Source of the DNA: Carboxylicivirga linearis
GTDB taxonomy: Bacteria > Bacteroidota > Bacteroidia > Bacteroidales > Marinilabiliaceae
Direction of reading: 5' to 3'
Assembly (NCBI RefSeq): GCF_018271995.1
Contig: NZ_JAGUCO010000014.1
Location: 62,001 to 126,000 of the forward strand
DNA length: 64,000 nucleotides
The first letter of the stretch is position 1, and each line of letters opens with the position of its first letter. The notes beneath the pieces were generated by a model that made no database searches, had not been told where the DNA came from, and worked only from the letters and a program-made list of their open reading frames with translations. Positions 1-64,000 of the stretch are shown piece after piece. The position numbers and the translations under genes were made by a program.

Positions 1-1614
1 TCTGTGGTTGTAGCTTCATCCAATGGTAATTCATATATGCTGCATCGAAAAGAAGGCCAATGGATGAACAGAATTACTTATAAGGAAAGCAGTAAGAAAA
101 AAGAGATTCAGACATTTTGGAAAGATCAATTTTCAAAAAACAATCAGATTACAAAAGTAATAGATGACTCCACTGTTTATAATCCTTGCACAAGACCCTG
201 GTATACTCTATCCATAAAGCAACAATCCAAAGTGGTTACATGGACAAAACCTTATCAGCTTCAAACCGATCATAAAAATGGCATCACCGCTTCAACCTAT
301 TGCCTTGCAGCGAATGGTGACACCATTGTTACCGCTTATGACATTCTTTTGCGAAACTTTAACCGCATCATCCAATCTGTTTCGCTTACTGCTAACAGCT
401 ACGGGTTTATTGTTATGGCTAACAATATGGAATTAATTGGCATTAACGACAATCAAACTAAAAAGAATACTGACTTTTCATCTAATTTTCTTCTTCAAAA
501 TATTAATACTATTGATTTAATACCGCTAAAAAAAGGTATCAACTATTGGAAAAAATCTAAAAGCAACGCCCCCTTTGAAATGAGGATTAACAATAAACAC
601 TGGTGGATTAGCTTTCAGCCCATCTATTCAAATAAGGATAACATCTTGTTTTATTCAATAATTATTGTTCCGGAAAAAGATTTTAGAGCAACGATGAACC
701 AGACTTTGAATATTACTACCGGAAGTTTTATAATAATTCTGTTGTTGCTCATTTTTATTCTATCCAACTTCCATAAAATTAACTCACAAAACAAATTATT
801 GCAAAAGAAAAGAATACGAATTGCCCGTCAGAAGAAATTTATACAAGAACGTAACAAAGAAATATTAGACAGTATACATTATACAAAAGCAATACAGTCA
901 TCGATGCTACCCAAAGATGAGCAGTTAACTAATGCTTTCTCTGATCATTTTATTTTGTATATGCCCAAGGATATTGTTAGTGGCGATTTATATTGGCATC
1001 AGCCTTTTGATGACTGTCAGATGATAGCAGCCATAGATTGCACCGGACATGGTGTACCGGGTGCTGTCTTATCGATGATTGGGTATGGAGGCCTGAAGAG
1101 TGCAACTATCAGTCAAAGGCTAAAACAACCTAATAAAATTCTTGAACATCTTGCAGATGTGGTTACTTCCTATTTTTTAAATACCTCTAAACATCAAATC
1201 AACGATGGAATGGATATTGCTTTTACTACTTATTACCCAAAAGACTCACTCATTAAATATGCTGGAGCAAAAAACCCAATTTTGATAATTCGCAATAATA
1301 ATACTCCTCTTATTGTAGATAATACTATTCAGAAACCTCTTTTACACAATCAGAACAGATACCTGTACTTAATAAAGGCTGATAGAAAGGGCATTGAAGC
1401 CTCGTCCTCTTCTTACAATTATAAATGCCAATCTATTCAAGCAGAAAAAAACGATATGATCTACTTATTTACCGATGGTTTTGCTGATCAATTTGGAGGT
1501 GAGAAAGGCAAAAAGTTAAATATGAAACGCTTTAAAGAGTTGATTTTGGAGACATCAAGCTATCCATCAATGGCGCAACAAAAAGAGCATTTACAAAACT
1601 TCTTTTTAAGATGA
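1..1614 (+). CDS. SpoIIE/PP2C-type phosphatase with Cache-like sensor (5' partial, early stop)
   Basis: The reading frame is open from the first base, so the N-terminus lies outside the window; the GTG at base 4 is not a credible start. The first ~230 residues look like an extracytoplasmic Cache-type sensor (PCTRPWYTLSIKQ). A membrane segment follows near residues 237-257 (IIILLLLIFIL), then a short coiled linker (RIRIARQKKFIQERNKEI) and a SpoIIE phosphatase domain with PKDIVSGDLYW, AAIDCTGHGVPGA and IYLFTDGFADQFGG. These proteins dephosphorylate Ser/Thr on regulatory partners under sensor control. The frame hits TGA at 1612-1614, yet continues in frame as KGPEEQVDDVLVIGYRV, the normal end of the domain. 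A conserved Trp codon thus appears to have become a stop. Family assignment is firm; activity is doubtful. Confidence 0.88.
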   Translation, partial: SVVVASSNGNSYMLHRKEGQWMNRITYKESSKKKEIQTFWKDQFSKNNQITKVIDDSTVYNPCTRPWYTLSIKQQSKVVTWTKPYQLQTDHKNGITASTYCLAANGDTIVTAYDILLRNFNRIIQSVSLTANSYGFIVMANNMELIGINDNQTKKNTDFSSNFLLQNINTIDLIPLKKGINYWKKSKSNAPFEMRINNKHWWISFQPIYSNKDNILFYSIIIVPEKDFRATMNQTLNITTGSFIIILLLLIFILSNFHKINSQNKLLQKKRIRIARQKKFIQERNKEILDSIHYTKAIQSSMLPKDEQLTNAFSDHFILYMPKDIVSGDLYWHQPFDDCQMIAAIDCTGHGVPGAVLSMIGYGGLKSATISQRLKQPNKILEHLADVVTSYFLNTSKHQINDGMDIAFTTYYPKDSLIKYAGAKNPILIIRNNNTPLIVDNTIQKPLLHNQNRYLYLIKADRKGIEASSSSYNYKCQSIQAEKNDMIYLFTDGFADQFGGEKGKKLNMKRFKELILETSSYPSMAQQKEHLQNFFLR

Positions 1615-1668
1615 AAAGGCCCAGAGGAACAGGTTGATGACGTTCTTGTTATTGGATACAGAGTTTAA
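1615..1668 (+). other. In-frame 3' remainder of the SpoIIE gene after TGA
   Basis: After the TGA at 1612-1614 the same frame runs 17 more codons (KGPEEQVDDVLVIGYRV) to TAA at 1666-1668. EQVDDVLVIG is the usual C-terminal strand of Bacteroidota SpoIIE phosphatases and carries the conserved DD pair involved in metal binding. No start codon or separate gene is implied. It is either a lost tail or a readthrough extension. Confidence 0.8.
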
Positions 1669-1693
1669 CTCACAGTTTATCCGATTTCTGAGC

Positions 1694-2905
1694 TTAAAAA
1701 ACCGCATAAGATAAAGTTATCGACCACGCACTATAGTCAGTTGGACCACTATTCAACTCTGACATTGATAAGATGTTTCTTTTAGGTTCAAATAAACAAC
1801 CTATTTTAAGCTTATTATAAGAGGCACCAAAACCAATAAATGCCAGTGCTGTTGGTTTTATTTTTGATTTTTCGGAATATAAAACATCATTATAATCAGT
1901 ATACTTTGCCACATATGAATTAATAGCCAGATCTAAACTATAATTAACATCAACATACAATCCGAATTGATCTGTAATTCGTTGCTTATAGCGTATACCG
2001 GCAGGCAGGCGGAAAGTCTGATATCTAAGTCGGCCCTCTATTGTCTTAAACCTATCAGAAATATCCCATCTTTTATCAGAACTATAGAAATGCATTTGCG
2101 AAACAATAGCCCAGGTATTTTTCTTACCAACGCCCAATTCTATATCTATGCCCAACAAAAAACCGCTCCCATTAACAGTCATTGCTTCATCATCCCACTT
2201 TCCTGCTGGTCGCGTCATCGTATAATTCGACATCCCCACAAACGGACTAAAACTGAATTTTTGGGTTGAAGATGGAGAATGCTGAAAATAAATATCCGGA
2301 TCCTGATTAGCGCAGTATTTATTATAGTTTGTAAAATATTCGGTTAATGCCTTAGATGTATATTTAAGACTCAGAATATCCTTTAATGAAATATCATCAC
2401 ATTTTATATCGGCTTGTATTTGTGACTTATACGAATAATCTTCCATTTCCTTCCCATTCGCACTTTGATACGTTCTATACTTAAGCAAATTCAGTTTTTC
2501 TTCATTTAACGAATACCAAAACAATACTCCATCATTATACACTGCCTGATAAAGACTGGCTTTACCCTCAACTAAAACTTTTACAAGAATTTTATTATTC
2601 CTTACCAACTTAGCTGTATGGTGCGTCACATATTTATTATCTATCTCTGCTTCTACAAGTTTGAATTTTGCAATCCCTTCAATTATCAACTCACTTATAT
2701 CTTCAGATGATAACTTCACTTCTTCACTATTTTCATTTGCCTTGATATAAAACCTGGATGGTATATAATTCCACTTTTCTACCTTTACAAAGCATTCTTT
2801 TGTATTATTATCTTTATCTGCGTACTGTCCTCTTACAAATTCTGACTGAGCTAGTAGGCTTGTTGAAATTAACAATCCCAAAAGGAAAAATAAATATTTA
2901 GGCAT
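1694..2905 (-). CDS. Secreted outer-membrane beta-barrel protein, unknown function
   Basis: 403 residues. A clear signal peptide (MPKYLFFLLGLLISTSLLAQ) is followed by a ~200-residue unassigned N-terminal part. A C-terminal half beginning near SFSPFVGMSNYTM has alternating aromatic/polar strands (LGVGKKNTWAIVSQMHFYS, FGLYVDVNYSLDLAI, WSITLSYAVF) and ends in an aromatic residue, as in the porin-like outer-membrane beta-barrel families of Bacteroidota. It is probably exported and inserted in the outer membrane. It stands alone between convergent and divergent neighbours, so context gives no function. Confidence 0.75.
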   Translation of the reverse strand: MPKYLFFLLGLLISTSLLAQSEFVRGQYADKDNNTKECFVKVEKWNYIPSRFYIKANENSEEVKLSSEDISELIIEGIAKFKLVEAEIDNKYVTHHTAKLVRNNKILVKVLVEGKASLYQAVYNDGVLFWYSLNEEKLNLLKYRTYQSANGKEMEDYSYKSQIQADIKCDDISLKDILSLKYTSKALTEYFTNYNKYCANQDPDIYFQHSPSSTQKFSFSPFVGMSNYTMTRPAGKWDDEAMTVNGSGFLLGIDIELGVGKKNTWAIVSQMHFYSSDKRWDISDRFKTIEGRLRYQTFRLPAGIRYKQRITDQFGLYVDVNYSLDLAINSYVAKYTDYNDVLYSEKSKIKPTALAFIGFGASYNKLKIGCLFEPKRNILSMSELNSGPTDYSAWSITLSYAVF

Positions 2906-3026
2906 TAGTATTGAATTAAGTTAGTTGATTTAAGGAATTTATTTCATAATAACTGTTAAATATAATATTTCATCACAAAATGAACATATACCTTTATGCA
3001 AAGTTTAGATATAAAAAACTGATTCT

Positions 3027-3785
3027 ATGGATATCATCACTCACGGATTAACAGGTATAGGCTTATCAACCACCGTTGCAGCAGCCACACCATCGAGCTG
3101 GAAAAGTAAACTATGGATGGGGGTAGCAGGTGGCTTTGGTGGAATATTACCCGATGTGGATGTGATTTCGAAATGGGGTAGTTTTGATGCTACTTTTGGT
3201 AAGTGGTTTAATCTGCAGCAAAGCGGCAATGATATTTTTTGGGATACTCACTGGTATTCGCATCATGTGTTTACCCATTCGGTTATAGGGGCCTTGTTTT
3301 TTGCTATGATGGGTGCTGTATTGTATCTGGCTTACGGCAAACTAATGAAACTATCAAACCTAAAAAGGGTGAAGTGGTATGCACTGGCCTTTTTTATGGG
3401 TTATATGGGGCATTTGTTTGAAGATATGATTACACCCGGAGGATCGTGGGATGGTATTGCCTTTTTTTGGCCATCAGCACATTTTACAGGTGGATGGGGC
3501 AAAGTTTGGTGGTGGAATAATTACGATTTATTTCTGATTGTAATTTCGGCTCTGGCCATTAATATGGCACTTATTATGGCCCGATATAAAGCGGCTTTAT
3601 TTACAAAGATAACTGTTGTGGCTGCGGTAATTGCTTTTATAATACAGATAGAACGTCGCAATTATGATTTTAACCATGGCAGTAATAAAGAAACGGTTTC
3701 AAAAGAACTGCAACAAAAATACCTGGGTAAAAACATTTATATGATTATGCGCAAGGTAGATGGAATTATTCCGGTGGCGTTTTAA
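3027..3785 (+). CDS. Metal-dependent hydrolase of the YdjM/LexA-binding membrane family
   Basis: 252 residues. The N-terminus MDIITHGLTGIGLS, then GGILPDVDV, FTHSVIGA and GHLFEDMITP, are the His/Asp-containing membrane-embedded motifs of the YdjM (PF04307) family of inner-membrane hydrolases. About four hydrophobic segments are seen (near residues 85-105, 118-135, 170-188 and 195-212). The substrate is unknown; E. coli YdjM is SOS-linked, but nothing here shows SOS control. It is monocistronic, convergent with the HEPN-motif gene on its right. Confidence 0.8.
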   Translation: MDIITHGLTGIGLSTTVAAATPSSWKSKLWMGVAGGFGGILPDVDVISKWGSFDATFGKWFNLQQSGNDIFWDTHWYSHHVFTHSVIGALFFAMMGAVLYLAYGKLMKLSNLKRVKWYALAFFMGYMGHLFEDMITPGGSWDGIAFFWPSAHFTGGWGKVWWWNNYDLFLIVISALAINMALIMARYKAALFTKITVVAAVIAFIIQIERRNYDFNHGSNKETVSKELQQKYLGKNIYMIMRKVDGIIPVAF

Positions 3786-3800
3786 AATAGCTCTTAGCTG

Positions 3801-4580
3801 CTATGACTCAAATGCCTCAACTATCAACTCAACCGTATTAACAAATAAATCATTCAGATCATCGATTGCTTTAATTCTAACTTCAGATTTTAAATAGTCA
3901 TACGTAAAGCTAAGAGAACGAATACCACCTTTTCTAACATCTTTTATCTTATTTCGTGGACTCATTGGAGATATATTATGAATTAAATCATTTCTATTTT
4001 CAATCAGGTCTTTGTAAGATATAGATCCGATAATTTCTGATTTAATTTTAGCCTGCAATTCGATGCATTTATCTCTTTTTTCTATCCCAAAGTGACTTTT
4101 AATAGTTTTTTGATTTAACTGGTTTACAGCTGATGCAAAGTCAACTTCACTAATATTTAATCTTAAATGAAGATCCAAACAATGACCAACTAAATCAAAC
4201 AGAGACTTTATTTGAGCATAATAGTTTTCTGTAAAATAATCATACCAACCTTTTAGTAGATGATCTTCTTTTTCATATCCAGGAAACTCTCTAAAATCCT
4301 CACTGATCCATTCTTTATCATCCTTAATATGTTGAAAATAATACTTACTCATCAATTCAGACTTTTGAACGTGAAACATTTTTTGCAACAAAGCCTTATA
4401 AACATTAGTTTTTTTTAATATTTCAATCATCCCATCTGGAATATTTTCATCCTCTCGAAAATTCTGATCTAATGTCTTTTTCATTAATCTAATGCTCTCA
4501 AAGCCATTTCTCTTACTAAATCTGGAATCATTTAGAATTCTTTTAGATTCTTTCGAATCAGGAACTATCAGCATATCCAT
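3801..4580 (-). CDS. HEPN-motif protein, unknown function
   Basis: 259 residues, no signal peptide or membrane segment; a helical, charged, cytoplasmic protein. Near residue 197 it carries ENRNDLIHN, a match to the RNxxxH motif of HEPN domains, which form all-helical RNases in toxins and defence systems or inert folds in other proteins. The preceding helices (LFDLVGHCLDLHLRLNIS) fit a C-terminal HEPN bundle. No nucleotidyltransferase or antitoxin partner lies beside it: the next gene upstream on this strand is the HU-like gene, and the gene on its other side is convergent. Fold assignment is by motif only. Confidence 0.6.
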   Translation of the reverse strand: MDMLIVPDSKESKRILNDSRFSKRNGFESIRLMKKTLDQNFREDENIPDGMIEILKKTNVYKALLQKMFHVQKSELMSKYYFQHIKDDKEWISEDFREFPGYEKEDHLLKGWYDYFTENYYAQIKSLFDLVGHCLDLHLRLNISEVDFASAVNQLNQKTIKSHFGIEKRDKCIELQAKIKSEIIGSISYKDLIENRNDLIHNISPMSPRNKIKDVRKGGIRSLSFTYDYLKSEVRIKAIDDLNDLFVNTVELIVEAFES

Positions 4581-4653
4581 AAAATAAATTTGCTTAAAAA
4601 ATCACAATCACCTAAAAAATACAATTTAAGAACAAACTTCTCACAAACAAAAA

Positions 4654-4673
4654 GCACCGCCTCTCGACGGTGC
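4654..4673 (-). terminator. Rho-independent terminator after the HU-like gene
   Basis: Six-base-pair GC-rich stem (GCACCG/CGGTGC) with an 8-base loop. On the minus strand it is followed by a T-rich run (complement of the A-rich stretch 4643-4653). It lies 26 bases beyond the stop of the 4699-5073 gene. Confidence 0.7.
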
Positions 4674-4698
4674 CCTTCACTTAATCGAACATTTAAAC

Positions 4699-5073
4699 CT
4701 ATATCTTTTCGTATTCGGCAGCTTTCATCACCTTTTTTACTTCTGTACTCATTTGGTAACTCACCTTATTACCTTTAATCAGATCTGATTTAAAATCTTC
4801 AGGCGTATCGGCTCCCGAACTACTAAGAGTTACCATCAAACGCCCCAAATCGCCTAACTCAACGGTGGCTCCATCAACCAAATACTCAGGCAACACCTTT
4901 GTAAAAGCAATTAATACCGATTTTGTATCCAGCTCGTTAACCGGCGAAATTTCGGCAATTCGCTTTGATAATGTATCGAGGGTAACATTTTTGGGTCGAA
5001 CAATGGAAGCATAATACTTTTCTGGTTCACTCGGTTGTCCGGGAATTTTTCTTCCTATTACTTTATAATCCAT
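4699..5073 (-). CDS. HU-like DNA-binding protein (Bacteroidetes type)
   Basis: 124 residues. The sequence fits the HU/IHF-like domain family frequent in Bacteroidota (HU-HIG type): KRIAEISPVNELDTKSVLIAF, then VDGATVELGDLGRLMVTLSS and a basic tail (KKVMKAAEYEKI). The region around VELGDLGRL matches the strand/turn before the DNA-binding arm of HU. It would bind DNA non-specifically and bend it in the nucleoid. It has its own terminator downstream, and an AT-rich upstream region with a small dyad at about 5103-5119. Confidence 0.85.
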   Translation of the reverse strand: MDYKVIGRKIPGQPSEPEKYYASIVRPKNVTLDTLSKRIAEISPVNELDTKSVLIAFTKVLPEYLVDGATVELGDLGRLMVTLSSSGADTPEDFKSDLIKGNKVSYQMSTEVKKVMKAAEYEKI

Positions 5074-5242
5074 TCGTTTTAGGTATTAGTTTATAAATAT
5101 TTTATGGTCTATAACCATAATTATAAAAATATTAAACTTCGGATTACAGGCAAATTTATTTGATATATTTTTTATACTATGCCTCTTATTTATAATCAGT
5201 ATAATTATATATTATAATTGTATGGTCGAAATACAAAAGGAC

Positions 5243-5374
5243 TCCTGGTCATTCTTGAAAATGATCGGGATAGTTTTTAAAAATTACCGTGACAATTTTT
5301 GATTTTCATCAGGAGAGTTTTTAAAAATCATCAGGACAATTTTCAGTTTTTATCATGATGATTTTTCGCTCCAT
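5243..5374. repeat. 22-bp phased degenerate tandem array (6 units)
   Basis: Six units start exactly 22 bases apart, at 5243, 5265, 5287, 5309, 5331 and 5353. The consensus is roughly TCAGGAnAgTTTTTaAAAAT. Units are only moderately alike but the spacing never slips. No gene covers it. It lies in the 840-bp gap between the HU-like and GIDE-domain genes. Confidence 0.75.
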
Positions 5375-5620
5375 ACAAACATACACCAAAACACAAACAC
5401 TAATTATTGATTTATAATCAATTACACAAACGCTACAACTTAAGAAATAAAACTAACCACAATTAGTTTTTAAACAACACAGGGCTTACCGGGTGGATAA
5501 AATAATTCCCTCCCATTCGTTTTATGATATACGATAATATCATCACATATAAACTAGGGCTAAATTAATATTGATAAATATATAATTCGAATCAATAGTT
5601 CAAATTGTTTTTATAGCAAA

Positions 5621-5800
5621 GTTCAACCCACTTTCGGGGTTGTATCTATAGTCAAATAGTCACCCCGCGCTCCGCACGAGGCTATTATTGTTAATGTCCT
5701 TCAGACATTTTCAAATCCTGAAGGGATTTAATATGAATAGCCACGGGTGGAACCCGTGGAATATGAACGATTTATAAAGAAACCCCAAAGTGGGTTCAAC
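5621..5800. repeat. Nested palindromic intergenic element
   Basis: Outer arms 5621-5641 and 5780-5800 are inverted copies (about 18 of 21 positions match). Inside are two further hairpins: CCTTCAG/CTGAAGG (5698-5704 with 5718-5724) and CCACGGGT/ACCCGTGG (5741-5748 with 5752-5759). No open frame is present. The form is like REP/BIME-type elements mobilised by RAYT transposases in Bacteroidota; no transposase is in the window. Confidence 0.65.
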
Positions 5801-5860
5801 TGTTGATTCGCATATACAGTTACTAGGTCATTAATACTTTTAAATATTAACAACATAAAA

Positions 5861-5892
5861 AACCTCCCAGGTTTTGAAAACCTGGGAGGTTT
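5861..5892 (-). terminator. Strong hairpin terminator after the GIDE-domain gene
   Basis: A nearly perfect 15-bp inverted repeat (arms AACCTCCCAGGTTTT and its complement). On the minus strand it is followed by TTTT (complement of the A-run at 5857-5862). It ends transcripts of the gene at 5913-6584 and may act in both directions. Confidence 0.8.
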
Positions 5893-5912
5893 ATATCATC
5901 ATAGTTACAATT

Positions 5913-6584
5913 TTATCGATAAACGCCCTCTCCCAAAGTAGAAGGATCATCGCTTAAGTAAACAGCCTCATTGTCGGGAGCGGATAGAACTAACACACGT
6001 CCATAGGCCTCCGGCAGCCCTAACTGATCAGCTTCTTTCCAGCGACCTTTACCATACACTGCCACTTGCTCTCCGTTTTCGAGAATGCCTTCGCGGTATC
6101 GAATGGTTTTATTCATGCCCAGCAGATTTTCACTCGTCTTGCCATGTTGCTTTAGGTAGCGTTCCAACTCAGGGGTGGCATCGTTTAAAAAGCCGGAACG
6201 AAACTTTTTATCTTTAACTATATAGCTTTTTAGGTTATTATCCTCAACAAAAGCATAACTATTGCCATCGCGAATAAGGTATTTACACTGATTGGTTTCG
6301 TTAATAATAGTATGCCAATGAGAACTCTTACCCGATGATTTTTGCTGCTCAACAATAACATGATAATAGGCACATGCTCTGCCCGACAAAGGTGCTCTAA
6401 TTGGCTCATCAACAAACTCAACCTTACCTACCACTTTAGCCACATCGTTGGTGTAGAATGACAATACACGTTTAATACGGGCCTTTTTAAGTTTTCGCTT
6501 TATTATCGCATTTTTATTAAAAAAGGCAATAGAGAAGATGACTATTCCTATGACTACAAAAACAATAATAAATACAGGATCCAT
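5913..6584 (-). CDS. GIDE-domain membrane protein (MULAN-like region), unknown role
   Basis: 223 residues. An N-terminal membrane anchor (VFIIVFVVIGIVIFSIAFF, residues 4-22) is followed by a basic stretch and a domain with VVGKVEFVDEPIRAPLSGR then CAYYHVIVEQ. This pattern matches the GIDE domain of the mitochondrial E3 ligase MULAN and its bacterial relatives. There is no RING finger, so ubiquitin ligase activity is not implied. The domain probably faces the cytoplasm or periplasm as a membrane-tethered sensor. It lies 27 bases downstream of the gene at 6612-7280 on the same strand and may be co-transcribed with it. Confidence 0.65.
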   Translation of the reverse strand: MDPVFIIVFVVIGIVIFSIAFFNKNAIIKRKLKKARIKRVLSFYTNDVAKVVGKVEFVDEPIRAPLSGRACAYYHVIVEQQKSSGKSSHWHTIINETNQCKYLIRDGNSYAFVEDNNLKSYIVKDKKFRSGFLNDATPELERYLKQHGKTSENLLGMNKTIRYREGILENGEQVAVYGKGRWKEADQLGLPEAYGRVLVLSAPDNEAVYLSDDPSTLGEGVYR

Positions 6585-6611
6585 AACAATGATAATTAAC
6601 TATGCAAATGA

Positions 6612-7280
6612 TTACATCTTTCTTTTTAAAGGATAGCTAAAATGAAAATCTCTAAAACTACCTACAGTTGATATAACTTGCTTATTTGTTTTTTCAAATA
6701 AAGTAAGATACAGTTTCCAATGAGCCGGGTCTTTTAAAATAATTGGGTAAGCCTTATCTATTCCAGTATTAACCGTTTTATCATCTACCCACACATTACC
6801 TGAATAATGCCCTTCGAAAAAAGCCTGATACGATAAGTTGATAAATTCAAATACAATCTTTTCGTCAATAACAGTAATAATGCCGGTATAAAAACCCGTA
6901 TAGTTCTTAATAATCTCAAAGCTATTATCAAAAATAATACGTCCATCTTCTTTATTAGCATACATAAACGAAGGATACAAACCATATTGAATGGCCAAAA
7001 ATTCGAGAGTTTGATTAAATAACTGGTCTTTACTAGTACCCGGAAAATCATTTACATAGGTATAATGTACTACACTATCTTCATCGAGAGGCAAATCGGG
7101 ATATTGATCTAGTGATTCGAGGGTGCGATTCCATCGGGTTGCCAGGGCAGAATATCGATCTTTAGTCATTTCTTTTGCGGTAAACTTACCATATAAAGCA
7201 GCCATTTCTATTTCATTTGTCTGACCTTTAACCAAAACAGTAATCAATAAAAACAAGATAATTAAGGGGCTTTTCATCAT
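6612..7280 (-). CDS. Secreted protein of unknown function
   Basis: 222 residues with a signal peptide (SPLIILFLLITVLVKGQ; two adjacent Met at the start, either possible). The mature part has no motif I recognise; it is a soluble mixed alpha/beta sequence with several aromatic stretches (YPSFMYANKEDGRIIFDNSF). It is the first gene of a likely two-gene unit with the GIDE-domain protein, which suggests a shared envelope role (inference). Confidence 0.7.
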   Translation of the reverse strand: MMKSPLIILFLLITVLVKGQTNEIEMAALYGKFTAKEMTKDRYSALATRWNRTLESLDQYPDLPLDEDSVVHYTYVNDFPGTSKDQLFNQTLEFLAIQYGLYPSFMYANKEDGRIIFDNSFEIIKNYTGFYTGIITVIDEKIVFEFINLSYQAFFEGHYSGNVWVDDKTVNTGIDKAYPIILKDPAHWKLYLTLFEKTNKQVISTVGSFRDFHFSYPLKRKM

Positions 7281-7374
7281 TTTGAACTATGTTAGGTTGT
7301 GAATATTTATTTTAGACTTTTAAATATAATTATTTCTTTAGCAAATAAACCAGTCCACTTTCATCTTTTCGCAA

Positions 7375-7407
7375 AAAGCCCGAATTTCACTTTGAAACCC
7401 GGGCTTT
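7375..7407 (-). terminator. Terminator after the HAD-family lipoprotein gene
   Basis: Stem AAAGCCCG/CGGGCTTT with a 17-base loop. On the minus strand it is followed by a T-run (complement of the A-run 7373-7377). It marks the 3' end of the sulfatase-HAD unit. Confidence 0.7.
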
Positions 7408-7441
7408 AATAACACTTCATTTAATTCTTAGATCTCCCTTA

Positions 7442-8443
7442 TCATTCAGGATAAATAACTTTCCAATCAGTTTTCATATTGACAATAGTCCAACCTTTTT
7501 CTGTTGCCTCATCCAAAGCTTTATTAAATCGACCAATATGTGAATCGCGATCATATGCCCATTCTCTTTCAGCATCAGTATGATGAATATACAACATCAT
7601 CCGTTTTCCTTTACCCGAATCGGTATATTGCATCATCTGCAAATCACCATCGGAGTTACCGCCACAGAAGATAGGCTTACGACCTATATGGCGATAAATG
7701 CCAACAGGTTTACCTTCTTTATCATCAATAAAATTTAACTCCGGCATTCGAACCAGCACAGGTTCACCATCCTTTAATTCAAATTGGGTTACAATACTAC
7801 TTCCTACTACCTGATTGCGTGGAATTCCATAAACTTCCTCAGCCCAGGGTCGCATAAAGTCAATGCCTCCACCCGAAACAATAAATACCTTAAAATCATT
7901 ATCTCTGAGGTAATTCATTAATTCAAGCATAGGCTGATAAACCAATTTGGTAAAAGGCTTTTTAAGGCTTGGATGCCTGTCGTTGTGAAGCCAATCCATA
8001 ACTGCATTTTCAAATTCAACGGATGTTATACCGGCATGCGTAGTCATTACTAATTCGAGCAATTCCTTCATTCCAAAGGTTTTTAGAGTAGCCATATCAT
8101 CGTCCAGAATGGCTTTAAAAGGTTGCTCTGTGATCCACTCAGGATGATCGGGTGCCATTTTCTTTATTTGATAAATAACAAAGAACAATTGAAAATACAG
8201 AGGTTGCTCCGACCATAAAGTTCCGTCGTTATCAAAAACGGCAATTCGGTCGGGTATTTCAACAAATGTTGGGCTTTCGGGATCAGTTACAGCATCAACA
8301 AAATCAAAGATTTCCTTTTTAACCTTTCCGTCATTCCATGAGGGTAGTTGATCGGCAGGTGGTGTACTGTTATCCGCAACAGGACTTGAGCATGCAAAAC
8401 CAATGAATATGAGGCTTATTAAAATCCATAATTTATTTCTCAT
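7442..8443 (-). CDS. HAD-family phosphatase lipoprotein
   Basis: The frame is open from 8467, but the ATG at 8441-8443 gives a proper lipoprotein signal (MRNKLWILISLIFIGFAC, Cys18), so that start is preferred. The mature protein begins with a HAD motif I at residues 71-75 (DNDGT), then the SGGGIDFM motif II region and GGNSDGDLQM, typical of motifs III/IV. It is an exported hydrolase that probably removes phosphate from a small molecule. It lies 72 bases after the sulfatase gene with a hairpin between, so it may be co-expressed with glycan desulfation. Confidence 0.8.
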   Translation of the reverse strand: MRNKLWILISLIFIGFACSSPVADNSTPPADQLPSWNDGKVKKEIFDFVDAVTDPESPTFVEIPDRIAVFDNDGTLWSEQPLYFQLFFVIYQIKKMAPDHPEWITEQPFKAILDDDMATLKTFGMKELLELVMTTHAGITSVEFENAVMDWLHNDRHPSLKKPFTKLVYQPMLELMNYLRDNDFKVFIVSGGGIDFMRPWAEEVYGIPRNQVVGSSIVTQFELKDGEPVLVRMPELNFIDDKEGKPVGIYRHIGRKPIFCGGNSDGDLQMMQYTDSGKGKRMMLYIHHTDAEREWAYDRDSHIGRFNKALDEATEKGWTIVNMKTDWKVIYPE

Positions 8444-8467
8444 ATCTGTTCTATTACAATTAGACAA

Positions 8468-8505
8468 AAGGGCTGAAACACTTTAATTAAAACATTTCAA
8501 CCCTT
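8468..8505 (-). terminator. Intercistronic hairpin between sulfatase and HAD genes
   Basis: AAGGGCTGAAA pairs with TTTCAACCCTT across a 16-base loop with one G-U type mismatch. There is no long T-run, so it may attenuate rather than end transcription, or stabilise the upstream mRNA. Confidence 0.45.
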
Positions 8506-8515
8506 GAAAAATAAA

Positions 8516-10069
8516 TTATTTAGAACCAACAGAGTTGATCTTTTCTTCTATGGCACTGAGGTTAAAGGCACCCGGAGTTTGGCTAGGTGGATATTCTTTC
8601 ATTGTCATTAAAAACTTAGCCGCCATTTGCTGAATAGGAACCAGAATAAAAGCTCTATCAAGCAACCAGTCGTAATAGGTATTGGAGTTGTGCTGGGCTT
8701 TTTCAAATGGATCGCGTCGAAGATTAAACACCTGAGGCACCCTTAGTTCCACAAAAGGTTCTACCCACACGCCAAATTTCTCACCTCTGTTTTCATAAAA
8801 CACTACTTTCCAGTCGTCGTAACGAGCCGCTACTATCTGTCCATCATCATTTACATACCAAAATTCTTTTCTTGGACAATCGTTGGTTTTACCGCTTAAA
8901 TAATCATTTAAATCGTAACCATCAATGTAATTTTTGTAGCTACGCCCGTTAATGGTGGTTCCTTTGGCAAGCTTTTCCTTAATATCTTTGGCTCCTGCAA
9001 TAGCAGCAAAGGTAGGCAACCAATCTTCATGAGCTACAATTCCGTTAAGGGTTACATCTTTTTGCCAATGCCCTGGCCAGCGCACAAAGGTAGGAACACG
9101 GTAAGCGCCTTCCCAGTTAGAGTTTTTCTCACCTCGGAACGGAGTGGTTCCTGCATCAGGCCAGGTATTGTAATGCGGTCCGTTATCTGTTGAATACATT
9201 ACAACGGTATTATCAGCAATACCTAACTCATCCAATACGGCTAGCAACTCGCCAACGTGCATATCATGCTCAACCATACCGTCGGAATATTCATCCTGTC
9301 CGCTTATTCCCCGATGTTCCTCTTTTACATGGGTGCGAAAATGCATACGAGTACCATTCCACCAAACAAAAAATGGTTTTCCGGCTTTATTTTGTTTTTT
9401 GATAAAGGCAACAGCAGCAGCCACTGTTTCATCATCAATGGTTTCCATTCGTTTTTTTGTCAAGGCTCCGGTATCTTCAATTTTCTGTCCGCCTTTACCG
9501 TCGGCCCAGCAATGAAGAACACCCCTTGGGCCATATGTTTCTTTAAATGTTTTACCATTCTTCAACATCATATCACCGGGATAATCTTCATTTTCGGGCT
9601 CTTCCTCTGCATTTAAATGATAGAGATTCCCTAAAAACTCATCAAAACCATGCATTGTTGGCAAGTGTTCATCCAAATCGCCTTGATGGTTTTTACCAAA
9701 TTGCCCGGTGGCATAACCCTGACTCTTTAGAATGGTTGCCATCGTAATATCTGTTTTCTGCCATCCTTGTTCGGCACCTGGTAATCCTACTTTGGTCATT
9801 CCGGTACGAACAGGCACATTACCACCGATAAATGCTGCACGCCCGGCAGTACAACTTTGTTGTGCATAATAATCAGTAAAAGCGATTCCTTCGTCAGCTA
9901 TACGATCGATATTAGGAGTTTTGTAGCCCATCATTCCCCTGTTATTATGACTAATATTCCAGGTTCCAATATCATCGCCCCATATTACTAATATATTAGG
10001 CTTTTCCTGGGCAAATGCTCCACTAATTAAATAAATACTTAAAGCAAAGATCATAACGATTTTTCTCAT
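8516..10069 (-). CDS. Exported S1-family sulfatase (CTAGR type)
   Basis: 517 residues. A signal peptide (MRKIVMIFALSIYLISGAFA) is followed by the sulfatase fold: PNILVIWGDD (metal ligands), SCTAGRAAF with the formylglycine Cys at residue 73, GQFGKNHQGD and YSTDNGPHYNTWPD. Formylglycine must be made from Cys73 by a maturase encoded elsewhere. Here the signature is C-x-A-G-R instead of the common C-x-P-S-R, closer to a subset of arylsulfatases. Action is in the periplasm on sulfated sugars. It has its own upstream gap of 350 bases and so is probably a separate transcript from the main PUL operon. Confidence 0.9.
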   Translation of the reverse strand: MRKIVMIFALSIYLISGAFAQEKPNILVIWGDDIGTWNISHNNRGMMGYKTPNIDRIADEGIAFTDYYAQQSCTAGRAAFIGGNVPVRTGMTKVGLPGAEQGWQKTDITMATILKSQGYATGQFGKNHQGDLDEHLPTMHGFDEFLGNLYHLNAEEEPENEDYPGDMMLKNGKTFKETYGPRGVLHCWADGKGGQKIEDTGALTKKRMETIDDETVAAAVAFIKKQNKAGKPFFVWWNGTRMHFRTHVKEEHRGISGQDEYSDGMVEHDMHVGELLAVLDELGIADNTVVMYSTDNGPHYNTWPDAGTTPFRGEKNSNWEGAYRVPTFVRWPGHWQKDVTLNGIVAHEDWLPTFAAIAGAKDIKEKLAKGTTINGRSYKNYIDGYDLNDYLSGKTNDCPRKEFWYVNDDGQIVAARYDDWKVVFYENRGEKFGVWVEPFVELRVPQVFNLRRDPFEKAQHNSNTYYDWLLDRAFILVPIQQMAAKFLMTMKEYPPSQTPGAFNLSAIEEKINSVGSK

Positions 10070-10360
10070 AATGGTAGTTTTAGTGATAATTATTGATAAA
10101 TAAGTAAAGAGTGTTTATTGTCTGGAAGTCGATATTAATTTGATGTCTTGGGATTTTATATAAGATTCAATCATTTTCAAAAACTGTCATTGAACTTCTT
10201 TTATAAATAGCTAATCACAACCATCAAGTTAAGAGCTTAATACTTCAATTTCAAGTTTATTTTAATTATTATCATAGAATTAATTACAGCTTTGCCCTAA
10301 TTGCATATGATTTCAAGCAGCACCTTACATATCAATACTTCGTAGGATCCTTATTGTACA
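10070..10360. other. Intergenic region upstream of sulfatase
   Basis: AT-rich, without an open frame or clear repeat. It should hold the promoter of the minus-strand sulfatase gene, but I find no convincing CAAAnnTA box (the complement of TAnnTTTG). Confidence 0.4.
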
Positions 10361-10394
10361 AAAAAAGCCCGATTCAAATATGAGAATCGGGCTT
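10361..10394 (-). terminator. Terminator of the main PUL operon
   Basis: Perfect 11-bp stem AAGCCCGATTC/GAATCGGGCTT with an 8-base loop. On the minus strand it is followed by a T6 run (A-run at 10359-10366). It lies 22 bases past the stop of the 10417-11790 gene and closes the operon that starts with the GH2 gene. Confidence 0.85.
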
Positions 10395-10416
10395 ACTATA
10401 ATAAAGTATCAAATAA

Positions 10417-11790
10417 TTATCGTCTGTAATCTGGCATTGCCGGACTGAAGAAATTGTTGTATTCCTGAAAGAACTCAACACCCAACAGTTCAGGTAAGGC
10501 TGCTAAACCCAAAAGCATAGCACAATAATCAACTCCTTCAACTTTTGTTGGTCGCCAATCAATATCGCGATAACTATATTTCCAAAGAATAGTGTCATTG
10601 CCGGCTGAGATACCATCCTTTGCAGGCAGAGCCATTTTGCCTATTCCTCGCGGATCTTTATAAACCGAAAGCAGATCTTTTCGAACCAAATCGGGCAATA
10701 CAGGCGAATAACCTGCCAAAGCACTTATAGCCACATTTAACCCACGGTTACGGTCTCTGTCGGTATCAATATCCTCTCGTCCACAAATGCGGTCAACGGT
10801 ATACCCTTCTTTCCATCCATCACCGTTCTGCTGCAAGCCAACACCTGCAGTCGTTCCCCATTCGTATGATCTTTTACCTATCTCATTTAAATCATCACGA
10901 TCGTTCCACCAGGCATAATCAGCCAATGCAGCCTGACGCATAGCTTCTTGATAAATTGGACTAACGGTAAACTCATGCACAAATAAATAATTGAACATGA
11001 AGGTAAAGTTTGACGTGAACTCGTTATTGTTTTTATGATCAGTCATCACATTAAATACTTCGCCTGATTTGCTTGTGTATTGTGCTACAGGCAATACCTC
11101 AGGATTGCCATAATAGGCTTCCCATAGCAAATTAGCCGGAGCATCTGCCTTTTTTGCTTTATTTTTTGCCAACCAGGCAACAATCATATATTCATTATAA
11201 GGCAAGGTATAACTCCCGCGCGCAGCACCATCCTCATCCATCACCAAGGCAATCTGCCCCTTTTTCCAATCACCAATAAACAGATCATGATTCACCATAT
11301 TAAATAGTTGATCTACATACTGGCCTATCACCTCATTCTGATGAAAGTATCGCTTGGCAAATAAGGCTCCTGAAATCAGAATATCGGTATCGATAGGGCT
11401 CCAGTCGCTTCCTATAGCTTCACCTGTTGCAATATCATAAAAATGAATAAAACAGTTTTCGGCCGTGCGCGCTAATTCTACCCCTTGATCATTTTCGCCC
11501 AATACACTTTGTAAGGTTTCAATAATTTCCTCCTCGGCATCATCGTTCCATCCCATTTCGACTGCTACGCACTGGGCAACTAATCCCATACCAATACTGG
11601 CCGTCGATCCTCTGTCGGTACTTTCTTCAGTACTTATATAATCGCGGTAAAAACCATTATCAGTCCTCATTAATTGATAAACCTTTACCGTATTATGCAA
11701 AAGCTCCTCCAGAATTTCCTTGTCAGATTGCTGTTTACAACCACTTATAATTATTAAAACCGCAACAAGCGATAATCCAATTTTCTTCAT
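10417..11790 (-). CDS. Lipoprotein, putative alpha/alpha-barrel glycoside hydrolase
   Basis: 457 residues. A lipoprotein signal (MKKIGLSLVAVLIIISGC, Cys18) precedes a mostly helical protein. The stretch WSPIDTDILISGALFAKRYF and RGSYTLPYNEYMIVAWLAK recall the (alpha/alpha)6 glycoamylase/GH144-like folds, in which Asp and Glu of similar loops are catalytic, but the match is loose. GTTAGVGLQQNGDGWKEGY and RNRGLNVAISALAGYSP are other conserved-looking blocks. It is the last gene of the PUL operon, 6 bases after the GH43 gene, so it is very likely an enzyme or binding protein for the same glycan. The family is uncertain. Confidence 0.6.
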   Translation of the reverse strand: MKKIGLSLVAVLIIISGCKQQSDKEILEELLHNTVKVYQLMRTDNGFYRDYISTEESTDRGSTASIGMGLVAQCVAVEMGWNDDAEEEIIETLQSVLGENDQGVELARTAENCFIHFYDIATGEAIGSDWSPIDTDILISGALFAKRYFHQNEVIGQYVDQLFNMVNHDLFIGDWKKGQIALVMDEDGAARGSYTLPYNEYMIVAWLAKNKAKKADAPANLLWEAYYGNPEVLPVAQYTSKSGEVFNVMTDHKNNNEFTSNFTFMFNYLFVHEFTVSPIYQEAMRQAALADYAWWNDRDDLNEIGKRSYEWGTTAGVGLQQNGDGWKEGYTVDRICGREDIDTDRDRNRGLNVAISALAGYSPVLPDLVRKDLLSVYKDPRGIGKMALPAKDGISAGNDTILWKYSYRDIDWRPTKVEGVDYCAMLLGLAALPELLGVEFFQEYNNFFSPAMPDYRR

Positions 11791-11796
11791 CAGCTT

Positions 11797-13602
11797 TTAT
11801 TTTACCTCAACTGGTTTTGTCATTGTTGAAATACCATTTTCGTTAAAAGCTTCTATTGAATAATAATAAGTTGTGCCTTTATCTAACGATGGCATTTTGT
11901 GCTCGGTTACATCGTACACCAACCACGAATGATATAATTTATCAGGTGCAATACCCCAACGAATATTGTACCCCTGAGCTCCTTTTACTGCATCCCATTT
12001 CAATTCTACATCGCGTGGATCTTTACTTCGGTCGAAACTAAAATTCTTTACTTTGACCGGCTTTTTCCCTTCACCCAATCCAAACACACGAATCTCCGAC
12101 ATGGCCAGATTATTCCCCGGAACTTCAATGTTGTTATATCTTACATATTTGGCTCTTACCGGCTTATTTAATGTGATATAAGCATTAGGTGTATCTTTAA
12201 AACTATTGCTTTTATCCACAATGGTTTCCCAATTCTTACCATCAAGAGATGCCTCAATGGTATAACGATGGCGTAAACCTTCAACACGTGTATAAATACC
12301 TGCTTCATGATCGTGGTAATTTAATTGCAAAGCATAGATATTACCAATTTGATTCATCTCAATTTCTACCCATTGCTGATCATCATTAGCATGAGCAACC
12401 CAATACGACTTCGGACTTTCATCCGTTAGCACTCTTGAAAGAATCTTACCATCAGCATCCACCTCATCTTTCATCTCTTCAATATCGAAATTACCATCAT
12501 CGGCAGTGCTTTTTTTAATCTGTAACACAGAGCTCGAAACAGTAGTTTTTCCTTTGTATGACAATAACATCCATCCATTATGCTCACCTGCTTTGGTTGG
12601 ATGACCAGGAGCAAATCGAGGATAATCGCCATAGTGCGTATTGCTATGCATCACACCTTCGCTATCGAAATAAGTTGGAAACATACACAAACGACGCTCC
12701 CAATGAGAGTTAGAAGCCAGTGCCATTGTGGCAAAATGCCAGTATTGATCGTTGGTTGCTTTAAGCGTCATTCCATGTCCGGCACCATTGGTAAAACCAC
12801 CCGGTTTAAAGCTGATAGGATTACCTTCCATATACTCAAACGGACCAACGGGTGAATCGCCCACATAAGCACCATCGGCATATACATTAAACTGGGTTCC
12901 CGGAGCAGCATACTGAAGGTAATATTTACCGTTGTGCTTGGTCATGGATGCCCCTTCCATGTATCCTTCTTTAATGGTTGGATGAAAGTTGTTTTCGCCA
13001 AATCGTTCCCAACCATGCTCTTCTTCATTAAGGTTGATGAGCTCTTTAGGCTCTCCCACCTGAATCATTCTATCATCTTTATTCAGTTCCTTCACTTTTA
13101 TGGGATGCACATTAGAGGACCCCCAGTAAAGATATGTTCTGCCATCATCATCAATAAACAATTCCGAATCCTGAATATTATTTGTGATAGATGCTGTTGG
13201 TGTCCACATCCCCGATTTCGGATCATCGGTATATAAAATACTTCCGTACCCGGCTGGATCACCTGCAAAATACATTACAGAATCTTTATAATTAAATGCC
13301 GTTGGAGCATTTGAACCTTCAAAAAACCATTGTTGAGGTTTAATAAAATCCCAATTTACCAAATCAGTTGAGTGCCAGTAGCCGAACGAACGGGTAACAA
13401 ACATGTAATACTCGCCTCGAAATTCAACAACAGCAGGATCTGCTCCCGAACGATACGATATATTTTTATGTGAATTATAAACCATGTAGGTATAATCAAT
13501 ATCTATTGGATTACAATAGCTTTGAGGTATAGGATCCTGGGCATATACCAACAAACTAACCAACATGAATACTACCGATAGGCATTGCTTGATCTTGTTC
13601 AT
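11797..13602 (-). CDS. Exported GH43-like glycosidase with F5/8 type C and Fn3 domains
   Basis: 601 residues. A signal peptide ending near VYAQ (residue 21) is followed by a five-bladed GH43-type catalytic domain (about 45-350). Its likely base is Asp55 in SGADPAVV, with YWHSTDLVNWDF and DSELFIDDDGRTYLYWGSS also typical. Residues ~385-510 form an F5/8 type C (discoidin, CBM32-like) carbohydrate-binding domain (WVEIEMNQIGNIYALQLNYH, KYVRYNNIEVPG). The last ~85 residues are a fibronectin type III domain (LKWDAVKGAQGYNIRW). GH43 enzymes cleave arabinosyl, xylosyl or galactosyl linkages. It sits between sulfatase and putative hydrolase genes in the PUL. Confidence 0.85.
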   Translation of the reverse strand: MNKIKQCLSVVFMLVSLLVYAQDPIPQSYCNPIDIDYTYMVYNSHKNISYRSGADPAVVEFRGEYYMFVTRSFGYWHSTDLVNWDFIKPQQWFFEGSNAPTAFNYKDSVMYFAGDPAGYGSILYTDDPKSGMWTPTASITNNIQDSELFIDDDGRTYLYWGSSNVHPIKVKELNKDDRMIQVGEPKELINLNEEEHGWERFGENNFHPTIKEGYMEGASMTKHNGKYYLQYAAPGTQFNVYADGAYVGDSPVGPFEYMEGNPISFKPGGFTNGAGHGMTLKATNDQYWHFATMALASNSHWERRLCMFPTYFDSEGVMHSNTHYGDYPRFAPGHPTKAGEHNGWMLLSYKGKTTVSSSVLQIKKSTADDGNFDIEEMKDEVDADGKILSRVLTDESPKSYWVAHANDDQQWVEIEMNQIGNIYALQLNYHDHEAGIYTRVEGLRHRYTIEASLDGKNWETIVDKSNSFKDTPNAYITLNKPVRAKYVRYNNIEVPGNNLAMSEIRVFGLGEGKKPVKVKNFSFDRSKDPRDVELKWDAVKGAQGYNIRWGIAPDKLYHSWLVYDVTEHKMPSLDKGTTYYYSIEAFNENGISTMTKPVEVK

Positions 13603-13698
13603 TGTTACTTTATTTTAGTTAGACTTTTGTTTCTTTTTTAGTTAGGTATTTTAATCATCTGATCAACTTAAGTCAAATCAGACAAATAATCCACCCCA

Positions 13699-15264
13699 TC
13701 AATGAAGATATTTATCGGACACCTGGTATTGAATAATTAAACGCTCCAGTTCGTTATGAAGATGATATTTAACTTCTTCGTAAGCGATATCATCATAAAT
13801 ATTATTCATCTCATCCGGATCTTCCTGTAGGTCATATAACTCCCAAACATCATCATTATAAAAATGAATAAGTTTGTATTGATCAGTTTTTACTCCATTG
13901 TGGGCTTTTACACTATGAAACCCCGGATATTCGTAGTAATGATAGTATAACGACTTACGCCAGTCTACCCCCTTTTTATCTCCACTCATCAAGGGCAGAA
14001 ACGATTCGCCTTGCATCTCGTTTGGGATCTCTACACCTGCCATTTGCAGAATAGTAGGTGCAAAATCAATATTCTGTGTCAGTTCCGAAATGCTTTTACC
14101 TTTTTCCTTAATGTAAGGATCGCGTATAATTAGTGGCATACGAAACGACTCTTCGTACATCCATCTCTTATCAAACCAACCGTGTTCTCCCAAAAAGAAG
14201 CCCTGATCAGATGTGTAGATTACAATGGTATTATCCAGCAACCCCTTTTCCTCGAGATATTCATACATTTCTCCAACACTATCGTCTACAGAACGAACAC
14301 AAGCGAGATAATCCTGCAGATAGCGCTGTAACTTCCATACCGCTTTTTCTTCTTCTGTTCTTTCAGTAAGGTAATAGTCATTATTTCTCTCGCGGTAAGC
14401 TTCTAAAAAACGCTTACGCTCCTCCTCAGTCATGCGACCAAAGAAAACCTGAGGCCAGCGATCGTATAGCAACGTATCGCTATTCACACCTGTAACCATC
14501 TTCAGGTCGTGACCTTCATAGGCATCGCGGTAGATATTCATTTCCTGCCCCGCGGCAGCCAACCGTCCGTCATAATTATCGAAATAATTGTTTGGTACCG
14601 GAAACTCAACATCCTCAAACAAGTGGTAATATTTCTCTGCCGGAATCCAATTACGATGAGGCGCCTTATGCTGCATCATCAAAAAGAATGGTTGATCCTC
14701 ATCGCGGTTATCTAACCAATCAATAGTTGATTCGGTTATGAGGTCGGTTACATACCCCATCTCCTGGGTCATAGTATCCTTCGTAATAAAATCGGGATTA
14801 ATATATTCGCCCTGATCATTTAATATTTTATAGTAGTTGAATCCTACCGGTTTGGTATTTAAATGCCATTTACCAATTACAGCTGTTTGATAACCGTTTT
14901 TTTGAAGAATGTTAGGTATGGTTGGTTGATGACCATTAAATTTGGTGCCATCATTCTTAACAAAACCATTCGCATGAGAGTGTTTTCCTGTTAAAACAGT
15001 GGCTCTACTTGGCCCACAAATTGAGTTAGCACAGTAGTTCTCAAGAAACAAGGTTCCTTCCTGGGCTAATCGATCGATATTTGGTGTTGGCGCCAATTTT
15101 GATATAGGATGACCATAGGCACTTAATGCCTGCATAGCATGATCATCAGTCATGATAAATAAAATATTGGGCTTTGGTTGTTTACTTCTGTCTACGTTTC
15201 CTCCACATGAAGATAATAGAGATGAAATGAACAGAGTAATGGTAAAAAAGTAAGCAAATCTCAT
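13699..15264 (-). CDS. Lipoprotein sulfatase, S1 family (CGPSR type)
   Basis: 521 residues. A lipoprotein signal with Cys20 (ISSLLSSCGG) is followed by the sulfatase N-terminal metal site (PNILFIMTDDHAMQA). The canonical signature NSICGPSRATVL has the formylglycine Cys at residue 83. IGKWHLN, MQHKAPHRNW, YTSDQGFFLGEHGW and a C-terminal YKLIHFYNDDVWELYDL segment are as in Bacteroidota sulfatases related to iduronate-/glucosamine-sulfatases. It is lipid-anchored, facing the periplasm or cell surface, and removes sulfate from the PUL substrate. An intercistronic 16-bp inverted repeat separates it from the GH3 gene upstream. Confidence 0.92.
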   Translation of the reverse strand: MRFAYFFTITLFISSLLSSCGGNVDRSKQPKPNILFIMTDDHAMQALSAYGHPISKLAPTPNIDRLAQEGTLFLENYCANSICGPSRATVLTGKHSHANGFVKNDGTKFNGHQPTIPNILQKNGYQTAVIGKWHLNTKPVGFNYYKILNDQGEYINPDFITKDTMTQEMGYVTDLITESTIDWLDNRDEDQPFFLMMQHKAPHRNWIPAEKYYHLFEDVEFPVPNNYFDNYDGRLAAAGQEMNIYRDAYEGHDLKMVTGVNSDTLLYDRWPQVFFGRMTEEERKRFLEAYRERNNDYYLTERTEEEKAVWKLQRYLQDYLACVRSVDDSVGEMYEYLEEKGLLDNTIVIYTSDQGFFLGEHGWFDKRWMYEESFRMPLIIRDPYIKEKGKSISELTQNIDFAPTILQMAGVEIPNEMQGESFLPLMSGDKKGVDWRKSLYYHYYEYPGFHSVKAHNGVKTDQYKLIHFYNDDVWELYDLQEDPDEMNNIYDDIAYEEVKYHLHNELERLIIQYQVSDKYLH

Positions 15265-15292
15265 AAAACTTAATATTTAGGCGGGTAAAAGA

Positions 15293-15409
15293 ATATCTGA
15301 AAAGAAATATTTGGTTCCTAAGTTTACTAATTATCTGTTCCAGAAAGAGCATCAGTAAAACTTTATACTTGCAATCGGAAACTATACTATTAAATTTCTT
15401 TTCAGATAT
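15293..15409. repeat. Long-range 16-bp inverted repeat between GH3 and sulfatase genes
   Basis: A perfect 16-bp arm (ATATCTGAAAAGAAAT) at 15293-15308 is inverted at 15394-15409 with an 85-base spacer. The spacer itself has a second weaker pairing (AAGTTTACT near 15318 with AGTAAAACTT near 15355). The element nearly fills the gap between the two coding regions, so the operon mRNA can fold here into a long structured stem. Confidence 0.65.
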
Positions 15410-15418
15410 ACTGATTAA

Positions 15419-17734
15419 TTACTTATATGAAAACTTCATGTGGTTGCTTTCATCATCTGATGATGTTCCAATCCAAAGATTAAAATCTCCAGCCTCAACG
15501 GTTGGTTGATTATTTAATCCAATAAATTCAATGGTTTCTTCATCAATGGTAAATTCAACCACTTTACTTTCTCCTTTTTTAAGAGTGATTTTTTCAAATC
15601 CTTTTAACTCTTTTACCGGACGTGTTACCGACGCAACAATATCCTGAATATAGAGCTGTACAATCTCTTCTCCATCGAATTTACCTGTGTTAGTAACCTC
15701 AACTGAAGCTTTGATTGATCCACCTTTTGTAAATTCTGATTTGTTTAAAACTACATTACTATACTCAAAATTGGTGTATGATAAACCATGTCCAAAAGAA
15801 TACAGAGGTGTATTTTCAACATCAATATAATTTGAACGATAATCGGCTGGAGCATTATCGTTAAACGGACGACCGGTATTTTTCTGATTATAGAAGATGG
15901 GCACCTGACCAACGTTTCGTGGGAAGGTCATCACCAGCTTAGCCGATGGATTGTAATCACCCGAAATAATATCAGCCACTGCATGACCAGCCATTAAACC
16001 AGGATACCAAGCCTCTACGATTGCATCCACATTTTCAGCTTCCCATGATAAATCCAACGGACGACCGTTAAACACTACCAAAATAATTGGTTTACCCGTT
16101 TTCTTCAATTCCTTTAAAAGCTCACGCTGATTACCCGGTAAAGTGATATCGGTACGACTAGCTGCTTCACCCGACCAATGGTAGTTCTCTCCCATTGCCA
16201 CTAAAACAACATCGCTATTTTTTGCTGTTTGAATAGCTTTTGCAAAGCCTCTAGAGCTAGGCTCTATATCAGATACCTTTTCGGTAGAACGATCAATTAG
16301 AGGAAGATCAGTACCCTTTTCATAAGTAAACTTCACATTAGAGCCGGCATATTTTGCATCCAATCCTTCTTTTACGGTTACTGATTTATCTCGGTCTCCT
16401 TTGATAGCCCATTCTCCGTTCAAACTCTCACGTTCATTAATAAACGGACCAATTAGCGCAACGCGTTTACTTTCATCTTTCTTCAAAGGCAACACATTGT
16501 TATCGTTTTTCAATAATACCATTGAACCTTGTGCCGCTTTATGTGCTAAATCAACATATTCGTCATTCATTATTACTTGCTTCTCACGCTCCACATCACA
16601 GTAGCGATATGGATCTTCGAACAAGCCCAATAAGAATTTCATCTCTAAAATGCGGGCTACGGCTACGTCAATCTGATTCTCAGAAATACTTCCTTCCTCA
16701 ACCAATTCCTTAAGATGCATTACAAAAGCCTCACTGATCATATCCATGTCAATGCCGGCATCTAAACTCAACTGAGCTGCATGCTTCAGATCTTTAGCAT
16801 ATCCATGAGGAATTAATTCCATAATGGCAGTATAATCGGTAACTACCAAGCCATTAAATCCCCAGGCATCGCGCAAAATATCTTTAAACAGATATTTATT
16901 CCCCGTTGCCGGCACTCCATTTAAATCGTTAAATGAGGTCATAAACGATCCTACTCCATCTTCAACAACAGCCTTAAATGGAGGAAAATAAGTTTCGTGT
17001 AGTTTATGTTCCGATATATCTGTTGTATGATAATCTCTACCACCTTGAGCTGCTCCATAACCAACAAAGTGTTTGGCTGTTGCAATCATGGTATTGCCTT
17101 TGCTCAAATCGTTGTAATTACTAATTCCCTGAAATCCTTTCACTCTTGCGCGTGCAGCCAAAGTTGCCAGGTAAACATCTTCACCGGCTCCTTCCATTAC
17201 ACGTCCCCAACGAGGATCGTTTGACATATCAATCATAGGTGCAAAATTCCATGCCACACCCGATGCGGTTGCTTCTTCAGCAGCAGCCCGGGCTGTTTGC
17301 TCCATCAAATCCAAATCCCACGAACAAGCTTCAGCCAAAGGAATAGGAAAAGTGGTTTCTAAACCATGAATAACGTCAGCTGCAAAAAGCATTGGTATCT
17401 TCAATCGCGAATATTTCATATTCTGCTCTTGCAGCATACGAACATTTTCAGCGCCAAAAGCATTAAAAGTACTACCAATCATCCCTTTTTTAAGATACTC
17501 ACCTGACTGGTTATCGGCTACTTCTCCTGTTGGAGCAAAGTTGGCCGAATATTGGTTCATCTGACCAATTTTCTCTTCCAATGTCATTAATGATAGTACT
17601 GAATCAACTTTTTGCTCAATAACCACATCGCCACTATAGCTATGCCAGTTGGCTATTTTAGAACCTTGTTGAGTACAAGCCGCAAAGCTCAATATCAACA
17701 AAGGCAAAAGTGCTTTTATATTTAATTTACTCAT
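15419..17734 (-). CDS. bglX: Lipoprotein beta-glucosidase-like enzyme, GH3 family
   Basis: 771 residues. A lipoprotein signal with Cys20 (LLILSFAAC) precedes the GH3 barrel (about 45-395): EKIGQMNQY, FAADVIHGLETTFPIPLAEA, DPRWGRVMEGAGED, KHFVGYG and the nucleophile Asp300 in LVVTDYTAI. The alpha/beta sandwich domain (VLLKNDNNVLPLKKD, VVLVAMGENYHWSGEAASR) and the C-terminal Fn3-like domain (YIQDIVASVTRPVKELKGFEK) complete the BglX architecture. It probably trims beta-linked glucose or galactose-like residues from oligosaccharides in the periplasm. It is part of the PUL operon, immediately after susD. The gene symbol is by family resemblance only. Confidence 0.92.
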   Translation of the reverse strand: MSKLNIKALLPLLILSFAACTQQGSKIANWHSYSGDVVIEQKVDSVLSLMTLEEKIGQMNQYSANFAPTGEVADNQSGEYLKKGMIGSTFNAFGAENVRMLQEQNMKYSRLKIPMLFAADVIHGLETTFPIPLAEACSWDLDLMEQTARAAAEEATASGVAWNFAPMIDMSNDPRWGRVMEGAGEDVYLATLAARARVKGFQGISNYNDLSKGNTMIATAKHFVGYGAAQGGRDYHTTDISEHKLHETYFPPFKAVVEDGVGSFMTSFNDLNGVPATGNKYLFKDILRDAWGFNGLVVTDYTAIMELIPHGYAKDLKHAAQLSLDAGIDMDMISEAFVMHLKELVEEGSISENQIDVAVARILEMKFLLGLFEDPYRYCDVEREKQVIMNDEYVDLAHKAAQGSMVLLKNDNNVLPLKKDESKRVALIGPFINERESLNGEWAIKGDRDKSVTVKEGLDAKYAGSNVKFTYEKGTDLPLIDRSTEKVSDIEPSSRGFAKAIQTAKNSDVVLVAMGENYHWSGEAASRTDITLPGNQRELLKELKKTGKPIILVVFNGRPLDLSWEAENVDAIVEAWYPGLMAGHAVADIISGDYNPSAKLVMTFPRNVGQVPIFYNQKNTGRPFNDNAPADYRSNYIDVENTPLYSFGHGLSYTNFEYSNVVLNKSEFTKGGSIKASVEVTNTGKFDGEEIVQLYIQDIVASVTRPVKELKGFEKITLKKGESKVVEFTIDEETIEFIGLNNQPTVEAGDFNLWIGTSSDDESNHMKFSYK

Positions 17735-17785
17735 AATAATCTCTTTTAATCCTAAAAGGTTTATCTCTCAATAAAGGCAGATTAA

Positions 17786-17807
17786 GAAGGAGAAATACAT
17801 CTCCTTC
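17786..17807 (-). terminator. Hairpin between susD and the GH3 gene
   Basis: GAAGGAGA pairs with TCTCCTTC around a 6-base loop just after susD. There is no T-run on the minus strand, so it is more likely an attenuator or 3' stabiliser that makes susCD transcripts more abundant than downstream genes, a common PUL arrangement. Confidence 0.55.
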
Positions 17808-17815
17808 CCAATTTA

Positions 17816-19291
17816 TTAATCCTGAACAGGCTCTAATAAGTTCGGATTCAAATCTTCTTGTGTTAATGGAATAGGAAGATACTCATGTCTACCGGCTTCA
17901 AACCCTGGTAAAGTACCAGCAGCTTTTCCGGTACGAACCAGGTCGAAGAAGCGGTTACCCCACTCTACAGAAAGCTCGGCACGACGCTCATCCAAAATAT
18001 CATCTATTGTTGGACTTGAAACAGGATCCAAGCCAGCTCTTTCTCTAACTTCATTTAAAGGTGTTGCAGCATCTCCTCCAACGCGTAATTTAGCTTCAGC
18101 ATTCATCAATAATACATCGGCATAGCGAAGGATACGAATATTGTTATTTGAACCATATTGATTTCTACCATCAGTCATCTGATCAGAAGGAGTATATGCC
18201 TTTCCATTGTAATGAGCTTTAATATCCATATACGTAGGTTCCCATAATGCAATATCATCGCCAGCAGGTGTGGTTACACCAGATTCTAAGATGGCTACAT
18301 CATAGCGAACATCTTCACCTCGGTCATTCATAAAGTTGATGAATTCCGGACGCATTAGCATAAAACCCCAACCTGTTATTGGTGCCGGATTGATATTTGG
18401 CCCCTGATGCTGAAACCAAGCGCCACCATATACTTCCTGGCCATCACCTGTTCCGAAGTCGGTAAATTGCAACTCATATAATGATTCTTTTGCCAGCTTA
18501 CCCGGAATCTTAAACAGGTTGTAATAATCTTCGTATAGACTAATACCTGCTTCTGCAATAATTCTATCTGTTAGTGTATTAACTAAATTAAATTCGCCTT
18601 CCATCAAGGCAACCTTTGCCTTTAATGCCATTGCACTGTATTTTGTAACAGCACCTTCATTAACACTCTGAACTTCCGGAAGATGTTCAATACAAAAGTC
18701 AAGTTCCTCATGAATAAAATCTCTTACGGATTCTACACTCCTACGGTATGGAAATCCATAATTCAAATCCTCAGGATCAATAATAGGCACATCACCCCAC
18801 ATATTAGAGATAAAATAATAAGCTAAAGCTCTGTGAAAAGTAATCTCTGCCTCGTACTGATTAGCTAACTCAAATTGATCATCACTGGTTAAATGCTCTC
18901 TAAAACGATCAATTAAAATTTGATTGTTATAAGTGGTATAAATGATATTATACATTGCCACCCAGGTACTATTCATAGCCCAAAAACCTTTGATTCCATC
19001 GTAGTTAAACTCTTCCAGATATAAGTATTCACCCTGATCGGTTTCAGATCCGCCACCTTTTGTAACTTCATCACCTCTTAGGTTTAATAAAGGCCATGAT
19101 TCCCATTGCGCCAAGCGCTGACGGGTTGATGCATACACACCAGATACTGGTGCATACATCTGACTGGCATCAGTAAAATCTATGTCGTCGGTTGGTACGG
19201 TTCCTTCCGGCACAATATCCAACCAGTCGCTGCAGGAGCTTAAGGTAAAAACTCCCATCAACACTATTAATATATTTTTGAATGACTTCAT
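17816..19291 (-). CDS. SusD/RagB-type glycan-binding lipoprotein
   Basis: 491 residues. A lipoprotein signal (MKSFKNILIVLMGVFTLSSC, Cys20) is followed by SDWLDIVPEG, the usual N-terminus of SusD proteins. The tetratricopeptide-like helical body includes AEITFHRALAYYFISNMWGDVP, FPYRRSVESVRDFIHEELDF and the C-terminal DILDERRAELSVEWGNRFFDL and GFEAGRHEYLPIP signatures. It caps the SusC transporter at the cell surface and binds the oligosaccharide. It begins 21 bases after susC in the operon. Confidence 0.96.
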   Translation of the reverse strand: MKSFKNILIVLMGVFTLSSCSDWLDIVPEGTVPTDDIDFTDASQMYAPVSGVYASTRQRLAQWESWPLLNLRGDEVTKGGGSETDQGEYLYLEEFNYDGIKGFWAMNSTWVAMYNIIYTTYNNQILIDRFREHLTSDDQFELANQYEAEITFHRALAYYFISNMWGDVPIIDPEDLNYGFPYRRSVESVRDFIHEELDFCIEHLPEVQSVNEGAVTKYSAMALKAKVALMEGEFNLVNTLTDRIIAEAGISLYEDYYNLFKIPGKLAKESLYELQFTDFGTGDGQEVYGGAWFQHQGPNINPAPITGWGFMLMRPEFINFMNDRGEDVRYDVAILESGVTTPAGDDIALWEPTYMDIKAHYNGKAYTPSDQMTDGRNQYGSNNNIRILRYADVLLMNAEAKLRVGGDAATPLNEVRERAGLDPVSSPTIDDILDERRAELSVEWGNRFFDLVRTGKAAGTLPGFEAGRHEYLPIPLTQEDLNPNLLEPVQD

Positions 19292-19312
19292 AATCTAATA
19301 ATTAGAAACGGA

Positions 19313-22300
19313 TTAAAAATTAATTTTAGCACCCACCGAGAAAATTGCCGGGATTGGATATACCGATTGATCAATACCCCCCGGAACTTCAGGTGTGAAT
19401 CCATTGGATGAGAAGAAGGTATACGGACGGTCGGCATTTAAATAAACCTGTGCTGATCCTAATCCCATTTTGTCCATAGCTGATTTCGGAATATCATATG
19501 AAAGGCGCACATTTTGAATTCGGAAATAAGAACCATCTTCTAAAAAGAAATCATTTAAACGACCGGTGTTCCATGGATTGAATAAACCTTCTGCCGATGG
19601 AGCACTATTGGTTGATCCTTCACCTGTCCAAATACTGTTGGCCAGATTTGCATCCATATTGTTCGCTCCGTGCTTATTTATATCAGCTCTTCGACGGTTT
19701 AAAATAGTATTACCTTGAACCCCCTGGAATGTAGCCGCTAAAGTCACGCCTTTATAACCAACTGCCATATTAATACCATAAGTAAAATCAGGATTAGGAT
19801 CTCCTAAAATCATACGGTCGTTAGCATCAATAATACCATCGCCATTTACATCCACATAACGAAAATCACCGGGCTTTAAACCATTAGCCTGTGCAATAGG
19901 ACAAGCATCTATCTCTGCCTGATTCTGGTAAACACCATCTGTTTTCCATCCGTAAAAAGCATACAATGGTCCGCCAACATACGATCTTTGAGGAAATTCT
20001 TCAGAACCCGTAAACAAATAAGGCTCTCCTCCTAGATCGGTTACCTCATTTTTAATGGTAGTAATATTGGCACCAATTGAATAATGGAAATCCTTACCTA
20101 TTTTATCAGACCAGTTAACCATTACTTCAACTCCTGAGTTTCGAACAGATCCTGCATTTCGAAGCAAGTATCCGTTACCCATAGGTAGGGTTGTATTGAT
20201 TACCATATTGCGTGTTTCGCGATTATAATAATCAGCTTCCACATTTAAACGAAAATCAAAAAGTTTTGCTTCAACACCAATGTTCTTTTCATCAACTACT
20301 TCCCATTCCAAATCAGAGAAAACAGTATTGTTGATCATACCCGGTATATAAGAAGTTCCGAAAATTCCTGATTCGCCAATTCCTCCATTTGAGATTGAAG
20401 ATAATCCATCATTAGCTGGTACTTTATCGTTACCTAACAATCCCCACGAGGCTCTTAACTTTAAATAATCAATTTTAGCATTTTGCAATCCAGCAGCAAA
20501 GTCTTCTTGCGAAATAACCCAACCAGCACCTAACGATGGGAAGTATCCCCATTTTTGTTGGTACTTAGACGAACCGTCAGCACGCATAGTTAACGACAAT
20601 AAGTACTTGTGCTCATAATCATATGAAAAACGCGCAAAAGCAGACATTCCTCTGAAACGATCACCACCATCATTAGACGTTCGGGTCTCCTGATTACCTG
20701 AGTTCAAATAGTATTTATTTGTAACTCCTTGAGCAGTACCATTTATCCATCTGTAGTTTTCTTCACGAACTGAAAAACCAGCCATTGAGGTTAAATTATG
20801 ACTTCCCCAGCTATTACGTAAGGTAGCTGTATTATCCCACACATAATCGTAGTTCCAGTTGGTTGTTTTACTCAATGAATTTATTTGTTGCTGATTGTTA
20901 CCCACTGCATATTCCGGAATATAAACACGACCTGCACCATAACGGAAATCCATATTCATTGCTGAACGCAAGGTAAGATCCTTTCCTTCAAAAGGACGTA
21001 ATTCAGCATATACAGTTGGCATAAATCTGGTAATATCCGACTCGTTATCGCCATGATAATAGGCACGCGCCATTGGATTAGTATAATAAGTATCGTATCC
21101 CAAATTATGCGGATTCTCAAAATTCTCAGGATAAGAAACACCATCACCAGGATTGCCTCCCATTTCATAAACAGGATACATTGGATTATTTACATAAGCT
21201 TGAAACCATGCCTCATCGTCATCTATCTTACGCTTTTCATTGGTCAAAATAGTACTAAATCCTACTTTCAATTTTGATGATACATCATAATCTACTTTAC
21301 CGCGTAAATTTAAACGGTCGTAATAACCAGTGGCGTTCATTATACCATCCTGACTAAAATATCCTACACTAAAAGCATAAGTAGATTTCTCATTACCTCC
21401 GTTAATAGATAAACTATGGTTTTGAATTGGCGCTGCACCTTTTATCAACTCATCATACCAATCTGTTGAAATTGCAGGAGTACCATTCATACCTCCATAA
21501 CGATCAATGGAAGCATCAACTCTATCTCCATAACCTCCGGCACGCATAATATTAGCATATTGTGCTGAATTAGCCATTTCTAAACGCTGTGTTACCGATT
21601 GAACACCATAGTAACCATCATATGTCACCTGCATTTTACGGTCTTTGGCTCCACCTTTTGTAGTTATTAAAACAACACCATTTGCAGCACGCACACCATA
21701 AATAGCAGCAGCTGAGGCATCTTTTAATATCGACATGGTCTCGATATCATTTGGATTCAGGAAATTAATATCATCCAGAAACATACCATCCACCACGTAC
21801 AGAGGATTTGAATTCTGAATAGATCCAACCCCTCTGATACTTACTGATGGTCCTTCACCGGGAACACCTGAATTAACAATATTAACACCGGCAATCTTCC
21901 CCTGTACAGCACCCATTGCAGATGAAGTATTCATAGATGTGATCTCTTCGGCTGAAATACTGGCAATAGGCGAAGTCAGGTCTTTTGATTTACTTGTACC
22001 ATATCCAATAACAACAACCTCTTCTAAATCGCTTGCGTCTTCCGACAATGTTATATCAAAATATGTTTTGTCACCCACAGGAATCTCCTGACTTTGCAGA
22101 CCTATGAATGAAACAACTAGAATATCTGTAGCTTTTACCTCTTCAATTTCAAACTCTCCATCGAAGTTGGTTGAAGCTCCGTTCATTGTTCCTTTAACTA
22201 CTACACTTGCTCCTGGCAATTCGTAGCCCTGATCATCACGTACTATCCCCGTAATTTTTATAGCTTCTTGAGCCAGGGCTACCTGACCAATAAACAAGAA

Positions 22301-22324
22301 TGCTATCAGTAATCGTTTAATCAT
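19313..22324 (-). CDS. SusC/RagA-type TonB-dependent glycan transporter
   Basis: 1003 residues. Signal peptide (MIKRLLIAFLFIGQVALA), then a carboxypeptidase-regulatory-like domain (GIVRDDQGYELPGASVVVKG), a TonB-box region (DLEEVVVIGYGT), a plug (IAGVNIVNSGVPGEGPSVSIRG, YVVDGMFLDD, IYGVRAANGVVLITTKGG) and a 22-stranded barrel ending in SVGAKINF. The plug YGVRAANGVVLI block is diagnostic of SusC. It imports oligosaccharides through the outer membrane with SusD. The order GH2-susC-susD is a little unusual, since susC is often first. Confidence 0.96.
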   Translation of the reverse strand: MIKRLLIAFLFIGQVALAQEAIKITGIVRDDQGYELPGASVVVKGTMNGASTNFDGEFEIEEVKATDILVVSFIGLQSQEIPVGDKTYFDITLSEDASDLEEVVVIGYGTSKSKDLTSPIASISAEEITSMNTSSAMGAVQGKIAGVNIVNSGVPGEGPSVSIRGVGSIQNSNPLYVVDGMFLDDINFLNPNDIETMSILKDASAAAIYGVRAANGVVLITTKGGAKDRKMQVTYDGYYGVQSVTQRLEMANSAQYANIMRAGGYGDRVDASIDRYGGMNGTPAISTDWYDELIKGAAPIQNHSLSINGGNEKSTYAFSVGYFSQDGIMNATGYYDRLNLRGKVDYDVSSKLKVGFSTILTNEKRKIDDDEAWFQAYVNNPMYPVYEMGGNPGDGVSYPENFENPHNLGYDTYYTNPMARAYYHGDNESDITRFMPTVYAELRPFEGKDLTLRSAMNMDFRYGAGRVYIPEYAVGNNQQQINSLSKTTNWNYDYVWDNTATLRNSWGSHNLTSMAGFSVREENYRWINGTAQGVTNKYYLNSGNQETRTSNDGGDRFRGMSAFARFSYDYEHKYLLSLTMRADGSSKYQQKWGYFPSLGAGWVISQEDFAAGLQNAKIDYLKLRASWGLLGNDKVPANDGLSSISNGGIGESGIFGTSYIPGMINNTVFSDLEWEVVDEKNIGVEAKLFDFRLNVEADYYNRETRNMVINTTLPMGNGYLLRNAGSVRNSGVEVMVNWSDKIGKDFHYSIGANITTIKNEVTDLGGEPYLFTGSEEFPQRSYVGGPLYAFYGWKTDGVYQNQAEIDACPIAQANGLKPGDFRYVDVNGDGIIDANDRMILGDPNPDFTYGINMAVGYKGVTLAATFQGVQGNTILNRRRADINKHGANNMDANLANSIWTGEGSTNSAPSAEGLFNPWNTGRLNDFFLEDGSYFRIQNVRLSYDIPKSAMDKMGLGSAQVYLNADRPYTFFSSNGFTPEVPGGIDQSVYPIPAIFSVGAKINF

Positions 22325-22340
22325 AATTAATGAATTTATA

Positions 22341-24941
22341 TTATTTAGCTAGTATTTTAATTCCATTTATAAATGCATAACCCTCCTTTGATTCAAAATT
22401 TATTTTCATTGAATCATCCTTAATATTAACCACATAAGTTTTTGAAAGACTATTACATCCACCCACTATTTCTGCTGGGATCAGTTTTTTTTCAAGAACT
22501 ATGCCATTAATATGTATCATCATGTTTCCATGACTTATATCATCCTTTTTTTTATGCCCCAGATCATACACTACAGCCTCACCTGAAAAAGATAAATCAG
22601 CAAAACATAGAGTAACCTCATATTCACCAGGTTTAACATCAAATTTGTATGTAAAATTACCCTGTCGTTGTGTTTGAAACAAAGGATCATCTTCTGTGCC
22701 GATTATTTCAGCCGTAGTACCAGGACGATCTCCTCTTTCGAAAGCAGTACCATTAATGTACCCCCAGGCACCTTTTTGATATGCAACATCTGGTAGAAAT
22801 ACTTCTGCACTAGCATTGGAATGAAAATAACATTCACTTCCCACATTTATATTAATACCTGAACCACTGGATAGTAAATCATTAATATCAGCTATTTCTA
22901 TTTCAACATAGCTAATATCTTCATATACTAATCCATCAGAATCAACTCCTTTGACTGATATCTTATTCTTGCCCGGTTTGAAAACAATATCCCATGTAAC
23001 TGTGCAATTTTCAGGATTTTTTATTCCCAAGCTTTCATCATTTATAAACATCTCAACTTGATTGAGATTACTGTATACCTTAATGGATTGCATACTATCT
23101 GTTTGAAGCAATAAACGACGTGACCAATCGCGTGTGGCTATATGCAATACAGGTTCTTCATTATTTAAAAATGCCTTTTGATAGAAGTACACATCTTTCG
23201 CCTCACGATTACCGTACATGAGTCCCTTGTTATTGATGCGTGGCATCGATTCCTGACGCAAGGCAGAACTAAAATCGATAAGGTTCCACATGGCTCCTCC
23301 CATTACAAAAGCAGAATCCTTTATAACCGGCCAATAGTGCTCCATAAAAGTTTGTTGGTATTCCATCGAAAAGTCGAACTTTCGAGGTTTCATACTATGT
23401 AGTCGCTTATCTGATCCGGCACCAAATTCAGACACTATTAAAGGACGCTTGGGATATTTATTATGCTGTTCTGATATAAATGACTTAAAACCGGACAAAT
23501 CACCTCCGTACCAACCATCATATAAATTCCATCCTGAGATATCACTAATACCCGCTAATCCGATTTCGTTATATAAATTAGTGCCATGGTAAGCCATTAC
23601 AGTAAATCGACTAGGATCTATTTCCTTCACTAATTTTTCTAATCGTTCAGCCAAACTAACGGTACTTGCGTAAAGTTCCTTTTTTTCATTTTTATCTTTA
23701 AACCGATACTGAACCTGAATGATGGCTTCATTCATATAACCCCACATTACAACAGAAGGGTGATTAAAGTGTTGACGAATCATTTCCTGTAGTTGAAATT
23801 CGGCATTTATTGCAAACTCTTCATTATTATTTATGATATCAACTACTGGTATTTCCTCCCAAACCAACAGACCTAATTGATCACAGGCCTCCAGCACAGC
23901 CTTCGACTGTGGATAATGAGCCAGGCGAATAAAATTTGCACCCGTATTTTTTAATGCTTTTATATCTTCTATATGATGCTGATCGCTCAATGCGATTCCA
24001 TAACCTACACGATCTTGATGACGACTGGCTCCCATCAATTTGATTGGTTCTCCATTTAAAAGAAACTGGTTGTTTTCATTTATTTCAATGTTTCGCCATC
24101 CAATATTCTCCGATATTTCATCAAGCTTATTTCCCTTTGAGCCATTTAAACTAACGTTAATTGTGTAAAGGTTGGGGTTTTCCGGGGTCCATAGTAAAGG
24201 ATCTTTTATGGATGGTAATGGAATGGTCAATGCATTTTCTCCACTTACCGACTTCAAATTCTTTGAAAAACTGAACTCTCTTTTTCCATTGGGATTCTCA
24301 CAACTAATATTTAATTGCAACCTTTGATCTGCATCAGATAAGTTACTTATTTTAATTTCCAGTTTACCTGTGGCTTTTTTATGAGTGAGTTCGTCCTGAT
24401 AAAACAGCAATCCATTCCCGCCCAGGCTGTCAAGTTTAAAATGAACATCGGTTTTGTTAATCATCCAAACCGGACGATAAATACCACCGAAAATGGTAAA
24501 ATCACCGCTCAATGGAGCAATATTATTGTTTGTATTATCAACAAGTACCTCAATTGAATTATAATCATCAAATTTTAATGCTGAAGTAATATTGACATAA
24601 AAACCGGTGTATCCACCTTTGTGTTCTCTAAGAATTTTATTATTTACCTTAACGGTTGCTATTGAGTTTACCCCTTCGAAATACAAGTAATATTGTGAAG
24701 TTGTATTTTCAGCTCTTACATAAAAACGCTTTTCATATATTCCTTCACCTCTGAAGTAATGCTTTGTTTCATATGCATCATCATTCCAATGGTGTGGTAA
24801 TGTTACCGGCTCCGGCTTGTGCACTCTTTCAGTTACCTTATTAAAAGACCATCCTTCGTTAAATGATTCTTTTTGCAACTGAGCACCTACCTCACTAAGG
24901 CTCAATAACATTGTTAATACTATAATAAACTGCGTTCTCAT
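22341..24941 (-). CDS. Exported GH2 beta-galactosidase-like enzyme with C-terminal malectin domain
   Basis: The frame is open from 25013, but the Met at 24939-24941 gives a signal peptide (MRTQFIIVLTMLLSLSEVGA); the extra 24 residues upstream look non-functional, so 24941 is preferred (866 residues). GH2 domains: sugar-binding jelly roll (VTLPHHWNDDAYETKHYFRG), immunoglobulin-like domain, and a TIM barrel with LMGASRHQDRVGYG, the acid/base in VVMWGYMNEAI and the nucleophile Glu in LIVSEFGAGSD. After a short Ig-like domain (FKPGKNKISVKGVDSDG), a C-terminal malectin/CBM57-like domain follows (INVGSECYFHSNASAEVFLP, ... ALINGIKI-like end). It probably acts on galactosides. It is the first gene of the PUL operon. 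Confidence 0.9.
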   Translation of the reverse strand: MRTQFIIVLTMLLSLSEVGAQLQKESFNEGWSFNKVTERVHKPEPVTLPHHWNDDAYETKHYFRGEGIYEKRFYVRAENTTSQYYLYFEGVNSIATVKVNNKILREHKGGYTGFYVNITSALKFDDYNSIEVLVDNTNNNIAPLSGDFTIFGGIYRPVWMINKTDVHFKLDSLGGNGLLFYQDELTHKKATGKLEIKISNLSDADQRLQLNISCENPNGKREFSFSKNLKSVSGENALTIPLPSIKDPLLWTPENPNLYTINVSLNGSKGNKLDEISENIGWRNIEINENNQFLLNGEPIKLMGASRHQDRVGYGIALSDQHHIEDIKALKNTGANFIRLAHYPQSKAVLEACDQLGLLVWEEIPVVDIINNNEEFAINAEFQLQEMIRQHFNHPSVVMWGYMNEAIIQVQYRFKDKNEKKELYASTVSLAERLEKLVKEIDPSRFTVMAYHGTNLYNEIGLAGISDISGWNLYDGWYGGDLSGFKSFISEQHNKYPKRPLIVSEFGAGSDKRLHSMKPRKFDFSMEYQQTFMEHYWPVIKDSAFVMGGAMWNLIDFSSALRQESMPRINNKGLMYGNREAKDVYFYQKAFLNNEEPVLHIATRDWSRRLLLQTDSMQSIKVYSNLNQVEMFINDESLGIKNPENCTVTWDIVFKPGKNKISVKGVDSDGLVYEDISYVEIEIADINDLLSSGSGININVGSECYFHSNASAEVFLPDVAYQKGAWGYINGTAFERGDRPGTTAEIIGTEDDPLFQTQRQGNFTYKFDVKPGEYEVTLCFADLSFSGEAVVYDLGHKKKDDISHGNMMIHINGIVLEKKLIPAEIVGGCNSLSKTYVVNIKDDSMKINFESKEGYAFINGIKILAK

Positions 24942-25013
24942 AACACTTCGATTTTCATTTAGACTAGCGATGTAAAAATCTAAAATAGCTTTCACCTCAG
25001 TTAAAAAATACAT

Positions 25014-25146
25014 ACATCATTTATACATCATTATAAACATCAAACTTCTTTTTACCTCACACACTGCATGTTGTGAAATACAACTTTCTTAACATTAAAT
25101 TAACAATTGACTTATTGATGTTAGTAAATACATCATATTAACATCA
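25014..25146. promoter_or_regulatory. Cluster of ACATCA operator-like repeats in the divergent PUL control region
   Basis: ACATCA occurs at 25014, 25025 and 25037 (spaced 11 and 12 bases), and again at 25130 and 25141 (11 apart), with an inverted TGATGT at 25116. The two clusters lie about 70-200 bases upstream of the GH2 start (24941) and 100-230 upstream of the regulator start (25246). Helical spacing in a divergent promoter region suggests sites for the adjacent HTH regulator (inference). Confidence 0.55.
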
Positions 25147-25245
25147 TATATTTCGGAACTTATGCTTTTTTAAATATCTTGTGGCAAGTTTTTTTCCCAG
25201 TCAAATAATAAAATTAGAGGAGAATTCATCCATTAGACTAGTTAA

Positions 25246-28050
25246 ATGGTAAGATTACAAATCAGCATACTCCAATTTCTACTATTTCTATCTATAAGTC
25301 AAACTTTGGCTTCTAATATTAACATTAAAAAATCGCTTGAAATACCATCACCTCATGTTAAGTCTTTTCTTAAGAATGAATATGGAGCTGAGAATCAGAA
25401 TTGGGATATTTCAGCTGCGGAAAGTGGAAATATTTATTTTGCCAACTCGCTCGGTCTATTAAAATTTGATGGTGAAGATTGGGAGTTGTTCCAAACAGAT
25501 GAAATACTTCGCGCTGTTTATTGTTCAGGAGACACCATTTTTGTTGGCGGAAACCATTTAATGGGATATTTTTTAGAAAACAATCTGGAAAGTGGATTTC
25601 ACTCCTATTCGAAAATCACAAACGATATCTGGAAAATCTTTAAGTATCAAGATCAAGTTATTTACCAATCGTTCAACCGCTTTTATTATATCAATAAAGA
25701 AAATAAGATTCATATTGAGAGAATTCGAGAAGGAAATACTACCTATGCCTTCCCTCTTGATGATCAAATCCTATTTCAAGTCAGCTATGACAAACTGATA
25801 GCTTTAAACTTAAAGGGAAATGAATCGATTCTGCACGATTCGAAAGAAATCAGTTCTTTAATGATAAAACACATTGACTCACTTGATGTTAACACTTATT
25901 TAATTGGATCATTGAATAAAGGACTATTTGTGTTAGAAAATGACCAATTAAAATCATTAAACCATCCGCTGAATGACTACTTAAAAACGAATCAGCTTAA
26001 TAAAGCTATAAGGTTAAATGATGACACCTTTGCCTTTGCCACCATGAATGGTGGTATTATAATTGGTTCTGTTGAAGGAGATATTAAATACATTATTAAT
26101 AAAACAAATGGTTTACCCAACAACAGAGTACACGCTTTAGAGCTTCAAAACAATGAATATTTGTGGATTGGAACAGATAACGGAATATCGGTAATTAACA
26201 TTCAATCACCCATGTTATTCCTTAATAATATGATGGTTGATTACGGGTCGTTTTATGATTTTGTGAAATATAAGAAAAAGTATTTTATTGCCACTAATCA
26301 AGGTTTATATCAGGCCCGTAGAAACGAAATGCAATCATCTTTTTATGATGTTACTTTTGTAAAAGGTACCGAAGGACAAATCTGGCACATTGAGGTATTG
26401 GATAATATTTTATGGATTGGCCATAATAATGGCACCTTTCTTCTAAAAGATGATAAGCTATCACGGCTATCTGATATTTCAGGTGGATACAGTATAGTGC
26501 AAAGTAAATTAAATCCTAATATCATTTACCAATCATCTTATTTTGGACTGGCTGTTTATGAAAAAGAAAATAATAACTGGAAATACTCTTATTCATTGCC
26601 AAATATTGAGGAGCTAACCCGCGATATTATTGAACTGAATGATGGCTCGCTGATTGTAACGGGAACAAACATTGCCTATCAGATTTGGCCTAACAATCTG
26701 AATAAAACTTCTCAAATAAAAAAGCTAACAAATGTAGCCGCATTCAATACTTCTAAATGGATTAGAGCATTTAAGGTTAATGAAAAAATTGTATTAGCCG
26801 CCAGTGATACATCTGTTTACTTTAAAGATGATAAAACTATTGCATGCTCTGATGCTCTAAATCAAATAACTTATATATCTGAACCAATCGATGATTATTG
26901 TTTTATCAGAAAAGATAATGAACTTCAACTTTACAATTTTATAAAAGATGAAATAACTCCCTTACAATATGATCTTTCCTGCATTGAAAATGATCTTATT
27001 TACAAATATGAGAAGATAGGATTTATAAATAACAAAGAAGTGTTCTTCTGTTTATCGGATCGTTTTGGGGTGGCAAACTTTAACAGACTTTTAAATTCAC
27101 CAATTAAAGATCAACCTGTTAAAACAACAAACATTCAAATTAGTAACGACCGAAATGGTGAGATTGCTAAATTAGATCTGAGACAGCCAATCCCTTACCA
27201 TTTTAACACACTTCGCTTTACATTCTCATCGTATAATTATTTAAATGATTCGGAGTATGAATATTTTCTGAAAGGATACAATACCGAATGGCAGCAACGA
27301 AGTAATAATACTGCTGTATTTCAGAATTTAAAAGAAGGTTCATACACTTTTATGGTTCGCGAAAAAAATAAAAGCAATGTCACTGAGGTAGCATTTTCGG
27401 TGGCTTCTCCTTACTATCGATCTACCATAGCCTATATTTTGTATTTCATTCTATTTCTTACAAGTATCCTCTTAATGCGTCTGTATTATAAATACGCCTT
27501 AAAAAAGCAACGATTAGTTTCACTTGAAAAAGAAAGAAAAAAGCTTAATCAGCAACGAATGATGCAGTCAAAAAGAAAGCTTAACGATGAAATAAAAGAA
27601 CTGCAAGATGAAGTCAGTACAAAGACTGATCGCCTATCCAATCTATTAATTCAGAATAATAAAAAGAAAGAGGTTATTGACAAAATAAATGATGAACTAA
27701 AGCAAATAAAGGAAAATCAACGTTTTGCCAATCCTCGTCAGATTGAGAAACTATCAAAGATGATTAAATCCAACTTTGACGAGAAAAAAGACTGGCTGGT
27801 TTTTGAGGCTGCTTTTTCAGAAACTCATGTTAACTTCTTTAAGAAGCTCCGAGCTAAACATGCCAACCTGACTGACGAAGACCTTAGACTATGTGCCTAT
27901 CTAAAAGTTAATCTATCTTCAAAAGAGTTGGCGCCTATATTTAAAATCACCACCCGCAGTGTGGATTTGAAGAAATATCGACTTAAGAAAAAGCTAGGCC
28001 TGAAAAAAGAAGAAAAACTGCAACAATATATTATGGACTTTGATTCATAA
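25246..28050 (+). CDS. Membrane-bound PUL sensor-regulator (beta-propeller, Y_Y_Y, LuxR-type HTH)
   Basis: 934 residues. An N-terminal signal (ISILQFLLFLSISQTLAS) is followed by a large extracytoplasmic beta-propeller with two-component-regulator propeller repeats (NGLPNNRVHALELQ, YLWIGTDNGISVI). A Y_Y_Y domain (LRFTFSSYNYLNDSEYEYFLKGY) precedes one membrane helix near residue 730 (TIAYILYFILFLTSILLM), then a long cytoplasmic coiled coil. The C-terminal 61 residues form a LuxR/GerE-like HTH (LTDEDLRLCAYLKVNLSSKE, IFKITTRSVDLKKYRLKKK). There is no kinase or receiver domain, so it is a one-component transmembrane regulator rather than a HTCS. Divergent from the PUL, it probably senses the substrate and regulates the operon. 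Confidence 0.88.
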   Translation: MVRLQISILQFLLFLSISQTLASNINIKKSLEIPSPHVKSFLKNEYGAENQNWDISAAESGNIYFANSLGLLKFDGEDWELFQTDEILRAVYCSGDTIFVGGNHLMGYFLENNLESGFHSYSKITNDIWKIFKYQDQVIYQSFNRFYYINKENKIHIERIREGNTTYAFPLDDQILFQVSYDKLIALNLKGNESILHDSKEISSLMIKHIDSLDVNTYLIGSLNKGLFVLENDQLKSLNHPLNDYLKTNQLNKAIRLNDDTFAFATMNGGIIIGSVEGDIKYIINKTNGLPNNRVHALELQNNEYLWIGTDNGISVINIQSPMLFLNNMMVDYGSFYDFVKYKKKYFIATNQGLYQARRNEMQSSFYDVTFVKGTEGQIWHIEVLDNILWIGHNNGTFLLKDDKLSRLSDISGGYSIVQSKLNPNIIYQSSYFGLAVYEKENNNWKYSYSLPNIEELTRDIIELNDGSLIVTGTNIAYQIWPNNLNKTSQIKKLTNVAAFNTSKWIRAFKVNEKIVLAASDTSVYFKDDKTIACSDALNQITYISEPIDDYCFIRKDNELQLYNFIKDEITPLQYDLSCIENDLIYKYEKIGFINNKEVFFCLSDRFGVANFNRLLNSPIKDQPVKTTNIQISNDRNGEIAKLDLRQPIPYHFNTLRFTFSSYNYLNDSEYEYFLKGYNTEWQQRSNNTAVFQNLKEGSYTFMVREKNKSNVTEVAFSVASPYYRSTIAYILYFILFLTSILLMRLYYKYALKKQRLVSLEKERKKLNQQRMMQSKRKLNDEIKELQDEVSTKTDRLSNLLIQNNKKKEVIDKINDELKQIKENQRFANPRQIEKLSKMIKSNFDEKKDWLVFEAAFSETHVNFFKKLRAKHANLTDEDLRLCAYLKVNLSSKELAPIFKITTRSVDLKKYRLKKKLGLKKEEKLQQYIMDFDS

Positions 28051-28178
28051 ACAATATTCATTGTAATCATCATATCATTTAAAATAAATACCCTATATAA
28101 GTCACTTTAAGTCTTTACTATAGAAAACAAGAACAACTCTATAGTAAAATAAAATCGTTGTTAATTCAAAATCTTTTC

Positions 28179-28186
28179 TACTTTTG
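28179..28186 (+). promoter_or_regulatory. Bacteroidota -7 box (TACTTTTG) of the B12 operon
   Basis: TACTTTTG fits TAnnTTTG. A TTG at 28158-28160 lies 18 bases upstream as a possible -33 element. It precedes the cobalamin riboswitch by about 10 bases, where the transcript would start. Confidence 0.7.
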
Positions 28187-28196
28187 CATCCGATTA

Positions 28197-28357
28197 CGGT
28201 AAATGCAATTCTTCAAATTGTATTGAAAGGGAATCAGGTGTAAATCCTGAACAGTACCCGCTGCTGTAAGCTCCACAGTATTGAAAGTCACTTTATGCCA
28301 CTGTTCACCAGATGGGAATGGGAAGGCGGCTTTCAGGAGTAAGTCAGAAGACCTGCC
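28197..28357 (+). promoter_or_regulatory. Cobalamin (B12) riboswitch
   Basis: The leader contains GGGAATCAGGTGTAAATCCTG, ACCCGCTGCTGTAAGC, GCCACTG, GGGAAGGCGGC and AAGTCAGAAGACCTGCC, in the order and spacing of the adenosylcobalamin riboswitch (GCCACTG and the B12 box around 28296-28357). It lies 135 bases before the TonB receptor start and would repress the whole B12 uptake operon when the cofactor is plentiful. About 100 further bases (28358-28470) can serve as expression platform. Confidence 0.92.
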
Positions 28358-28491
28358 ATAGTCAAAAAGTATCGTAGCTTTCGGGAATAAAAGCGAAGAG
28401 ACAGACAGGTAATTCTAGACAAATCTATCTTTCTTCTCATTATCCTAACTGCTACAAATAGTTTAAACATTGAAATAAATTATTTGTAAAG

Positions 28492-30405
28492 ATGAATTTT
28501 CTAAAACGCCTTCTTACCGGAGGATTATTGCTGAGCATAGCTTTTATAAAGCCATTGGCTCAATCGACCGACACTTTAATTGTTTTAACTGAGGTAAACA
28601 TAACCGAAAACCGCTTAAGCAATTTCAATGCAGGAAGTACTGTCTATCAACCCGATCAACAATTACTGATGCAAAAAGCCACTTTAGGCTTAGATGAAGT
28701 ACTTCAATTTATGTCGCCCATGAATATTGATGCCTACGGAGTAGGATCATCCAGCATAAATGCAAGAGGTGCAGGCAGTAATCGAACACCCATTCTATGG
28801 AATGGTTTTAACCTACAAAGCATCGCCAATGGCGGAACCGACATATCAACCCTCCCCCTACTGTTTTCCGATAATGTTAAGATGGAAATGGGCGGTAATT
28901 CTGCCCTTTTTGGAAGTGGCGCTGTTGGCGGTGTTATTTATTTAGATAATAAAGCCAATTACAACGATGCTAAAAAATCATTCCTAACCATCAATGGAGG
29001 TAGCTTTGGAAGATTTAACGGCGCTTCGGGTATTCAATACGGAAATAAAAACTACAGTGGAGTCCTGCGAACCTATTATCAGCAGGCAGATAATGATTTC
29101 CCGTTTACAGGTGATTATACCTCGGGCGATGAAACCATTACCATTGACAAAGATTTACCTAATGCCAATATGCATCAATTTGGAGTGATGTCGAACAACC
29201 ATTTCAGATTACAAAACGGGCAAAATATAAGTGTTCATTTATGGTATCAGGATGTAAATAAACAAATTGCCCCTACCATAAGAGACTTGGGCCGGGGCCG
29301 AACCTCTGACGCCGAACAACGTGATCAGGCATTTAGAGCTGCTGCAGAATGGAAAGCTCCGATTAAAAATGGTGCATTAACAGTTCGCTCAGGCCTTTTT
29401 TCAACAGAAACAAACTATCAGAAACCATCTTCGGCTGACACAACCAATACCACTGGTCTGTCATCAATCAATGAAGCTGAACTGGATCTTAATTTTACGC
29501 AATGGTTGAAATGGAATCTGGGCGTTAATTATACCTACGAAAAAGCAGAATCGTCATCATACGAAGGTGAGAAAGGTAGAAATCGGATTGCTTCTTTCAC
29601 CTCATTCGGTATCAACAATAAACAAAGCGGCACCTTTGTTACTTTAAATGGTAGAGGAGAAAAAGCCGGCGACAGCGATTTTACCATTACCGGTAATGCA
29701 GGCATCACCCAAAATATTATTGGTGGATTATCAGCCAAAGCCAAAGCCGGAACCAGTTATCGAATACCAACTTTTAACGATTTATATTGGTCCAGTGCTT
29801 ATCAAAATGGTAATCCTGACCTGGAGGCTGAAACTGGCTTTAACTACGAAGCTGGTCTACATTATCAACAAAGCTTTTCATCTACTCATATACAAGTACA
29901 GGCTACATGGTACAAAAACAGTTTGGAGAACTGGATTAGCTGGGGAGAATTGGAAGATGGAAGCTGGACTGTATTCAATCAGGATAAAGCCGAAATTAAA
30001 GGTATTGAATTACAAGCCAACGCAAGCAGAAGCTTCGAAAACGGATCGGCAGGTTTTAACATTAATTACACTCATCAGGATGCTGTTGATCCTGACACCG
30101 ATAATTTGTTGCCTTATGTTCCAAAATCAAAAACAGCTGCCGCAGTATTTGGAGAATATAGCGGTTTGCGCTTAATTTACGCTCATAGTTTTGTCGACGA
30201 ACGATATACATCATCAAGCAATTCTACTTTAATGCCAAAATATAACGTTGGTAACCTCTCTATCGAAAAACGTTTTGAGGGCGAAGTGGAGACTGCCCTG
30301 ACCTTTAAAGTAAACAATATCTGGGATGAAAATTATCAAACTCGTCAGCATTACCCAATGCCGGGCCGACATTTTTTGCTTGGCATTCAACTGAGTTTAA
30401 ATTAA
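28492..30405 (+). CDS. btuB: TonB-dependent vitamin B12 receptor (BtuB-like)
   Basis: 637 residues. A signal peptide ends near KPLAQS. A short N-terminus with TonB-box-like VLTEVNITENR is followed by a plug (IDAYGVGSSSINARGAGSNRT, ALFGSGAVGGVIYLDN) and a 22-strand barrel ending GRHFLLGIQLSLN. There is no SusC-type carboxypeptidase domain, as expected for a cofactor receptor. The riboswitch in its leader and the downstream fecCD/ATPase/cobO/btuF genes make cobalamin the substrate with high probability. Confidence 0.9.
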   Translation: MNFLKRLLTGGLLLSIAFIKPLAQSTDTLIVLTEVNITENRLSNFNAGSTVYQPDQQLLMQKATLGLDEVLQFMSPMNIDAYGVGSSSINARGAGSNRTPILWNGFNLQSIANGGTDISTLPLLFSDNVKMEMGGNSALFGSGAVGGVIYLDNKANYNDAKKSFLTINGGSFGRFNGASGIQYGNKNYSGVLRTYYQQADNDFPFTGDYTSGDETITIDKDLPNANMHQFGVMSNNHFRLQNGQNISVHLWYQDVNKQIAPTIRDLGRGRTSDAEQRDQAFRAAAEWKAPIKNGALTVRSGLFSTETNYQKPSSADTTNTTGLSSINEAELDLNFTQWLKWNLGVNYTYEKAESSSYEGEKGRNRIASFTSFGINNKQSGTFVTLNGRGEKAGDSDFTITGNAGITQNIIGGLSAKAKAGTSYRIPTFNDLYWSSAYQNGNPDLEAETGFNYEAGLHYQQSFSSTHIQVQATWYKNSLENWISWGELEDGSWTVFNQDKAEIKGIELQANASRSFENGSAGFNINYTHQDAVDPDTDNLLPYVPKSKTAAAVFGEYSGLRLIYAHSFVDERYTSSSNSTLMPKYNVGNLSIEKRFEGEVETALTFKVNNIWDENYQTRQHYPMPGRHFLLGIQLSLN

Positions 30406-30414
30406 TTTACATAC

Positions 30415-31419
30415 ATGATTACATCTGCCAAATATAAATGGATAGTAGCAATAACACTGGTAGTGTTACTGCTACTATCGTTTATTGCCTTAACCATGGG
30501 GCCTTCACAAATAAGCTTGTCACAATTATGGATGAGTTTTAGCCAACCCGAAAACACCAATATTGGTATTGGGCAGATTGTAACCCAAATAAGATTACCC
30601 CGCATTGTAATGGCTCTTTTGGCCGGCATGGCACTCTCAGCTTCTGGAGGTGCTTTTCAGTCTATCTTTCGCAACCCAATGTCCGATCCTTATGTTTTGG
30701 GTATTTCATCCGGCGCATCTGTAGGGGCAGCCATTGCTATAGTTCTGGGATTACAAGTGGGCATTTTAGGCATTCCTTTCTTTGCCTTTTTAGGAGCCAG
30801 TTCTGCACTGGCTGTGGTATATTGGTTGGCATTCAGCCTGAAACAATCAGAACAAAACACTTTATTGCTGGCAGGTATAGCCATGAGTTTAATGCTGGGC
30901 GCCATTGTATCTTTATTACTGGTTATTAACCGGGAGCAGATGGAGAGTATCTATTTTTGGATGCTAGGCGGTTTTAACGCTATCAGCTGGAAACAAATTT
31001 ATATTGTACTTCCAGTTGTTCTTTTCTCACTTGTAATGCTTTTTAAATATTGCAAAGATCTTAACCTGTTGTCGATGGGCAACGAAACAGCTCATTCACT
31101 GGGCATCAATGTAAAACAGAAGGTAGCTATCATCTTATTAATATCTGCTTTATCTGTATCAATAGTTGTTTCATACAGTGGTGTAATAGGATTTGTAGGG
31201 CTGATTGTACCCCATATGGTGCGTTTTTTAGTGGGAGCCGATAATCGAAGGCTTCTACCCTTATCTGCCCTTTGGGGTGGAATATTTTTGATACTGGCCG
31301 ATACCCTGGCCAGAACACTGGTTCAACCAGGCGAATTACCTGTAGGTAGTATTACTGCCTTATTCGGAGCCCCTTATTTCTTTTTTATATTAATTAAAAG
31401 AAGTCGCCGCCATGCTTAA
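30415..31419 (+). CDS. btuC: FecCD-family ABC permease for B12 uptake (BtuC)
   Basis: 334 residues, about ten membrane helices, e.g. AITLVVLLLLSFIALTM. FecCD signatures include QIRLPRIVMALLAGMALSASG, NPMSDPYVLGISSGASVGAA and GVIGFVGLIVPHMVRFLVG. It forms the inner-membrane channel with the next gene's ATPase and accepts cobalamin from the binding protein. The start is 9 bases after btuB and its end overlaps the ATPase start by 8 bases, which suggests translational coupling. Confidence 0.92.
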   Translation: MITSAKYKWIVAITLVVLLLLSFIALTMGPSQISLSQLWMSFSQPENTNIGIGQIVTQIRLPRIVMALLAGMALSASGGAFQSIFRNPMSDPYVLGISSGASVGAAIAIVLGLQVGILGIPFFAFLGASSALAVVYWLAFSLKQSEQNTLLLAGIAMSLMLGAIVSLLLVINREQMESIYFWMLGGFNAISWKQIYIVLPVVLFSLVMLFKYCKDLNLLSMGNETAHSLGINVKQKVAIILLISALSVSIVVSYSGVIGFVGLIVPHMVRFLVGADNRRLLPLSALWGGIFLILADTLARTLVQPGELPVGSITALFGAPYFFFILIKRSRRHA

Positions 31420-32230
31420 AGTAAAAAAAGAACTAAAACAGCAGAAGATAGTGGTGGCTTTTGAAGACTTAAGCTTTAAAGTTGGTACTAATCCTATTTT
31501 AAACAGTGTCACTCACGAATTGTATCAAGGATGCTTCTACAGCGTGGCAGGTTGTAACGGTTCTGGTAAAACAACTCTGTTACAAACCCTTCTTCAGATT
31601 AAAAAAGCCTCATCAGGCAAAATTTATCTACCTGAAGAAGTTGCAAACAAAGCACATTACTTCAGTTATGTACCTCAAAACACTCAATTGGAGTTTGACT
31701 TTACGGTTGAAGAAGTAGTAATGATGGGGCGATATCCTTATTATTCGGGCATAACCGGACCATCCAAAGAAGATAAACGCAAGGTGCAGGAAGCCTTGGC
31801 ACTAACTGACATTGTAAATCTGCGCCATCGCTCAGTTACTACACTTAGTGGTGGTGAACGCCAGAGGGCAATCATTGCACGTGCATTGGCCCAGGATACA
31901 CCTCTTATGTTCCTGGACGAACCTGTTTCTCAATTGGATGTATATCATCAGATAGAAGTATTAAAGCTACTCCGCGAGATAGTTGATACTCAAAACAAAA
32001 CCATTGTAACAGTACTTCACGACTTAAACCAGGTTAGTGAATTTACCGATCATGTGATGGTTATGGACCAAGGATGTATTGCAGCCAATGGAACACCCAT
32101 TGAAGTATTAACACCTAAACTTTTAAAAGACATCTTCAGAGTGAATGCTGAATGGGTTTGCTCCAAAGACATGAAACCGCACCTGATATTTCATTATCAA
32201 AAAAATAAGAAGAATAAACTGTTAGAATAG
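31412..32230 (+). CDS. btuD: ABC transporter ATPase for B12 uptake (BtuD)
   Basis: 272 residues. Walker A GCNGSGKTTLLQ, Q-loop YVPQNTQLEF, signature LSGGERQRAIIARALAQ, Walker B LMFLDEPVSQLD and the H-loop VLHDLNQ are present. It powers the btuC channel. It overlaps btuC by 8 bases. Members of this family serve iron-siderophore, haem or B12 systems; the riboswitch and cobO set the assignment to B12. Confidence 0.92.
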   Translation: MLKVKKELKQQKIVVAFEDLSFKVGTNPILNSVTHELYQGCFYSVAGCNGSGKTTLLQTLLQIKKASSGKIYLPEEVANKAHYFSYVPQNTQLEFDFTVEEVVMMGRYPYYSGITGPSKEDKRKVQEALALTDIVNLRHRSVTTLSGGERQRAIIARALAQDTPLMFLDEPVSQLDVYHQIEVLKLLREIVDTQNKTIVTVLHDLNQVSEFTDHVMVMDQGCIAANGTPIEVLTPKLLKDIFRVNAEWVCSKDMKPHLIFHYQKNKKNKLLE

Positions 32231-32300
32231 TAGATTAATAGACAAAACTGAATATTATATCTAAACATCTTTACATCACACATCCAAACATCAAAATATA

Positions 32301-32843
32301 ATGACAAAAGGATTAACCATAGTTATAACAGGTAACGGAAAAGGAAAAACAACCTCGGCTCTGGGAATGCTGATGCGCACTCTTGGACATGATAAAAAAG
32401 CCTGTGTGATTCAGTTTATGAAATCACCCGACTCGGGTTATGGAGAAATAACCATGATGAATCGTTTGGGTGTTGAAAATTATCAGGCTGGCGCCGGATG
32501 CACCTGGACAGTATCAAAAGAAGACACCATAGAAACCGTTCATTCGGCATGGGAACTGGCTCAACACAAGGTACTATCTGATGGATATGATATGATTATA
32601 CTGGATGAAGTAAATATAGCCTTATCTTTGCCTGAAAAATTTGAAGATACTGTAATTACGTCCGACGAAGTCATTGAACTGATCAAACAGATGAGGAAAC
32701 AATTTCCGCAACGTCATCTGGTGTTAACCGGAAGATATGCCTTACCCGAAATTATTGAAGCGGCTGATCTGGTATCAGAAATTAATGAGATTAAACACCC
32801 GTACAAGAAAGGCGTAACAGCCCAGGCTTGCATTGAATTTTAA
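32301..32843 (+). CDS. cobO: Cob(I)alamin adenosyltransferase (CobO/BtuR)
   Basis: 180 residues. P-loop GNGKGKTTSALGMLMRTLGH near residue 12 and the family end IKHPYKKGVTAQACIEF match CobO/BtuR corrinoid adenosyltransferases of the CobA type. It adds the 5'-deoxyadenosyl group to the corrinoid after import. Its place between the ATPase and the binding-protein genes couples uptake to adenosylation. The gap of 70 bases after btuD has no clear terminator. Confidence 0.92.
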   Translation: MTKGLTIVITGNGKGKTTSALGMLMRTLGHDKKACVIQFMKSPDSGYGEITMMNRLGVENYQAGAGCTWTVSKEDTIETVHSAWELAQHKVLSDGYDMIILDEVNIALSLPEKFEDTVITSDEVIELIKQMRKQFPQRHLVLTGRYALPEIIEAADLVSEINEIKHPYKKGVTAQACIEF

Positions 32844-32847
32844 AAAA

Positions 32848-33738
32848 ATGAAAAGTAAAATACTTTATATACTTGCATTACCTCTATTTCTGATAGCATG
32901 CAATTCAAACAATTGTAAAACAGATAAAACAATTGAGTTTACCGACTCATACGGTAAAGAATTAAAATTGGAGGATACACCTCAACGTGTTATATCATGT
33001 TCGCCTGCCATTACCGAAGTGATGTTTGCCTTGCATGAAGAAAAAAAACTGGTTGGACGAACCAGCTTTTGTGTGTATCCACCCGAAGTTGAAAACGTTC
33101 CGATAATAGGAGGTTTAATGGATCCTTCACTGGAAGTGATGATTCAGCTGAAACCCGACCTTGTAATGGCATCAACGCACTTTAAGAAAGAAACGGCTCA
33201 CCGCATAGAGCAATTAGGAATGCCCTTTGCCTGGCTTTTAAGTCAGGAATCCATTGGTGGTGCCGGCGATTTGATACTGAATATTGGCAAGCTGATTGGT
33301 GAAGAAGAAAAAGCCGACTCGCTATGGAATTACATTCAATCCGACATAGCCAATACAATTAATAAGCTTCCTGCAACAAATGAAAAACCAACTGTTTATT
33401 ATGCTGTTGGCTATGGTAAAGGAGGCGATTTTACTGCTGGTGGCGATACTTTTATTTCGGAGTTGATTAACAAAGCCGGAGGTATTAACATAGCCCAGGA
33501 TGTGAATGGTTGGAACTACAACCTGGAAACCCTGATGCAACAAGATCCGGATATTATTTTAATTGAACCTTCGATGAAAAATGCTTTTTGCCAACATGAG
33601 CATTACAAAGAATTAAGTGCAGTAAAGAACAATCGCGTTTATGCAGTTGATCATCATATGGTACAACTGAATGGGCCCCGTATTAATCAGGCACTTCGTA
33701 CTTTTGCCGAAATATTCTATCCTGAAGTAAAGTTTTAA
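32848..33738 (+). CDS. btuF: Cobalamin-binding lipoprotein (BtuF)
   Basis: The ATG at 32848 is preferred over an in-frame one at 32833 inside cobO, since it starts directly with the lipoprotein signal MKSKILYILALPLFLIAC (Cys18). The mature part is a periplasmic binding protein of the BtuF/FecB type: QRVISCSPAITEVMFAL, VYPPEVENVPIIGG, MDPSLEVMIQLKPDLVMAS and GGDTFISELINKAGG. It hands cobalamin to btuCD. It is the last gene of the operon. It is followed by a 590-base gap with a repeat array. Confidence 0.9.
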   Translation: MKSKILYILALPLFLIACNSNNCKTDKTIEFTDSYGKELKLEDTPQRVISCSPAITEVMFALHEEKKLVGRTSFCVYPPEVENVPIIGGLMDPSLEVMIQLKPDLVMASTHFKKETAHRIEQLGMPFAWLLSQESIGGAGDLILNIGKLIGEEEKADSLWNYIQSDIANTINKLPATNEKPTVYYAVGYGKGGDFTAGGDTFISELINKAGGINIAQDVNGWNYNLETLMQQDPDIILIEPSMKNAFCQHEHYKELSAVKNNRVYAVDHHMVQLNGPRINQALRTFAEIFYPEVKF

Positions 33739-33802
33739 AGTAGAGATTTTTTTCTTGCAACCCCAGAAATGTGTAGGCAGTCCATGCCGAAAAAAATGCA
33801 AT

Positions 33803-34058
33803 CCTACAGCTCTGCACATAGGTGTGAGTTACCGGAACGAATTCCTACAGCTATAAGGGTAGGTTGATGGCACCGGGTATGCATGGCTGAAGCTGTACAC
33901 TGCCATTGTCGATACCTGACATGCATATCTACAGCTGTAGAAGGCCATTGTGGAAACCCCAAACCTATTCCTACAGCCGTAGACAATCCTTATCGGTACT
34001 CAAATTGCATCCCTAGTGCTGTAGAAACTCATTCTTAACACCCGGTATACAGCTATAA
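33803..34058. repeat. 42-bp phased degenerate tandem array (7 units)
   Basis: A palindromic core CCTACAGCTGTAGA recurs with starts at 33803, 33844, 33886, 33928, 33970, 34012 and 34046. Spacings are 41, 42, 42, 42, 42 and 34 bases. The intervening bases are also related, so units are whole repeats and not repeat-spacer units. A 60-codon minus-strand open frame across it has a 14-residue periodicity as a by-product. It lies between btuF and the sugar symporter. Confidence 0.75.
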
Positions 34059-34124
34059 AATAGGAGAAATCTATTTACACATATTACCCACACATATTCA
34101 ACACAATAACTCCTAAAAGCATTT

Positions 34125-34132
34125 TATATTTG
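34125..34132 (+). promoter_or_regulatory. -7 box (TATATTTG) for the symporter operon
   Basis: TATATTTG fits TAnnTTTG, about 200 bases upstream of the symporter start, implying a long leader. The leader has a weak dyad around 34209-34230 (GTAGGAGACAATCTACCTG). Confidence 0.5.
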
Positions 34133-34331
34133 TCCTTCCCCGCGTTAAAACTCCACCTATTAGAAACAATACTCCACCGTTTTTTTAATTTTACAATCAA
34201 TCTTTGTAAGTAGGAGACAATCTACCTGCTTAAATACTTTTTAAACAAATACAAGAATAGTATTTAAGTTTTTTTAATTGTAGAAATCACTCCCTTAAAT
34301 AAAATGAAAAACTAACATTTATATTCACTAA

Positions 34332-35753
34332 ATGAAAAATCAAAAGCTAAGTATCCTTGAAAAGATCGGATATGGTTCGGGAGACGCAGCGGTAAACGTT
34401 GTGATTTCGTCGATGTTCTTAATTATTACGTATTTCTACACCGACATTTTTGGTATTAAACCTACACATGTAGCTTTAATGTTTTTACTAGTCAGAGGTA
34501 TTGATGCCATAAGTGATCCACTAATGGGTATTATTACCGACAAATACAAATCGGAAAAATGGGGTCGTTTTCGTCCTTATTTCTTGTATCTGTCTGTTCC
34601 TTTTGGGTTGGCTGTATTTTTCACTTTCTCAACACCCGATCTGGAATATGCCGGCAAGTTAATATATGCCTATGCAACTTACATTTTTGTAACGCTAATG
34701 TTTACCTCGGTAACCATTCCATACATTTCGCTTATTGGTGTATTAACAAGTGATCCTAAAGAACGTCTATCAGCCAGTGGCTACCGCCTTTTCTTTGCAA
34801 AAGTAGCTGCATTTGGTGTTTCCATTTTAGTACCAATTATGGCTAAATATGTTGGAGAGATTGATTGGACAACCTTTACCATAGATGGTTTAAGTTTTAC
34901 CTACGACAAGCTGGAAAAAATCAACCTTAGAGTAGGCTACCAGGCTTCGATGGGCGTTATGGCATTTATCGGAACCATCTTATTTTTATTCTGTTTTTTC
35001 ACCACTACTGAGCGGGTTGAACATGAAGTTGAAAAAACTCCATACAAAGAACAATTAAAGTATTTGTTTAGAAACAACCAGTGGGTGCTACTTTTAGGTT
35101 CATGCCTATCGGGTACAACCGGATATGTAATCAGAGCCTCTGTTGCCATGTTTTATGCCAAATACTATTTAGGTGGTGACGAAATAGTGCAATCTACTTT
35201 TATGGGTACAGGTGTGGCTGCAGCCATATTAGCAATGCCTGCATCAACTTTAATAACCAAACGTTTTTGTAAGGTTAAATTATTCTGGATGTCGCAATTT
35301 GCTGTTGGAGCAATTAGTATTTTGATGTTTGTTTTAGTGCAGCCTCAACCACAAAGTATGATGCTGGCCTATGTCATGTATTTCATCCTTTCGTTTGTTG
35401 TTGATGTGCATGCTCCAATCTTCTGGACAGCTATTGCCGAAGCTGTTGATTATGGACAAGCCGAAACGGGTGTACGTGTTTCTGGTTTAGCCTTTGGAGG
35501 TATCTCATTTGCTCAAAAAGCCGGAATGGGTATTGCAGGAGGTGTAGTAGGTCTGTTACTTTCGTGGTTCGGATATATAGCTGCAACACCTGAAACTCCG
35601 GATCCTGCACAAACAGAAACAGCTCTTTTAGGTATTTCGTTAATGCTAACCATAATACCAGCCGTGTTCCATGTTATAAATGGAGTATTGATCTATCGAT
35701 ACAAGATTACCGATAAATATTACGAAACAATAAAAGCAAAAATTCATATTTAA
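34332..35753 (+). CDS. GPH-family sugar:cation symporter (MelB-like)
   Basis: 473 residues, about twelve membrane helices. EKIGYGSGDAAVNVVISSMF at the N-terminus and DAISDPLMGIITDK with KWGRFRPYF are the signatures of the glycoside-pentoside-hexuronide (GPH) family. These carriers bring mono- or oligosaccharides in with Na+ or H+. It is followed by a cytoplasmic GH43 one base after its stop, so the substrate is probably an oligosaccharide hydrolysed inside the cell, such as an arabino- or xylo-oligosaccharide (inference). Confidence 0.9.
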   Translation: MKNQKLSILEKIGYGSGDAAVNVVISSMFLIITYFYTDIFGIKPTHVALMFLLVRGIDAISDPLMGIITDKYKSEKWGRFRPYFLYLSVPFGLAVFFTFSTPDLEYAGKLIYAYATYIFVTLMFTSVTIPYISLIGVLTSDPKERLSASGYRLFFAKVAAFGVSILVPIMAKYVGEIDWTTFTIDGLSFTYDKLEKINLRVGYQASMGVMAFIGTILFLFCFFTTTERVEHEVEKTPYKEQLKYLFRNNQWVLLLGSCLSGTTGYVIRASVAMFYAKYYLGGDEIVQSTFMGTGVAAAILAMPASTLITKRFCKVKLFWMSQFAVGAISILMFVLVQPQPQSMMLAYVMYFILSFVVDVHAPIFWTAIAEAVDYGQAETGVRVSGLAFGGISFAQKAGMGIAGGVVGLLLSWFGYIAATPETPDPAQTETALLGISLMLTIIPAVFHVINGVLIYRYKITDKYYETIKAKIHI

Positions 35754-35754
35754 G

Positions 35755-36756
35755 ATGGCAACATACAGCAACAAACCTTTGGTGGAGCAACGTGCCGATC
35801 CGTTTGCATATAAGCACACCGATGGTTATTATTATTTCACAGGTTCGGTACCAACATACGACAGAATTGAACTAAGGAGATCTAAAACCCTGGAAGGGTT
35901 ACAAAATGCCGAGACTTTTGATGTTTGGTTTAAGCACGAGTCAGGACCGATGAGTCGTCATATTTGGGCACCAGAAATACATTACCTCGATGGAAAATGG
36001 TACGTTTATTTTGCAGCCAGCGAAGAAGAAGATATTTGGGCGCTGAGACCTTACGTATTAGAATGTAAAGGTCAGGATCCATTAAAAGATGAATGGGTTG
36101 AGTTAGGTATGATGCAAGCTGCCGACGAGGATGAAAAATCATTCATAGATTTCTCACTGGATGCTACCATCTTTGAAAATAACGGAAAGCGCTATTTCTG
36201 TTGGGCAGAGAAAACAGGCGGACAGTTTGCTGCTTCTAACCTGTATTTAGCCGAGATGGAATCGCCTATTAAACTGAAGACCGTTCAGTTCATGCTTACC
36301 ACCCCCGATTACGATTGGGAACGAGTTGATTTTTGGGTGAATGAAGGACCTGCTGTTATTAAAAATAACGGAAAGATTTTCATCACCTTCTCAGCAAGTG
36401 CTACAGGTGCCTGTTACTGCATGGGAGTGATGGAAGCAGATGAAAATTCAGATTTGCTAGATAGAAACTCTTGGAAAAAATCAAGATATCCGGTACTGGA
36501 AACTGATTACGATAAAGAAATATACGGCCCAGGTCATAACAGTTTTACTGTAGCTGAAGATGGCGTTACACCTTTATGTATCTATCATGCCCGCGATTAC
36601 GAAAAGGCAGTGGGTGATCCGACCGTTGTACCTAAAACTGACACTCGTCCATTGGAAGAAATTGTGGCTGATCCTTTATACGATCCAAACCGTCATGCCA
36701 GGGTTATGGAAGTAACATTTGATGCCGACGGAAGACCTGTATTCGAGTTTAATTAA
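35755..36756 (+). CDS. Cytoplasmic GH43 glycosidase
   Basis: 333 residues with no signal peptide. GH43 features: EQRADPFAYKHTDGYYYFTG with the likely base Asp15, RHIWAPEIHYLDGKWYVYFA, IDFSLDATIFENNGKRYFCW (pKa-modulating Asp) and WVNEGPAVIKNNGKIFITFS with the acid Glu. Such enzymes remove alpha-L-arabinosyl or beta-xylosyl ends. It is co-transcribed with the symporter (one-base gap) and closed by a terminator. It differs from the exported multi-domain GH43 of the PUL, so it is an intracellular finishing enzyme. Confidence 0.9.
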   Translation: MATYSNKPLVEQRADPFAYKHTDGYYYFTGSVPTYDRIELRRSKTLEGLQNAETFDVWFKHESGPMSRHIWAPEIHYLDGKWYVYFAASEEEDIWALRPYVLECKGQDPLKDEWVELGMMQAADEDEKSFIDFSLDATIFENNGKRYFCWAEKTGGQFAASNLYLAEMESPIKLKTVQFMLTTPDYDWERVDFWVNEGPAVIKNNGKIFITFSASATGACYCMGVMEADENSDLLDRNSWKKSRYPVLETDYDKEIYGPGHNSFTVAEDGVTPLCIYHARDYEKAVGDPTVVPKTDTRPLEEIVADPLYDPNRHARVMEVTFDADGRPVFEFN

Positions 36757-36810
36757 ACTTACTGATTCCTTGTAAAGAGTAATCAATTAGTAGATTCAAA
36801 TAGTTTGTAG

Positions 36811-36836
36811 AAAGGTGGAGCAATCCACCTTTTTTT
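36811..36836 (+). terminator. Terminator of symporter-GH43 operon
   Basis: Stem AAAGGTGGA/TCCACCTTT with a GCAA tetraloop, followed by a T-run. It lies 54 bases after the GH43 stop. Confidence 0.88.
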
Positions 36837-36888
36837 ATGCTATTTTTTGAGAAGAGAAAGGGCCCCTCGTCAGAAACAATAATTCTTC

Positions 36889-36896
36889 TATCTTTG
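36889..36896 (+). promoter_or_regulatory. -7 box (TATCTTTG) for the DUF3109 gene
   Basis: TATCTTTG followed by GCA matches the Bacteroidota promoter TAnnTTTG. It lies 24 bases upstream of the ATG, giving a short leader. Confidence 0.7.
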
Positions 36897-36920
36897 CAGC
36901 TTCAAATCAATTAATAGAAG

Positions 36921-37502
36921 ATGGTTCAGATAGATGATAAGATAGTAAGCACCGATATTTTCACCAAACGTTTTGTTTGTAATTTATCAGTGTGTAAGGG
37001 TGAGTGTTGTGTTGAAGGAGAATCAGGTGCTCCGTTAGAAGAGGAAGAGACTGCTATTCTGGAAGAAATCTATCCTATTGTAAAACCTTATTTGAGCCCT
37101 AAAGCTATTGAGGGAATTGAAAAACAAGGTAAATGGGTTGTTGACATGGATGGCGATAAAGTAACGCCAATCATCAATGGTAAGGAATGTGTTTATACCT
37201 ATTTTGATGAAGAAGGCATTTGTAAATGTGCCATCGATAAAGCTCACCAGGAAGGTAAAATCGATTTTAAGAAACCGATCTCTTGTCACCTCTATCCTAT
37301 TCGTACAGTCAGATATCCTGATTTTGAAGCACTAAATTATCATACATGGCCTATTTGTGCTCCTGCTCGCGAGTTAGGAGGCCAATTAGGTGTACCTATT
37401 TACAATTTCCTTAAAGAACCTATCATCCGAAAATATGGTGAGGCTTTTTACGATGAATTGGTTGATGTAGATAAGACACTGAAAGAACAGGGGGTGATTT
37501 AA
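36921..37502 (+). CDS. DUF3109 family cysteine-rich protein
   Basis: 193 residues, cytoplasmic. Conserved Cys pattern: FVCNLSVCKGECCVEGE near residue 19, then GKECVYTYFDEEGICKCAI and ISCHLYPIR with PICAPARELGG, as in DUF3109 (PF11307) proteins of Bacteroidota. The Cys and His residues probably bind a metal or Fe-S centre. The function is unknown; it is widely conserved as a single-copy gene in the phylum. It has its own promoter. The downstream stretch holds a LytTR remnant on the other strand. Confidence 0.85.
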   Translation: MVQIDDKIVSTDIFTKRFVCNLSVCKGECCVEGESGAPLEEEETAILEEIYPIVKPYLSPKAIEGIEKQGKWVVDMDGDKVTPIINGKECVYTYFDEEGICKCAIDKAHQEGKIDFKKPISCHLYPIRTVRYPDFEALNYHTWPICAPARELGGQLGVPIYNFLKEPIIRKYGEAFYDELVDVDKTLKEQGVI

Positions 37503-37517
37503 GCTCATCCCATTTGA

Positions 37518-37673
37518 TTATTTATGGTCCAACAAAAGAGCTTTTACCTCATTTTTCTTAAATCGCGATACCGGAACCTGAACTCCATCTTTCATCACCA
37601 AGACTCCACCATCACTTTTAATATAAGAGCCCAGGTATTTTATATCGTTACTGATGATACTATGGCTTTTCAT
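37518..37673 (-). pseudogene. Fragment of a LytTR DNA-binding domain
   Basis: A 51-codon open frame, MKSHSIISNDIKYLGSYI then KSDGGVLVMKDGVQVPVSRF. The end KDGVQVPVSRFKKNEV matches the C-terminal strand of LytTR DNA-binding domains (the typical form is DG..IPVSRr.K..). About 60 N-terminal residues of the domain and any receiver domain are missing, so it cannot bind DNA alone. It is probably a decayed gene, though a short transcribed remnant is possible. Confidence 0.6.
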
Positions 37674-37753
37674 TATTAAAAATAAACACCCCTCAATTAT
37701 ACCATTCGTTATTAAGTACTAAAAGACCCTATTTCCTCGAAACACTCTATTAT

Positions 37754-37963
37754 CATTTAATAAAAGCTTCACCACTCAGGAAATGAACCTTTCAGCATTT
37801 AATAATTGCTCTACGCAAATAGTATTAAAGCTTTTAATATTTAATAATTCAGTGTTTACTCAAGGAGTGAAGGTTTTATCATTTAATAATTGCTCCACTA
37901 TAAGGGTGGTGAACCAATTAGCATTTATTAATGGCTTGTTTTTTTAAGGCACTAATATCGGAG
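37754..37963. repeat. 42-bp phased degenerate tandem array (5 units)
   Basis: Units begin CATTTAATAATTGCTCCAC at 37754, 37796, 37838, 37880 and 37922, all exactly 42 bases apart. Each unit has an internal imperfect dyad, best seen in the fourth (CCAC/GTGG around 37895-37909). The array fills much of the 400-base gap between the LytTR fragment and gpmI. Confidence 0.75.
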
Positions 37964-38027
37964 GCAAAAGTATTATACAAGAGTTGAAATCAAAAACTAA
38001 TTCTTCAACTATCGATGGTCATAAAAC

Positions 38028-38058
38028 AAAAACGGCAGCCCATTGGACTGCCGTTTTT
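38028..38058 (-). terminator. Terminator of gpmI
   Basis: Perfect 11-bp stem AAAAACGGCAG/CTGCCGTTTTT with a 9-base loop and T-run on both sides. It lies 20 bases after the gpmI stop and is likely bidirectional. Confidence 0.9.
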
Positions 38059-38078
38059 CTATATAATAAAGCTCGATA

Positions 38079-39593
38079 TTAGCTTAATTTAATCAATGAT
38101 TTTCCGGTCATTGCTTCTGGTTGTTCAACACCCATCAACTGAAGGATAGATGGAGATACATCAGCTAACACACCGTTTGAAACTTCACCTTTTTGTTCAG
38201 TTACCCAAACAAATGGTACCGGATTCAATGAGTGAGCTGTGTTTGGTGAGCCATCAGGGTTTACTGCGTTATCGGCGTTACCGTGGTCAGCAATAATAAT
38301 TGCTTCGTAATCGTTAGCCTTCGCTGCTTCAATTACACTTTCAACACAGTCGTCAACCGCTTTTACAGCTTTTTGAATGGCTTCGTAAACTCCGGTATGA
38401 CCTACCATATCGCCGTTGGCAAAGTTCAAACAAATAAAGTCATACTTTTTGTTGTTCAACTCAGTTACCACTTTATCTTTTACTTCGAAAGCACTCATTT
38501 CTGGTTGTAAGTCGTAAGTTGCTACTTTAGGTGAGTTAACCAAAATACGATCTTCTCCTTCGAAAACAGCCTCGCGACCACCAGAGAAGAAGAATGTAAC
38601 GTGAGCATATTTTTCAGTTTCGGCAATACGTAATTGCTTCAAACCTGCTTTTGAAACTACTTCACCAATGGTTTCTTTTACGTTTTCTTTATCGAAAAGA
38701 ATATGTAAACCTTCGAAAGTTGCATCGTAAGGTACCATTGTGCAATAGTGCAATGGAATGGTTTTTAAACCATGCTCAGGCATATCTTTTTGAGTTAATG
38801 CAATGGTTAACTCTTTAGCACGGTCGTTACGGAAGTTGAAGAAAACAACTACATCACCTTCTTCAATTTTACCGTTAACAGAAGTATTAACGATAGGCTT
38901 TATAAACTCATCTGTTACTTCAGCATCGTATGAAGCCTGAATAGCATCTAATACATTGGTAGTTTCTGAACCAACACCTGAAACCATTACATCGTACGCT
39001 TCTTTAACGCGCTCCCAACGGTTATCGCGGTCCATAGCGTAATAACGACCAGTTACTGTAGCCACAGCACCTGTCGATTTAGCCATGTGATCTACTAATT
39101 CAGTCATGAAACCTTTACCACTGCGAGGGTCAGTATCACGACCATCCATGAATGCATGTACAAAAACATCATTTAAATCGTATGATTTAGCAACATCTAA
39201 CAAAGTGTGGATATGATCCTGGCTACTGTGTACACCACCTTTACTCATCAAACCTAGTAAGTGTACTTTTTTACCGCTTTCTTTAGCGTAAGCATAAGCT
39301 TCAGACAATGCTTTGTTTTCAGCAATTGAACCATCAGCACAAGCACGGTTGATTTTTACCAAATCCTGGTATACCACACGACCGGCACCAATGTTTAAGT
39401 GACCTACTTCAGAGTTACCCATCTGTCCGTCAGGCAAACCTACGTTTTCGCCAGAAGCTTGTAATTCTGAATAAGGATATTTAGCTAATAATGAATCCCA
39501 GTAAGGAGTTTCTACTTGTGAAATTACGTCTGATTTGGATTTATCTCCAAATCCCCATCCGTCTAAAATGACAAGAATCGTCTTTTTACTCAT
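38079..39593 (-). CDS. gpmI: 2,3-bisphosphoglycerate-independent phosphoglycerate mutase
   Basis: 504 residues, typical of iPGM. N-terminal [15 protein letters not shown] carries the metal Asp. [16 protein letters not shown] holds the catalytic Ser61, and [31 protein letters not shown] and [10 protein letters not shown] complete the metal site. It interconverts 2- and 3-phosphoglycerate in glycolysis. It is monocistronic, with a promoter-like CAAAAATA (minus-strand TATTTTTG) at 39651-39658 and a strong terminator. Confidence 0.97.
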
Positions 39594-39650
39594 GTTATGA
39601 TATTTTATTTTTCTATATTCTTTTCTTTCTGTCTATTATAAAAAGCTGCG

Positions 39651-39658
39651 CAAAAATA
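39651..39658 (-). promoter_or_regulatory. -7 box (TATTTTTG on minus) of gpmI
   Basis: CAAAAATA on the plus strand equals TATTTTTG on the minus strand, fitting TAnnTTTG, 58 bases upstream of the gpmI start. No clear -33 element is seen. Confidence 0.45.
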
Positions 39659-39806
39659 CTTAATTAGTATTCAATGTAAAAATGTACAGCCATTTAAATA
39701 ACAACCAAATTGCTTTCTGAAGAAAAACAATGGCAGACATCTTTGGTTTATTAGTATTAAGCATTAAATCGTTAAATCTTCTTAATGGGATATGAATGGT
39801 AGAGGC

Positions 39807-39840
39807 AAAAAAAATGAGCAAACAATTATAGCCTGCTCAT
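39807..39840 (-). terminator. Terminator downstream of the 41-codon gene
   Basis: On the minus strand ATGAGCA pairs with TGCTCAT across a 13-base loop and is followed by eight T (A-run 39807-39814). It lies 22 bases past the stop of the small open frame, which supports transcription of that strand. Confidence 0.75.
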
Positions 39841-39861
39841 CTTTAACTCATATTTTTAAAT

Positions 39862-39987
39862 TTACTTCTTAACAATTATCGGATACAAGAAAAAATACCG
39901 ATTGGTAAAATAATACTTTCTAAAAACGGGTGTCTCAATCCATCCCAACTTCACAAAAATCGCCGTAATAATAAGTATTGTTAGCAT
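39862..39987 (-). CDS. Candidate 41-residue membrane peptide
   Basis: The open frame starts at the ATG at 39985-39987 and ends TAA at 39862: MLTILIITAIFVKLGWIETP then VFRKYYFTNRYFFLYPIIVK and K. The first 15 residues are a membrane helix; the rest is aromatic and basic. It is followed by a proper terminator on the same strand. It resembles the small hydrophobic proteins common in Bacteroidota, but I recognise no family. The 150 bases upstream show no clear TAnnTTTG box. Confidence 0.5.
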   Translation of the reverse strand: MLTILIITAIFVKLGWIETPVFRKYYFTNRYFFLYPIIVKK

Positions 39988-40247
39988 TGTATTCTTAGAT
40001 TATTTGGTTACTGTTCATAGTCTAAAACGTCAGTATAAATCAAAAAGTTTCAAGGTTTTAATGGAATTAAATTTAATTAACAGATGCTAACTTTTTTACG
40101 AAAACACATTTTAAGAATTCTATCAATTGATAGTTTAGAAAAGTGATAAGCAAACTTCTGCCTTCTGGCTATATTACTAATCAACCAACAAGATTTTAAA
40201 TCCTCAACTAACATTATTATTTTCATGCTCTGAAAAAACAACTAAGA
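39988..40247. other. Intergenic region before ung
   Basis: AT-rich, no repeat or credible frame. It must contain the promoter of ung; no clear TAnnTTTG box is seen. Confidence 0.35.
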
Positions 40248-40910
40248 ATGGATGTAAAAATTGAAGCAAGCTGGAAAGAGTTATTAAATGATGAGTTTGA
40301 AAAAGATTACTTCAAGAATCTGACAGACTTTGTAAGAAGTGAGTATAAATCGCAAACCATCTTTCCGCCAGCTGCCAAAATATTTAACGCTTTTGATCTG
40401 TGCCCGGTTGAATCAACCAGAGTAGTAATTTTAGGTCAGGATCCTTACCATGGTCCGGGACAAGCACATGGACTTTGCTTCTCGGTAAACGATGGAGTAA
40501 AAATTCCACCATCGCTAGTAAACATTTATAAAGAGATTCATGCCGATTTAGGAAAATCCATTCCTCAAAGTGGAAACCTGGAACGCTGGGCAAAGCAAGG
40601 AGTTTTACTCTTAAATGCCACCTTAACAGTAAGAGCCCATCAGGCAGGTTCGCATCAGAAAAAAGGATGGGAAGAATTTACCGATAGTGTTATTAAAACC
40701 ATTGCACAGGAAAGAGAAAATATCGTATTTCTGCTTTGGGGTGCTTATGCCATTAAAAAATCAGCATTAATTGATAAAAGCAAACATCTGATTTTAACTT
40801 CTCCTCACCCATCACCTCTATCTGCTCATAGAGGCTTTTTAGGAAACAAGCATTTTAGTAAAGCTAATGAATATTTGGCTCAGAAGGGATTAAATCAGAT
40901 TGAGTGGTAA
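40248..40910 (+). CDS. ung: Uracil-DNA glycosylase, family 1
   Basis: 220 residues, the usual UNG length. VVILGQDPYHGPGQAHGLCFS carries the catalytic Asp65 (water activation) and the uracil pocket. KQGVLLLNATLTVR (uracil-binding Asn) and LTSPHPSPLSAHRGFLG (DNA-intercalation loop) are present. It removes uracil from DNA for base excision repair. It is monocistronic. Confidence 0.97.
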   Translation: MDVKIEASWKELLNDEFEKDYFKNLTDFVRSEYKSQTIFPPAAKIFNAFDLCPVESTRVVILGQDPYHGPGQAHGLCFSVNDGVKIPPSLVNIYKEIHADLGKSIPQSGNLERWAKQGVLLLNATLTVRAHQAGSHQKKGWEEFTDSVIKTIAQERENIVFLLWGAYAIKKSALIDKSKHLILTSPHPSPLSAHRGFLGNKHFSKANEYLAQKGLNQIEW

Positions 40911-41336
40911 TATTAGTTTGTTAGGTTTTAGGCAGTAGTCAGTAGAACCTTCTACCATATTTTTCTACTACCATAATAAATGAATTTGTTATTACTTAAG
41001 GACTCAAGCGCTCCTTCGACAAGCTCAGGCAGCGCTGTATTTCATCTCTACAATTGAAAATTGGTCAATTGTAAAATCTAATAATTACTTCGGTCTTTCA
41101 TCAGTGCTTGATAAAAAGTGCCTAGTGCTAAGAAGCACCACCGATTCTGAAATCAAACTGCAGGCTTTTTTGTAAATAATTACCTGAGCACCTAATACAA
41201 GCTGTGATCCACTATATTATAATGTGACTTGTTTTTCAATTGAACAACTCGACAATTCAACATCTAAACATCATATATTTTAAATCCCTCTAATTTCTAT
41301 CTTCTAACAGCTAATTTCTGCTTAATGGTTTAATCT
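40911..41336. other. Intergenic region after ung
   Basis: About 425 bases without a credible gene; the stretch contains a REP-like palindrome at 41007-41036. The rest is AT-rich with a weak dyad around 41055-41072 (CAATTGAAAATTGGTCAATTG). Confidence 0.4.
41007..41036. repeat. REP-like palindrome (CTTCGACAAGCTCAGG type)
   Basis: AGCGCT arms at 41007-41012 and 41031-41036 enclose CCTTCGACAAGCTCAGG. The CTTCGACAAGCTCAGG core is a dispersed REP-like sequence in many bacterial genomes (family knowledge). A single copy is seen in the window. Confidence 0.55.
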
Positions 41337-41750
41337 CTAATCTTCCCTCTTGTTAATAACATTCTCAAACGCTTGCACAATATCATCACTCACGGCCAGT
41401 TTTCCATTAATCAAGCTGGTTGTGGTTATTACACCTTTTAAACAAAGCTTCTCGTCAGATAAACGATAAATATCCTGATAGAAAATATACTTCACTCCTT
41501 TATGCTCCACTCGGGTGCGCACCACAAATTTTTCATTACTACTCAAAGGTGTTTTATAAGCTAAATCGGCACGTGCCACAACAGCTACCACCCCTTTATC
41601 GAACAGTGCTTTAAAATTCAATCCTATTGTATCTAAAAACTCATGACGTGTATGCTCCAGGTAATTCTGATAAACCGAATTATTAACTATCCCTTGCAGA
41701 TCACATTCATAATCGCGCACCTTAAATTCCAGTTCAAAATCGTAATTCAT
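41337..41750 (-). CDS. Acyl-CoA thioesterase, hot-dog fold (YbgC/FadM-like)
   Basis: 137 residues. VRDYECDLQGIVNNSVYQNYLEHTR matches the 4HBT motif, with the catalytic Asp (DLQGIV). The usual FadM/YbgC helix NYLEHTRHEFL is followed by the strands KEIRTRVEHKGVKYIFYQ-like. It would hydrolyse short- or medium-chain acyl-CoA in the cytoplasm. No operon partner is near. Confidence 0.85.
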   Translation of the reverse strand: MNYDFELEFKVRDYECDLQGIVNNSVYQNYLEHTRHEFLDTIGLNFKALFDKGVVAVVARADLAYKTPLSSNEKFVVRTRVEHKGVKYIFYQDIYRLSDEKLCLKGVITTTSLINGKLAVSDDIVQAFENVINKRED

Positions 41751-41980
41751 CTATGTTGTTTTACCGATTAACATATGGCAAACATAATACATTAAATTAT
41801 ATTTCATTTCTCTATCAGTACTTATACCTAGAGTAAATTAAGTCTACCTTAATATTACTAACACCTTATTTTCAAATAATTAAAGTTAAATCTAAAATCC
41901 CATGTTAATTTTTCCAGACCCCTATATATTCATTTAGTTAAGCCTGCTACAACCCTATTTTTTCATCTCTCAGGCAATAT
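41751..41980. other. Intergenic region between divergent thioesterase and TonB receptor genes
   Basis: AT-rich, no open frame or repeat; holds promoters for the genes on both sides. The receptor's box follows at 41981. Confidence 0.35.
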
Positions 41981-41988
41981 ATATTTGC
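41981..41988 (+). promoter_or_regulatory. -7 box (TATATTTG) for the TonB receptor operon
   Basis: TATATTTG followed by CAG fits TAnnTTTG; it is 100 bases upstream of the ATG. Confidence 0.65.
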
Positions 41989-42087
41989 AGTGCTTTTAAG
42001 AACAAAAGAGCCTATCCTAATTATTATCTACGATTAAATATCCTAGTCCCAACACAGGAATAGAATTAATATTAAGAGGTTTTAATA

Positions 42088-44826
42088 ATGAATTTCAAAA
42101 AAAATCTAGTGCTTTTAATAGTGCTAATTAAGAGTGGTATGTTACTTGCCCAAAACGGAACATTAAAAGGGAAAGTAACTGACAAAGTAACAAATGAAGA
42201 ATTGGTTGGTGCCGCCATAGTGATAGAAGGAACAACAACCGGAACCATCACCAATTTTATGGGAGAATATGAGATGCCGCCGCTAGAAAGGGGCACTTAC
42301 ACCATTCGTGTTCAATACATATCGTACGAATCACAAATAATAGAAGGTATTAAAATTTCAGCCGGCGAAACTACCACTCTTGACTTTCAGCTGGGAACGG
42401 CTGAAATGGATTTAGAGGAAGTAAAGGTAGTTGCTAAAGCTAACCGCGAAAGCGAGAACCTGCTGCTGTTAGAACAAAAAAATGCCGTCATGGCAGTACA
42501 AAGCATAGGTGCACAAGAGTTGTCGCGTAAAGGTGTTGGCGATGCAGAGGGAGCTGTAACCAAGATGTCAGGGGTATCGAAGCAGGAAGGAGTTAAAAAC
42601 GTATTTGTACGAGGATTGGGCGACAGAACCATTGCCACCACTCTTAACGGCTTTCCTGTTCCATCCGAAGACCCACGATATAAAAACATTGCATTGGATA
42701 TGTTTCAATCTGATATAATCCAATCGGTTGGAGTTGAAAAGGTGTTTACATCCAACAAAACAGGGGATGTGGGTGGAGCCATTATTGATGTATCAACAAA
42801 GATTCTACAAACCGACAATGAATTAACCATCAACGCATCGGGAGGTGCCAACTCTCAATCGGTAAATGATAATTTTATTAAGGTTGATGGTGTTAACCGC
42901 TTAGGCTTTGCCAATATTTACGATGGACCTTCCGGCGGTAAACTTCCAACTTCCTACAATTTTGAAAACAAGATAGATCCTTCTAAAGCGGCCTACGTGG
43001 GAAATCAGAGTTATACTGTTTCGGCAGGAAAGCAATTCGAAATCAACAACAATCCATTATCCGTTTTTGTGTCAGGTTCATTTAATCAATCGCTAACACA
43101 ACAAGATGGAAGTCAGCGAAACATGATTAATGACGGAACCATCTATAAAGATATTGATTTTGAAAAATTCGATATCAACACCAATCATATGCTGATGGCT
43201 AATACCCATTACCGCTGGGGTGATGGCAACAATGTTTCATACAATCTATTGGCCATTCATACCAACTCTCAGTTTTTTGCCGAACTGGAAGGATACGACA
43301 ATGAGGCATTGCAATCAGGTGCCGAACGCGATTCATTATTATTACACCGCCAACAGATAAACGACAATCTTTTATTAGTTAATCAACTTTATGGTAATTT
43401 TAAATTGAATGAAAAATGGGAAATGAAAGCCGGAGTGGCAATCAATACGGTTAAAAGCTTCGAGCCCGACCGCCGTATTAACTTCCTTTATCTGAATGAT
43501 GGTCAATATCAAACTTACACCCGCAAGGGGATGAACCAACGTTTCTTTTCTGATTTAAACAGTAGCGACATCAACTCACGCTTGACTTTTAAATACAAAC
43601 TGAACGACCATTACAACCAACTTTCAAACTTATCATTTGGATACACCAACCGATTGACAAAAGATACTTTCAACGGGATTCAGTATGAACAACGGCTTCA
43701 AAATACCGAAACTATCTTTTTCAATTCTAAAGAAAATGTATCATTTGATTATATCTATAATTCCGATCGTTTTGATGCCGGACAAATACATCTGGAGCGA
43801 ATCCATAGCTTCTACGATGTACAGAAGTACGTTCATTCTGTCTTTGCCAACGGTATGTACCAGCTTAATTCCAATCTGTATTTAATGGGTGGACTAGGTG
43901 TTGATTACGTGGATATTTTGGTTGATTACGCCGGAGAAGTGGCAGAAGATGGCTCATTAAACGGTAGAAGAACCAACCGACTTGAAAAGTTATTCTTTCT
44001 TCCGAGTGCTAATCTAAAATATGATGTGAACGAAACGAATTCGCTTCGCTTTGGAGTTAGTCGAACTTACACCATGCCTCAATCGAGAGAACTTTCTCCG
44101 TTTGAATACATTGGCATCACATTTAAAGAACGAGGAAACGAAAATCTGATTCCGGCCACCAATAATAATCTGGATGTAAAATGGGATAATTATTTATCGG
44201 CTGGTGAAATAATTTCTGTTGGTGCATTTTACAAACTCATTCAAGATCCAATTTCACGTTATAGCTCCAACAATGCAGGAGGTTTCTTATTGTACGAAAA
44301 CGTCGGTGATGTAGCTGTAGCAAGTGGTGTTGAATTCGAACTTCGTAAAAACCTTTTTAATAAGATGAATGGTGATGCCAGCATCAATAATAAATTGAGT
44401 TTTGGTTTAAATGCATCCTACATCTACACCAATGTAAAACTGCATGTAAGCCCAAGCTCTCAACCTACCGAAGCCAACTCACAGTTAGAAGGAGCGGCTC
44501 CAGTCATTATCAATTCAGATTTATCATATACTTATAAAAAAGCCAATCGTTCGGTAACCGGAGCAGTTGTTTTTAATTATTTCAGCGACCGTATTTATTC
44601 CATCGGTTACGACGGTATGCCCAGCCTTTGGGAAAAAGGAATTCCTACACTGGATTTTGTGCTATCAGGCAAACTAAACAAGCATCTTGGAATCTCTGCC
44701 AAATGCAACAATGTACTAAATCCTGAATTCCAGTATTACCGCGATATGCCATCAGGCGACCGTGTTGAAATCGAAAACTATAAAAAAGGTATGACGATTA
44801 GCCTTGGTTTGAATTACTCATTTTAA
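42088..44826 (+). CDS. TonB-dependent receptor with carboxypeptidase-like N-domain
   Basis: 912 residues. A signal peptide (NLVLLIVLIKSGMLLAQ) is followed by a carboxypeptidase-regulatory-like domain (GKVTDKVTNEELVGAAIVIEG), then a plug (QKNAVMAVQSIGAQELSRKG, NVFVRGLGDRTIATTLNGFP, FTSNKTGDVGGAIIDV) and a barrel ending in TISLGLNYSF. It lacks the SusC-specific plug block and is not followed by a SusD. The 'FVRGLGDR..TTLNG.PVPS' plug belongs to a distinct Bacteroidota receptor class. The substrate is unknown. It is co-transcribed with the lipoprotein 40 bases downstream. Confidence 0.9.
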   Translation: MNFKKNLVLLIVLIKSGMLLAQNGTLKGKVTDKVTNEELVGAAIVIEGTTTGTITNFMGEYEMPPLERGTYTIRVQYISYESQIIEGIKISAGETTTLDFQLGTAEMDLEEVKVVAKANRESENLLLLEQKNAVMAVQSIGAQELSRKGVGDAEGAVTKMSGVSKQEGVKNVFVRGLGDRTIATTLNGFPVPSEDPRYKNIALDMFQSDIIQSVGVEKVFTSNKTGDVGGAIIDVSTKILQTDNELTINASGGANSQSVNDNFIKVDGVNRLGFANIYDGPSGGKLPTSYNFENKIDPSKAAYVGNQSYTVSAGKQFEINNNPLSVFVSGSFNQSLTQQDGSQRNMINDGTIYKDIDFEKFDINTNHMLMANTHYRWGDGNNVSYNLLAIHTNSQFFAELEGYDNEALQSGAERDSLLLHRQQINDNLLLVNQLYGNFKLNEKWEMKAGVAINTVKSFEPDRRINFLYLNDGQYQTYTRKGMNQRFFSDLNSSDINSRLTFKYKLNDHYNQLSNLSFGYTNRLTKDTFNGIQYEQRLQNTETIFFNSKENVSFDYIYNSDRFDAGQIHLERIHSFYDVQKYVHSVFANGMYQLNSNLYLMGGLGVDYVDILVDYAGEVAEDGSLNGRRTNRLEKLFFLPSANLKYDVNETNSLRFGVSRTYTMPQSRELSPFEYIGITFKERGNENLIPATNNNLDVKWDNYLSAGEIISVGAFYKLIQDPISRYSSNNAGGFLLYENVGDVAVASGVEFELRKNLFNKMNGDASINNKLSFGLNASYIYTNVKLHVSPSSQPTEANSQLEGAAPVIINSDLSYTYKKANRSVTGAVVFNYFSDRIYSIGYDGMPSLWEKGIPTLDFVLSGKLNKHLGISAKCNNVLNPEFQYYRDMPSGDRVEIENYKKGMTISLGLNYSF

Positions 44827-44866
44827 AACACAGAATACAAATCTTTAATTTAAAAAATTGACAAAA

Positions 44867-46060
44867 ATGAAAAAGCTATTATTTTCTTTATCCTTAGCCC
44901 TTCTGGCTTTAAGCTCATGTAACGATGATGACCCAACAAACAATACGGGTGTTATTGATGGCAACTTAATAAAAGGTGATGTTGTAGAAGATCTGGAGTT
45001 AGATCCAACCGTAGATTGGGTACTGGACGGAACACTTAGTGTAAAAAAAGGTGCAAAATTGACCATCCCCGCAGGAACAACCATTAAAGCAAAATCAGGA
45101 TTTTATAGCTATATTATGGTTGAGCAAGGTGGGCAGATTTTCATCAACGGAACTGCAGAAGATCCTGTTACTTTAACATCTAATGCAAGTACTCCAAAAG
45201 CGGCAGATTGGGGTGGATTGCATATCAATGGTTATGCTCCTATCTCAGGTGCAACCGAAGGAACCACTAATAAAGCAGAAGTTGATGCCAGTTTAGAATA
45301 TGGAGGAACCGATGCTAACGACAATTCAGGTTCTATCACTTACTTAAAATTAATGTACACCGGAGCCCGCTCTTCTGCAGATGTTGAACACAACGGTTTA
45401 ACTTTAAACGGAGTTGGTAACGGTACCACAATTGAAAATATTTACATCCCTTACGGTGCTGATGATGCCATTGAATGGTTTGGTGGAACAGTTAATGTTA
45501 AAAACCTTTTGGTTGTTAATCAGGATGATGATATGTTCGACGTAACCGAAGGATGGTCGGGTACACTTGAAAATGCATTCGGAATTTGGACCGAAGGATT
45601 CTCTTCAACAGAGGCAGACCCTCGTGGTATTGAAGCTGACGGTAACATGGACGGAAATGGACCCGATCATGTTGGACAATCAGATTTTACAATGAAAAAC
45701 ATTACCATCGTTAATAACTCAGGCACTCCTAAATTCTCTGAAAGTGAAGATGGAAACAAAGGATTACGCGAGTTAGTAAAAATCAGACGAGGTGCAACTG
45801 CAACCTTGGAAAACATCTTATTGAAAAACGGTGATTGTGATGTATTAATCGATTTCCAGGATAGCAAACACGATGGTGAAACTTCATCAGTTATAACTTA
45901 CACTGTTGAAAATGTGAGTTGGGATGAAGATAAGTATGGAGAAACAGGTGTTAGAATGCCGGAAGCAGGTGATGCAACAGTTAATAAAGTTGAAGGTAAC
46001 ACAGGTTGTCCAAACCCGGAAGAATTATTTGGATGGACAGGTTTTACTGAGTGGAACTAA
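44867..46060 (+). CDS. Lipoprotein with beta-helix-like repeats, partner of the TonB receptor
   Basis: The ATG at 44867 is chosen over the TTG at 44858, giving MKKLLFSLSLALLALSSC (lipobox Cys18). The mature 380 residues have a repetitive, Gly/Asn-rich pattern (VKKGAKLTIPAGTTIKAKSG, VEQGGQIFINGTAEDPVT, GTTIENIYIPYGADDAIEWF, GATATLENILLKNG), suggesting a right-handed beta-helix. Such lipoproteins occur beside this type of TonB receptor in many Bacteroidota, probably as a surface capture protein. The ligand is unknown. A terminator follows 49 bases downstream. Confidence 0.75.
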   Translation: MKKLLFSLSLALLALSSCNDDDPTNNTGVIDGNLIKGDVVEDLELDPTVDWVLDGTLSVKKGAKLTIPAGTTIKAKSGFYSYIMVEQGGQIFINGTAEDPVTLTSNASTPKAADWGGLHINGYAPISGATEGTTNKAEVDASLEYGGTDANDNSGSITYLKLMYTGARSSADVEHNGLTLNGVGNGTTIENIYIPYGADDAIEWFGGTVNVKNLLVVNQDDDMFDVTEGWSGTLENAFGIWTEGFSSTEADPRGIEADGNMDGNGPDHVGQSDFTMKNITIVNNSGTPKFSESEDGNKGLRELVKIRRGATATLENILLKNGDCDVLIDFQDSKHDGETSSVITYTVENVSWDEDKYGETGVRMPEAGDATVNKVEGNTGCPNPEELFGWTGFTEWN

Positions 46061-46108
46061 TTCTTAGATACAATTCAATAACTGCAATAACCTCCCAAAT
46101 TTAGGTTC

Positions 46109-46135
46109 AAAGGTCAGCCACAAAAGCTGACCTTT
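46109..46135 (+). terminator. Terminator after the lipoprotein gene (likely bidirectional)
   Basis: Perfect 10-bp stem AAAGGTCAGC/GCTGACCTTT, 7-base loop, followed by T-rich sequence. It is convergent with the MscS-type gene, whose stop is at 46154. Confidence 0.85.
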
Positions 46136-46153
46136 CTTTATTCTGTTATTTCA

Positions 46154-48586
46154 TTAGTTTGAAAGTGAATCATTCTCATCAGCTTCCTTATTAACAGGAT
46201 AAATATGCAAATCGCGCTGTGGGAAAGGAATGGTAATATTAGCCTCTTTAAAGGCATTATCAATAGCCACACCCACTTCACTTTTTATCTTTAATCCTTC
46301 ATCAAAATGAGTCCAGAACATTACTCTAAAATCCAATGAACTATCACCAAATCCTTTGAAAATAATAAACGGACTAGGATTTTTCATCACGCCCTCTTGC
46401 TGGGTAACAACATTATCTAATATTCCAAGAACTGTTTTTAAATCGGTTCCATAGCTTACTCCCACTAGTAATTCTTGACGACGCCTTCGATCTGACAAAG
46501 TCCAGTTTACCATTTCATTCGAAATAAGATTACCATTGGGAACAATAACCTCTGCCCCATCAAAAGTTCGTATAACACTGGCTCGGATACCAATTTCTTT
46601 CACTTCTCCCATCAGGTTCAAGCTACTTATTTGCAACACATCTCCTACTTGAATCGGTCGTTCAAACGCTAATATCAATCCTGACACCAGATTATTAAAG
46701 ATATTTTGTAATCCAAAACCAATACCCACACCCAAAGCACCAAAAATGATAGTGATATTACTAATATCAATACCGGCAGCTCCAAAAGCCAGAATAAATC
46801 CAAATGCAAGAAGTATCAATCGAACCAGCATTGTAATAGCCCCACCTAAACCGCGTGGTAATTCAAAATGAGTATAGACCTCATCTTCCAAAATAAACCT
46901 TATAAATCTCGAAATATAAATAGTAACGGTAAGGGTAATTACAAATGAGAAAATATTACCTAATGAAAAACTAAATGATTCCAACTCCAACTTACTTGTT
47001 AGTATAGCTGATATCCATTCATATATTGGAGAGTAAATAAGATACCGTTTAGCTGCAGCAATTAACCAATAAATAACTGCGCTATAAGTAAGCAACTTAA
47101 AACTCCATTTAAGAATTTCATCCGGAAAGTTTCTGAATACATTCAAATCCACCAAAATACGATGGCGTACAATTAATTCGAATATACTTTTGATTACTTC
47201 TACAGAAGAGAAAATTATTAATCCACCATATACAAGAGCTATAGCACCATTAAATAAAATTATCGACAAATAATTATTACCAATTACGTTGATTATAACC
47301 GATAGACTAACTGAAAACAAGCCAACCAGTAAAATCCTCTTGCTAAATAGTTTATACTCGTCTGTTTTTACTTTAATGTTTTGTTTTAGCCATTTCCAAA
47401 CGGACGCAAATATAAAAGTACATAATACTGCATTTACTAATACAAGTAGTCTACTTAGTATAACGAAACTGCTGAATAAGTCGGTTAATACGATAAAAAG
47501 AAAAACAAGGGCAGATAAATAGAAAAAACGATTCGGCAATTGACTCCAAACAAATGGCAATATTCGAAGAAGAGGAATTATTAAAAGTAACTTTAAAACA
47601 TCTTTTATTTCGGGTGTTAAATCTGGAAAAAATATTAATAGAAGCAGACTAGAAAACAGAAATGAAGATGATATAGTTTTGGATATAAATATATACGGCA
47701 ATTTAATACTGGCACTTTCTAAAAGCTCATCATTACTATTTAATTTCTTTTTTACGAAAACAAAAAGTGAAATAAACAGTGAAAAAATGATGATATAAAT
47801 TAAACTACTATGTATCAACGAATCTTTATGACTCACAATAGAACTTCGTCTAAGTTCCAGAGTATTAATGATTCGTTTTTTAATTGAAAGACTATCCTTA
47901 TCGTTTTTAAAAGCCGACCACAATGGAGGACTATCTGATGAATATATTTGAGTTCTCAATCTTTCCAAAAGGTTATTGATATTCATCAGAACTTCATCAA
48001 TAAATAAAATCGCTCCTGTAATTTCATCCTGCTTTGTTAAAGCTGAATTATTATACTGATCAACTTTACTTAACAAGTTTTGCAAATCAGCAATATTGCT
48101 TTCAATTCGTTTTATGACAGGATCCGGGCTACCTTGTTCTTTCTGAATCTTATGCGTTTCATTCCACTTTTGAATTAATTCCTGAATTTTACTTTTATAA
48201 ATATTTAAGTTGGTTGATGTCGCTGATAATTCCTTTCTGGCTTCTTCCAGATTAGATTTCAAATTCAACAACCGATCGTTTAACTCTTCGGTCTGCCTGA
48301 AATCTAAATTAGAAAATGACTCATATGAATAAGTATTTCTATAATCTTTAACTTTCTCCAATCGATCCTTTGCAAGTGAATCGATCTCATCCTTATCTTT
48401 TAACCCTTCGAGTTCTCCTTTAACATTACGTATAAACGACTGCGTTTTTTCCGTCTCTGCACCAATATTAACAGTTGAAAAATAACCTTTTTCGGTTTCA
48501 ACAGAATCTTTTTCTAATAAATTAACCTGAGAAAAAGTGGTGACTGAAAGGAATATACTAACAATTAACAAATAGAATTTTGTCAT
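46154..48586 (-). CDS. Large MscS-family mechanosensitive channel with periplasmic coiled coil
   Basis: The first Met (48598) is followed by a second at 48586 that begins a signal peptide (MTKFYLLIVSIFLSVTTFSQ); the latter is preferred. The N-terminal ~230 residues are coiled coil (LEKDSVETEKGY, LNDRLLNLKSNLEEARKEL), then about ten hydrophobic segments from residue ~260. The C-terminal MscS core has the pore helix (ITIIFGALGVGIGFGLQNIF), GLILAFERPIQVGDVLQI and IRTFDGAEVIVPNGNL. The layout is that of MscK-like channels, which release solutes on osmotic downshock. It is 67 bases downstream of the TPR-CHAT gene on the same strand, so the two are probably one operon. Confidence 0.88.
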   Translation of the reverse strand: MTKFYLLIVSIFLSVTTFSQVNLLEKDSVETEKGYFSTVNIGAETEKTQSFIRNVKGELEGLKDKDEIDSLAKDRLEKVKDYRNTYSYESFSNLDFRQTEELNDRLLNLKSNLEEARKELSATSTNLNIYKSKIQELIQKWNETHKIQKEQGSPDPVIKRIESNIADLQNLLSKVDQYNNSALTKQDEITGAILFIDEVLMNINNLLERLRTQIYSSDSPPLWSAFKNDKDSLSIKKRIINTLELRRSSIVSHKDSLIHSSLIYIIIFSLFISLFVFVKKKLNSNDELLESASIKLPYIFISKTISSSFLFSSLLLLIFFPDLTPEIKDVLKLLLIIPLLRILPFVWSQLPNRFFYLSALVFLFIVLTDLFSSFVILSRLLVLVNAVLCTFIFASVWKWLKQNIKVKTDEYKLFSKRILLVGLFSVSLSVIINVIGNNYLSIILFNGAIALVYGGLIIFSSVEVIKSIFELIVRHRILVDLNVFRNFPDEILKWSFKLLTYSAVIYWLIAAAKRYLIYSPIYEWISAILTSKLELESFSFSLGNIFSFVITLTVTIYISRFIRFILEDEVYTHFELPRGLGGAITMLVRLILLAFGFILAFGAAGIDISNITIIFGALGVGIGFGLQNIFNNLVSGLILAFERPIQVGDVLQISSLNLMGEVKEIGIRASVIRTFDGAEVIVPNGNLISNEMVNWTLSDRRRRQELLVGVSYGTDLKTVLGILDNVVTQQEGVMKNPSPFIIFKGFGDSSLDFRVMFWTHFDEGLKIKSEVGVAIDNAFKEANITIPFPQRDLHIYPVNKEADENDSLSN

Positions 48587-48652
48587 TTTTATAGTCATAA
48601 GTAAGTCTAATATTAGATTTCTTTTTAGGTGAATGCGACGGACATTGTCAAT

Positions 48653-51600
48653 TTACTGATTATTTTTAAATCTTTTAATGAAAACAATCAGCGATATAGG
48701 AAGAATCAATAATAAATACCAGTAATAAGAGTGGTTTTGTTGCTCAATAGGACTAGTATTTCCGGTTACAACATAGTTTGCCCAATAATAAGGATGTGCT
48801 TGAATAGCACTTGAACTCTCTATAAATTCAAGTTTTGCATGACGTAAAGCTTCATCTTTAAATTTTTTATTCTTGAGCTGACTATAAAAGAGCTCCGTTA
48901 ACTTAGCTCCTGATTGATCATGAACCGGCCATAAAGTAAACACCTGTGTTTCTACTCCAGAAAATTTAAATGCCCTTGCCAAACTAATTAAACCTTCCCC
49001 GTTCTTTCTTCGTCCCCTTCCTGTACTACAAGAACTTAAAACAACCATTGGAGAATTTAGATTGTAATTATAAAGTTCATATGCTTTTAAAACCTCATTT
49101 GAATCATTCACAGAAGAGAATACCAGTTGTGAATTAAGAGGCAGTAACTCATCATTTAACGAATGCATTGCCAGGTGCATTATATTATTAGCATTGGCAT
49201 TATGCAAAAAGTTTGCTTTACTTGCTTCATCCCCTTCATATATTTCAGAATTAAATATCTCACTAATATTTTCAATTTCATCCTTTGCCGAAGCAAGAGG
49301 CATCAAATAGTTATTTATTGCCTGACGAATATTAACCAATATAGAATCTTTCATTGATTCATCACCGTAATATTCAGGTGCAAAAGAATATACCTTATTA
49401 AACATTCGTTTCTTTTCATTGAAATCTGGCAAAATAGCAGCATTATATTCATAACTAAGATTATACTCTTTAATCAACCATGGATAATGTCTAAAATCAG
49501 GTTTCTGAGAAGAAACATCTTTTGTTAGTAAAGATTCAAATGAAAGATAAGCAAGTTCGGCATGGGGTATAATAATAAGATCTTTCCCTTTTATATCCTC
49601 TTTTATACTACCAAGCAATTTTGTGTATAAATAGTTGGAAGCTTTTGCAAATGTTTTAATCCTATCAACCGAATTGCCTTTTCCTAAAAACGGAGATGAA
49701 ATTTCTTTCAAAACCAAATTCAGATCATCGTAAAACAAATTAGCAACCGGAACTTCATTCACTCTATAACTATCACGAGTTAATATAAATTGAATTAAAC
49801 GGTCATCAGATAATAAATAATCAATCAAAACCTGATTATCACCCAACCTGTTTTGTATATCTTCAATCGATGCTAAAGGAGGTACATATTTTAACTGGTA
49901 ATAATCTGGGTAATTTGTTTGGATAATAGTATTCAAACTATCCAATTCTTGCAGATATTTATCTCTATTATTCATAAGGTAAGCCAAATCATCTTCGTTA
50001 GGCTTTGCACTTAATTTTAAATGATCCACCTCGTTTTGATAAAATGACAAACGACCTTTTAAATGATTTTCTTCTTGTATCAACGAATCGGGTATGCCTG
50101 CCCGAACTTTAATTTGTTTATCATTCAAGCCCAACAATAATGAATAGGATTTTCCCTTTTGGGCAAATTCATATGCATTTTTCAAATAATACTCTTGATG
50201 AGTAACATTATATAAATCTATGTTTATTTTTACAGCAAGCTCAATATATTCAGCATACAAATCTCCCATGGCCACTCTATCGGTATCAAAGTTTAACTGC
50301 GACCGCACTGCATCAATGGATTGATCTGCTTGCTCCAAATGCTCCAGAGATTTTTGTAAATGATCATTTATATTAGTCTGCTTATATATTCCATAATAAG
50401 CTTTTGCCAAATTTAAATTCACTCTTTTAAACAGCCGTGAAATCCGGGAGGCATTATTCTGCTGAATATCATAAGAATATTGAAGTATTACTTGTTGGTA
50501 AACAGGATTAAGTATGGCAATTACATTAGCATAATCATTTAGTCCTAAATATGCCAAAGCCATGTCATTGGTATTATCCCAATATTCATAAGGCGCAAAA
50601 TTCTCATCTTTATGCAGAATACTTTCGAGTTGATTGAAATATTGAATACTCTTGGTGTAATCTTTTAATGCTAAATAGGTCCAGGCCACTTGATTATTTA
50701 GTATTTTATTTGATTTAAGCTGATCTTGTTGTATAGCATCAACAATGGCGGAATCAAGGTAAGCCTTTGCTCTAGTTAAGCTGTCCAAATTGGCAAATAA
50801 ATTGGCAATGCTGGCATAACTAAGATAAAGTGCATTTGTTTTTTTTATTTTAGCTTCTTTAATCGCTTGCTCTGCATATTTAAAACTTAACTTCTCATTA
50901 TCCAGATCACGATATATTCTTGCAATTTGTTTGCAAGATTCCGGCCTATTATTTCTGTAATTAACAATTGGATCACTAATATTGAGGGCTTTTTGATAAT
51001 AATTTAATGCCTCAGTATATCGACCACTTTTTTTCAAATAATATCCTAGTCTATTATATAATATACTTAGATCAAAACGATAAGAGTTTAAATTAGAAAG
51101 ATAGAAATCTTCCAACTTCCTAGCTGTTTTGTCAAGTTCATTCGACAAACCTATATCAGTGCAAAAAAGAAGATAAGTACTATAGAGATATTCATTCTCC
51201 CTTGTTACTTCCTTATTAAAGCTTAAACTAAATAACTCTTTAAATAAATCATTTGCTTCCTCATATCTTTTATATCCTGAACTCAAAATCTTTATATAAG
51301 AAGCTGAAGACATATTATACCCTAGATAATCATTATTTTCATAAAGCAACTTTTTTGAAAGTTCAAATGATTTACGTGTAAACTCTAACTTTTTCTTTCT
51401 ATTACTACTATAACAAATTGCTAAATTATGGTATATCTTAGCTTGAATACTGTCTGGTAAAGATTTCTCATCAGATAAATTCAATAATTTATTAAAAATC
51501 AACAACGCATCATTTCGCCTATTACTACCTAGATAAATACACGCTTCATAAAAAGTGACATAGTCCCTAAACTCAACTGATTGATTTTGGTTTTTTAGTT

Positions 51601-51877
51601 CTGAAAGAAGATCAAATGCATTTGGCAAATCAGAAATTTGTACATAGGCCTTAAAAACATGTGCCAAAATAATAAGATCTTCAGAACTGGATAAAAGACT
51701 ATCCTTATTTATTAGATAATTTGCTCCTATATCAATTACTTCCTTAAAACTATTTTGATAGTATGCTGATAAAACTTCTTCTTGTATAGTATCTTGAACA
51801 TTTTTAGCACCCAACAAACAAGGATGCATAATGCTGAATATCAGCATTATTGATATATGTAAAATATTTTTTTTCAA
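48653..51877 (-). CDS. Exported TPR-CHAT protein (caspase-like protease candidate)
   Basis: 1074 residues. A signal segment (ILHISIMLIFSIMHPCLLGA) is followed by ~600 residues of helical TPR-type repeats (SLYNRLGYYLKKSGRYTEAL, AYLGLNDYANVIAILNPVYQ). The CHAT domain has the catalytic pair His905 (IMHLAMHSLNDEL) and Cys950 (VVLSSCSTGRG), and a conserved LWPVHDQSG loop. A C-terminal membrane helix (YWYLLLILPISLIVFIKRF) anchors it. CHAT domains are caspase-family peptidases; other TPR-CHAT proteins, such as Craspase, cut protein partners. The location is probably periplasmic. Divergent from the peptide-export operon; 86 bases separate the starts. Confidence 0.88.
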   Translation of the reverse strand: MKKNILHISIMLIFSIMHPCLLGAKNVQDTIQEEVLSAYYQNSFKEVIDIGANYLINKDSLLSSSEDLIILAHVFKAYVQISDLPNAFDLLSELKNQNQSVEFRDYVTFYEACIYLGSNRRNDALLIFNKLLNLSDEKSLPDSIQAKIYHNLAICYSSNRKKKLEFTRKSFELSKKLLYENNDYLGYNMSSASYIKILSSGYKRYEEANDLFKELFSLSFNKEVTRENEYLYSTYLLFCTDIGLSNELDKTARKLEDFYLSNLNSYRFDLSILYNRLGYYLKKSGRYTEALNYYQKALNISDPIVNYRNNRPESCKQIARIYRDLDNEKLSFKYAEQAIKEAKIKKTNALYLSYASIANLFANLDSLTRAKAYLDSAIVDAIQQDQLKSNKILNNQVAWTYLALKDYTKSIQYFNQLESILHKDENFAPYEYWDNTNDMALAYLGLNDYANVIAILNPVYQQVILQYSYDIQQNNASRISRLFKRVNLNLAKAYYGIYKQTNINDHLQKSLEHLEQADQSIDAVRSQLNFDTDRVAMGDLYAEYIELAVKINIDLYNVTHQEYYLKNAYEFAQKGKSYSLLLGLNDKQIKVRAGIPDSLIQEENHLKGRLSFYQNEVDHLKLSAKPNEDDLAYLMNNRDKYLQELDSLNTIIQTNYPDYYQLKYVPPLASIEDIQNRLGDNQVLIDYLLSDDRLIQFILTRDSYRVNEVPVANLFYDDLNLVLKEISSPFLGKGNSVDRIKTFAKASNYLYTKLLGSIKEDIKGKDLIIIPHAELAYLSFESLLTKDVSSQKPDFRHYPWLIKEYNLSYEYNAAILPDFNEKKRMFNKVYSFAPEYYGDESMKDSILVNIRQAINNYLMPLASAKDEIENISEIFNSEIYEGDEASKANFLHNANANNIMHLAMHSLNDELLPLNSQLVFSSVNDSNEVLKAYELYNYNLNSPMVVLSSCSTGRGRRKNGEGLISLARAFKFSGVETQVFTLWPVHDQSGAKLTELFYSQLKNKKFKDEALRHAKLEFIESSSAIQAHPYYWANYVVTGNTSPIEQQNHSYYWYLLLILPISLIVFIKRFKNNQ

Positions 51878-51962
51878 AAAATCTTATTTTTTTTTCTAAA
51901 AAAGGTGTTACGATTTCGATGTTTTGCAATTAACCTATGAAAACTAACAAAAACAATAGGTC

Positions 51963-52103
51963 ATGAAAACAATTAAAACTACCCAGGAAAAACGCAATCA
52001 ATATATAAAGTTTAACTCTAAAGATAATGCTTTTTTAAAAAAGATTATTGGTGGTGAAGAAGATAACTATGAAGATGAAGAAGAAGTAAAAATGCAGATC
52101 TAA
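51963..52103 (+). CDS. Double-glycine leader peptide, candidate secreted peptide precursor
   Basis: 46 residues: MKTIKTTQEKRNQYIKFNSK, then DNAFLKKIIGG, cut expected after GG, then EEDNYEDEEEVKMQI. The leader fits C39-exporter leaders: G at -1 and -2, hydrophobic at -4 (Ile) and -7 (Leu). The 15-residue core is strongly acidic (8 Asp/Glu), has no Cys and therefore no disulfide or lanthionine pattern. It is followed by a hairpin and then by HTH, HlyD and C39-ABC genes on the same strand. It is probably a signalling or regulatory peptide exported by that pair, or a bacteriocin-like peptide. No close family recognised. Confidence 0.65.
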   Translation: MKTIKTTQEKRNQYIKFNSKDNAFLKKIIGGEEDNYEDEEEVKMQI

Positions 52104-52196
52104 CATAAAAGAAACATTAAGTGCTTTGGACGAAGAAACTTATCAAAGATCTCAATTCAAGAATAATGGTCTGAACGCAGACACAGTTAGTGAAAA

Positions 52197-52246
52197 GAAG
52201 AAAGCGGAGCCCCCCAAAAGTTTCCCGATTCTAGCTTCGCTTCTTC
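52197..52246 (+). terminator. Hairpin between the GG-peptide and HTH genes
   Basis: GAAGAAAGCGGAGC pairs imperfectly with GCTTCGCTTCTTC over a 23-base loop, followed by TCTTTCCT. It would let the peptide gene be transcribed more strongly than the exporter genes, the common arrangement in peptide-export operons. Confidence 0.5.
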
Positions 52247-52284
52247 TCTTTCCTAATATTAGTTAAATGGGAAACCTAGTAGTT

Positions 52285-52524
52285 ATGGCACTAAAAGAAA
52301 TAAACCGAACTATCAACTGGATAGATCAGGAAATACGTAGACAAGAAACCGGAACTCCTAATGAGTTTGCCGGTAAAATGAGTATGTCTGTTCGCATGCT
52401 TTTCTTTTACTTAGATATGATGCGTAATTTAGGTGCAGACATAACATACTGTAAACGCAGAATGACTTTTGAATATGCAAAAACCGGCCATTTTATCAAC
52501 GGCACTAAGTGGGTTGAAGATTAA
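52285..52524 (+). CDS. Small HTH (DeoR-like) protein
   Basis: 79 residues from the preferred ATG at 52285; an upstream ATG at 52267 is also in frame. The sequence IDQEIRRQETGTPNEFAGKM, then SMSVRMLFFYLDMMRNLGAD and ITYCKRRMTFEYAKTGHF, matches small Bacteroidota HTH proteins (R.DqlIr...TGtP.eFA.klnvS...ly.yL..mk.LGA.I.Yd). It may control expression of the peptide or exporter, or act as a cytosolic partner. Its position between peptide and exporter genes is typical for such units. Confidence 0.75.
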   Translation: MALKEINRTINWIDQEIRRQETGTPNEFAGKMSMSVRMLFFYLDMMRNLGADITYCKRRMTFEYAKTGHFINGTKWVED

Positions 52525-52622
52525 GTGTAAAAAGTTATTTTGCAAGATTATTATTACTCCACACAATCAGGCTATGGTCGTTTCAACTTTAAATAGTATT
52601 TTAACGTCCCTGAAACTAAATC

Positions 52623-53768
52623 ATGCCTCAAACCACACTTTGGAAAAACAATAAGTTTAAAATCTACTCACGCTTTTACTACAAAGGCTTCGTTTTATAT
52701 TGGATTTTACTTTCAATAATTATCATCTCATTAATATCTCTTCCTCTTATTAAGGTAGATGTCAGCACCCAAAGCAGAGGCATAATAAAAACAATTAACA
52801 AAATTAGCCCAATCTACCCTGGAATTTCTGCCAAAGTAGCATTTCTGAATATTAAAGAAAATCAAACCGTTTCTAAGGGAGATACTCTATTAATATTGGA
52901 ACAAAAAGGTATTGACAGTGAAGTTGACATTGCGCAAACCCAGATAGATATTTACCAATCTTACCTTAACGACATTGACATCCTGGTTAATGAACAAAAC
53001 AAACAGATAACAACTCCGCTTTACATTCAAGAAAAAGCAGATTTCATTAATGGTATAAAAAAACGAAAAAGAACCATTGAGAAAAATAAGATTGATTTTC
53101 AACGAACCAAGCAACTATATCATAATGATGTCGTTCCTATTTCCACATTGCAGGAAGATTCGTTCCAACTAAAATACTCGGAAGATGATTTGCTTGTTTT
53201 TGAAACTACTACACGAGCAAAATGGGAGCTTGATAAAAAAAACTTCACCATTAACATTCAAGATTTAAAGGTGAAAATTGAAAACCTTTTACAACAAAAG
53301 AACCAACTCCTAATAACTGCGCCATTCGATGGCAACATATTATCATTTAACGGCATAGCTAAAGGAAGTATTGTAAACGAAAACGAAGCGATTGCTATGA
53401 TTTCGCCGGAAGAGGACTTATTGGCAGAATGTTATGTATCACCTTCTGATATTGGGCTGATAAAAGAAAAGATGCCCGTTAGAATACAAGTCGATTCATA
53501 TAATTACAACCAATGGGGACTGATGAATGGATATGTTGAAAGTATCTCTCATGATGTCATTAATCAAGACGGTAAGTTTGTATATGTAGTAAGAAGTAAG
53601 ATGAACTCTGAGTACCTGATGTTAAATAATGGCTTAAAAGGACAATTAAAAAAAGGCATGAGCATAACAGGGCGTTTCATTGTAACTCAACGAACATTAT
53701 TTCAGCTTTTATTTGATAATATAAACGACTGGTTAAACCCTAAAATAAACCATCACCCTGCACAATAA
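52623..53768 (+). CDS. HlyD-type membrane fusion adaptor
   Basis: 381 residues. One N-terminal membrane helix (FVLYWILLSIIIISLISLP, residues ~27-45) is followed by the beta-barrel/lipoyl part (STQSRGIIKTINKISPIYPG) and a periplasmic coiled-coil hairpin (VDIAQTQIDIYQSYLNDIDI). The second lipoyl half follows (ITAPFDGNILSFNGIAKGS). It bridges the ABC exporter in the inner membrane to an outer-membrane TolC-like channel; no TolC is encoded here. Its stop overlaps the exporter start by one base (TAATG), so they are translationally coupled. Confidence 0.9.
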   Translation: MPQTTLWKNNKFKIYSRFYYKGFVLYWILLSIIIISLISLPLIKVDVSTQSRGIIKTINKISPIYPGISAKVAFLNIKENQTVSKGDTLLILEQKGIDSEVDIAQTQIDIYQSYLNDIDILVNEQNKQITTPLYIQEKADFINGIKKRKRTIEKNKIDFQRTKQLYHNDVVPISTLQEDSFQLKYSEDDLLVFETTTRAKWELDKKNFTINIQDLKVKIENLLQQKNQLLITAPFDGNILSFNGIAKGSIVNENEAIAMISPEEDLLAECYVSPSDIGLIKEKMPVRIQVDSYNYNQWGLMNGYVESISHDVINQDGKFVYVVRSKMNSEYLMLNNGLKGQLKKGMSITGRFIVTQRTLFQLLFDNINDWLNPKINHHPAQ

Positions 53769-55921
53769 TGAGTATTAAGGTTCAGCAATATGATCATGCC
53801 GACTGCGGAGCTGCTTGCCTGGCTTCTGTAGCCAGTTTTTATAAGCTAAAGTTAAGGTTATGGAAAATTCGGGAATTAGCAGGTACTAACTTAAGTGGTA
53901 CTAGTGCCTATGGAATTCTTAAAGCGGCTGAAACAATAGGTTTTGAAGCCAAAGGCATACAAATTAGCAAAGACGATTTACCTGAAATACCACTACCCTC
54001 AATTGCCCATTTAAAATTACCAGAAGGAGGACATCATTATGTTGTTATTTATAAAGTTGGTAAGAGGAAAATTAAAATAATGGATCCGGCTGAAGGAAGG
54101 TTAATAAATATGCCTCTTTCTAATTTCATAGACTTATGGACCGGTATTACCATTTTATTAATTCCTTCAATCGATTTTCAACAAGGAGTTCATAAAGAAT
54201 CTGCGGCTAAAAAATTATGGAATCTGGTTCGACCACATAACCATATATTGCTTCAATCAGGAATAGGTGCTTTAGCTTTTTCCACCCTTGGAATATCCAC
54301 AGCCATTTACATTCAAAAATTAACCGATTTTGTATTGGTGGGACACAACATTAACTTACTCAACCTCATGGGTATTTTAATGATTTTGGTAATTATTTTT
54401 CAGTTACTGTTAGGCATGCTGCAATCGTGGTTTGTGCTGCAGGTAGGACAAAATATAGATAGCACCCTAATAACCGGATACTTCCAACACTTATTGAAAT
54501 TACCGCAACGTTTTTTTGATAGCATGCGTGTTGGTGAACTTATTTCCAGGGTAAACGATGCCATTAAAATACGAAACTTTATTAACCAGGTTGCTGTGGA
54601 GGCAACAGTTGATCTGTTAATAATATTAGTAGCTTTTCTTGTAATGGCCATCATTAACTGGAAACTATCGCTACTTACATTGACGGTCACCCCTATCTAC
54701 GTACTTGTTTTTTTGCTCACCAATAAGGCAAACAGAAAAATTGAAAGGGATAAAATGAAAAAAACAGCCAAACTTGAAGTTCAGCTGGTTGAATCACTCA
54801 AAGCAGCTAAAACCATTAAACAAATGGGAGCTGAAGACTATTTTATTGCCAAAACAGAGACACGATTAATGGAAGTATTGGAAGAGGTCTACAGATCTGG
54901 TAAAGTTGATATATTATCCTCATACAATCTTCTTAGTATCAACAGACTAATCACTATTGCAATATTATGGATTGGCGCATTAAGTGTTATTAATCAACAA
55001 TTAACACCAGGTCAGTTAATGTCGTTTTTTGCTATCACCAGTTTTTTTACCGGCCCGGTTTCTCGTTTACTCGGGATGAATAAAACCATTCAGGGAGCTG
55101 TCATTGCAACCGATCGACTCTTTGAAATCCTGGATTTAAAAAGAGAGACTGATGATAGAAATTCATATAACAAGTTAGAAGAATTAATTATAGGTGATAT
55201 TAAATTTAAAGACGTTGAATTCCAATATACACTGGAACAAGAACTCTTTAAGAATCTTTCTTTCACCATTAACAAAGGTTGCATAACAGCATTGGTAGGT
55301 GATAGTGGCTCTGGAAAGTCGACTATTGGTTATCTATTACAAGGACTCTACCCTATTTCATCCGGAGCCATTTCTATTGGGCATGCTGATATCAATAATG
55401 TTGAACACACTCAACTCAGAAAAGCGGTAGGCGTTGTACCTCAGAATATTGAATTATTCGCGGGTAATTTAATTGAAAACATAGCTTTGGGTGATTATTC
55501 ACCGGATATGAATCGTATTTATGAGATAATTGATCTATTAAACTTACATGATATCATTGACAACCTGCCTGAAGGACTAAACACCTGGCTGGGTGAAAAT
55601 GCCAACCAATTATCAGGTGGTCAACGACAAAGATTGGCAATTGCGCGAATGCTCTACCTAAATCCTGAAATATATGTATTTGATGAGGCGACTTCCTTTT
55701 TAGATGACAGAACAGAAACAGGTATTAAAAATCTGATACTGGATTTAAAAAAGAAAGGGAAAACGATCATTATGGTAGCTCATCGTATGAGCACCATTAA
55801 TATTGCAGAACAAATATTGGTATTTGAAAAAGGAAAAGTCATTGAATCTGGCAATTACAATGATTTAATCAGCCTAAATGGACGATTTTTTGAGATGGTG
55901 CAACATCACAGAAAAAGTTAA
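53768..55921 (+). CDS. C39 peptidase-containing ABC exporter (PCAT)
   Basis: 717 residues. The N-terminal C39 peptidase is complete: Gln7, Cys13 (QQYDHADCGAACLASV), His90 (GGHHYVVIYK) and Asp106 (KIMDPAEG). Six membrane helices (about 160-430) precede the ATPase with Walker A GDSGSGKSTIGYLL, signature LSGGQRQRLAIARML and Walker B IYVFDEATSFLDD. It cuts leader peptides after Gly-Gly and exports the mature peptide. The intact catalytic triad means it is a maturing exporter, matching the GG-peptide gene 1.7 kb upstream. The neighbouring adaptor completes the trans-envelope path. Confidence 0.95.
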   Translation: MSIKVQQYDHADCGAACLASVASFYKLKLRLWKIRELAGTNLSGTSAYGILKAAETIGFEAKGIQISKDDLPEIPLPSIAHLKLPEGGHHYVVIYKVGKRKIKIMDPAEGRLINMPLSNFIDLWTGITILLIPSIDFQQGVHKESAAKKLWNLVRPHNHILLQSGIGALAFSTLGISTAIYIQKLTDFVLVGHNINLLNLMGILMILVIIFQLLLGMLQSWFVLQVGQNIDSTLITGYFQHLLKLPQRFFDSMRVGELISRVNDAIKIRNFINQVAVEATVDLLIILVAFLVMAIINWKLSLLTLTVTPIYVLVFLLTNKANRKIERDKMKKTAKLEVQLVESLKAAKTIKQMGAEDYFIAKTETRLMEVLEEVYRSGKVDILSSYNLLSINRLITIAILWIGALSVINQQLTPGQLMSFFAITSFFTGPVSRLLGMNKTIQGAVIATDRLFEILDLKRETDDRNSYNKLEELIIGDIKFKDVEFQYTLEQELFKNLSFTINKGCITALVGDSGSGKSTIGYLLQGLYPISSGAISIGHADINNVEHTQLRKAVGVVPQNIELFAGNLIENIALGDYSPDMNRIYEIIDLLNLHDIIDNLPEGLNTWLGENANQLSGGQRQRLAIARMLYLNPEIYVFDEATSFLDDRTETGIKNLILDLKKKGKTIIMVAHRMSTINIAEQILVFEKGKVIESGNYNDLISLNGRFFEMVQHHRKS

Positions 55922-55945
55922 ACAGTTTCATTCCTTAAATCTTTG

Positions 55946-55953
55946 TACTTTTG
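55946..55953 (+). promoter_or_regulatory. -7 box (TACTTTTG) for the MATE gene
   Basis: TACTTTTG followed by CGC fits TAnnTTTG. It lies inside the upstream open extension of the MATE frame, so the ATG at 55973 is the true start. Confidence 0.75.
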
Positions 55954-55972
55954 CGCTTCTTTCAAGAAAGAA

Positions 55973-57316
55973 ATGAAGCTAAAAAACAGATACAATCAAC
56001 ATTATTGGCCAAATATAAAACTGGCCACACCTATTGTTTTAGCACAGGCAGGTCAGATGCTTGTCAATCTGGCCGACACCCTTATGGTTGGTCAGGTGGG
56101 AACAACCCCTTTGGCTGCGGCTTCTTATGCTAACAGTATTTTTATAAACATTTTATTTTTTGGTGTAGGAATAACTTTTGCGTTAACCCCATTGGTAGGG
56201 AAAGCCTTTGGTGCCCGTAAAAAAGAAGAATGTGCTTACTGGCTGAAACAAGGATTGTGGGCCAACTTTATTATAGGAGCAATATTAACCCTTATATCTG
56301 GTGCTTTTTATTTTGTGCTTCCCTACATGGGCCAAGAAGAAAGTGTTTGGAAAGAAGCTGGCCCATACTTTTTATTGTTAGCAACTTCTATAATACCGCT
56401 TCAAGTTTTTAATACCTATAAACAGTTTACCGAAGGATTAAGCAACACAAAAATTGCCATGATAATTACCATTGGTGGTAATATTTTAAATGTAATCCTC
56501 AACTTCATACTCATATATGGTCATTTTGGTGTACCTGCATTAGGCTTAATTGGAGCAGGAATTGGCACTCTAGCCTCCAGAATTATGATGGCAATTTCCT
56601 TCACTATTATTTTACCACGAATTAATCGTTATAAAGATTACATAAAAACACATACCAGTTCTTTTTCGATTGATGCATTTAAGAAAATAAGCAAGCTGGG
56701 AATGCCTATAGGACTGCAATTTGTAATTGAAATTTTTGCTTTCAGTCTGGGTAGTATTATGATGGGTTGGATAAATGCAGAAAGTTTGGCTGCTCATCAA
56801 ATAGTTTTAAGTTTAGCCAGCCTGACCTATATGATGTCATCCGGATTAGCCTCTGCCACAACAATTAAAGTTAGCATATTCCGTGGCAAAAAATTATTCC
56901 ACGAAATAAAAAACACTGCTTTTGCCTCGTTACATCTTGTGATTATATTTATGAGTTTGACAGGAGTATTATTTTTTAACCTTCGTCATTTTTTACCAAG
57001 CTTATTTGTCGACGAACAGGAAGTAATTCTTTTGGCTTCTGTTTTAATGATTGTTGCAGCTTTCTTTCAGATTTTTGATGGAATTCAAGTTATCACCTTA
57101 GGTATATTAAGAGGTTTGGAAGATGTTGTAGCTCCCGTTATTGGTGCTGGAATTGCCTATTTGCTTATCTCTGTTCCAACCGGATATTTAGTGACCTTTA
57201 TTTTTAATGCCGGTCCCATTGGAATTTGGATTGGCTATATGGTTGGATTAGCTTCAGCCGGTGTATTTTTGCTCATTAGATTTAGAACACTTTACCGAAG
57301 AAATTATGAAAATTGA
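55973..57316 (+). CDS. MATE-family multidrug exporter (NorM-like)
   Basis: 447 residues from the ATG at 55973. Twelve hydrophobic helices; MATE motifs PIVLAQAGQMLVNLADTLMV, GVGITFALTPLVGKAFGA and GILRGLEDVVAPVIGAGIAY fit the NorM branch. It expels cationic drugs in exchange for Na+ or H+. The longer frame from 55943 is rejected because it would start within the promoter box. The gene's end overlaps the comB-like start. Confidence 0.92.
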   Translation: MKLKNRYNQHYWPNIKLATPIVLAQAGQMLVNLADTLMVGQVGTTPLAAASYANSIFINILFFGVGITFALTPLVGKAFGARKKEECAYWLKQGLWANFIIGAILTLISGAFYFVLPYMGQEESVWKEAGPYFLLLATSIIPLQVFNTYKQFTEGLSNTKIAMIITIGGNILNVILNFILIYGHFGVPALGLIGAGIGTLASRIMMAISFTIILPRINRYKDYIKTHTSSFSIDAFKKISKLGMPIGLQFVIEIFAFSLGSIMMGWINAESLAAHQIVLSLASLTYMMSSGLASATTIKVSIFRGKKLFHEIKNTAFASLHLVIIFMSLTGVLFFNLRHFLPSLFVDEQEVILLASVLMIVAAFFQIFDGIQVITLGILRGLEDVVAPVIGAGIAYLLISVPTGYLVTFIFNAGPIGIWIGYMVGLASAGVFLLIRFRTLYRRNYEN

Positions 57317-58022
57317 CGTAATAAATACTGCACAGGAAGTAACATCAAAAAAAGTAAAAGGGAAAACATCAGTAGTAATTGATATTTTACGAGCGACTTC
57401 TGTAATGACTACCGCCATTCAGAATAATGCTACCCAAATCATTCCCGTTCTTACACCAGAAGATGCTTTTCAAATTAAATCCAAGAAAGGAAATAATACC
57501 ATCTTGGGTGGAGAAAGAAATGCCGAACTTATTGAGGGTTTTGATTATGGCAATTCACCTTTATCATACACCAAAGAAGTGATTGAAAATAAATGCTTGA
57601 TCATTACCACAACCAACGGAACATTAGCTATAAAAAACGCAGTGGAATCTGATGAGCTTTTTATTGCATCCTTTTTAAATGCTCAGGCTACAGTAAATCA
57701 ACTTATCAACTCTAATGATATTGTTTTAATTTGCTCTGGCAACAATGGAGTTTACACCTTAGAAGATAATCTTTGTGCCGGCTTTATTATTAGCTTATTA
57801 AATGCTAAACTTGAAAATGTAGATTTAACCGATTCTGCTATTGCATCTTTAAGTTTATATCAATCAACTAAAACTAACGTTGTAAAATTAGCTTCCAAAG
57901 GATACCATTACAACGTATTAAAAAGTAAACAATTCGATGATGATCTAACCGAATGTTTCACACCTAATAAATACGATGTTGTTTTAAAATGGAATGGTGA
58001 AAGCATAATAAAGGCTGTTTAA
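57306..58022 (+). CDS. comB: ComB-family 2-phosphosulfolactate phosphatase
   Basis: 238 residues from the ATG at 57306, overlapping the MATE stop by 11 bases, so the genes are coupled. Family features: VVIDILRATSVMTTAI, LGGERNAELIEGFDYGNSP and LIITTTNGTLAI. ComB hydrolyses 2-phosphosulfolactate to sulfolactate in coenzyme M synthesis in archaea; many bacteria have it without the rest of that pathway, and the role there is unclear (sulfonate metabolism is possible). No comA or comC is in the window. Confidence 0.88.
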   Translation: MKIDVINTAQEVTSKKVKGKTSVVIDILRATSVMTTAIQNNATQIIPVLTPEDAFQIKSKKGNNTILGGERNAELIEGFDYGNSPLSYTKEVIENKCLIITTTNGTLAIKNAVESDELFIASFLNAQATVNQLINSNDIVLICSGNNGVYTLEDNLCAGFIISLLNAKLENVDLTDSAIASLSLYQSTKTNVVKLASKGYHYNVLKSKQFDDDLTECFTPNKYDVVLKWNGESIIKAV

Positions 58023-58034
58023 ATTAAACAGCCT
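58012..58034. terminator. Terminator between convergent comB and 56-residue genes
   Basis: 11-bp stem AGGCTGTTTAA/TTAAACAGCCT with a one-base loop, overlapping the comB stop, followed by CTGTATTTTATT. It can serve both converging genes. Confidence 0.7.
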
Positions 58035-58046
58035 CTGTATTTTATT

Positions 58047-58217
58047 CTACTGAATAATTTTGTTTAGAATAACATGAGCTGCAATTCCACCAACCATTAA
58101 AAGACCGGCTAATATTAATAATACATTTCCAACAGGAGGATTCATGGTATAAATAACCAATACTACAACTCCTAAAACAATTAAAAGGATTCCAAAATTT
58201 TTCAAAATTTGATTCAT
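58047..58217 (-). CDS. Small two-helix membrane protein (56 residues)
   Basis: Starts at the ATG at 58215-58217 and ends at TAG 58047: MNQILKNFGILLIVLGVVVL, then VIYTMNPPVGNVLLILAGLL, then MVGGIAAHVILNKIIQ. Two membrane helices are joined by a short loop with NPPVGN. Small proteins of this type (KNFGI.LI.LG..VL ... NVLLi.aGlLm..GI..H..LNK) recur in Bacteroidota. The function is unknown. It lies between convergent comB and divergent mutS. Confidence 0.8.
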   Translation of the reverse strand: MNQILKNFGILLIVLGVVVLVIYTMNPPVGNVLLILAGLLMVGGIAAHVILNKIIQ

Positions 58218-58315
58218 AGCGATTTATTTAGGTACAATTAAATATACCAACAAAATGTAAGAATCAAAACAACCGCCTGTTAATAAATAAGATTTCTGAG
58301 AGCAACTGATATTTT

Positions 58316-58323
58316 TATCTTTG
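58316..58323 (+). promoter_or_regulatory. -7 box (TATCTTTG) of mutS
   Basis: TATCTTTG followed by CAA fits TAnnTTTG, 81 bases upstream of the TTG start of mutS. Confidence 0.65.
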
Positions 58324-58403
58324 CAACTTATGCGAGGTAGAAAAAATAGTATTCAGGATACAACATTCTTCCTTTTCGTTGATAATCATTAAATTCTATT
58401 ACA

Positions 58404-61025
58404 TTGGCAAAGTCAAAAAAAGATACCGTACAAACACCTTTAATGAAACAGTACTACAGCATTAAGGAGAAATATCCGGATGCTATATTACTTTTCAGAG
58501 TTGGTGACTTTTATGAAACGTTTTCTGAAGATGCTATTAAAGCTTCCGAAATTTTAGGTATTACTTTAACACGAAGAGCCAATGGGTCTGCCTCATACGT
58601 TGAATTAGCCGGATTTCCACACCATGCGTTAGATACCTATTTACCCAAATTAGTACGTGCTGGTGAACGAGTTGCGGTTTGCGATCAGTTAGAAGATCCG
58701 AAAGCAACCAAAACCATTGTTAAACGAGGAGTAACCGAGTTGGTAACTCCCGGAGTGGCAATTAATGACAATATACTTGAGCACAAAGAAAATAACTTTC
58801 TTGCCAGTGTTCATTTCGATAAGAAAGTAACGGGTGTGGCTTTTCTTGACATATCAACCGGAGAATTTTTAACTTCAGAAGGATCATCGGAATATGTTGA
58901 GAAATTACTAGCCAATTTCAAGCCTAAAGAGGTATTATACGAAAAAGGAAAGAGACAGCAATTCGAAGAAGCTTTTGGTCCGAAATACTACACCTATGCT
59001 TTTGACGATTGGGCTTTTGCACCAGACTCGGCCCATGATAGATTATTAAAACACTTTGAAACCAATTCGTTAAAAGGATTTGGAGTACAAAACTTAACTT
59101 ACGGAATCACGGCTGCAGGAGCCATCATTCATTACCTCGACCTGACACAACACCATAAAGTACAACACATAACCACTCTAGGCAGAATAGATGAGGATAA
59201 ATATGTGTGGCTCGATAAGTTCACCATTCGTAACCTTGAACTTTTCAGCTCATTAAACGATGGTGGAAAATCGTTGACTGATGTTATTGACAGAACCATC
59301 AGTCCTATGGGTTCGAGAATGTTAAAACGATGGGTAGCTCTTCCTTTAAAAGATGTAAAGCCTATTGATGATCGCTTGAGTGTTGTTGAATATTTTTTCA
59401 AAACACCCGAACTGAAAGATTCCATTATGGATGCCTTACATTCAATTGGTGATTTGGAAAGATTGGTTGCCAAAGTTGCAGCAGGAAGAATAACGCCTCG
59501 TGAATTAATTCAATTAAAAATGGCCCTTTTTGCCATTGATCCTATCAAAGAAGGTTGTTTATCAAGTGATAATCAACACCTGAAACATATAGGAGACCAA
59601 CTTAACGGATGTGCAACCATTCGCGAACGAATTCATCGCCAAATACAGTCTGAACCTCCGGTTTTGGTATCTAAGGGAGGAGTCATTCAAGAAGGCGTTT
59701 CGGAAGAATTGGATGATCTTCGCAAAATTGCATATTCAGGAAAAGATTACTTGGCTAATCTTCAGCAGCGATTAAGTGAAGAAACCAATATACCTAGTAT
59801 TAAAATTGCCTTTAACAATGTTTTCGGATATTATATAGAAGTAAGAAATACACACAAGGATAAAGTACCTCAAGAATGGATTCGTAAACAAACATTGGTA
59901 AGCGCCGAGCGGTATATTACTGAAGAGTTAAAGGAGTATGAGTCAAAAATTCTGGGTGCTGAAGAAAAAATATTAGCAATAGAAACTAAGTTATATAATG
60001 ATTTAATTATTGCTGTTGCTGAATTTATCGCTGCTATTCAACTAAATGCAACCTTATTATCAAAAATTGATGTATTAGTTTCATTTAACAATCTGGCAGC
60101 AGAATCGAAATTTGTTCGGCCTGTAATTAACGACTCTCTTGAGTTAAGCATTAAAGCCGGTCGACATCCTGTTATTGAAAAACAATTACCTATTGGTGAA
60201 TCCTACGTCCCCAATGATGTATATCTCGATAATGACAAGCAACAAGTAATTATTATAACCGGGCCTAATATGGCAGGTAAATCAGCGCTGTTACGTCAAA
60301 CTGCCTTAATTACTTTAATGGCACAAATTGGATGTTATGTACCTGCCGAATCGGCAACTATTGGTGTGGTTGATAAAATATTTACGCGTGTTGGTGCATC
60401 TGATAACATAAGCTTAGGAGAATCTACCTTTATGGTTGAAATGAATGAAGCAGCCAGCATACTGAATAATCTTACCAAACGCAGTCTGGTTTTGTTTGAT
60501 GAATTAGGGCGAGGAACCAGTACCTACGACGGTATTTCAATTGCATGGTCGATTGTTGAATATATTCACGAAAACAAAAAGGCCGGCGCCAAAACACTAT
60601 TTGCTACCCATTATCATGAACTAAATGAGATGGAAAAAACTTACAAAAGATGCAAAAACTACAATGTATCGGTTAAAGAGGTCGATAATAAAGTAATTTT
60701 TCTTCGAAAACTGGTTCCGGGTGGCAGTAATCATAGTTTTGGTATACACGTGGCACGCATGGCCGGAATGCCTAAAAGTGTTGTTAAAAGGGCTGACTCC
60801 ATCTTAGGAGACTTAGAGCAATCGAATCGACATGGTGATTTGAGTAAACCCATTGATGATATCTCAAATAATAGAGAAGGAATGCAGTTAAGTTTCTTCC
60901 AACTAGACGACCCTGTATTGAAACAAATTCGTGATGAAATAGCCGATTTGGATGTTAACAATTTAACTCCCATGGAAGCACTAAATAAATTAAACGAGAT
61001 AAAAAAATGGATAGGAGTAAGTTAG
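58404..61025 (+). CDS. mutS: DNA mismatch repair protein MutS
   Basis: 873 residues. It starts with TTG (MAKSKKDT by convention); no ATG is available at a sensible position before [15 protein letters not shown], so TTG is probably real. The mismatch-recognition motif is [15 protein letters not shown] (Phe-x-Glu). The ATPase carries Walker [32 protein letters not shown], Walker [16 protein letters not shown] and [13 protein letters not shown]. It recognises mismatches and recruits MutL. It is monocistronic; tRNA genes follow 140 bases later. Confidence 0.97.
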
Positions 61026-61090
61026 ACTCTTCCCCTCTTCTTTTTTCAACAAATCGTAAATATTTATTTTGGAGATATAAAAATTAGGTC

Positions 61091-61098
61091 TATATTTG
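61091..61098 (+). promoter_or_regulatory. -7 box (TATATTTG) for the first tRNA pair
   Basis: TATATTTG followed by CATCCGCAATCGAGAAA; the same sequence block follows the box of the second pair (62958-62965), so promoter and leader are duplicated with the tRNAs. Confidence 0.7.
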
Positions 61099-61164
61099 CA
61101 TCCGCAATCGAGAAACAAAACAACGCCAACAACGGATGGATAAAGAGTTTCAGAAGCATTGAAC

Positions 61165-61237
<73 letters not shown>

Positions 61238-61246
61238 CACAAGGAT

Positions 61247-61330
61247 GCCCGAGTGGTGGAATTGGTAGACACGCAGGACTTAAAATCCTGTGGCCATTAG
61301 GCCGTGCGGGTTCAAGTCCCGCCTCGGGTA
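61247..61330 (+). tRNA. tRNA-Leu (TAA), copy 1
   Basis: 84 bases with the long variable arm GGCCATTAGGCC, anticodon TAA (loop CTTAAAA), T arm GCGGGTTCAAGTCCCGC. The acceptor stem GCCCGAG/CTCGGGT is followed by an encoded CCA (61331-61333), which copy 2 lacks. Confidence 0.95.
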
Positions 61331-61353
61331 CCAAGCTGGATTCATCCAGAACC

Positions 61354-61388
61354 AAAAGCGCTTAAAACAACAGTTTTAAGCGCTTTTT
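61354..61388 (+). terminator. Terminator of first tRNA pair
   Basis: AAAAGCGCTTAAAAC and its complement over AACA, followed by T5. A close copy follows the second pair. Confidence 0.85.
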
Positions 61389-61434
61389 ATTTTCGGTTAA
61401 CTTCAATAAAATGTGTTCAAAATAGGCAGTTTGA

Positions 61435-61588
61435 GTGAACAAGACGTGAACAAGCAATATTTTTAAAATCTTGTTCACTTCGATACCTAACTACCTAGTT
61501 CACAGAATACAATTTGACTCATTTTGATATTATTTAAACTTGGTTTTGAGAACTAAACTATTCAACTTACACTAACAAAGTGAACAAG
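61435..61588. repeat. GTGAACAAG repeats upstream of the integrase gene
   Basis: GTGAACAAG occurs directly at 61435-61443, 61446-61454 and 61580-61588, and inverted (CTTGTTCAC) at 61470-61478, between the tRNA terminator and int. This is the pattern expected of recombinase arm sites or a directionality-factor region (inference). Confidence 0.55.
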
Positions 61589-61615
61589 CACTCAAAACCT
61601 TAAAAAAGTATTATT

Positions 61616-62821
61616 ATGAGGTTTTATTTATGTTTTGCCCTTCGCAAAGAAAGAATTCGAAAAGATGGTACATGTACTGTATTCGCCAGGTTTACTTATA
61701 ACAAAAGACGGCTTGAATTGTCAACATCAGTTATAATCAAACCAGAAGATTGGGATGAAGTCAGACAATTAGTTAAAGATGACGCACCAAACGCTGAATC
61801 ATTAAACAACAGATTAAAAAAAGTAGACACTGCACTCCATGACACTTATAATCGTTTAGTATCCTCAGGTAAAAATTTTAATGTCGATGACATTAAAGAC
61901 GAATATAAAGGTATAAGAAATTCAAAAGGTATTTTAGAGGTATTTGATTATTATCTTAAAACCATAGAAAACAATATCGGTCATGGTTATGCTTATCGAA
62001 CCTTGAAACATTATCGTGTTACACGTAAAAAATTAGCTGAGTTTCTCAGAAATCAACTTCACAAAGGAGACACACCAATAAATTCGATTAATTATAATTT
62101 CCTAAACCAGTTCGATATGTTCTTAAAGGCTGAATATGGAGTACACCAGAATACAGCCTGGAACTACCATAAGCACATTAAAAGAATAATGAACCTAGCT
62201 GTATCAATGGAATTTATTCAAAAGAGTCCCTACAATCAGTTTAAAACGAAATTACAGCAAACCAATCGTGAATTCTTGACTAAAGACGAATTACATCGAT
62301 TAGAAACAAAACAAATTGAAATAGATCGTTTAGCTATCGTAAGAGATATATTCGTATTTGCTTGTTATACAGGATTAGCATATTCTGATATATCAAAATT
62401 AAATACTAACCATATCCAAACACGTAATGATGGAAATCAATGGATTATTATTAATCGCACCAAAACTAAATCTCAATGCTCTATACCACTATTCCCGAAT
62501 GCTCTAAAAATTATTGAACAATACTCATGTTATCCAGAAGCTTTACTCAAAGGTAGAGTTTTACCTGTATCTTCAAATCAAAAACTTAATAGTTATCTTA
62601 AAGAGATAGCAACAGTCTGTGGTATAAACAAGCATCTAACAATGCATATGGCTCGTCATACCTTTGCAACAACCGTTACTTTATCTAATGGTGTTCCCAT
62701 CGAAACAGTATCAAAAATACTTGGGCATAAATCATTAAAAATTACTCAAATCTATGCAAGAGTACTGGAGTCAAAAATATCAGAGGATATGATGACTTTG
62801 AGAAAGAAATTAGGTATGTAG
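61616..62821 (+). CDS. int: Tyrosine recombinase/integrase (CTnDOT-like family)
   Basis: 401 residues. An N-terminal arm-binding segment precedes a SAM-like core-binding domain (LKHYRVTRKKLAEFLRNQL, around residues 130-200). The catalytic domain shows YTGLAYSDISKL (the Arg I position lacks Arg, as in IntDOT-type enzymes), Lys in RTKTKSQCSIPL, HMARHTFATTVTL (His-x-x-Arg), ILGHKSLKITQIYAR with the nucleophile Tyr. It cuts and joins attachment sites, likely in or beside the tRNA genes. It is transcribed away from the first tRNA pair toward the second. Confidence 0.93.
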   Translation: MRFYLCFALRKERIRKDGTCTVFARFTYNKRRLELSTSVIIKPEDWDEVRQLVKDDAPNAESLNNRLKKVDTALHDTYNRLVSSGKNFNVDDIKDEYKGIRNSKGILEVFDYYLKTIENNIGHGYAYRTLKHYRVTRKKLAEFLRNQLHKGDTPINSINYNFLNQFDMFLKAEYGVHQNTAWNYHKHIKRIMNLAVSMEFIQKSPYNQFKTKLQQTNREFLTKDELHRLETKQIEIDRLAIVRDIFVFACYTGLAYSDISKLNTNHIQTRNDGNQWIIINRTKTKSQCSIPLFPNALKIIEQYSCYPEALLKGRVLPVSSNQKLNSYLKEIATVCGINKHLTMHMARHTFATTVTLSNGVPIETVSKILGHKSLKITQIYARVLESKISEDMMTLRKKLGM

Positions 62822-62957
62822 AATGACAACAATTTATGTTTCCAATCAACACTAATTTATTTAACTTTAATAAACTCTTATTCTTAAACTTACACCATTA
62901 TTCAACTACTATGTATATTTTTTCACAATAATTGTTTGCCTAATCATATTAATACAC
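62822..62957. other. Short gap between int and the second tRNA pair
   Basis: AT-rich, no frame. Nothing beyond the promoter at its end is recognised. Confidence 0.3.
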
Positions 62958-62965
62958 TAGTTTTG
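62958..62965 (+). promoter_or_regulatory. -7 box (TAGTTTTG) for the second tRNA pair
   Basis: TAGTTTTG fits TAnnTTTG and is followed by the same CATCCGCAATCGAGAAA as the first pair, then diverges. Confidence 0.65.
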
Positions 62966-63031
62966 CATCCGCAATCGAGAAAAAAAGCAAAGTCAACAAA
63001 GGAGTGGCATTGAGATTGTAACAGAATGAAT

Positions 63032-63104
<73 letters not shown>

Positions 63105-63113
63105 CTCAAGGAT

Positions 63114-63197
63114 GCCGAAGTGGTGGAATTGGTAGACACGCAGGACTTAAAATCCTGTGACCATTAGGTCGTGCGGGTTCAAGTCCCGCCTTCGGTA
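63114..63197 (+). tRNA. tRNA-Leu (TAA), copy 2
   Basis: 84 bases, anticodon TAA. Compared with copy 1, the acceptor stem changes on both sides (GCCGAAG/CTTCGGT against GCCCGAG/CTCGGGT) and the variable arm too (GACC/GGTC against GGCC/GGCC). All pairs are kept, so both genes are intact. No encoded CCA. Confidence 0.95.
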
Positions 63198-63200
63198 CTC

Positions 63201-63235
63201 AAAGCGCTTAAAACCAATGTTTTAAGCGCTTTTTT
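63201..63235 (+). terminator. Terminator of second tRNA pair
   Basis: AAAGCGCTTAAAAC and its inverse over CAAT, followed by T6. It is nearly the same as the terminator of the first pair. Confidence 0.85.
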
Positions 63236-63556
63236 ATTGCAAAATAATTCAATAAACATAGATCTCTATAGTGTCTCATTTACATAATTTAACCTTCAAA
63301 AGTTATAAGTAGTACTTATACATATAACAAAGCAACCAACAATATTACAATCGGGAACGATTAATTAATATTTTATGGTTGCTTTATTTATTCCTTTTAT
63401 GGAAACTTCACTACTCAATAGCTATTTGAAAGTTTAAGAATTAGCTATTTATCTAATTACTATTGAGTTTAAGCAACCGTTGTTGCAGCATGTGAAATTA
63501 ATATTTCGAAAAGATATTTCCAATTCAATATTAGAATAAAACCATATTCATACAGG
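63236..63556. other. Intergenic region with inverted repeats before ArdC
   Basis: No gene. Two inverted repeats: AAAGCAACCA/TGGTTGCTTT (63329-63338 and 63376-63385) and ACTCAATAG/CTATTGAGT (63413-63421 and 63460-63468). They could be terminator-like or recombination-associated structures; neither can be assigned. Confidence 0.4.
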
Positions 63557-64000
63557 TTACTCCCCTATGATATAATCAACAGCCTGCTGAGACAGACTTG
63601 ATGCCGAAACTATAAACTTTTGATCATTCCTTAGTTTTTTCAACCATCCTTGAATGTACGCAGCACTATTATCTATAGTATCTTTTTCAATCCCACAAAT
63701 ACCACACAGATATGCAGCGCCCATTTCAGCAATAAGTTCTTCTTTACTATAATCACAACTTCCAAAATGATGGTTTGAGTATGTTTGATGGCGATTCAAC
63801 CTATTAATGTGACCTGTGCTATGAACTAACTCATGGAATAAGCAGGAATAAAATTCTTCATCTTTGAAAAAGCTCTCTGCATCCGGCATATGCACTTCAT
63901 CCAACGAAGGTATATAACACGCTTTTTTCTTACCAAACCTAATTACCGGTGATTCTTTCCATTCAGAAACAACTTTCTCACAAGAATCAATAGCCTTAAA
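63557..64000 (-). CDS. ArdC-like antirestriction/metallopeptidase protein (5' partial)
   Basis: The frame is open to the window's right edge, so the N-terminus is outside; the TTG at 63904 is not its start. The visible 147 residues are the zincin-like domain of ArdC-type proteins: PVIRFGKKKACYIPSLDEVH, MPDAESFFKDEEFY, then the zinc site FHELVHSTGH and the downstream Glu in YSKEELIAEMGAAYLCG. ArdC proteins travel with plasmids and conjugative elements, where they protect incoming DNA. It supports the region as mobile. Confidence 0.85.
   Translation of the reverse strand, partial: FKAIDSCEKVVSEWKESPVIRFGKKKACYIPSLDEVHMPDAESFFKDEEFYSCLFHELVHSTGHINRLNRHQTYSNHHFGSCDYSKEELIAEMGAAYLCGICGIEKDTIDNSAAYIQGWLKKLRNDQKFIVSASSLSQQAVDYIIGE

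Follow-up and report, generated by a model that had tools for sequence, protein, structure and literature searches.

The window, a stretch of 64,000 nucleotides from the genome of Carboxylicivirga linearis (G000), contains two divergent gene groups, with a gap of 85 bases between the genes of a TPR-CHAT protein and a GG-leader peptide. The features of the locus, numbered from the first letter of the window, are the following:

46154-48598, minus strand: MscS-type channel; a neighbour outside the conserved set, beside CHAT in 3 of 18 family loci
48653-51877, minus strand: TPR-CHAT protease of 1074 aa with a TTG start (Pfam CHAT, E 1.5e-45)
51906-51934, plus strand: promoter-like motif TGTTACG-N12-TGCAATTAAC between the divergent genes, 28 bp 5' of the peptide start
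51963-52103, plus strand: GG-leader peptide precursor of 46 aa with an acidic 15-aa core after the GG (homologues, codon-position bias)
52267-52524, plus strand: small HTH-like protein of 85 aa, for which an internal Met start is possible (match in 16 of 18 scanned genomes)
52623-53768, plus strand: HlyD-type adaptor of the peptide exporter (Pfam HlyD_3, E 2.4e-15)
53768-55921, plus strand: C39-peptidase ABC exporter (Pfam Peptidase_C39, E 4.2e-33; ABC_membrane; ABC_tran)
55943-58022, plus strand: genes of a MATE transporter and a 2-phosphosulfolactate-phosphatase-like protein; downstream, conserved, and counted as non-core

All the genes named in the original prediction are present where it had placed them. 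The MATE transporter and phosphatase-like genes were considered as core parts and set aside as syntenic neighbours. A reading of the locus as a defence system was also dropped: the PADLOC matches are only of generic TPR and ATPase types. Elsewhere in the window, positions 44858-46060 encode a 400-aa protein that follows a TonB-dependent receptor gene and for which searches of Pfam and NCBIfam at E ≤ 0.001 gave no match. Positions 61165-61333 and 63032-63198, approximately 1.9 kb apart, each contain a copy of a tRNA-Gly(gcc)/tRNA-Leu(taa) pair.

Conservation of the locus and its exported peptide

The named relatives of the locus belong to Carboxylicivirga and other Marinilabiliaceae of the order Bacteroidales. 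CHAT proteins at E ≤ 1e-40 are encoded in 18 of 71 family genomes, and the family comparison covers the window and 17 other CHAT loci (L032-L038, L040-L049); many of the genomes in the analysis are drafts. The genes of the peptide, HTH-like protein, HlyD adaptor, C39-ABC exporter, and MATE transporter are divergent from CHAT in 15 of the 18 loci, which belong to 14 genus members and G029. The predicted grouping of peptide, exporter, and TPR-CHAT is therefore a conserved unit. It is kept in all 14 genus genomes, in each of which an ortholog of the C39-ABC exporter adjoins CHAT. The MscS channel, which had been proposed as a further member, does not belong to the unit, because it is beside CHAT only in the window, G007, and G019. 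In G034, CHAT and the peptide gene are near a contig end, and a relative of the HTH-like protein ends another contig beside other genes; a close C39 relative was not found in this genome, the best match having 30% identity. G032 and G020 have neither a peptide nor a C39 gene beside CHAT and no genome-wide C39 match at E ≤ 1e-80; the G032 assembly is 72% complete and its CHAT gene is cut by a contig edge.

A divergent GG-type ORF is located within 700 bp upstream of all 14 CHAT genes with enough sequence among L032-L047, a set that omits the window, L038, L048, and L049, versus 1 of 83 control genes. L048 and L049 have no divergent GG-type ORF. The GG peptides were found by a regular expression, and the gene starts are first-start guesses. 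The 16 peptide homologues from 15 loci have invariant leader positions up to the GG, and the leader has hydrophobic residues at positions -4 and -7. The cores of the 16 sequences are 13-20 aa long and mostly acidic, with net charges of -7 to +1 and a variable middle part, and most of the peptides end in a tail of the type K-hydrophobic-K/Q-hydrophobic. In the last 22 codons of the leader, the third positions differ in 0.379 of the comparisons among 15 sequences, versus 0.170 and 0.161 for the other two positions. The approximately 2.3-fold excess of third-position differences indicates that the peptide ORF behaves as a real coding gene.

The C39 peptidase-ABC exporter, HlyD adaptor, and GG-leader precursor occur together in 15 of the 18 family loci. 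No dedicated immunity gene was recognised among the annotated operon genes, an annotation that could miss small genes. The gene predicted to encode a small HTH protein is present, but its assignment to the HTH proteins is weak: HTH_11 is matched in 5 of 15 members, with a best E of 0.034, and the protein from the window has no match in Pfam or the PDB. Peptide genes also occur in other arrangements. Four tandem GG-peptide genes beside the CHAT gene of L079 (L079:6037-6958) have a common core end, YPTIDGDFDYWPEPEV. Upstream of CHAT in L105, L106, and L111, which represent three lineages, the peptide cores all have acidic ends that follow the pattern DIYD(T/L)(R/D)E.

The TPR-CHAT protein and its sigma-factor partners

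The TPR-CHAT protein is composed of a hydrophobic N-terminal helix, a TPR superhelix, the CHAT domain with H905 and C950, a C-terminal transmembrane helix, and a basic Lys/Arg tail. His905 and Cys950, which had been described as intact, are indeed present, and neither of them varies among the 91 aligned relatives. According to a simple hydropathy rule, 88 of the 91 relatives have the C-terminal transmembrane helix, 87 a net positive tail, and 69 the hydrophobic N-terminal helix. The hydropathy suggests that TPR-CHAT is a periplasmic protease anchored by its C-terminus. The mean identity of 15 sequences is 0.68 over residues 895-990, which form the active-site region, versus 0.34 over residues 201-500 of the TPR part.

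The Pfam CHAT match, the conserved His and Cys, and the predicted fold place the protein among the CHAT/separase-like proteases of clan CD. The AlphaFold model calculated from 91 sequences has a pLDDT of 91.0 and a pTM of 0.88. The first six rows of a Foldseek search against the PDB are Csx29, the TPR-CHAT protein of Craspase, and human separase is next. Csx29 (8eey_B) is matched with an E of 3.5e-12, a TM score by target of 0.47, and an rmsd of 14.2 over 916 columns; the high rmsd shows that the domain arrangement of TPR-CHAT is unlike that of Csx29. The match to separase (9hma) has an E of 1.8e-11 at an identity of about 11%. The resemblance to Csx29 emerged by fold only, as sequence search did not provide a match to it. 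An earlier AlphaFold model from 15 sequences, poor in the catalytic region, still gave the Csx29 match. In the alignment rows for the TPR part of this 15-sequence model, the superhelix resembles many TPR proteins, including RRNPP pheromone receptors. The RRNPP receptors, such as NprR and Rap, are cytoplasmic, and unrelated TPR proteins match TPR-CHAT equally well or better; the resemblance shows no function.

In 13 of the 18 family loci, CHAT is followed by genes for a protein of approximately 245 aa and then one of approximately 191 aa, both convergent to CHAT. The shorter protein is an ECF-type sigma factor, in which Sigma70_r2 is over the cut-off in three of three scanned sequences, and which matches SigW (5wuq) with an E of 1.5e-5. 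The longer protein has an N-terminal domain, one transmembrane helix near residues 84-103 (a single helix in 11 of 11 family members), and a TPR-like C-terminus. In Pfam it has TPR matches only and none to anti-sigma factors, and the label is therefore derived from position and architecture: the protein is anti-sigma-like, and its binding to the sigma factor is putative. In an alignment of 103 such proteins, 14 from the family and 89 whose genes lie close to CHAT elsewhere, the linker that joins the transmembrane helix to the TPR part has Arg at position 127 in 84 sequences and Lys in 17. The alignment was used instead of a regular expression for the linker, which matched 16 of 50 proteins.

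In the window's genome, the pair is located on another contig (G000:C112:5286-6579). The original reading of the locus as peptide-linked proteolysis or signalling in the envelope was a good one, but it missed this most widespread partner of TPR-CHAT, the ECF sigma/anti-sigma pair, which lies outside the window. The pair is also apart from CHAT in G007, G018, and G019, yet in all four genomes it is beside the gene block that flanks the pair elsewhere, and which we take to resemble SecDF/TatA. Since the pair and CHAT of G019 are on one contig, about 0.43 Mb apart, their separation is the result of a rearrangement and not of an assembly gap. The anti-sigma is encoded in 17 of the 18 family genomes with CHAT at E ≤ 1e-40 and in none of the 53 others. 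G032 is the one CHAT genome without the anti-sigma, and it contains a sigma relative (E 4.2e-55) where a contig ends; G020 has a distant pair. The genes could be linked only because a core part of the chromosome has been inherited in the same order, with no joint function, and the flanking housekeeping-type genes are also syntenic within the genus. This explanation is very improbable, because the grouping recurs in other families amid different surroundings, and CHAT and the anti-sigma stay a phyletic pair after rearrangement.

A CHAT match at E ≤ 1e-40 is present in 133 of 324 genomes of the order, from which 60 regions of 60 genomes were sampled. The regions were taken from the upper part of the match list, with their neighbourhoods unseen and some matches skipped, many of them near contig starts. 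Fifty of the CHAT genes have at least 4 kb of sequence on both sides; within 3.5 kb of them there are a sigma gene in 41 cases, an anti-sigma gene in 40, both in 40, and a C39-ABC gene in 12, and 21 of the 50 have a divergent GG peptide. The density of genes per 100 kb near versus far from CHAT is 13.6 versus 0.2 for sigma, 13.3 versus 0.2 for anti-sigma, and 3.1 versus 0 for C39; these loci also served to build the profiles of sigma and anti-sigma, which aids detection there but not the contrast between near and far. GG-type ORFs are divergent from 23 of 59 CHAT genes, versus 2 of 316 control genes, and the peptide cores differ between lineages. The C39 gene accompanies the peptide, occurring at 10 of 21 loci with and 2 of 29 without a GG peptide (Fisher p 0.0017, ignoring ancestry, the genomes not being independent).

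The phylum set outside the family consists of 63 named loci from Aquimarina, Spirosoma, Runella, Dyadobacter, Cyclobacterium, and other genera. Sigma and anti-sigma genes are both within 3.5 kb of 34 of the 44 CHAT genes that are flanked by 4 kb or more in each direction. Within 900 bp upstream of CHAT, this set contains one doubtful GG-type ORF and none that is convincing. Because the pair is widespread and the peptide confined, the core of the system is formed by sigma, anti-sigma, and TPR-CHAT, and the peptide with its exporter is an extension of some Bacteroidales lineages. Among the order loci that lack a divergent GG peptide, 14 were listed, and ten of them have a gene for a secreted-looking protein of 400-441 aa just upstream of CHAT; in another of the 14, L062, a GG peptide is encoded on the same strand as CHAT. 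One upstream protein that was scanned contains a T9SS sorting domain and a dockerin. It is possible that the secreted 400-440-aa protein is an alternative partner of CHAT where the GG peptide is absent.

A promoter-like element upstream of the peptide genes

In all 15 aligned regions, the peptide gene is preceded by the element TGTTACG-N12-TGCAATTAAC with fixed spacing. Exact copies of the complement, GTTAATTGCA-N12-CGTAACA, number five in G000 and one to nine in each of the 13 other genus genomes. With one mismatch allowed, 17 of the 71 family genomes contain the motif. They comprise every one of the 16 genomes with the close pair and, of the 55 others, only G039, which has one site. The backwards control of the motif has no match in the 71 genomes, and the motif is absent from G020 and the incomplete G032. 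The examined sites are often 28-60 bp before a gene, and the genes encode the peptide, LytTR regulators, small proteins of unknown family, and HTH proteins; other sites are farther from genes or face no clear ORF. Reading of the motif as a promoter towards CHAT was dropped, as the target genes are mostly on the peptide side, towards which we infer the motif to be oriented.

Some of the HTH proteins behind motif sites end in a GG leader. Relatives of the window's small HTH-like protein at the sites of L218, L235, and L241 have a GG-type leader and a short core at their ends, as does another such relative at a second C39/HlyD locus of the window's genome (L050:7995-8321, G000:C93). One such end is ...LKVSGG|YTLLTNLSEINLVSLKK. 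In these proteins, an exported peptide seems to have the HTH part as its leader.

An unsupervised Gibbs search of 25 regions upstream of GG peptides of the order resulted in the element gGGTnACnTTTT-n10-gGAAtAaat, which has 19.1 bits, versus 11.9-12.8 bits in 12 shuffles that were mononucleotide and run with fewer restarts than the real set. A matrix was derived from 15 hand-picked clear instances among the 25 regions; the other 10 peptides are without a clear copy. In the 60 order loci, the matrix has 48 matches above 16 bits, 13 of which are training copies, versus 2 on the reversed sequence. Matches of more than 14 bits lie before 11 of the 53 sigma genes located near CHAT and before 9 of the 26 genes upstream of CHAT that encode proteins of 330-480 aa, but before 1 of 53 anti-sigma genes, none of 63 CHAT genes, and 6 of 509 other genes. 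The remaining 42 sigma genes score below 14 bits, and seven inspected upstream regions of sigma genes from the genus itself contain no clear copy. Judged by eye, the elements of the family and the order have the common part GTTAC-N14/15-G[GC]AATTAA. The loci with the element before the upstream secreted-protein gene are L053, L059, L073, L082, L087, L089, L095, L097, and L101. Histidine-kinase-like genes near CHAT also carry it in L063, L068, L073, L079, and L089; of these, only the L079 gene was scanned, and it has HisKA and HATPase domains.

An ECF factor often recognises its own promoter, and the simplest reading is therefore that the CHAT-linked sigma factor reads the element. Control of peptide transcription by the ECF sigma factor is fairly likely. 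Points against it are the many sigma genes that score below 14 bits or have no clear copy, the absence of the motif from G032 and G020 despite the sigma relative of the one and the distant pair of the other, and that the genomes with the motif and the pair may simply share ancestry. The HTH-like family, itself among the motif targets, could act as the regulator instead. The small HTH-like protein would then read the motif, the peptide, HTH-like protein, and exporter would form a circuit of their own, and CHAT would be regulated beside it. The motif sites before HTH-family genes (L203, L218, L235, L241) agree with this alternative, as does the distribution of the small HTH, which is the same as that of the close sigma pair in the 18 genomes scanned. 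It is nevertheless unlikely, because the 60 order loci contain a single HTH profile match (32 bits, about 7 kb from CHAT), while the related element still precedes GG peptides and some sigma genes in the order. The distance of 28-60 bp before many targets also fits a promoter.

Proposed pathway and its relation to known systems

We propose, with moderate confidence, that the locus supplies the peptide and the protease, one half of a signalling pathway whose other half is the ECF sigma/anti-sigma pair, and in which TPR-CHAT frees the sigma factor by cleavage of the anti-sigma. After export, TPR-CHAT would stay attached to the inner membrane through its C-terminal helix, and the single-helix anti-sigma is predicted to have its TPR domain in the periplasm. 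Once the TPR superhelix is engaged, CHAT would cut the linker of the anti-sigma at the outer side of the membrane and close to it, and further degradation of the anti-sigma would yield free sigma. By analogy with Csx29, the anti-sigma is probably the substrate of CHAT. Separases and metacaspases cut after basic residues, and the Arg/Lys at anti-sigma position 127 is therefore a testable candidate for the P1 residue. The sigma factor would transcribe a regulon including the GG-leader peptide operon, and the C39-ABC/HlyD exporter would trim and export the peptide, which may be a ligand of the TPR domain, providing positive feedback, or else a secreted output only. The proposal builds on the observed gene linkage, the conservation of the dyad, the similarity of fold, and the distribution of the motif; the topology, the cleavage and where it occurs, the reading of the motif by sigma, and the sensing of the peptide are predictions.

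Parts of this pathway resemble known systems. Separase combines a TPR-like superhelix with a caspase-like protease; it is eukaryotic and cytosolic or nuclear, and cuts cohesin. The GG leader, C39-ABC exporter, and HlyD adaptor in one operon are like PCAT export of the ComAB type. However, ComAB is accompanied by the histidine kinase receptor system ComDE, whereas here the exporter is bound to a TPR-CHAT/ECF-sigma module with no histidine kinase receptor beside it. The proposed logic of proteolysis of a membrane anti-sigma is that of DegS/RseA/sigma-E, but DegS is a PDZ serine protease and TPR-CHAT a caspase/separase-like cysteine protease with TPR. In that system, according to PMC10028731, an envelope protease cuts a one-helix anti-sigma outside the membrane and the ECF sigma factor is released.

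The best fold match, Csx29 of the type III-E CRISPR system with Csx30 and CASP-sigma (Craspase/DiCASP), shares the TPR and CHAT parts with the His/Cys dyad. The same paper (PMC10028731) describes the gene of this TPR-CHAT protease beside those of an inhibitor and an ECF-like sigma factor, an arrangement seen here as gene linkage, and the cleavage by Csx29 of Csx30, which binds and inhibits the ECF-like CASP-sigma. Unlike Csx29, the protease described here has a signal-like N-terminus and a C-terminal transmembrane helix and is predicted to be periplasmic. The inhibitor is a small TPR protein with one transmembrane helix, and in this lineage an exported peptide would replace the RNA-guided input. 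No Cas7-11 gene or CRISPR array was recognised among the genes annotated beside CHAT.

The role of the peptide as the trigger of CHAT is possible, but the case for it is short of even. In its favour are that the two genes are paired divergently, that the element is shared, and that the TPR half evolves faster; the peptide-less lineages do not support it. Because 36 of 59 order CHAT genes lack a divergent GG peptide and none in the phylum set is convincing, the peptide is not the general trigger. The full sequence of events, in which the secreted peptide binds the periplasmic TPR sensor, the anti-sigma is cut after Arg/Lys, and the ECF regulon makes more peptide, so that the protease is a peptide-gated separase, is put forward as a tentative proposal.

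A realistic alternative, which we also rate below even, is that CHAT, anti-sigma, and sigma sense something else, such as envelope or secretion stress, and that the peptide, which might for instance be a small bacteriocin or a peptide of the matrix, is only a regulated product that is secreted. The core pair and CHAT are without a GG peptide in most phylum loci, and the upstream 400-441-aa genes of peptide-less order loci, with the element before nine of 26 such genes, agree with this. However, the peptide is directly divergent from CHAT, in all 14 cases of the family set and in 23 of 59 order cases, which is closer than an unlinked output would need, and the bacteriocin variant lacks a recognised immunity-like gene among the annotated operon genes. 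Alternatively, CHAT might process the exported peptide, with the sigma pair only setting expression. This is improbable: the close gene pairing and the conserved tail of most peptides would fit, but the linkage of CHAT, anti-sigma, and sigma in peptide-less lineages would be left unexplained.

A literature search of titles and abstract openings, with subscription journals mostly outside its coverage, did not return a description of such a system, and the accessible parts of PMC8103513 and PMC7159879 contain nothing on CHAT proteins with sigma factors. The combination of a protease, a membrane-held sigma switch, and an exported peptide looks like an undescribed signalling route. We know of no role assigned to the periplasmic type of TPR-CHAT proteins, nor of a dedicated peptide-pheromone pathway in the phylum. 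The analysis ties TPR-CHAT proteins, which are common in the phylum, to an ECF sigma/anti-sigma pair, with a candidate substrate and cleavage residue named. The system offers a CRISPR-free relative of the Craspase output and a proposed peptide signal in Bacteroidota. If the proposal is true, the peptide-gated separase would provide Bacteroidota with a system of peptide signalling; it would also be a CRISPR-free counterpart to the output module of Craspase, which may even have originated from it.
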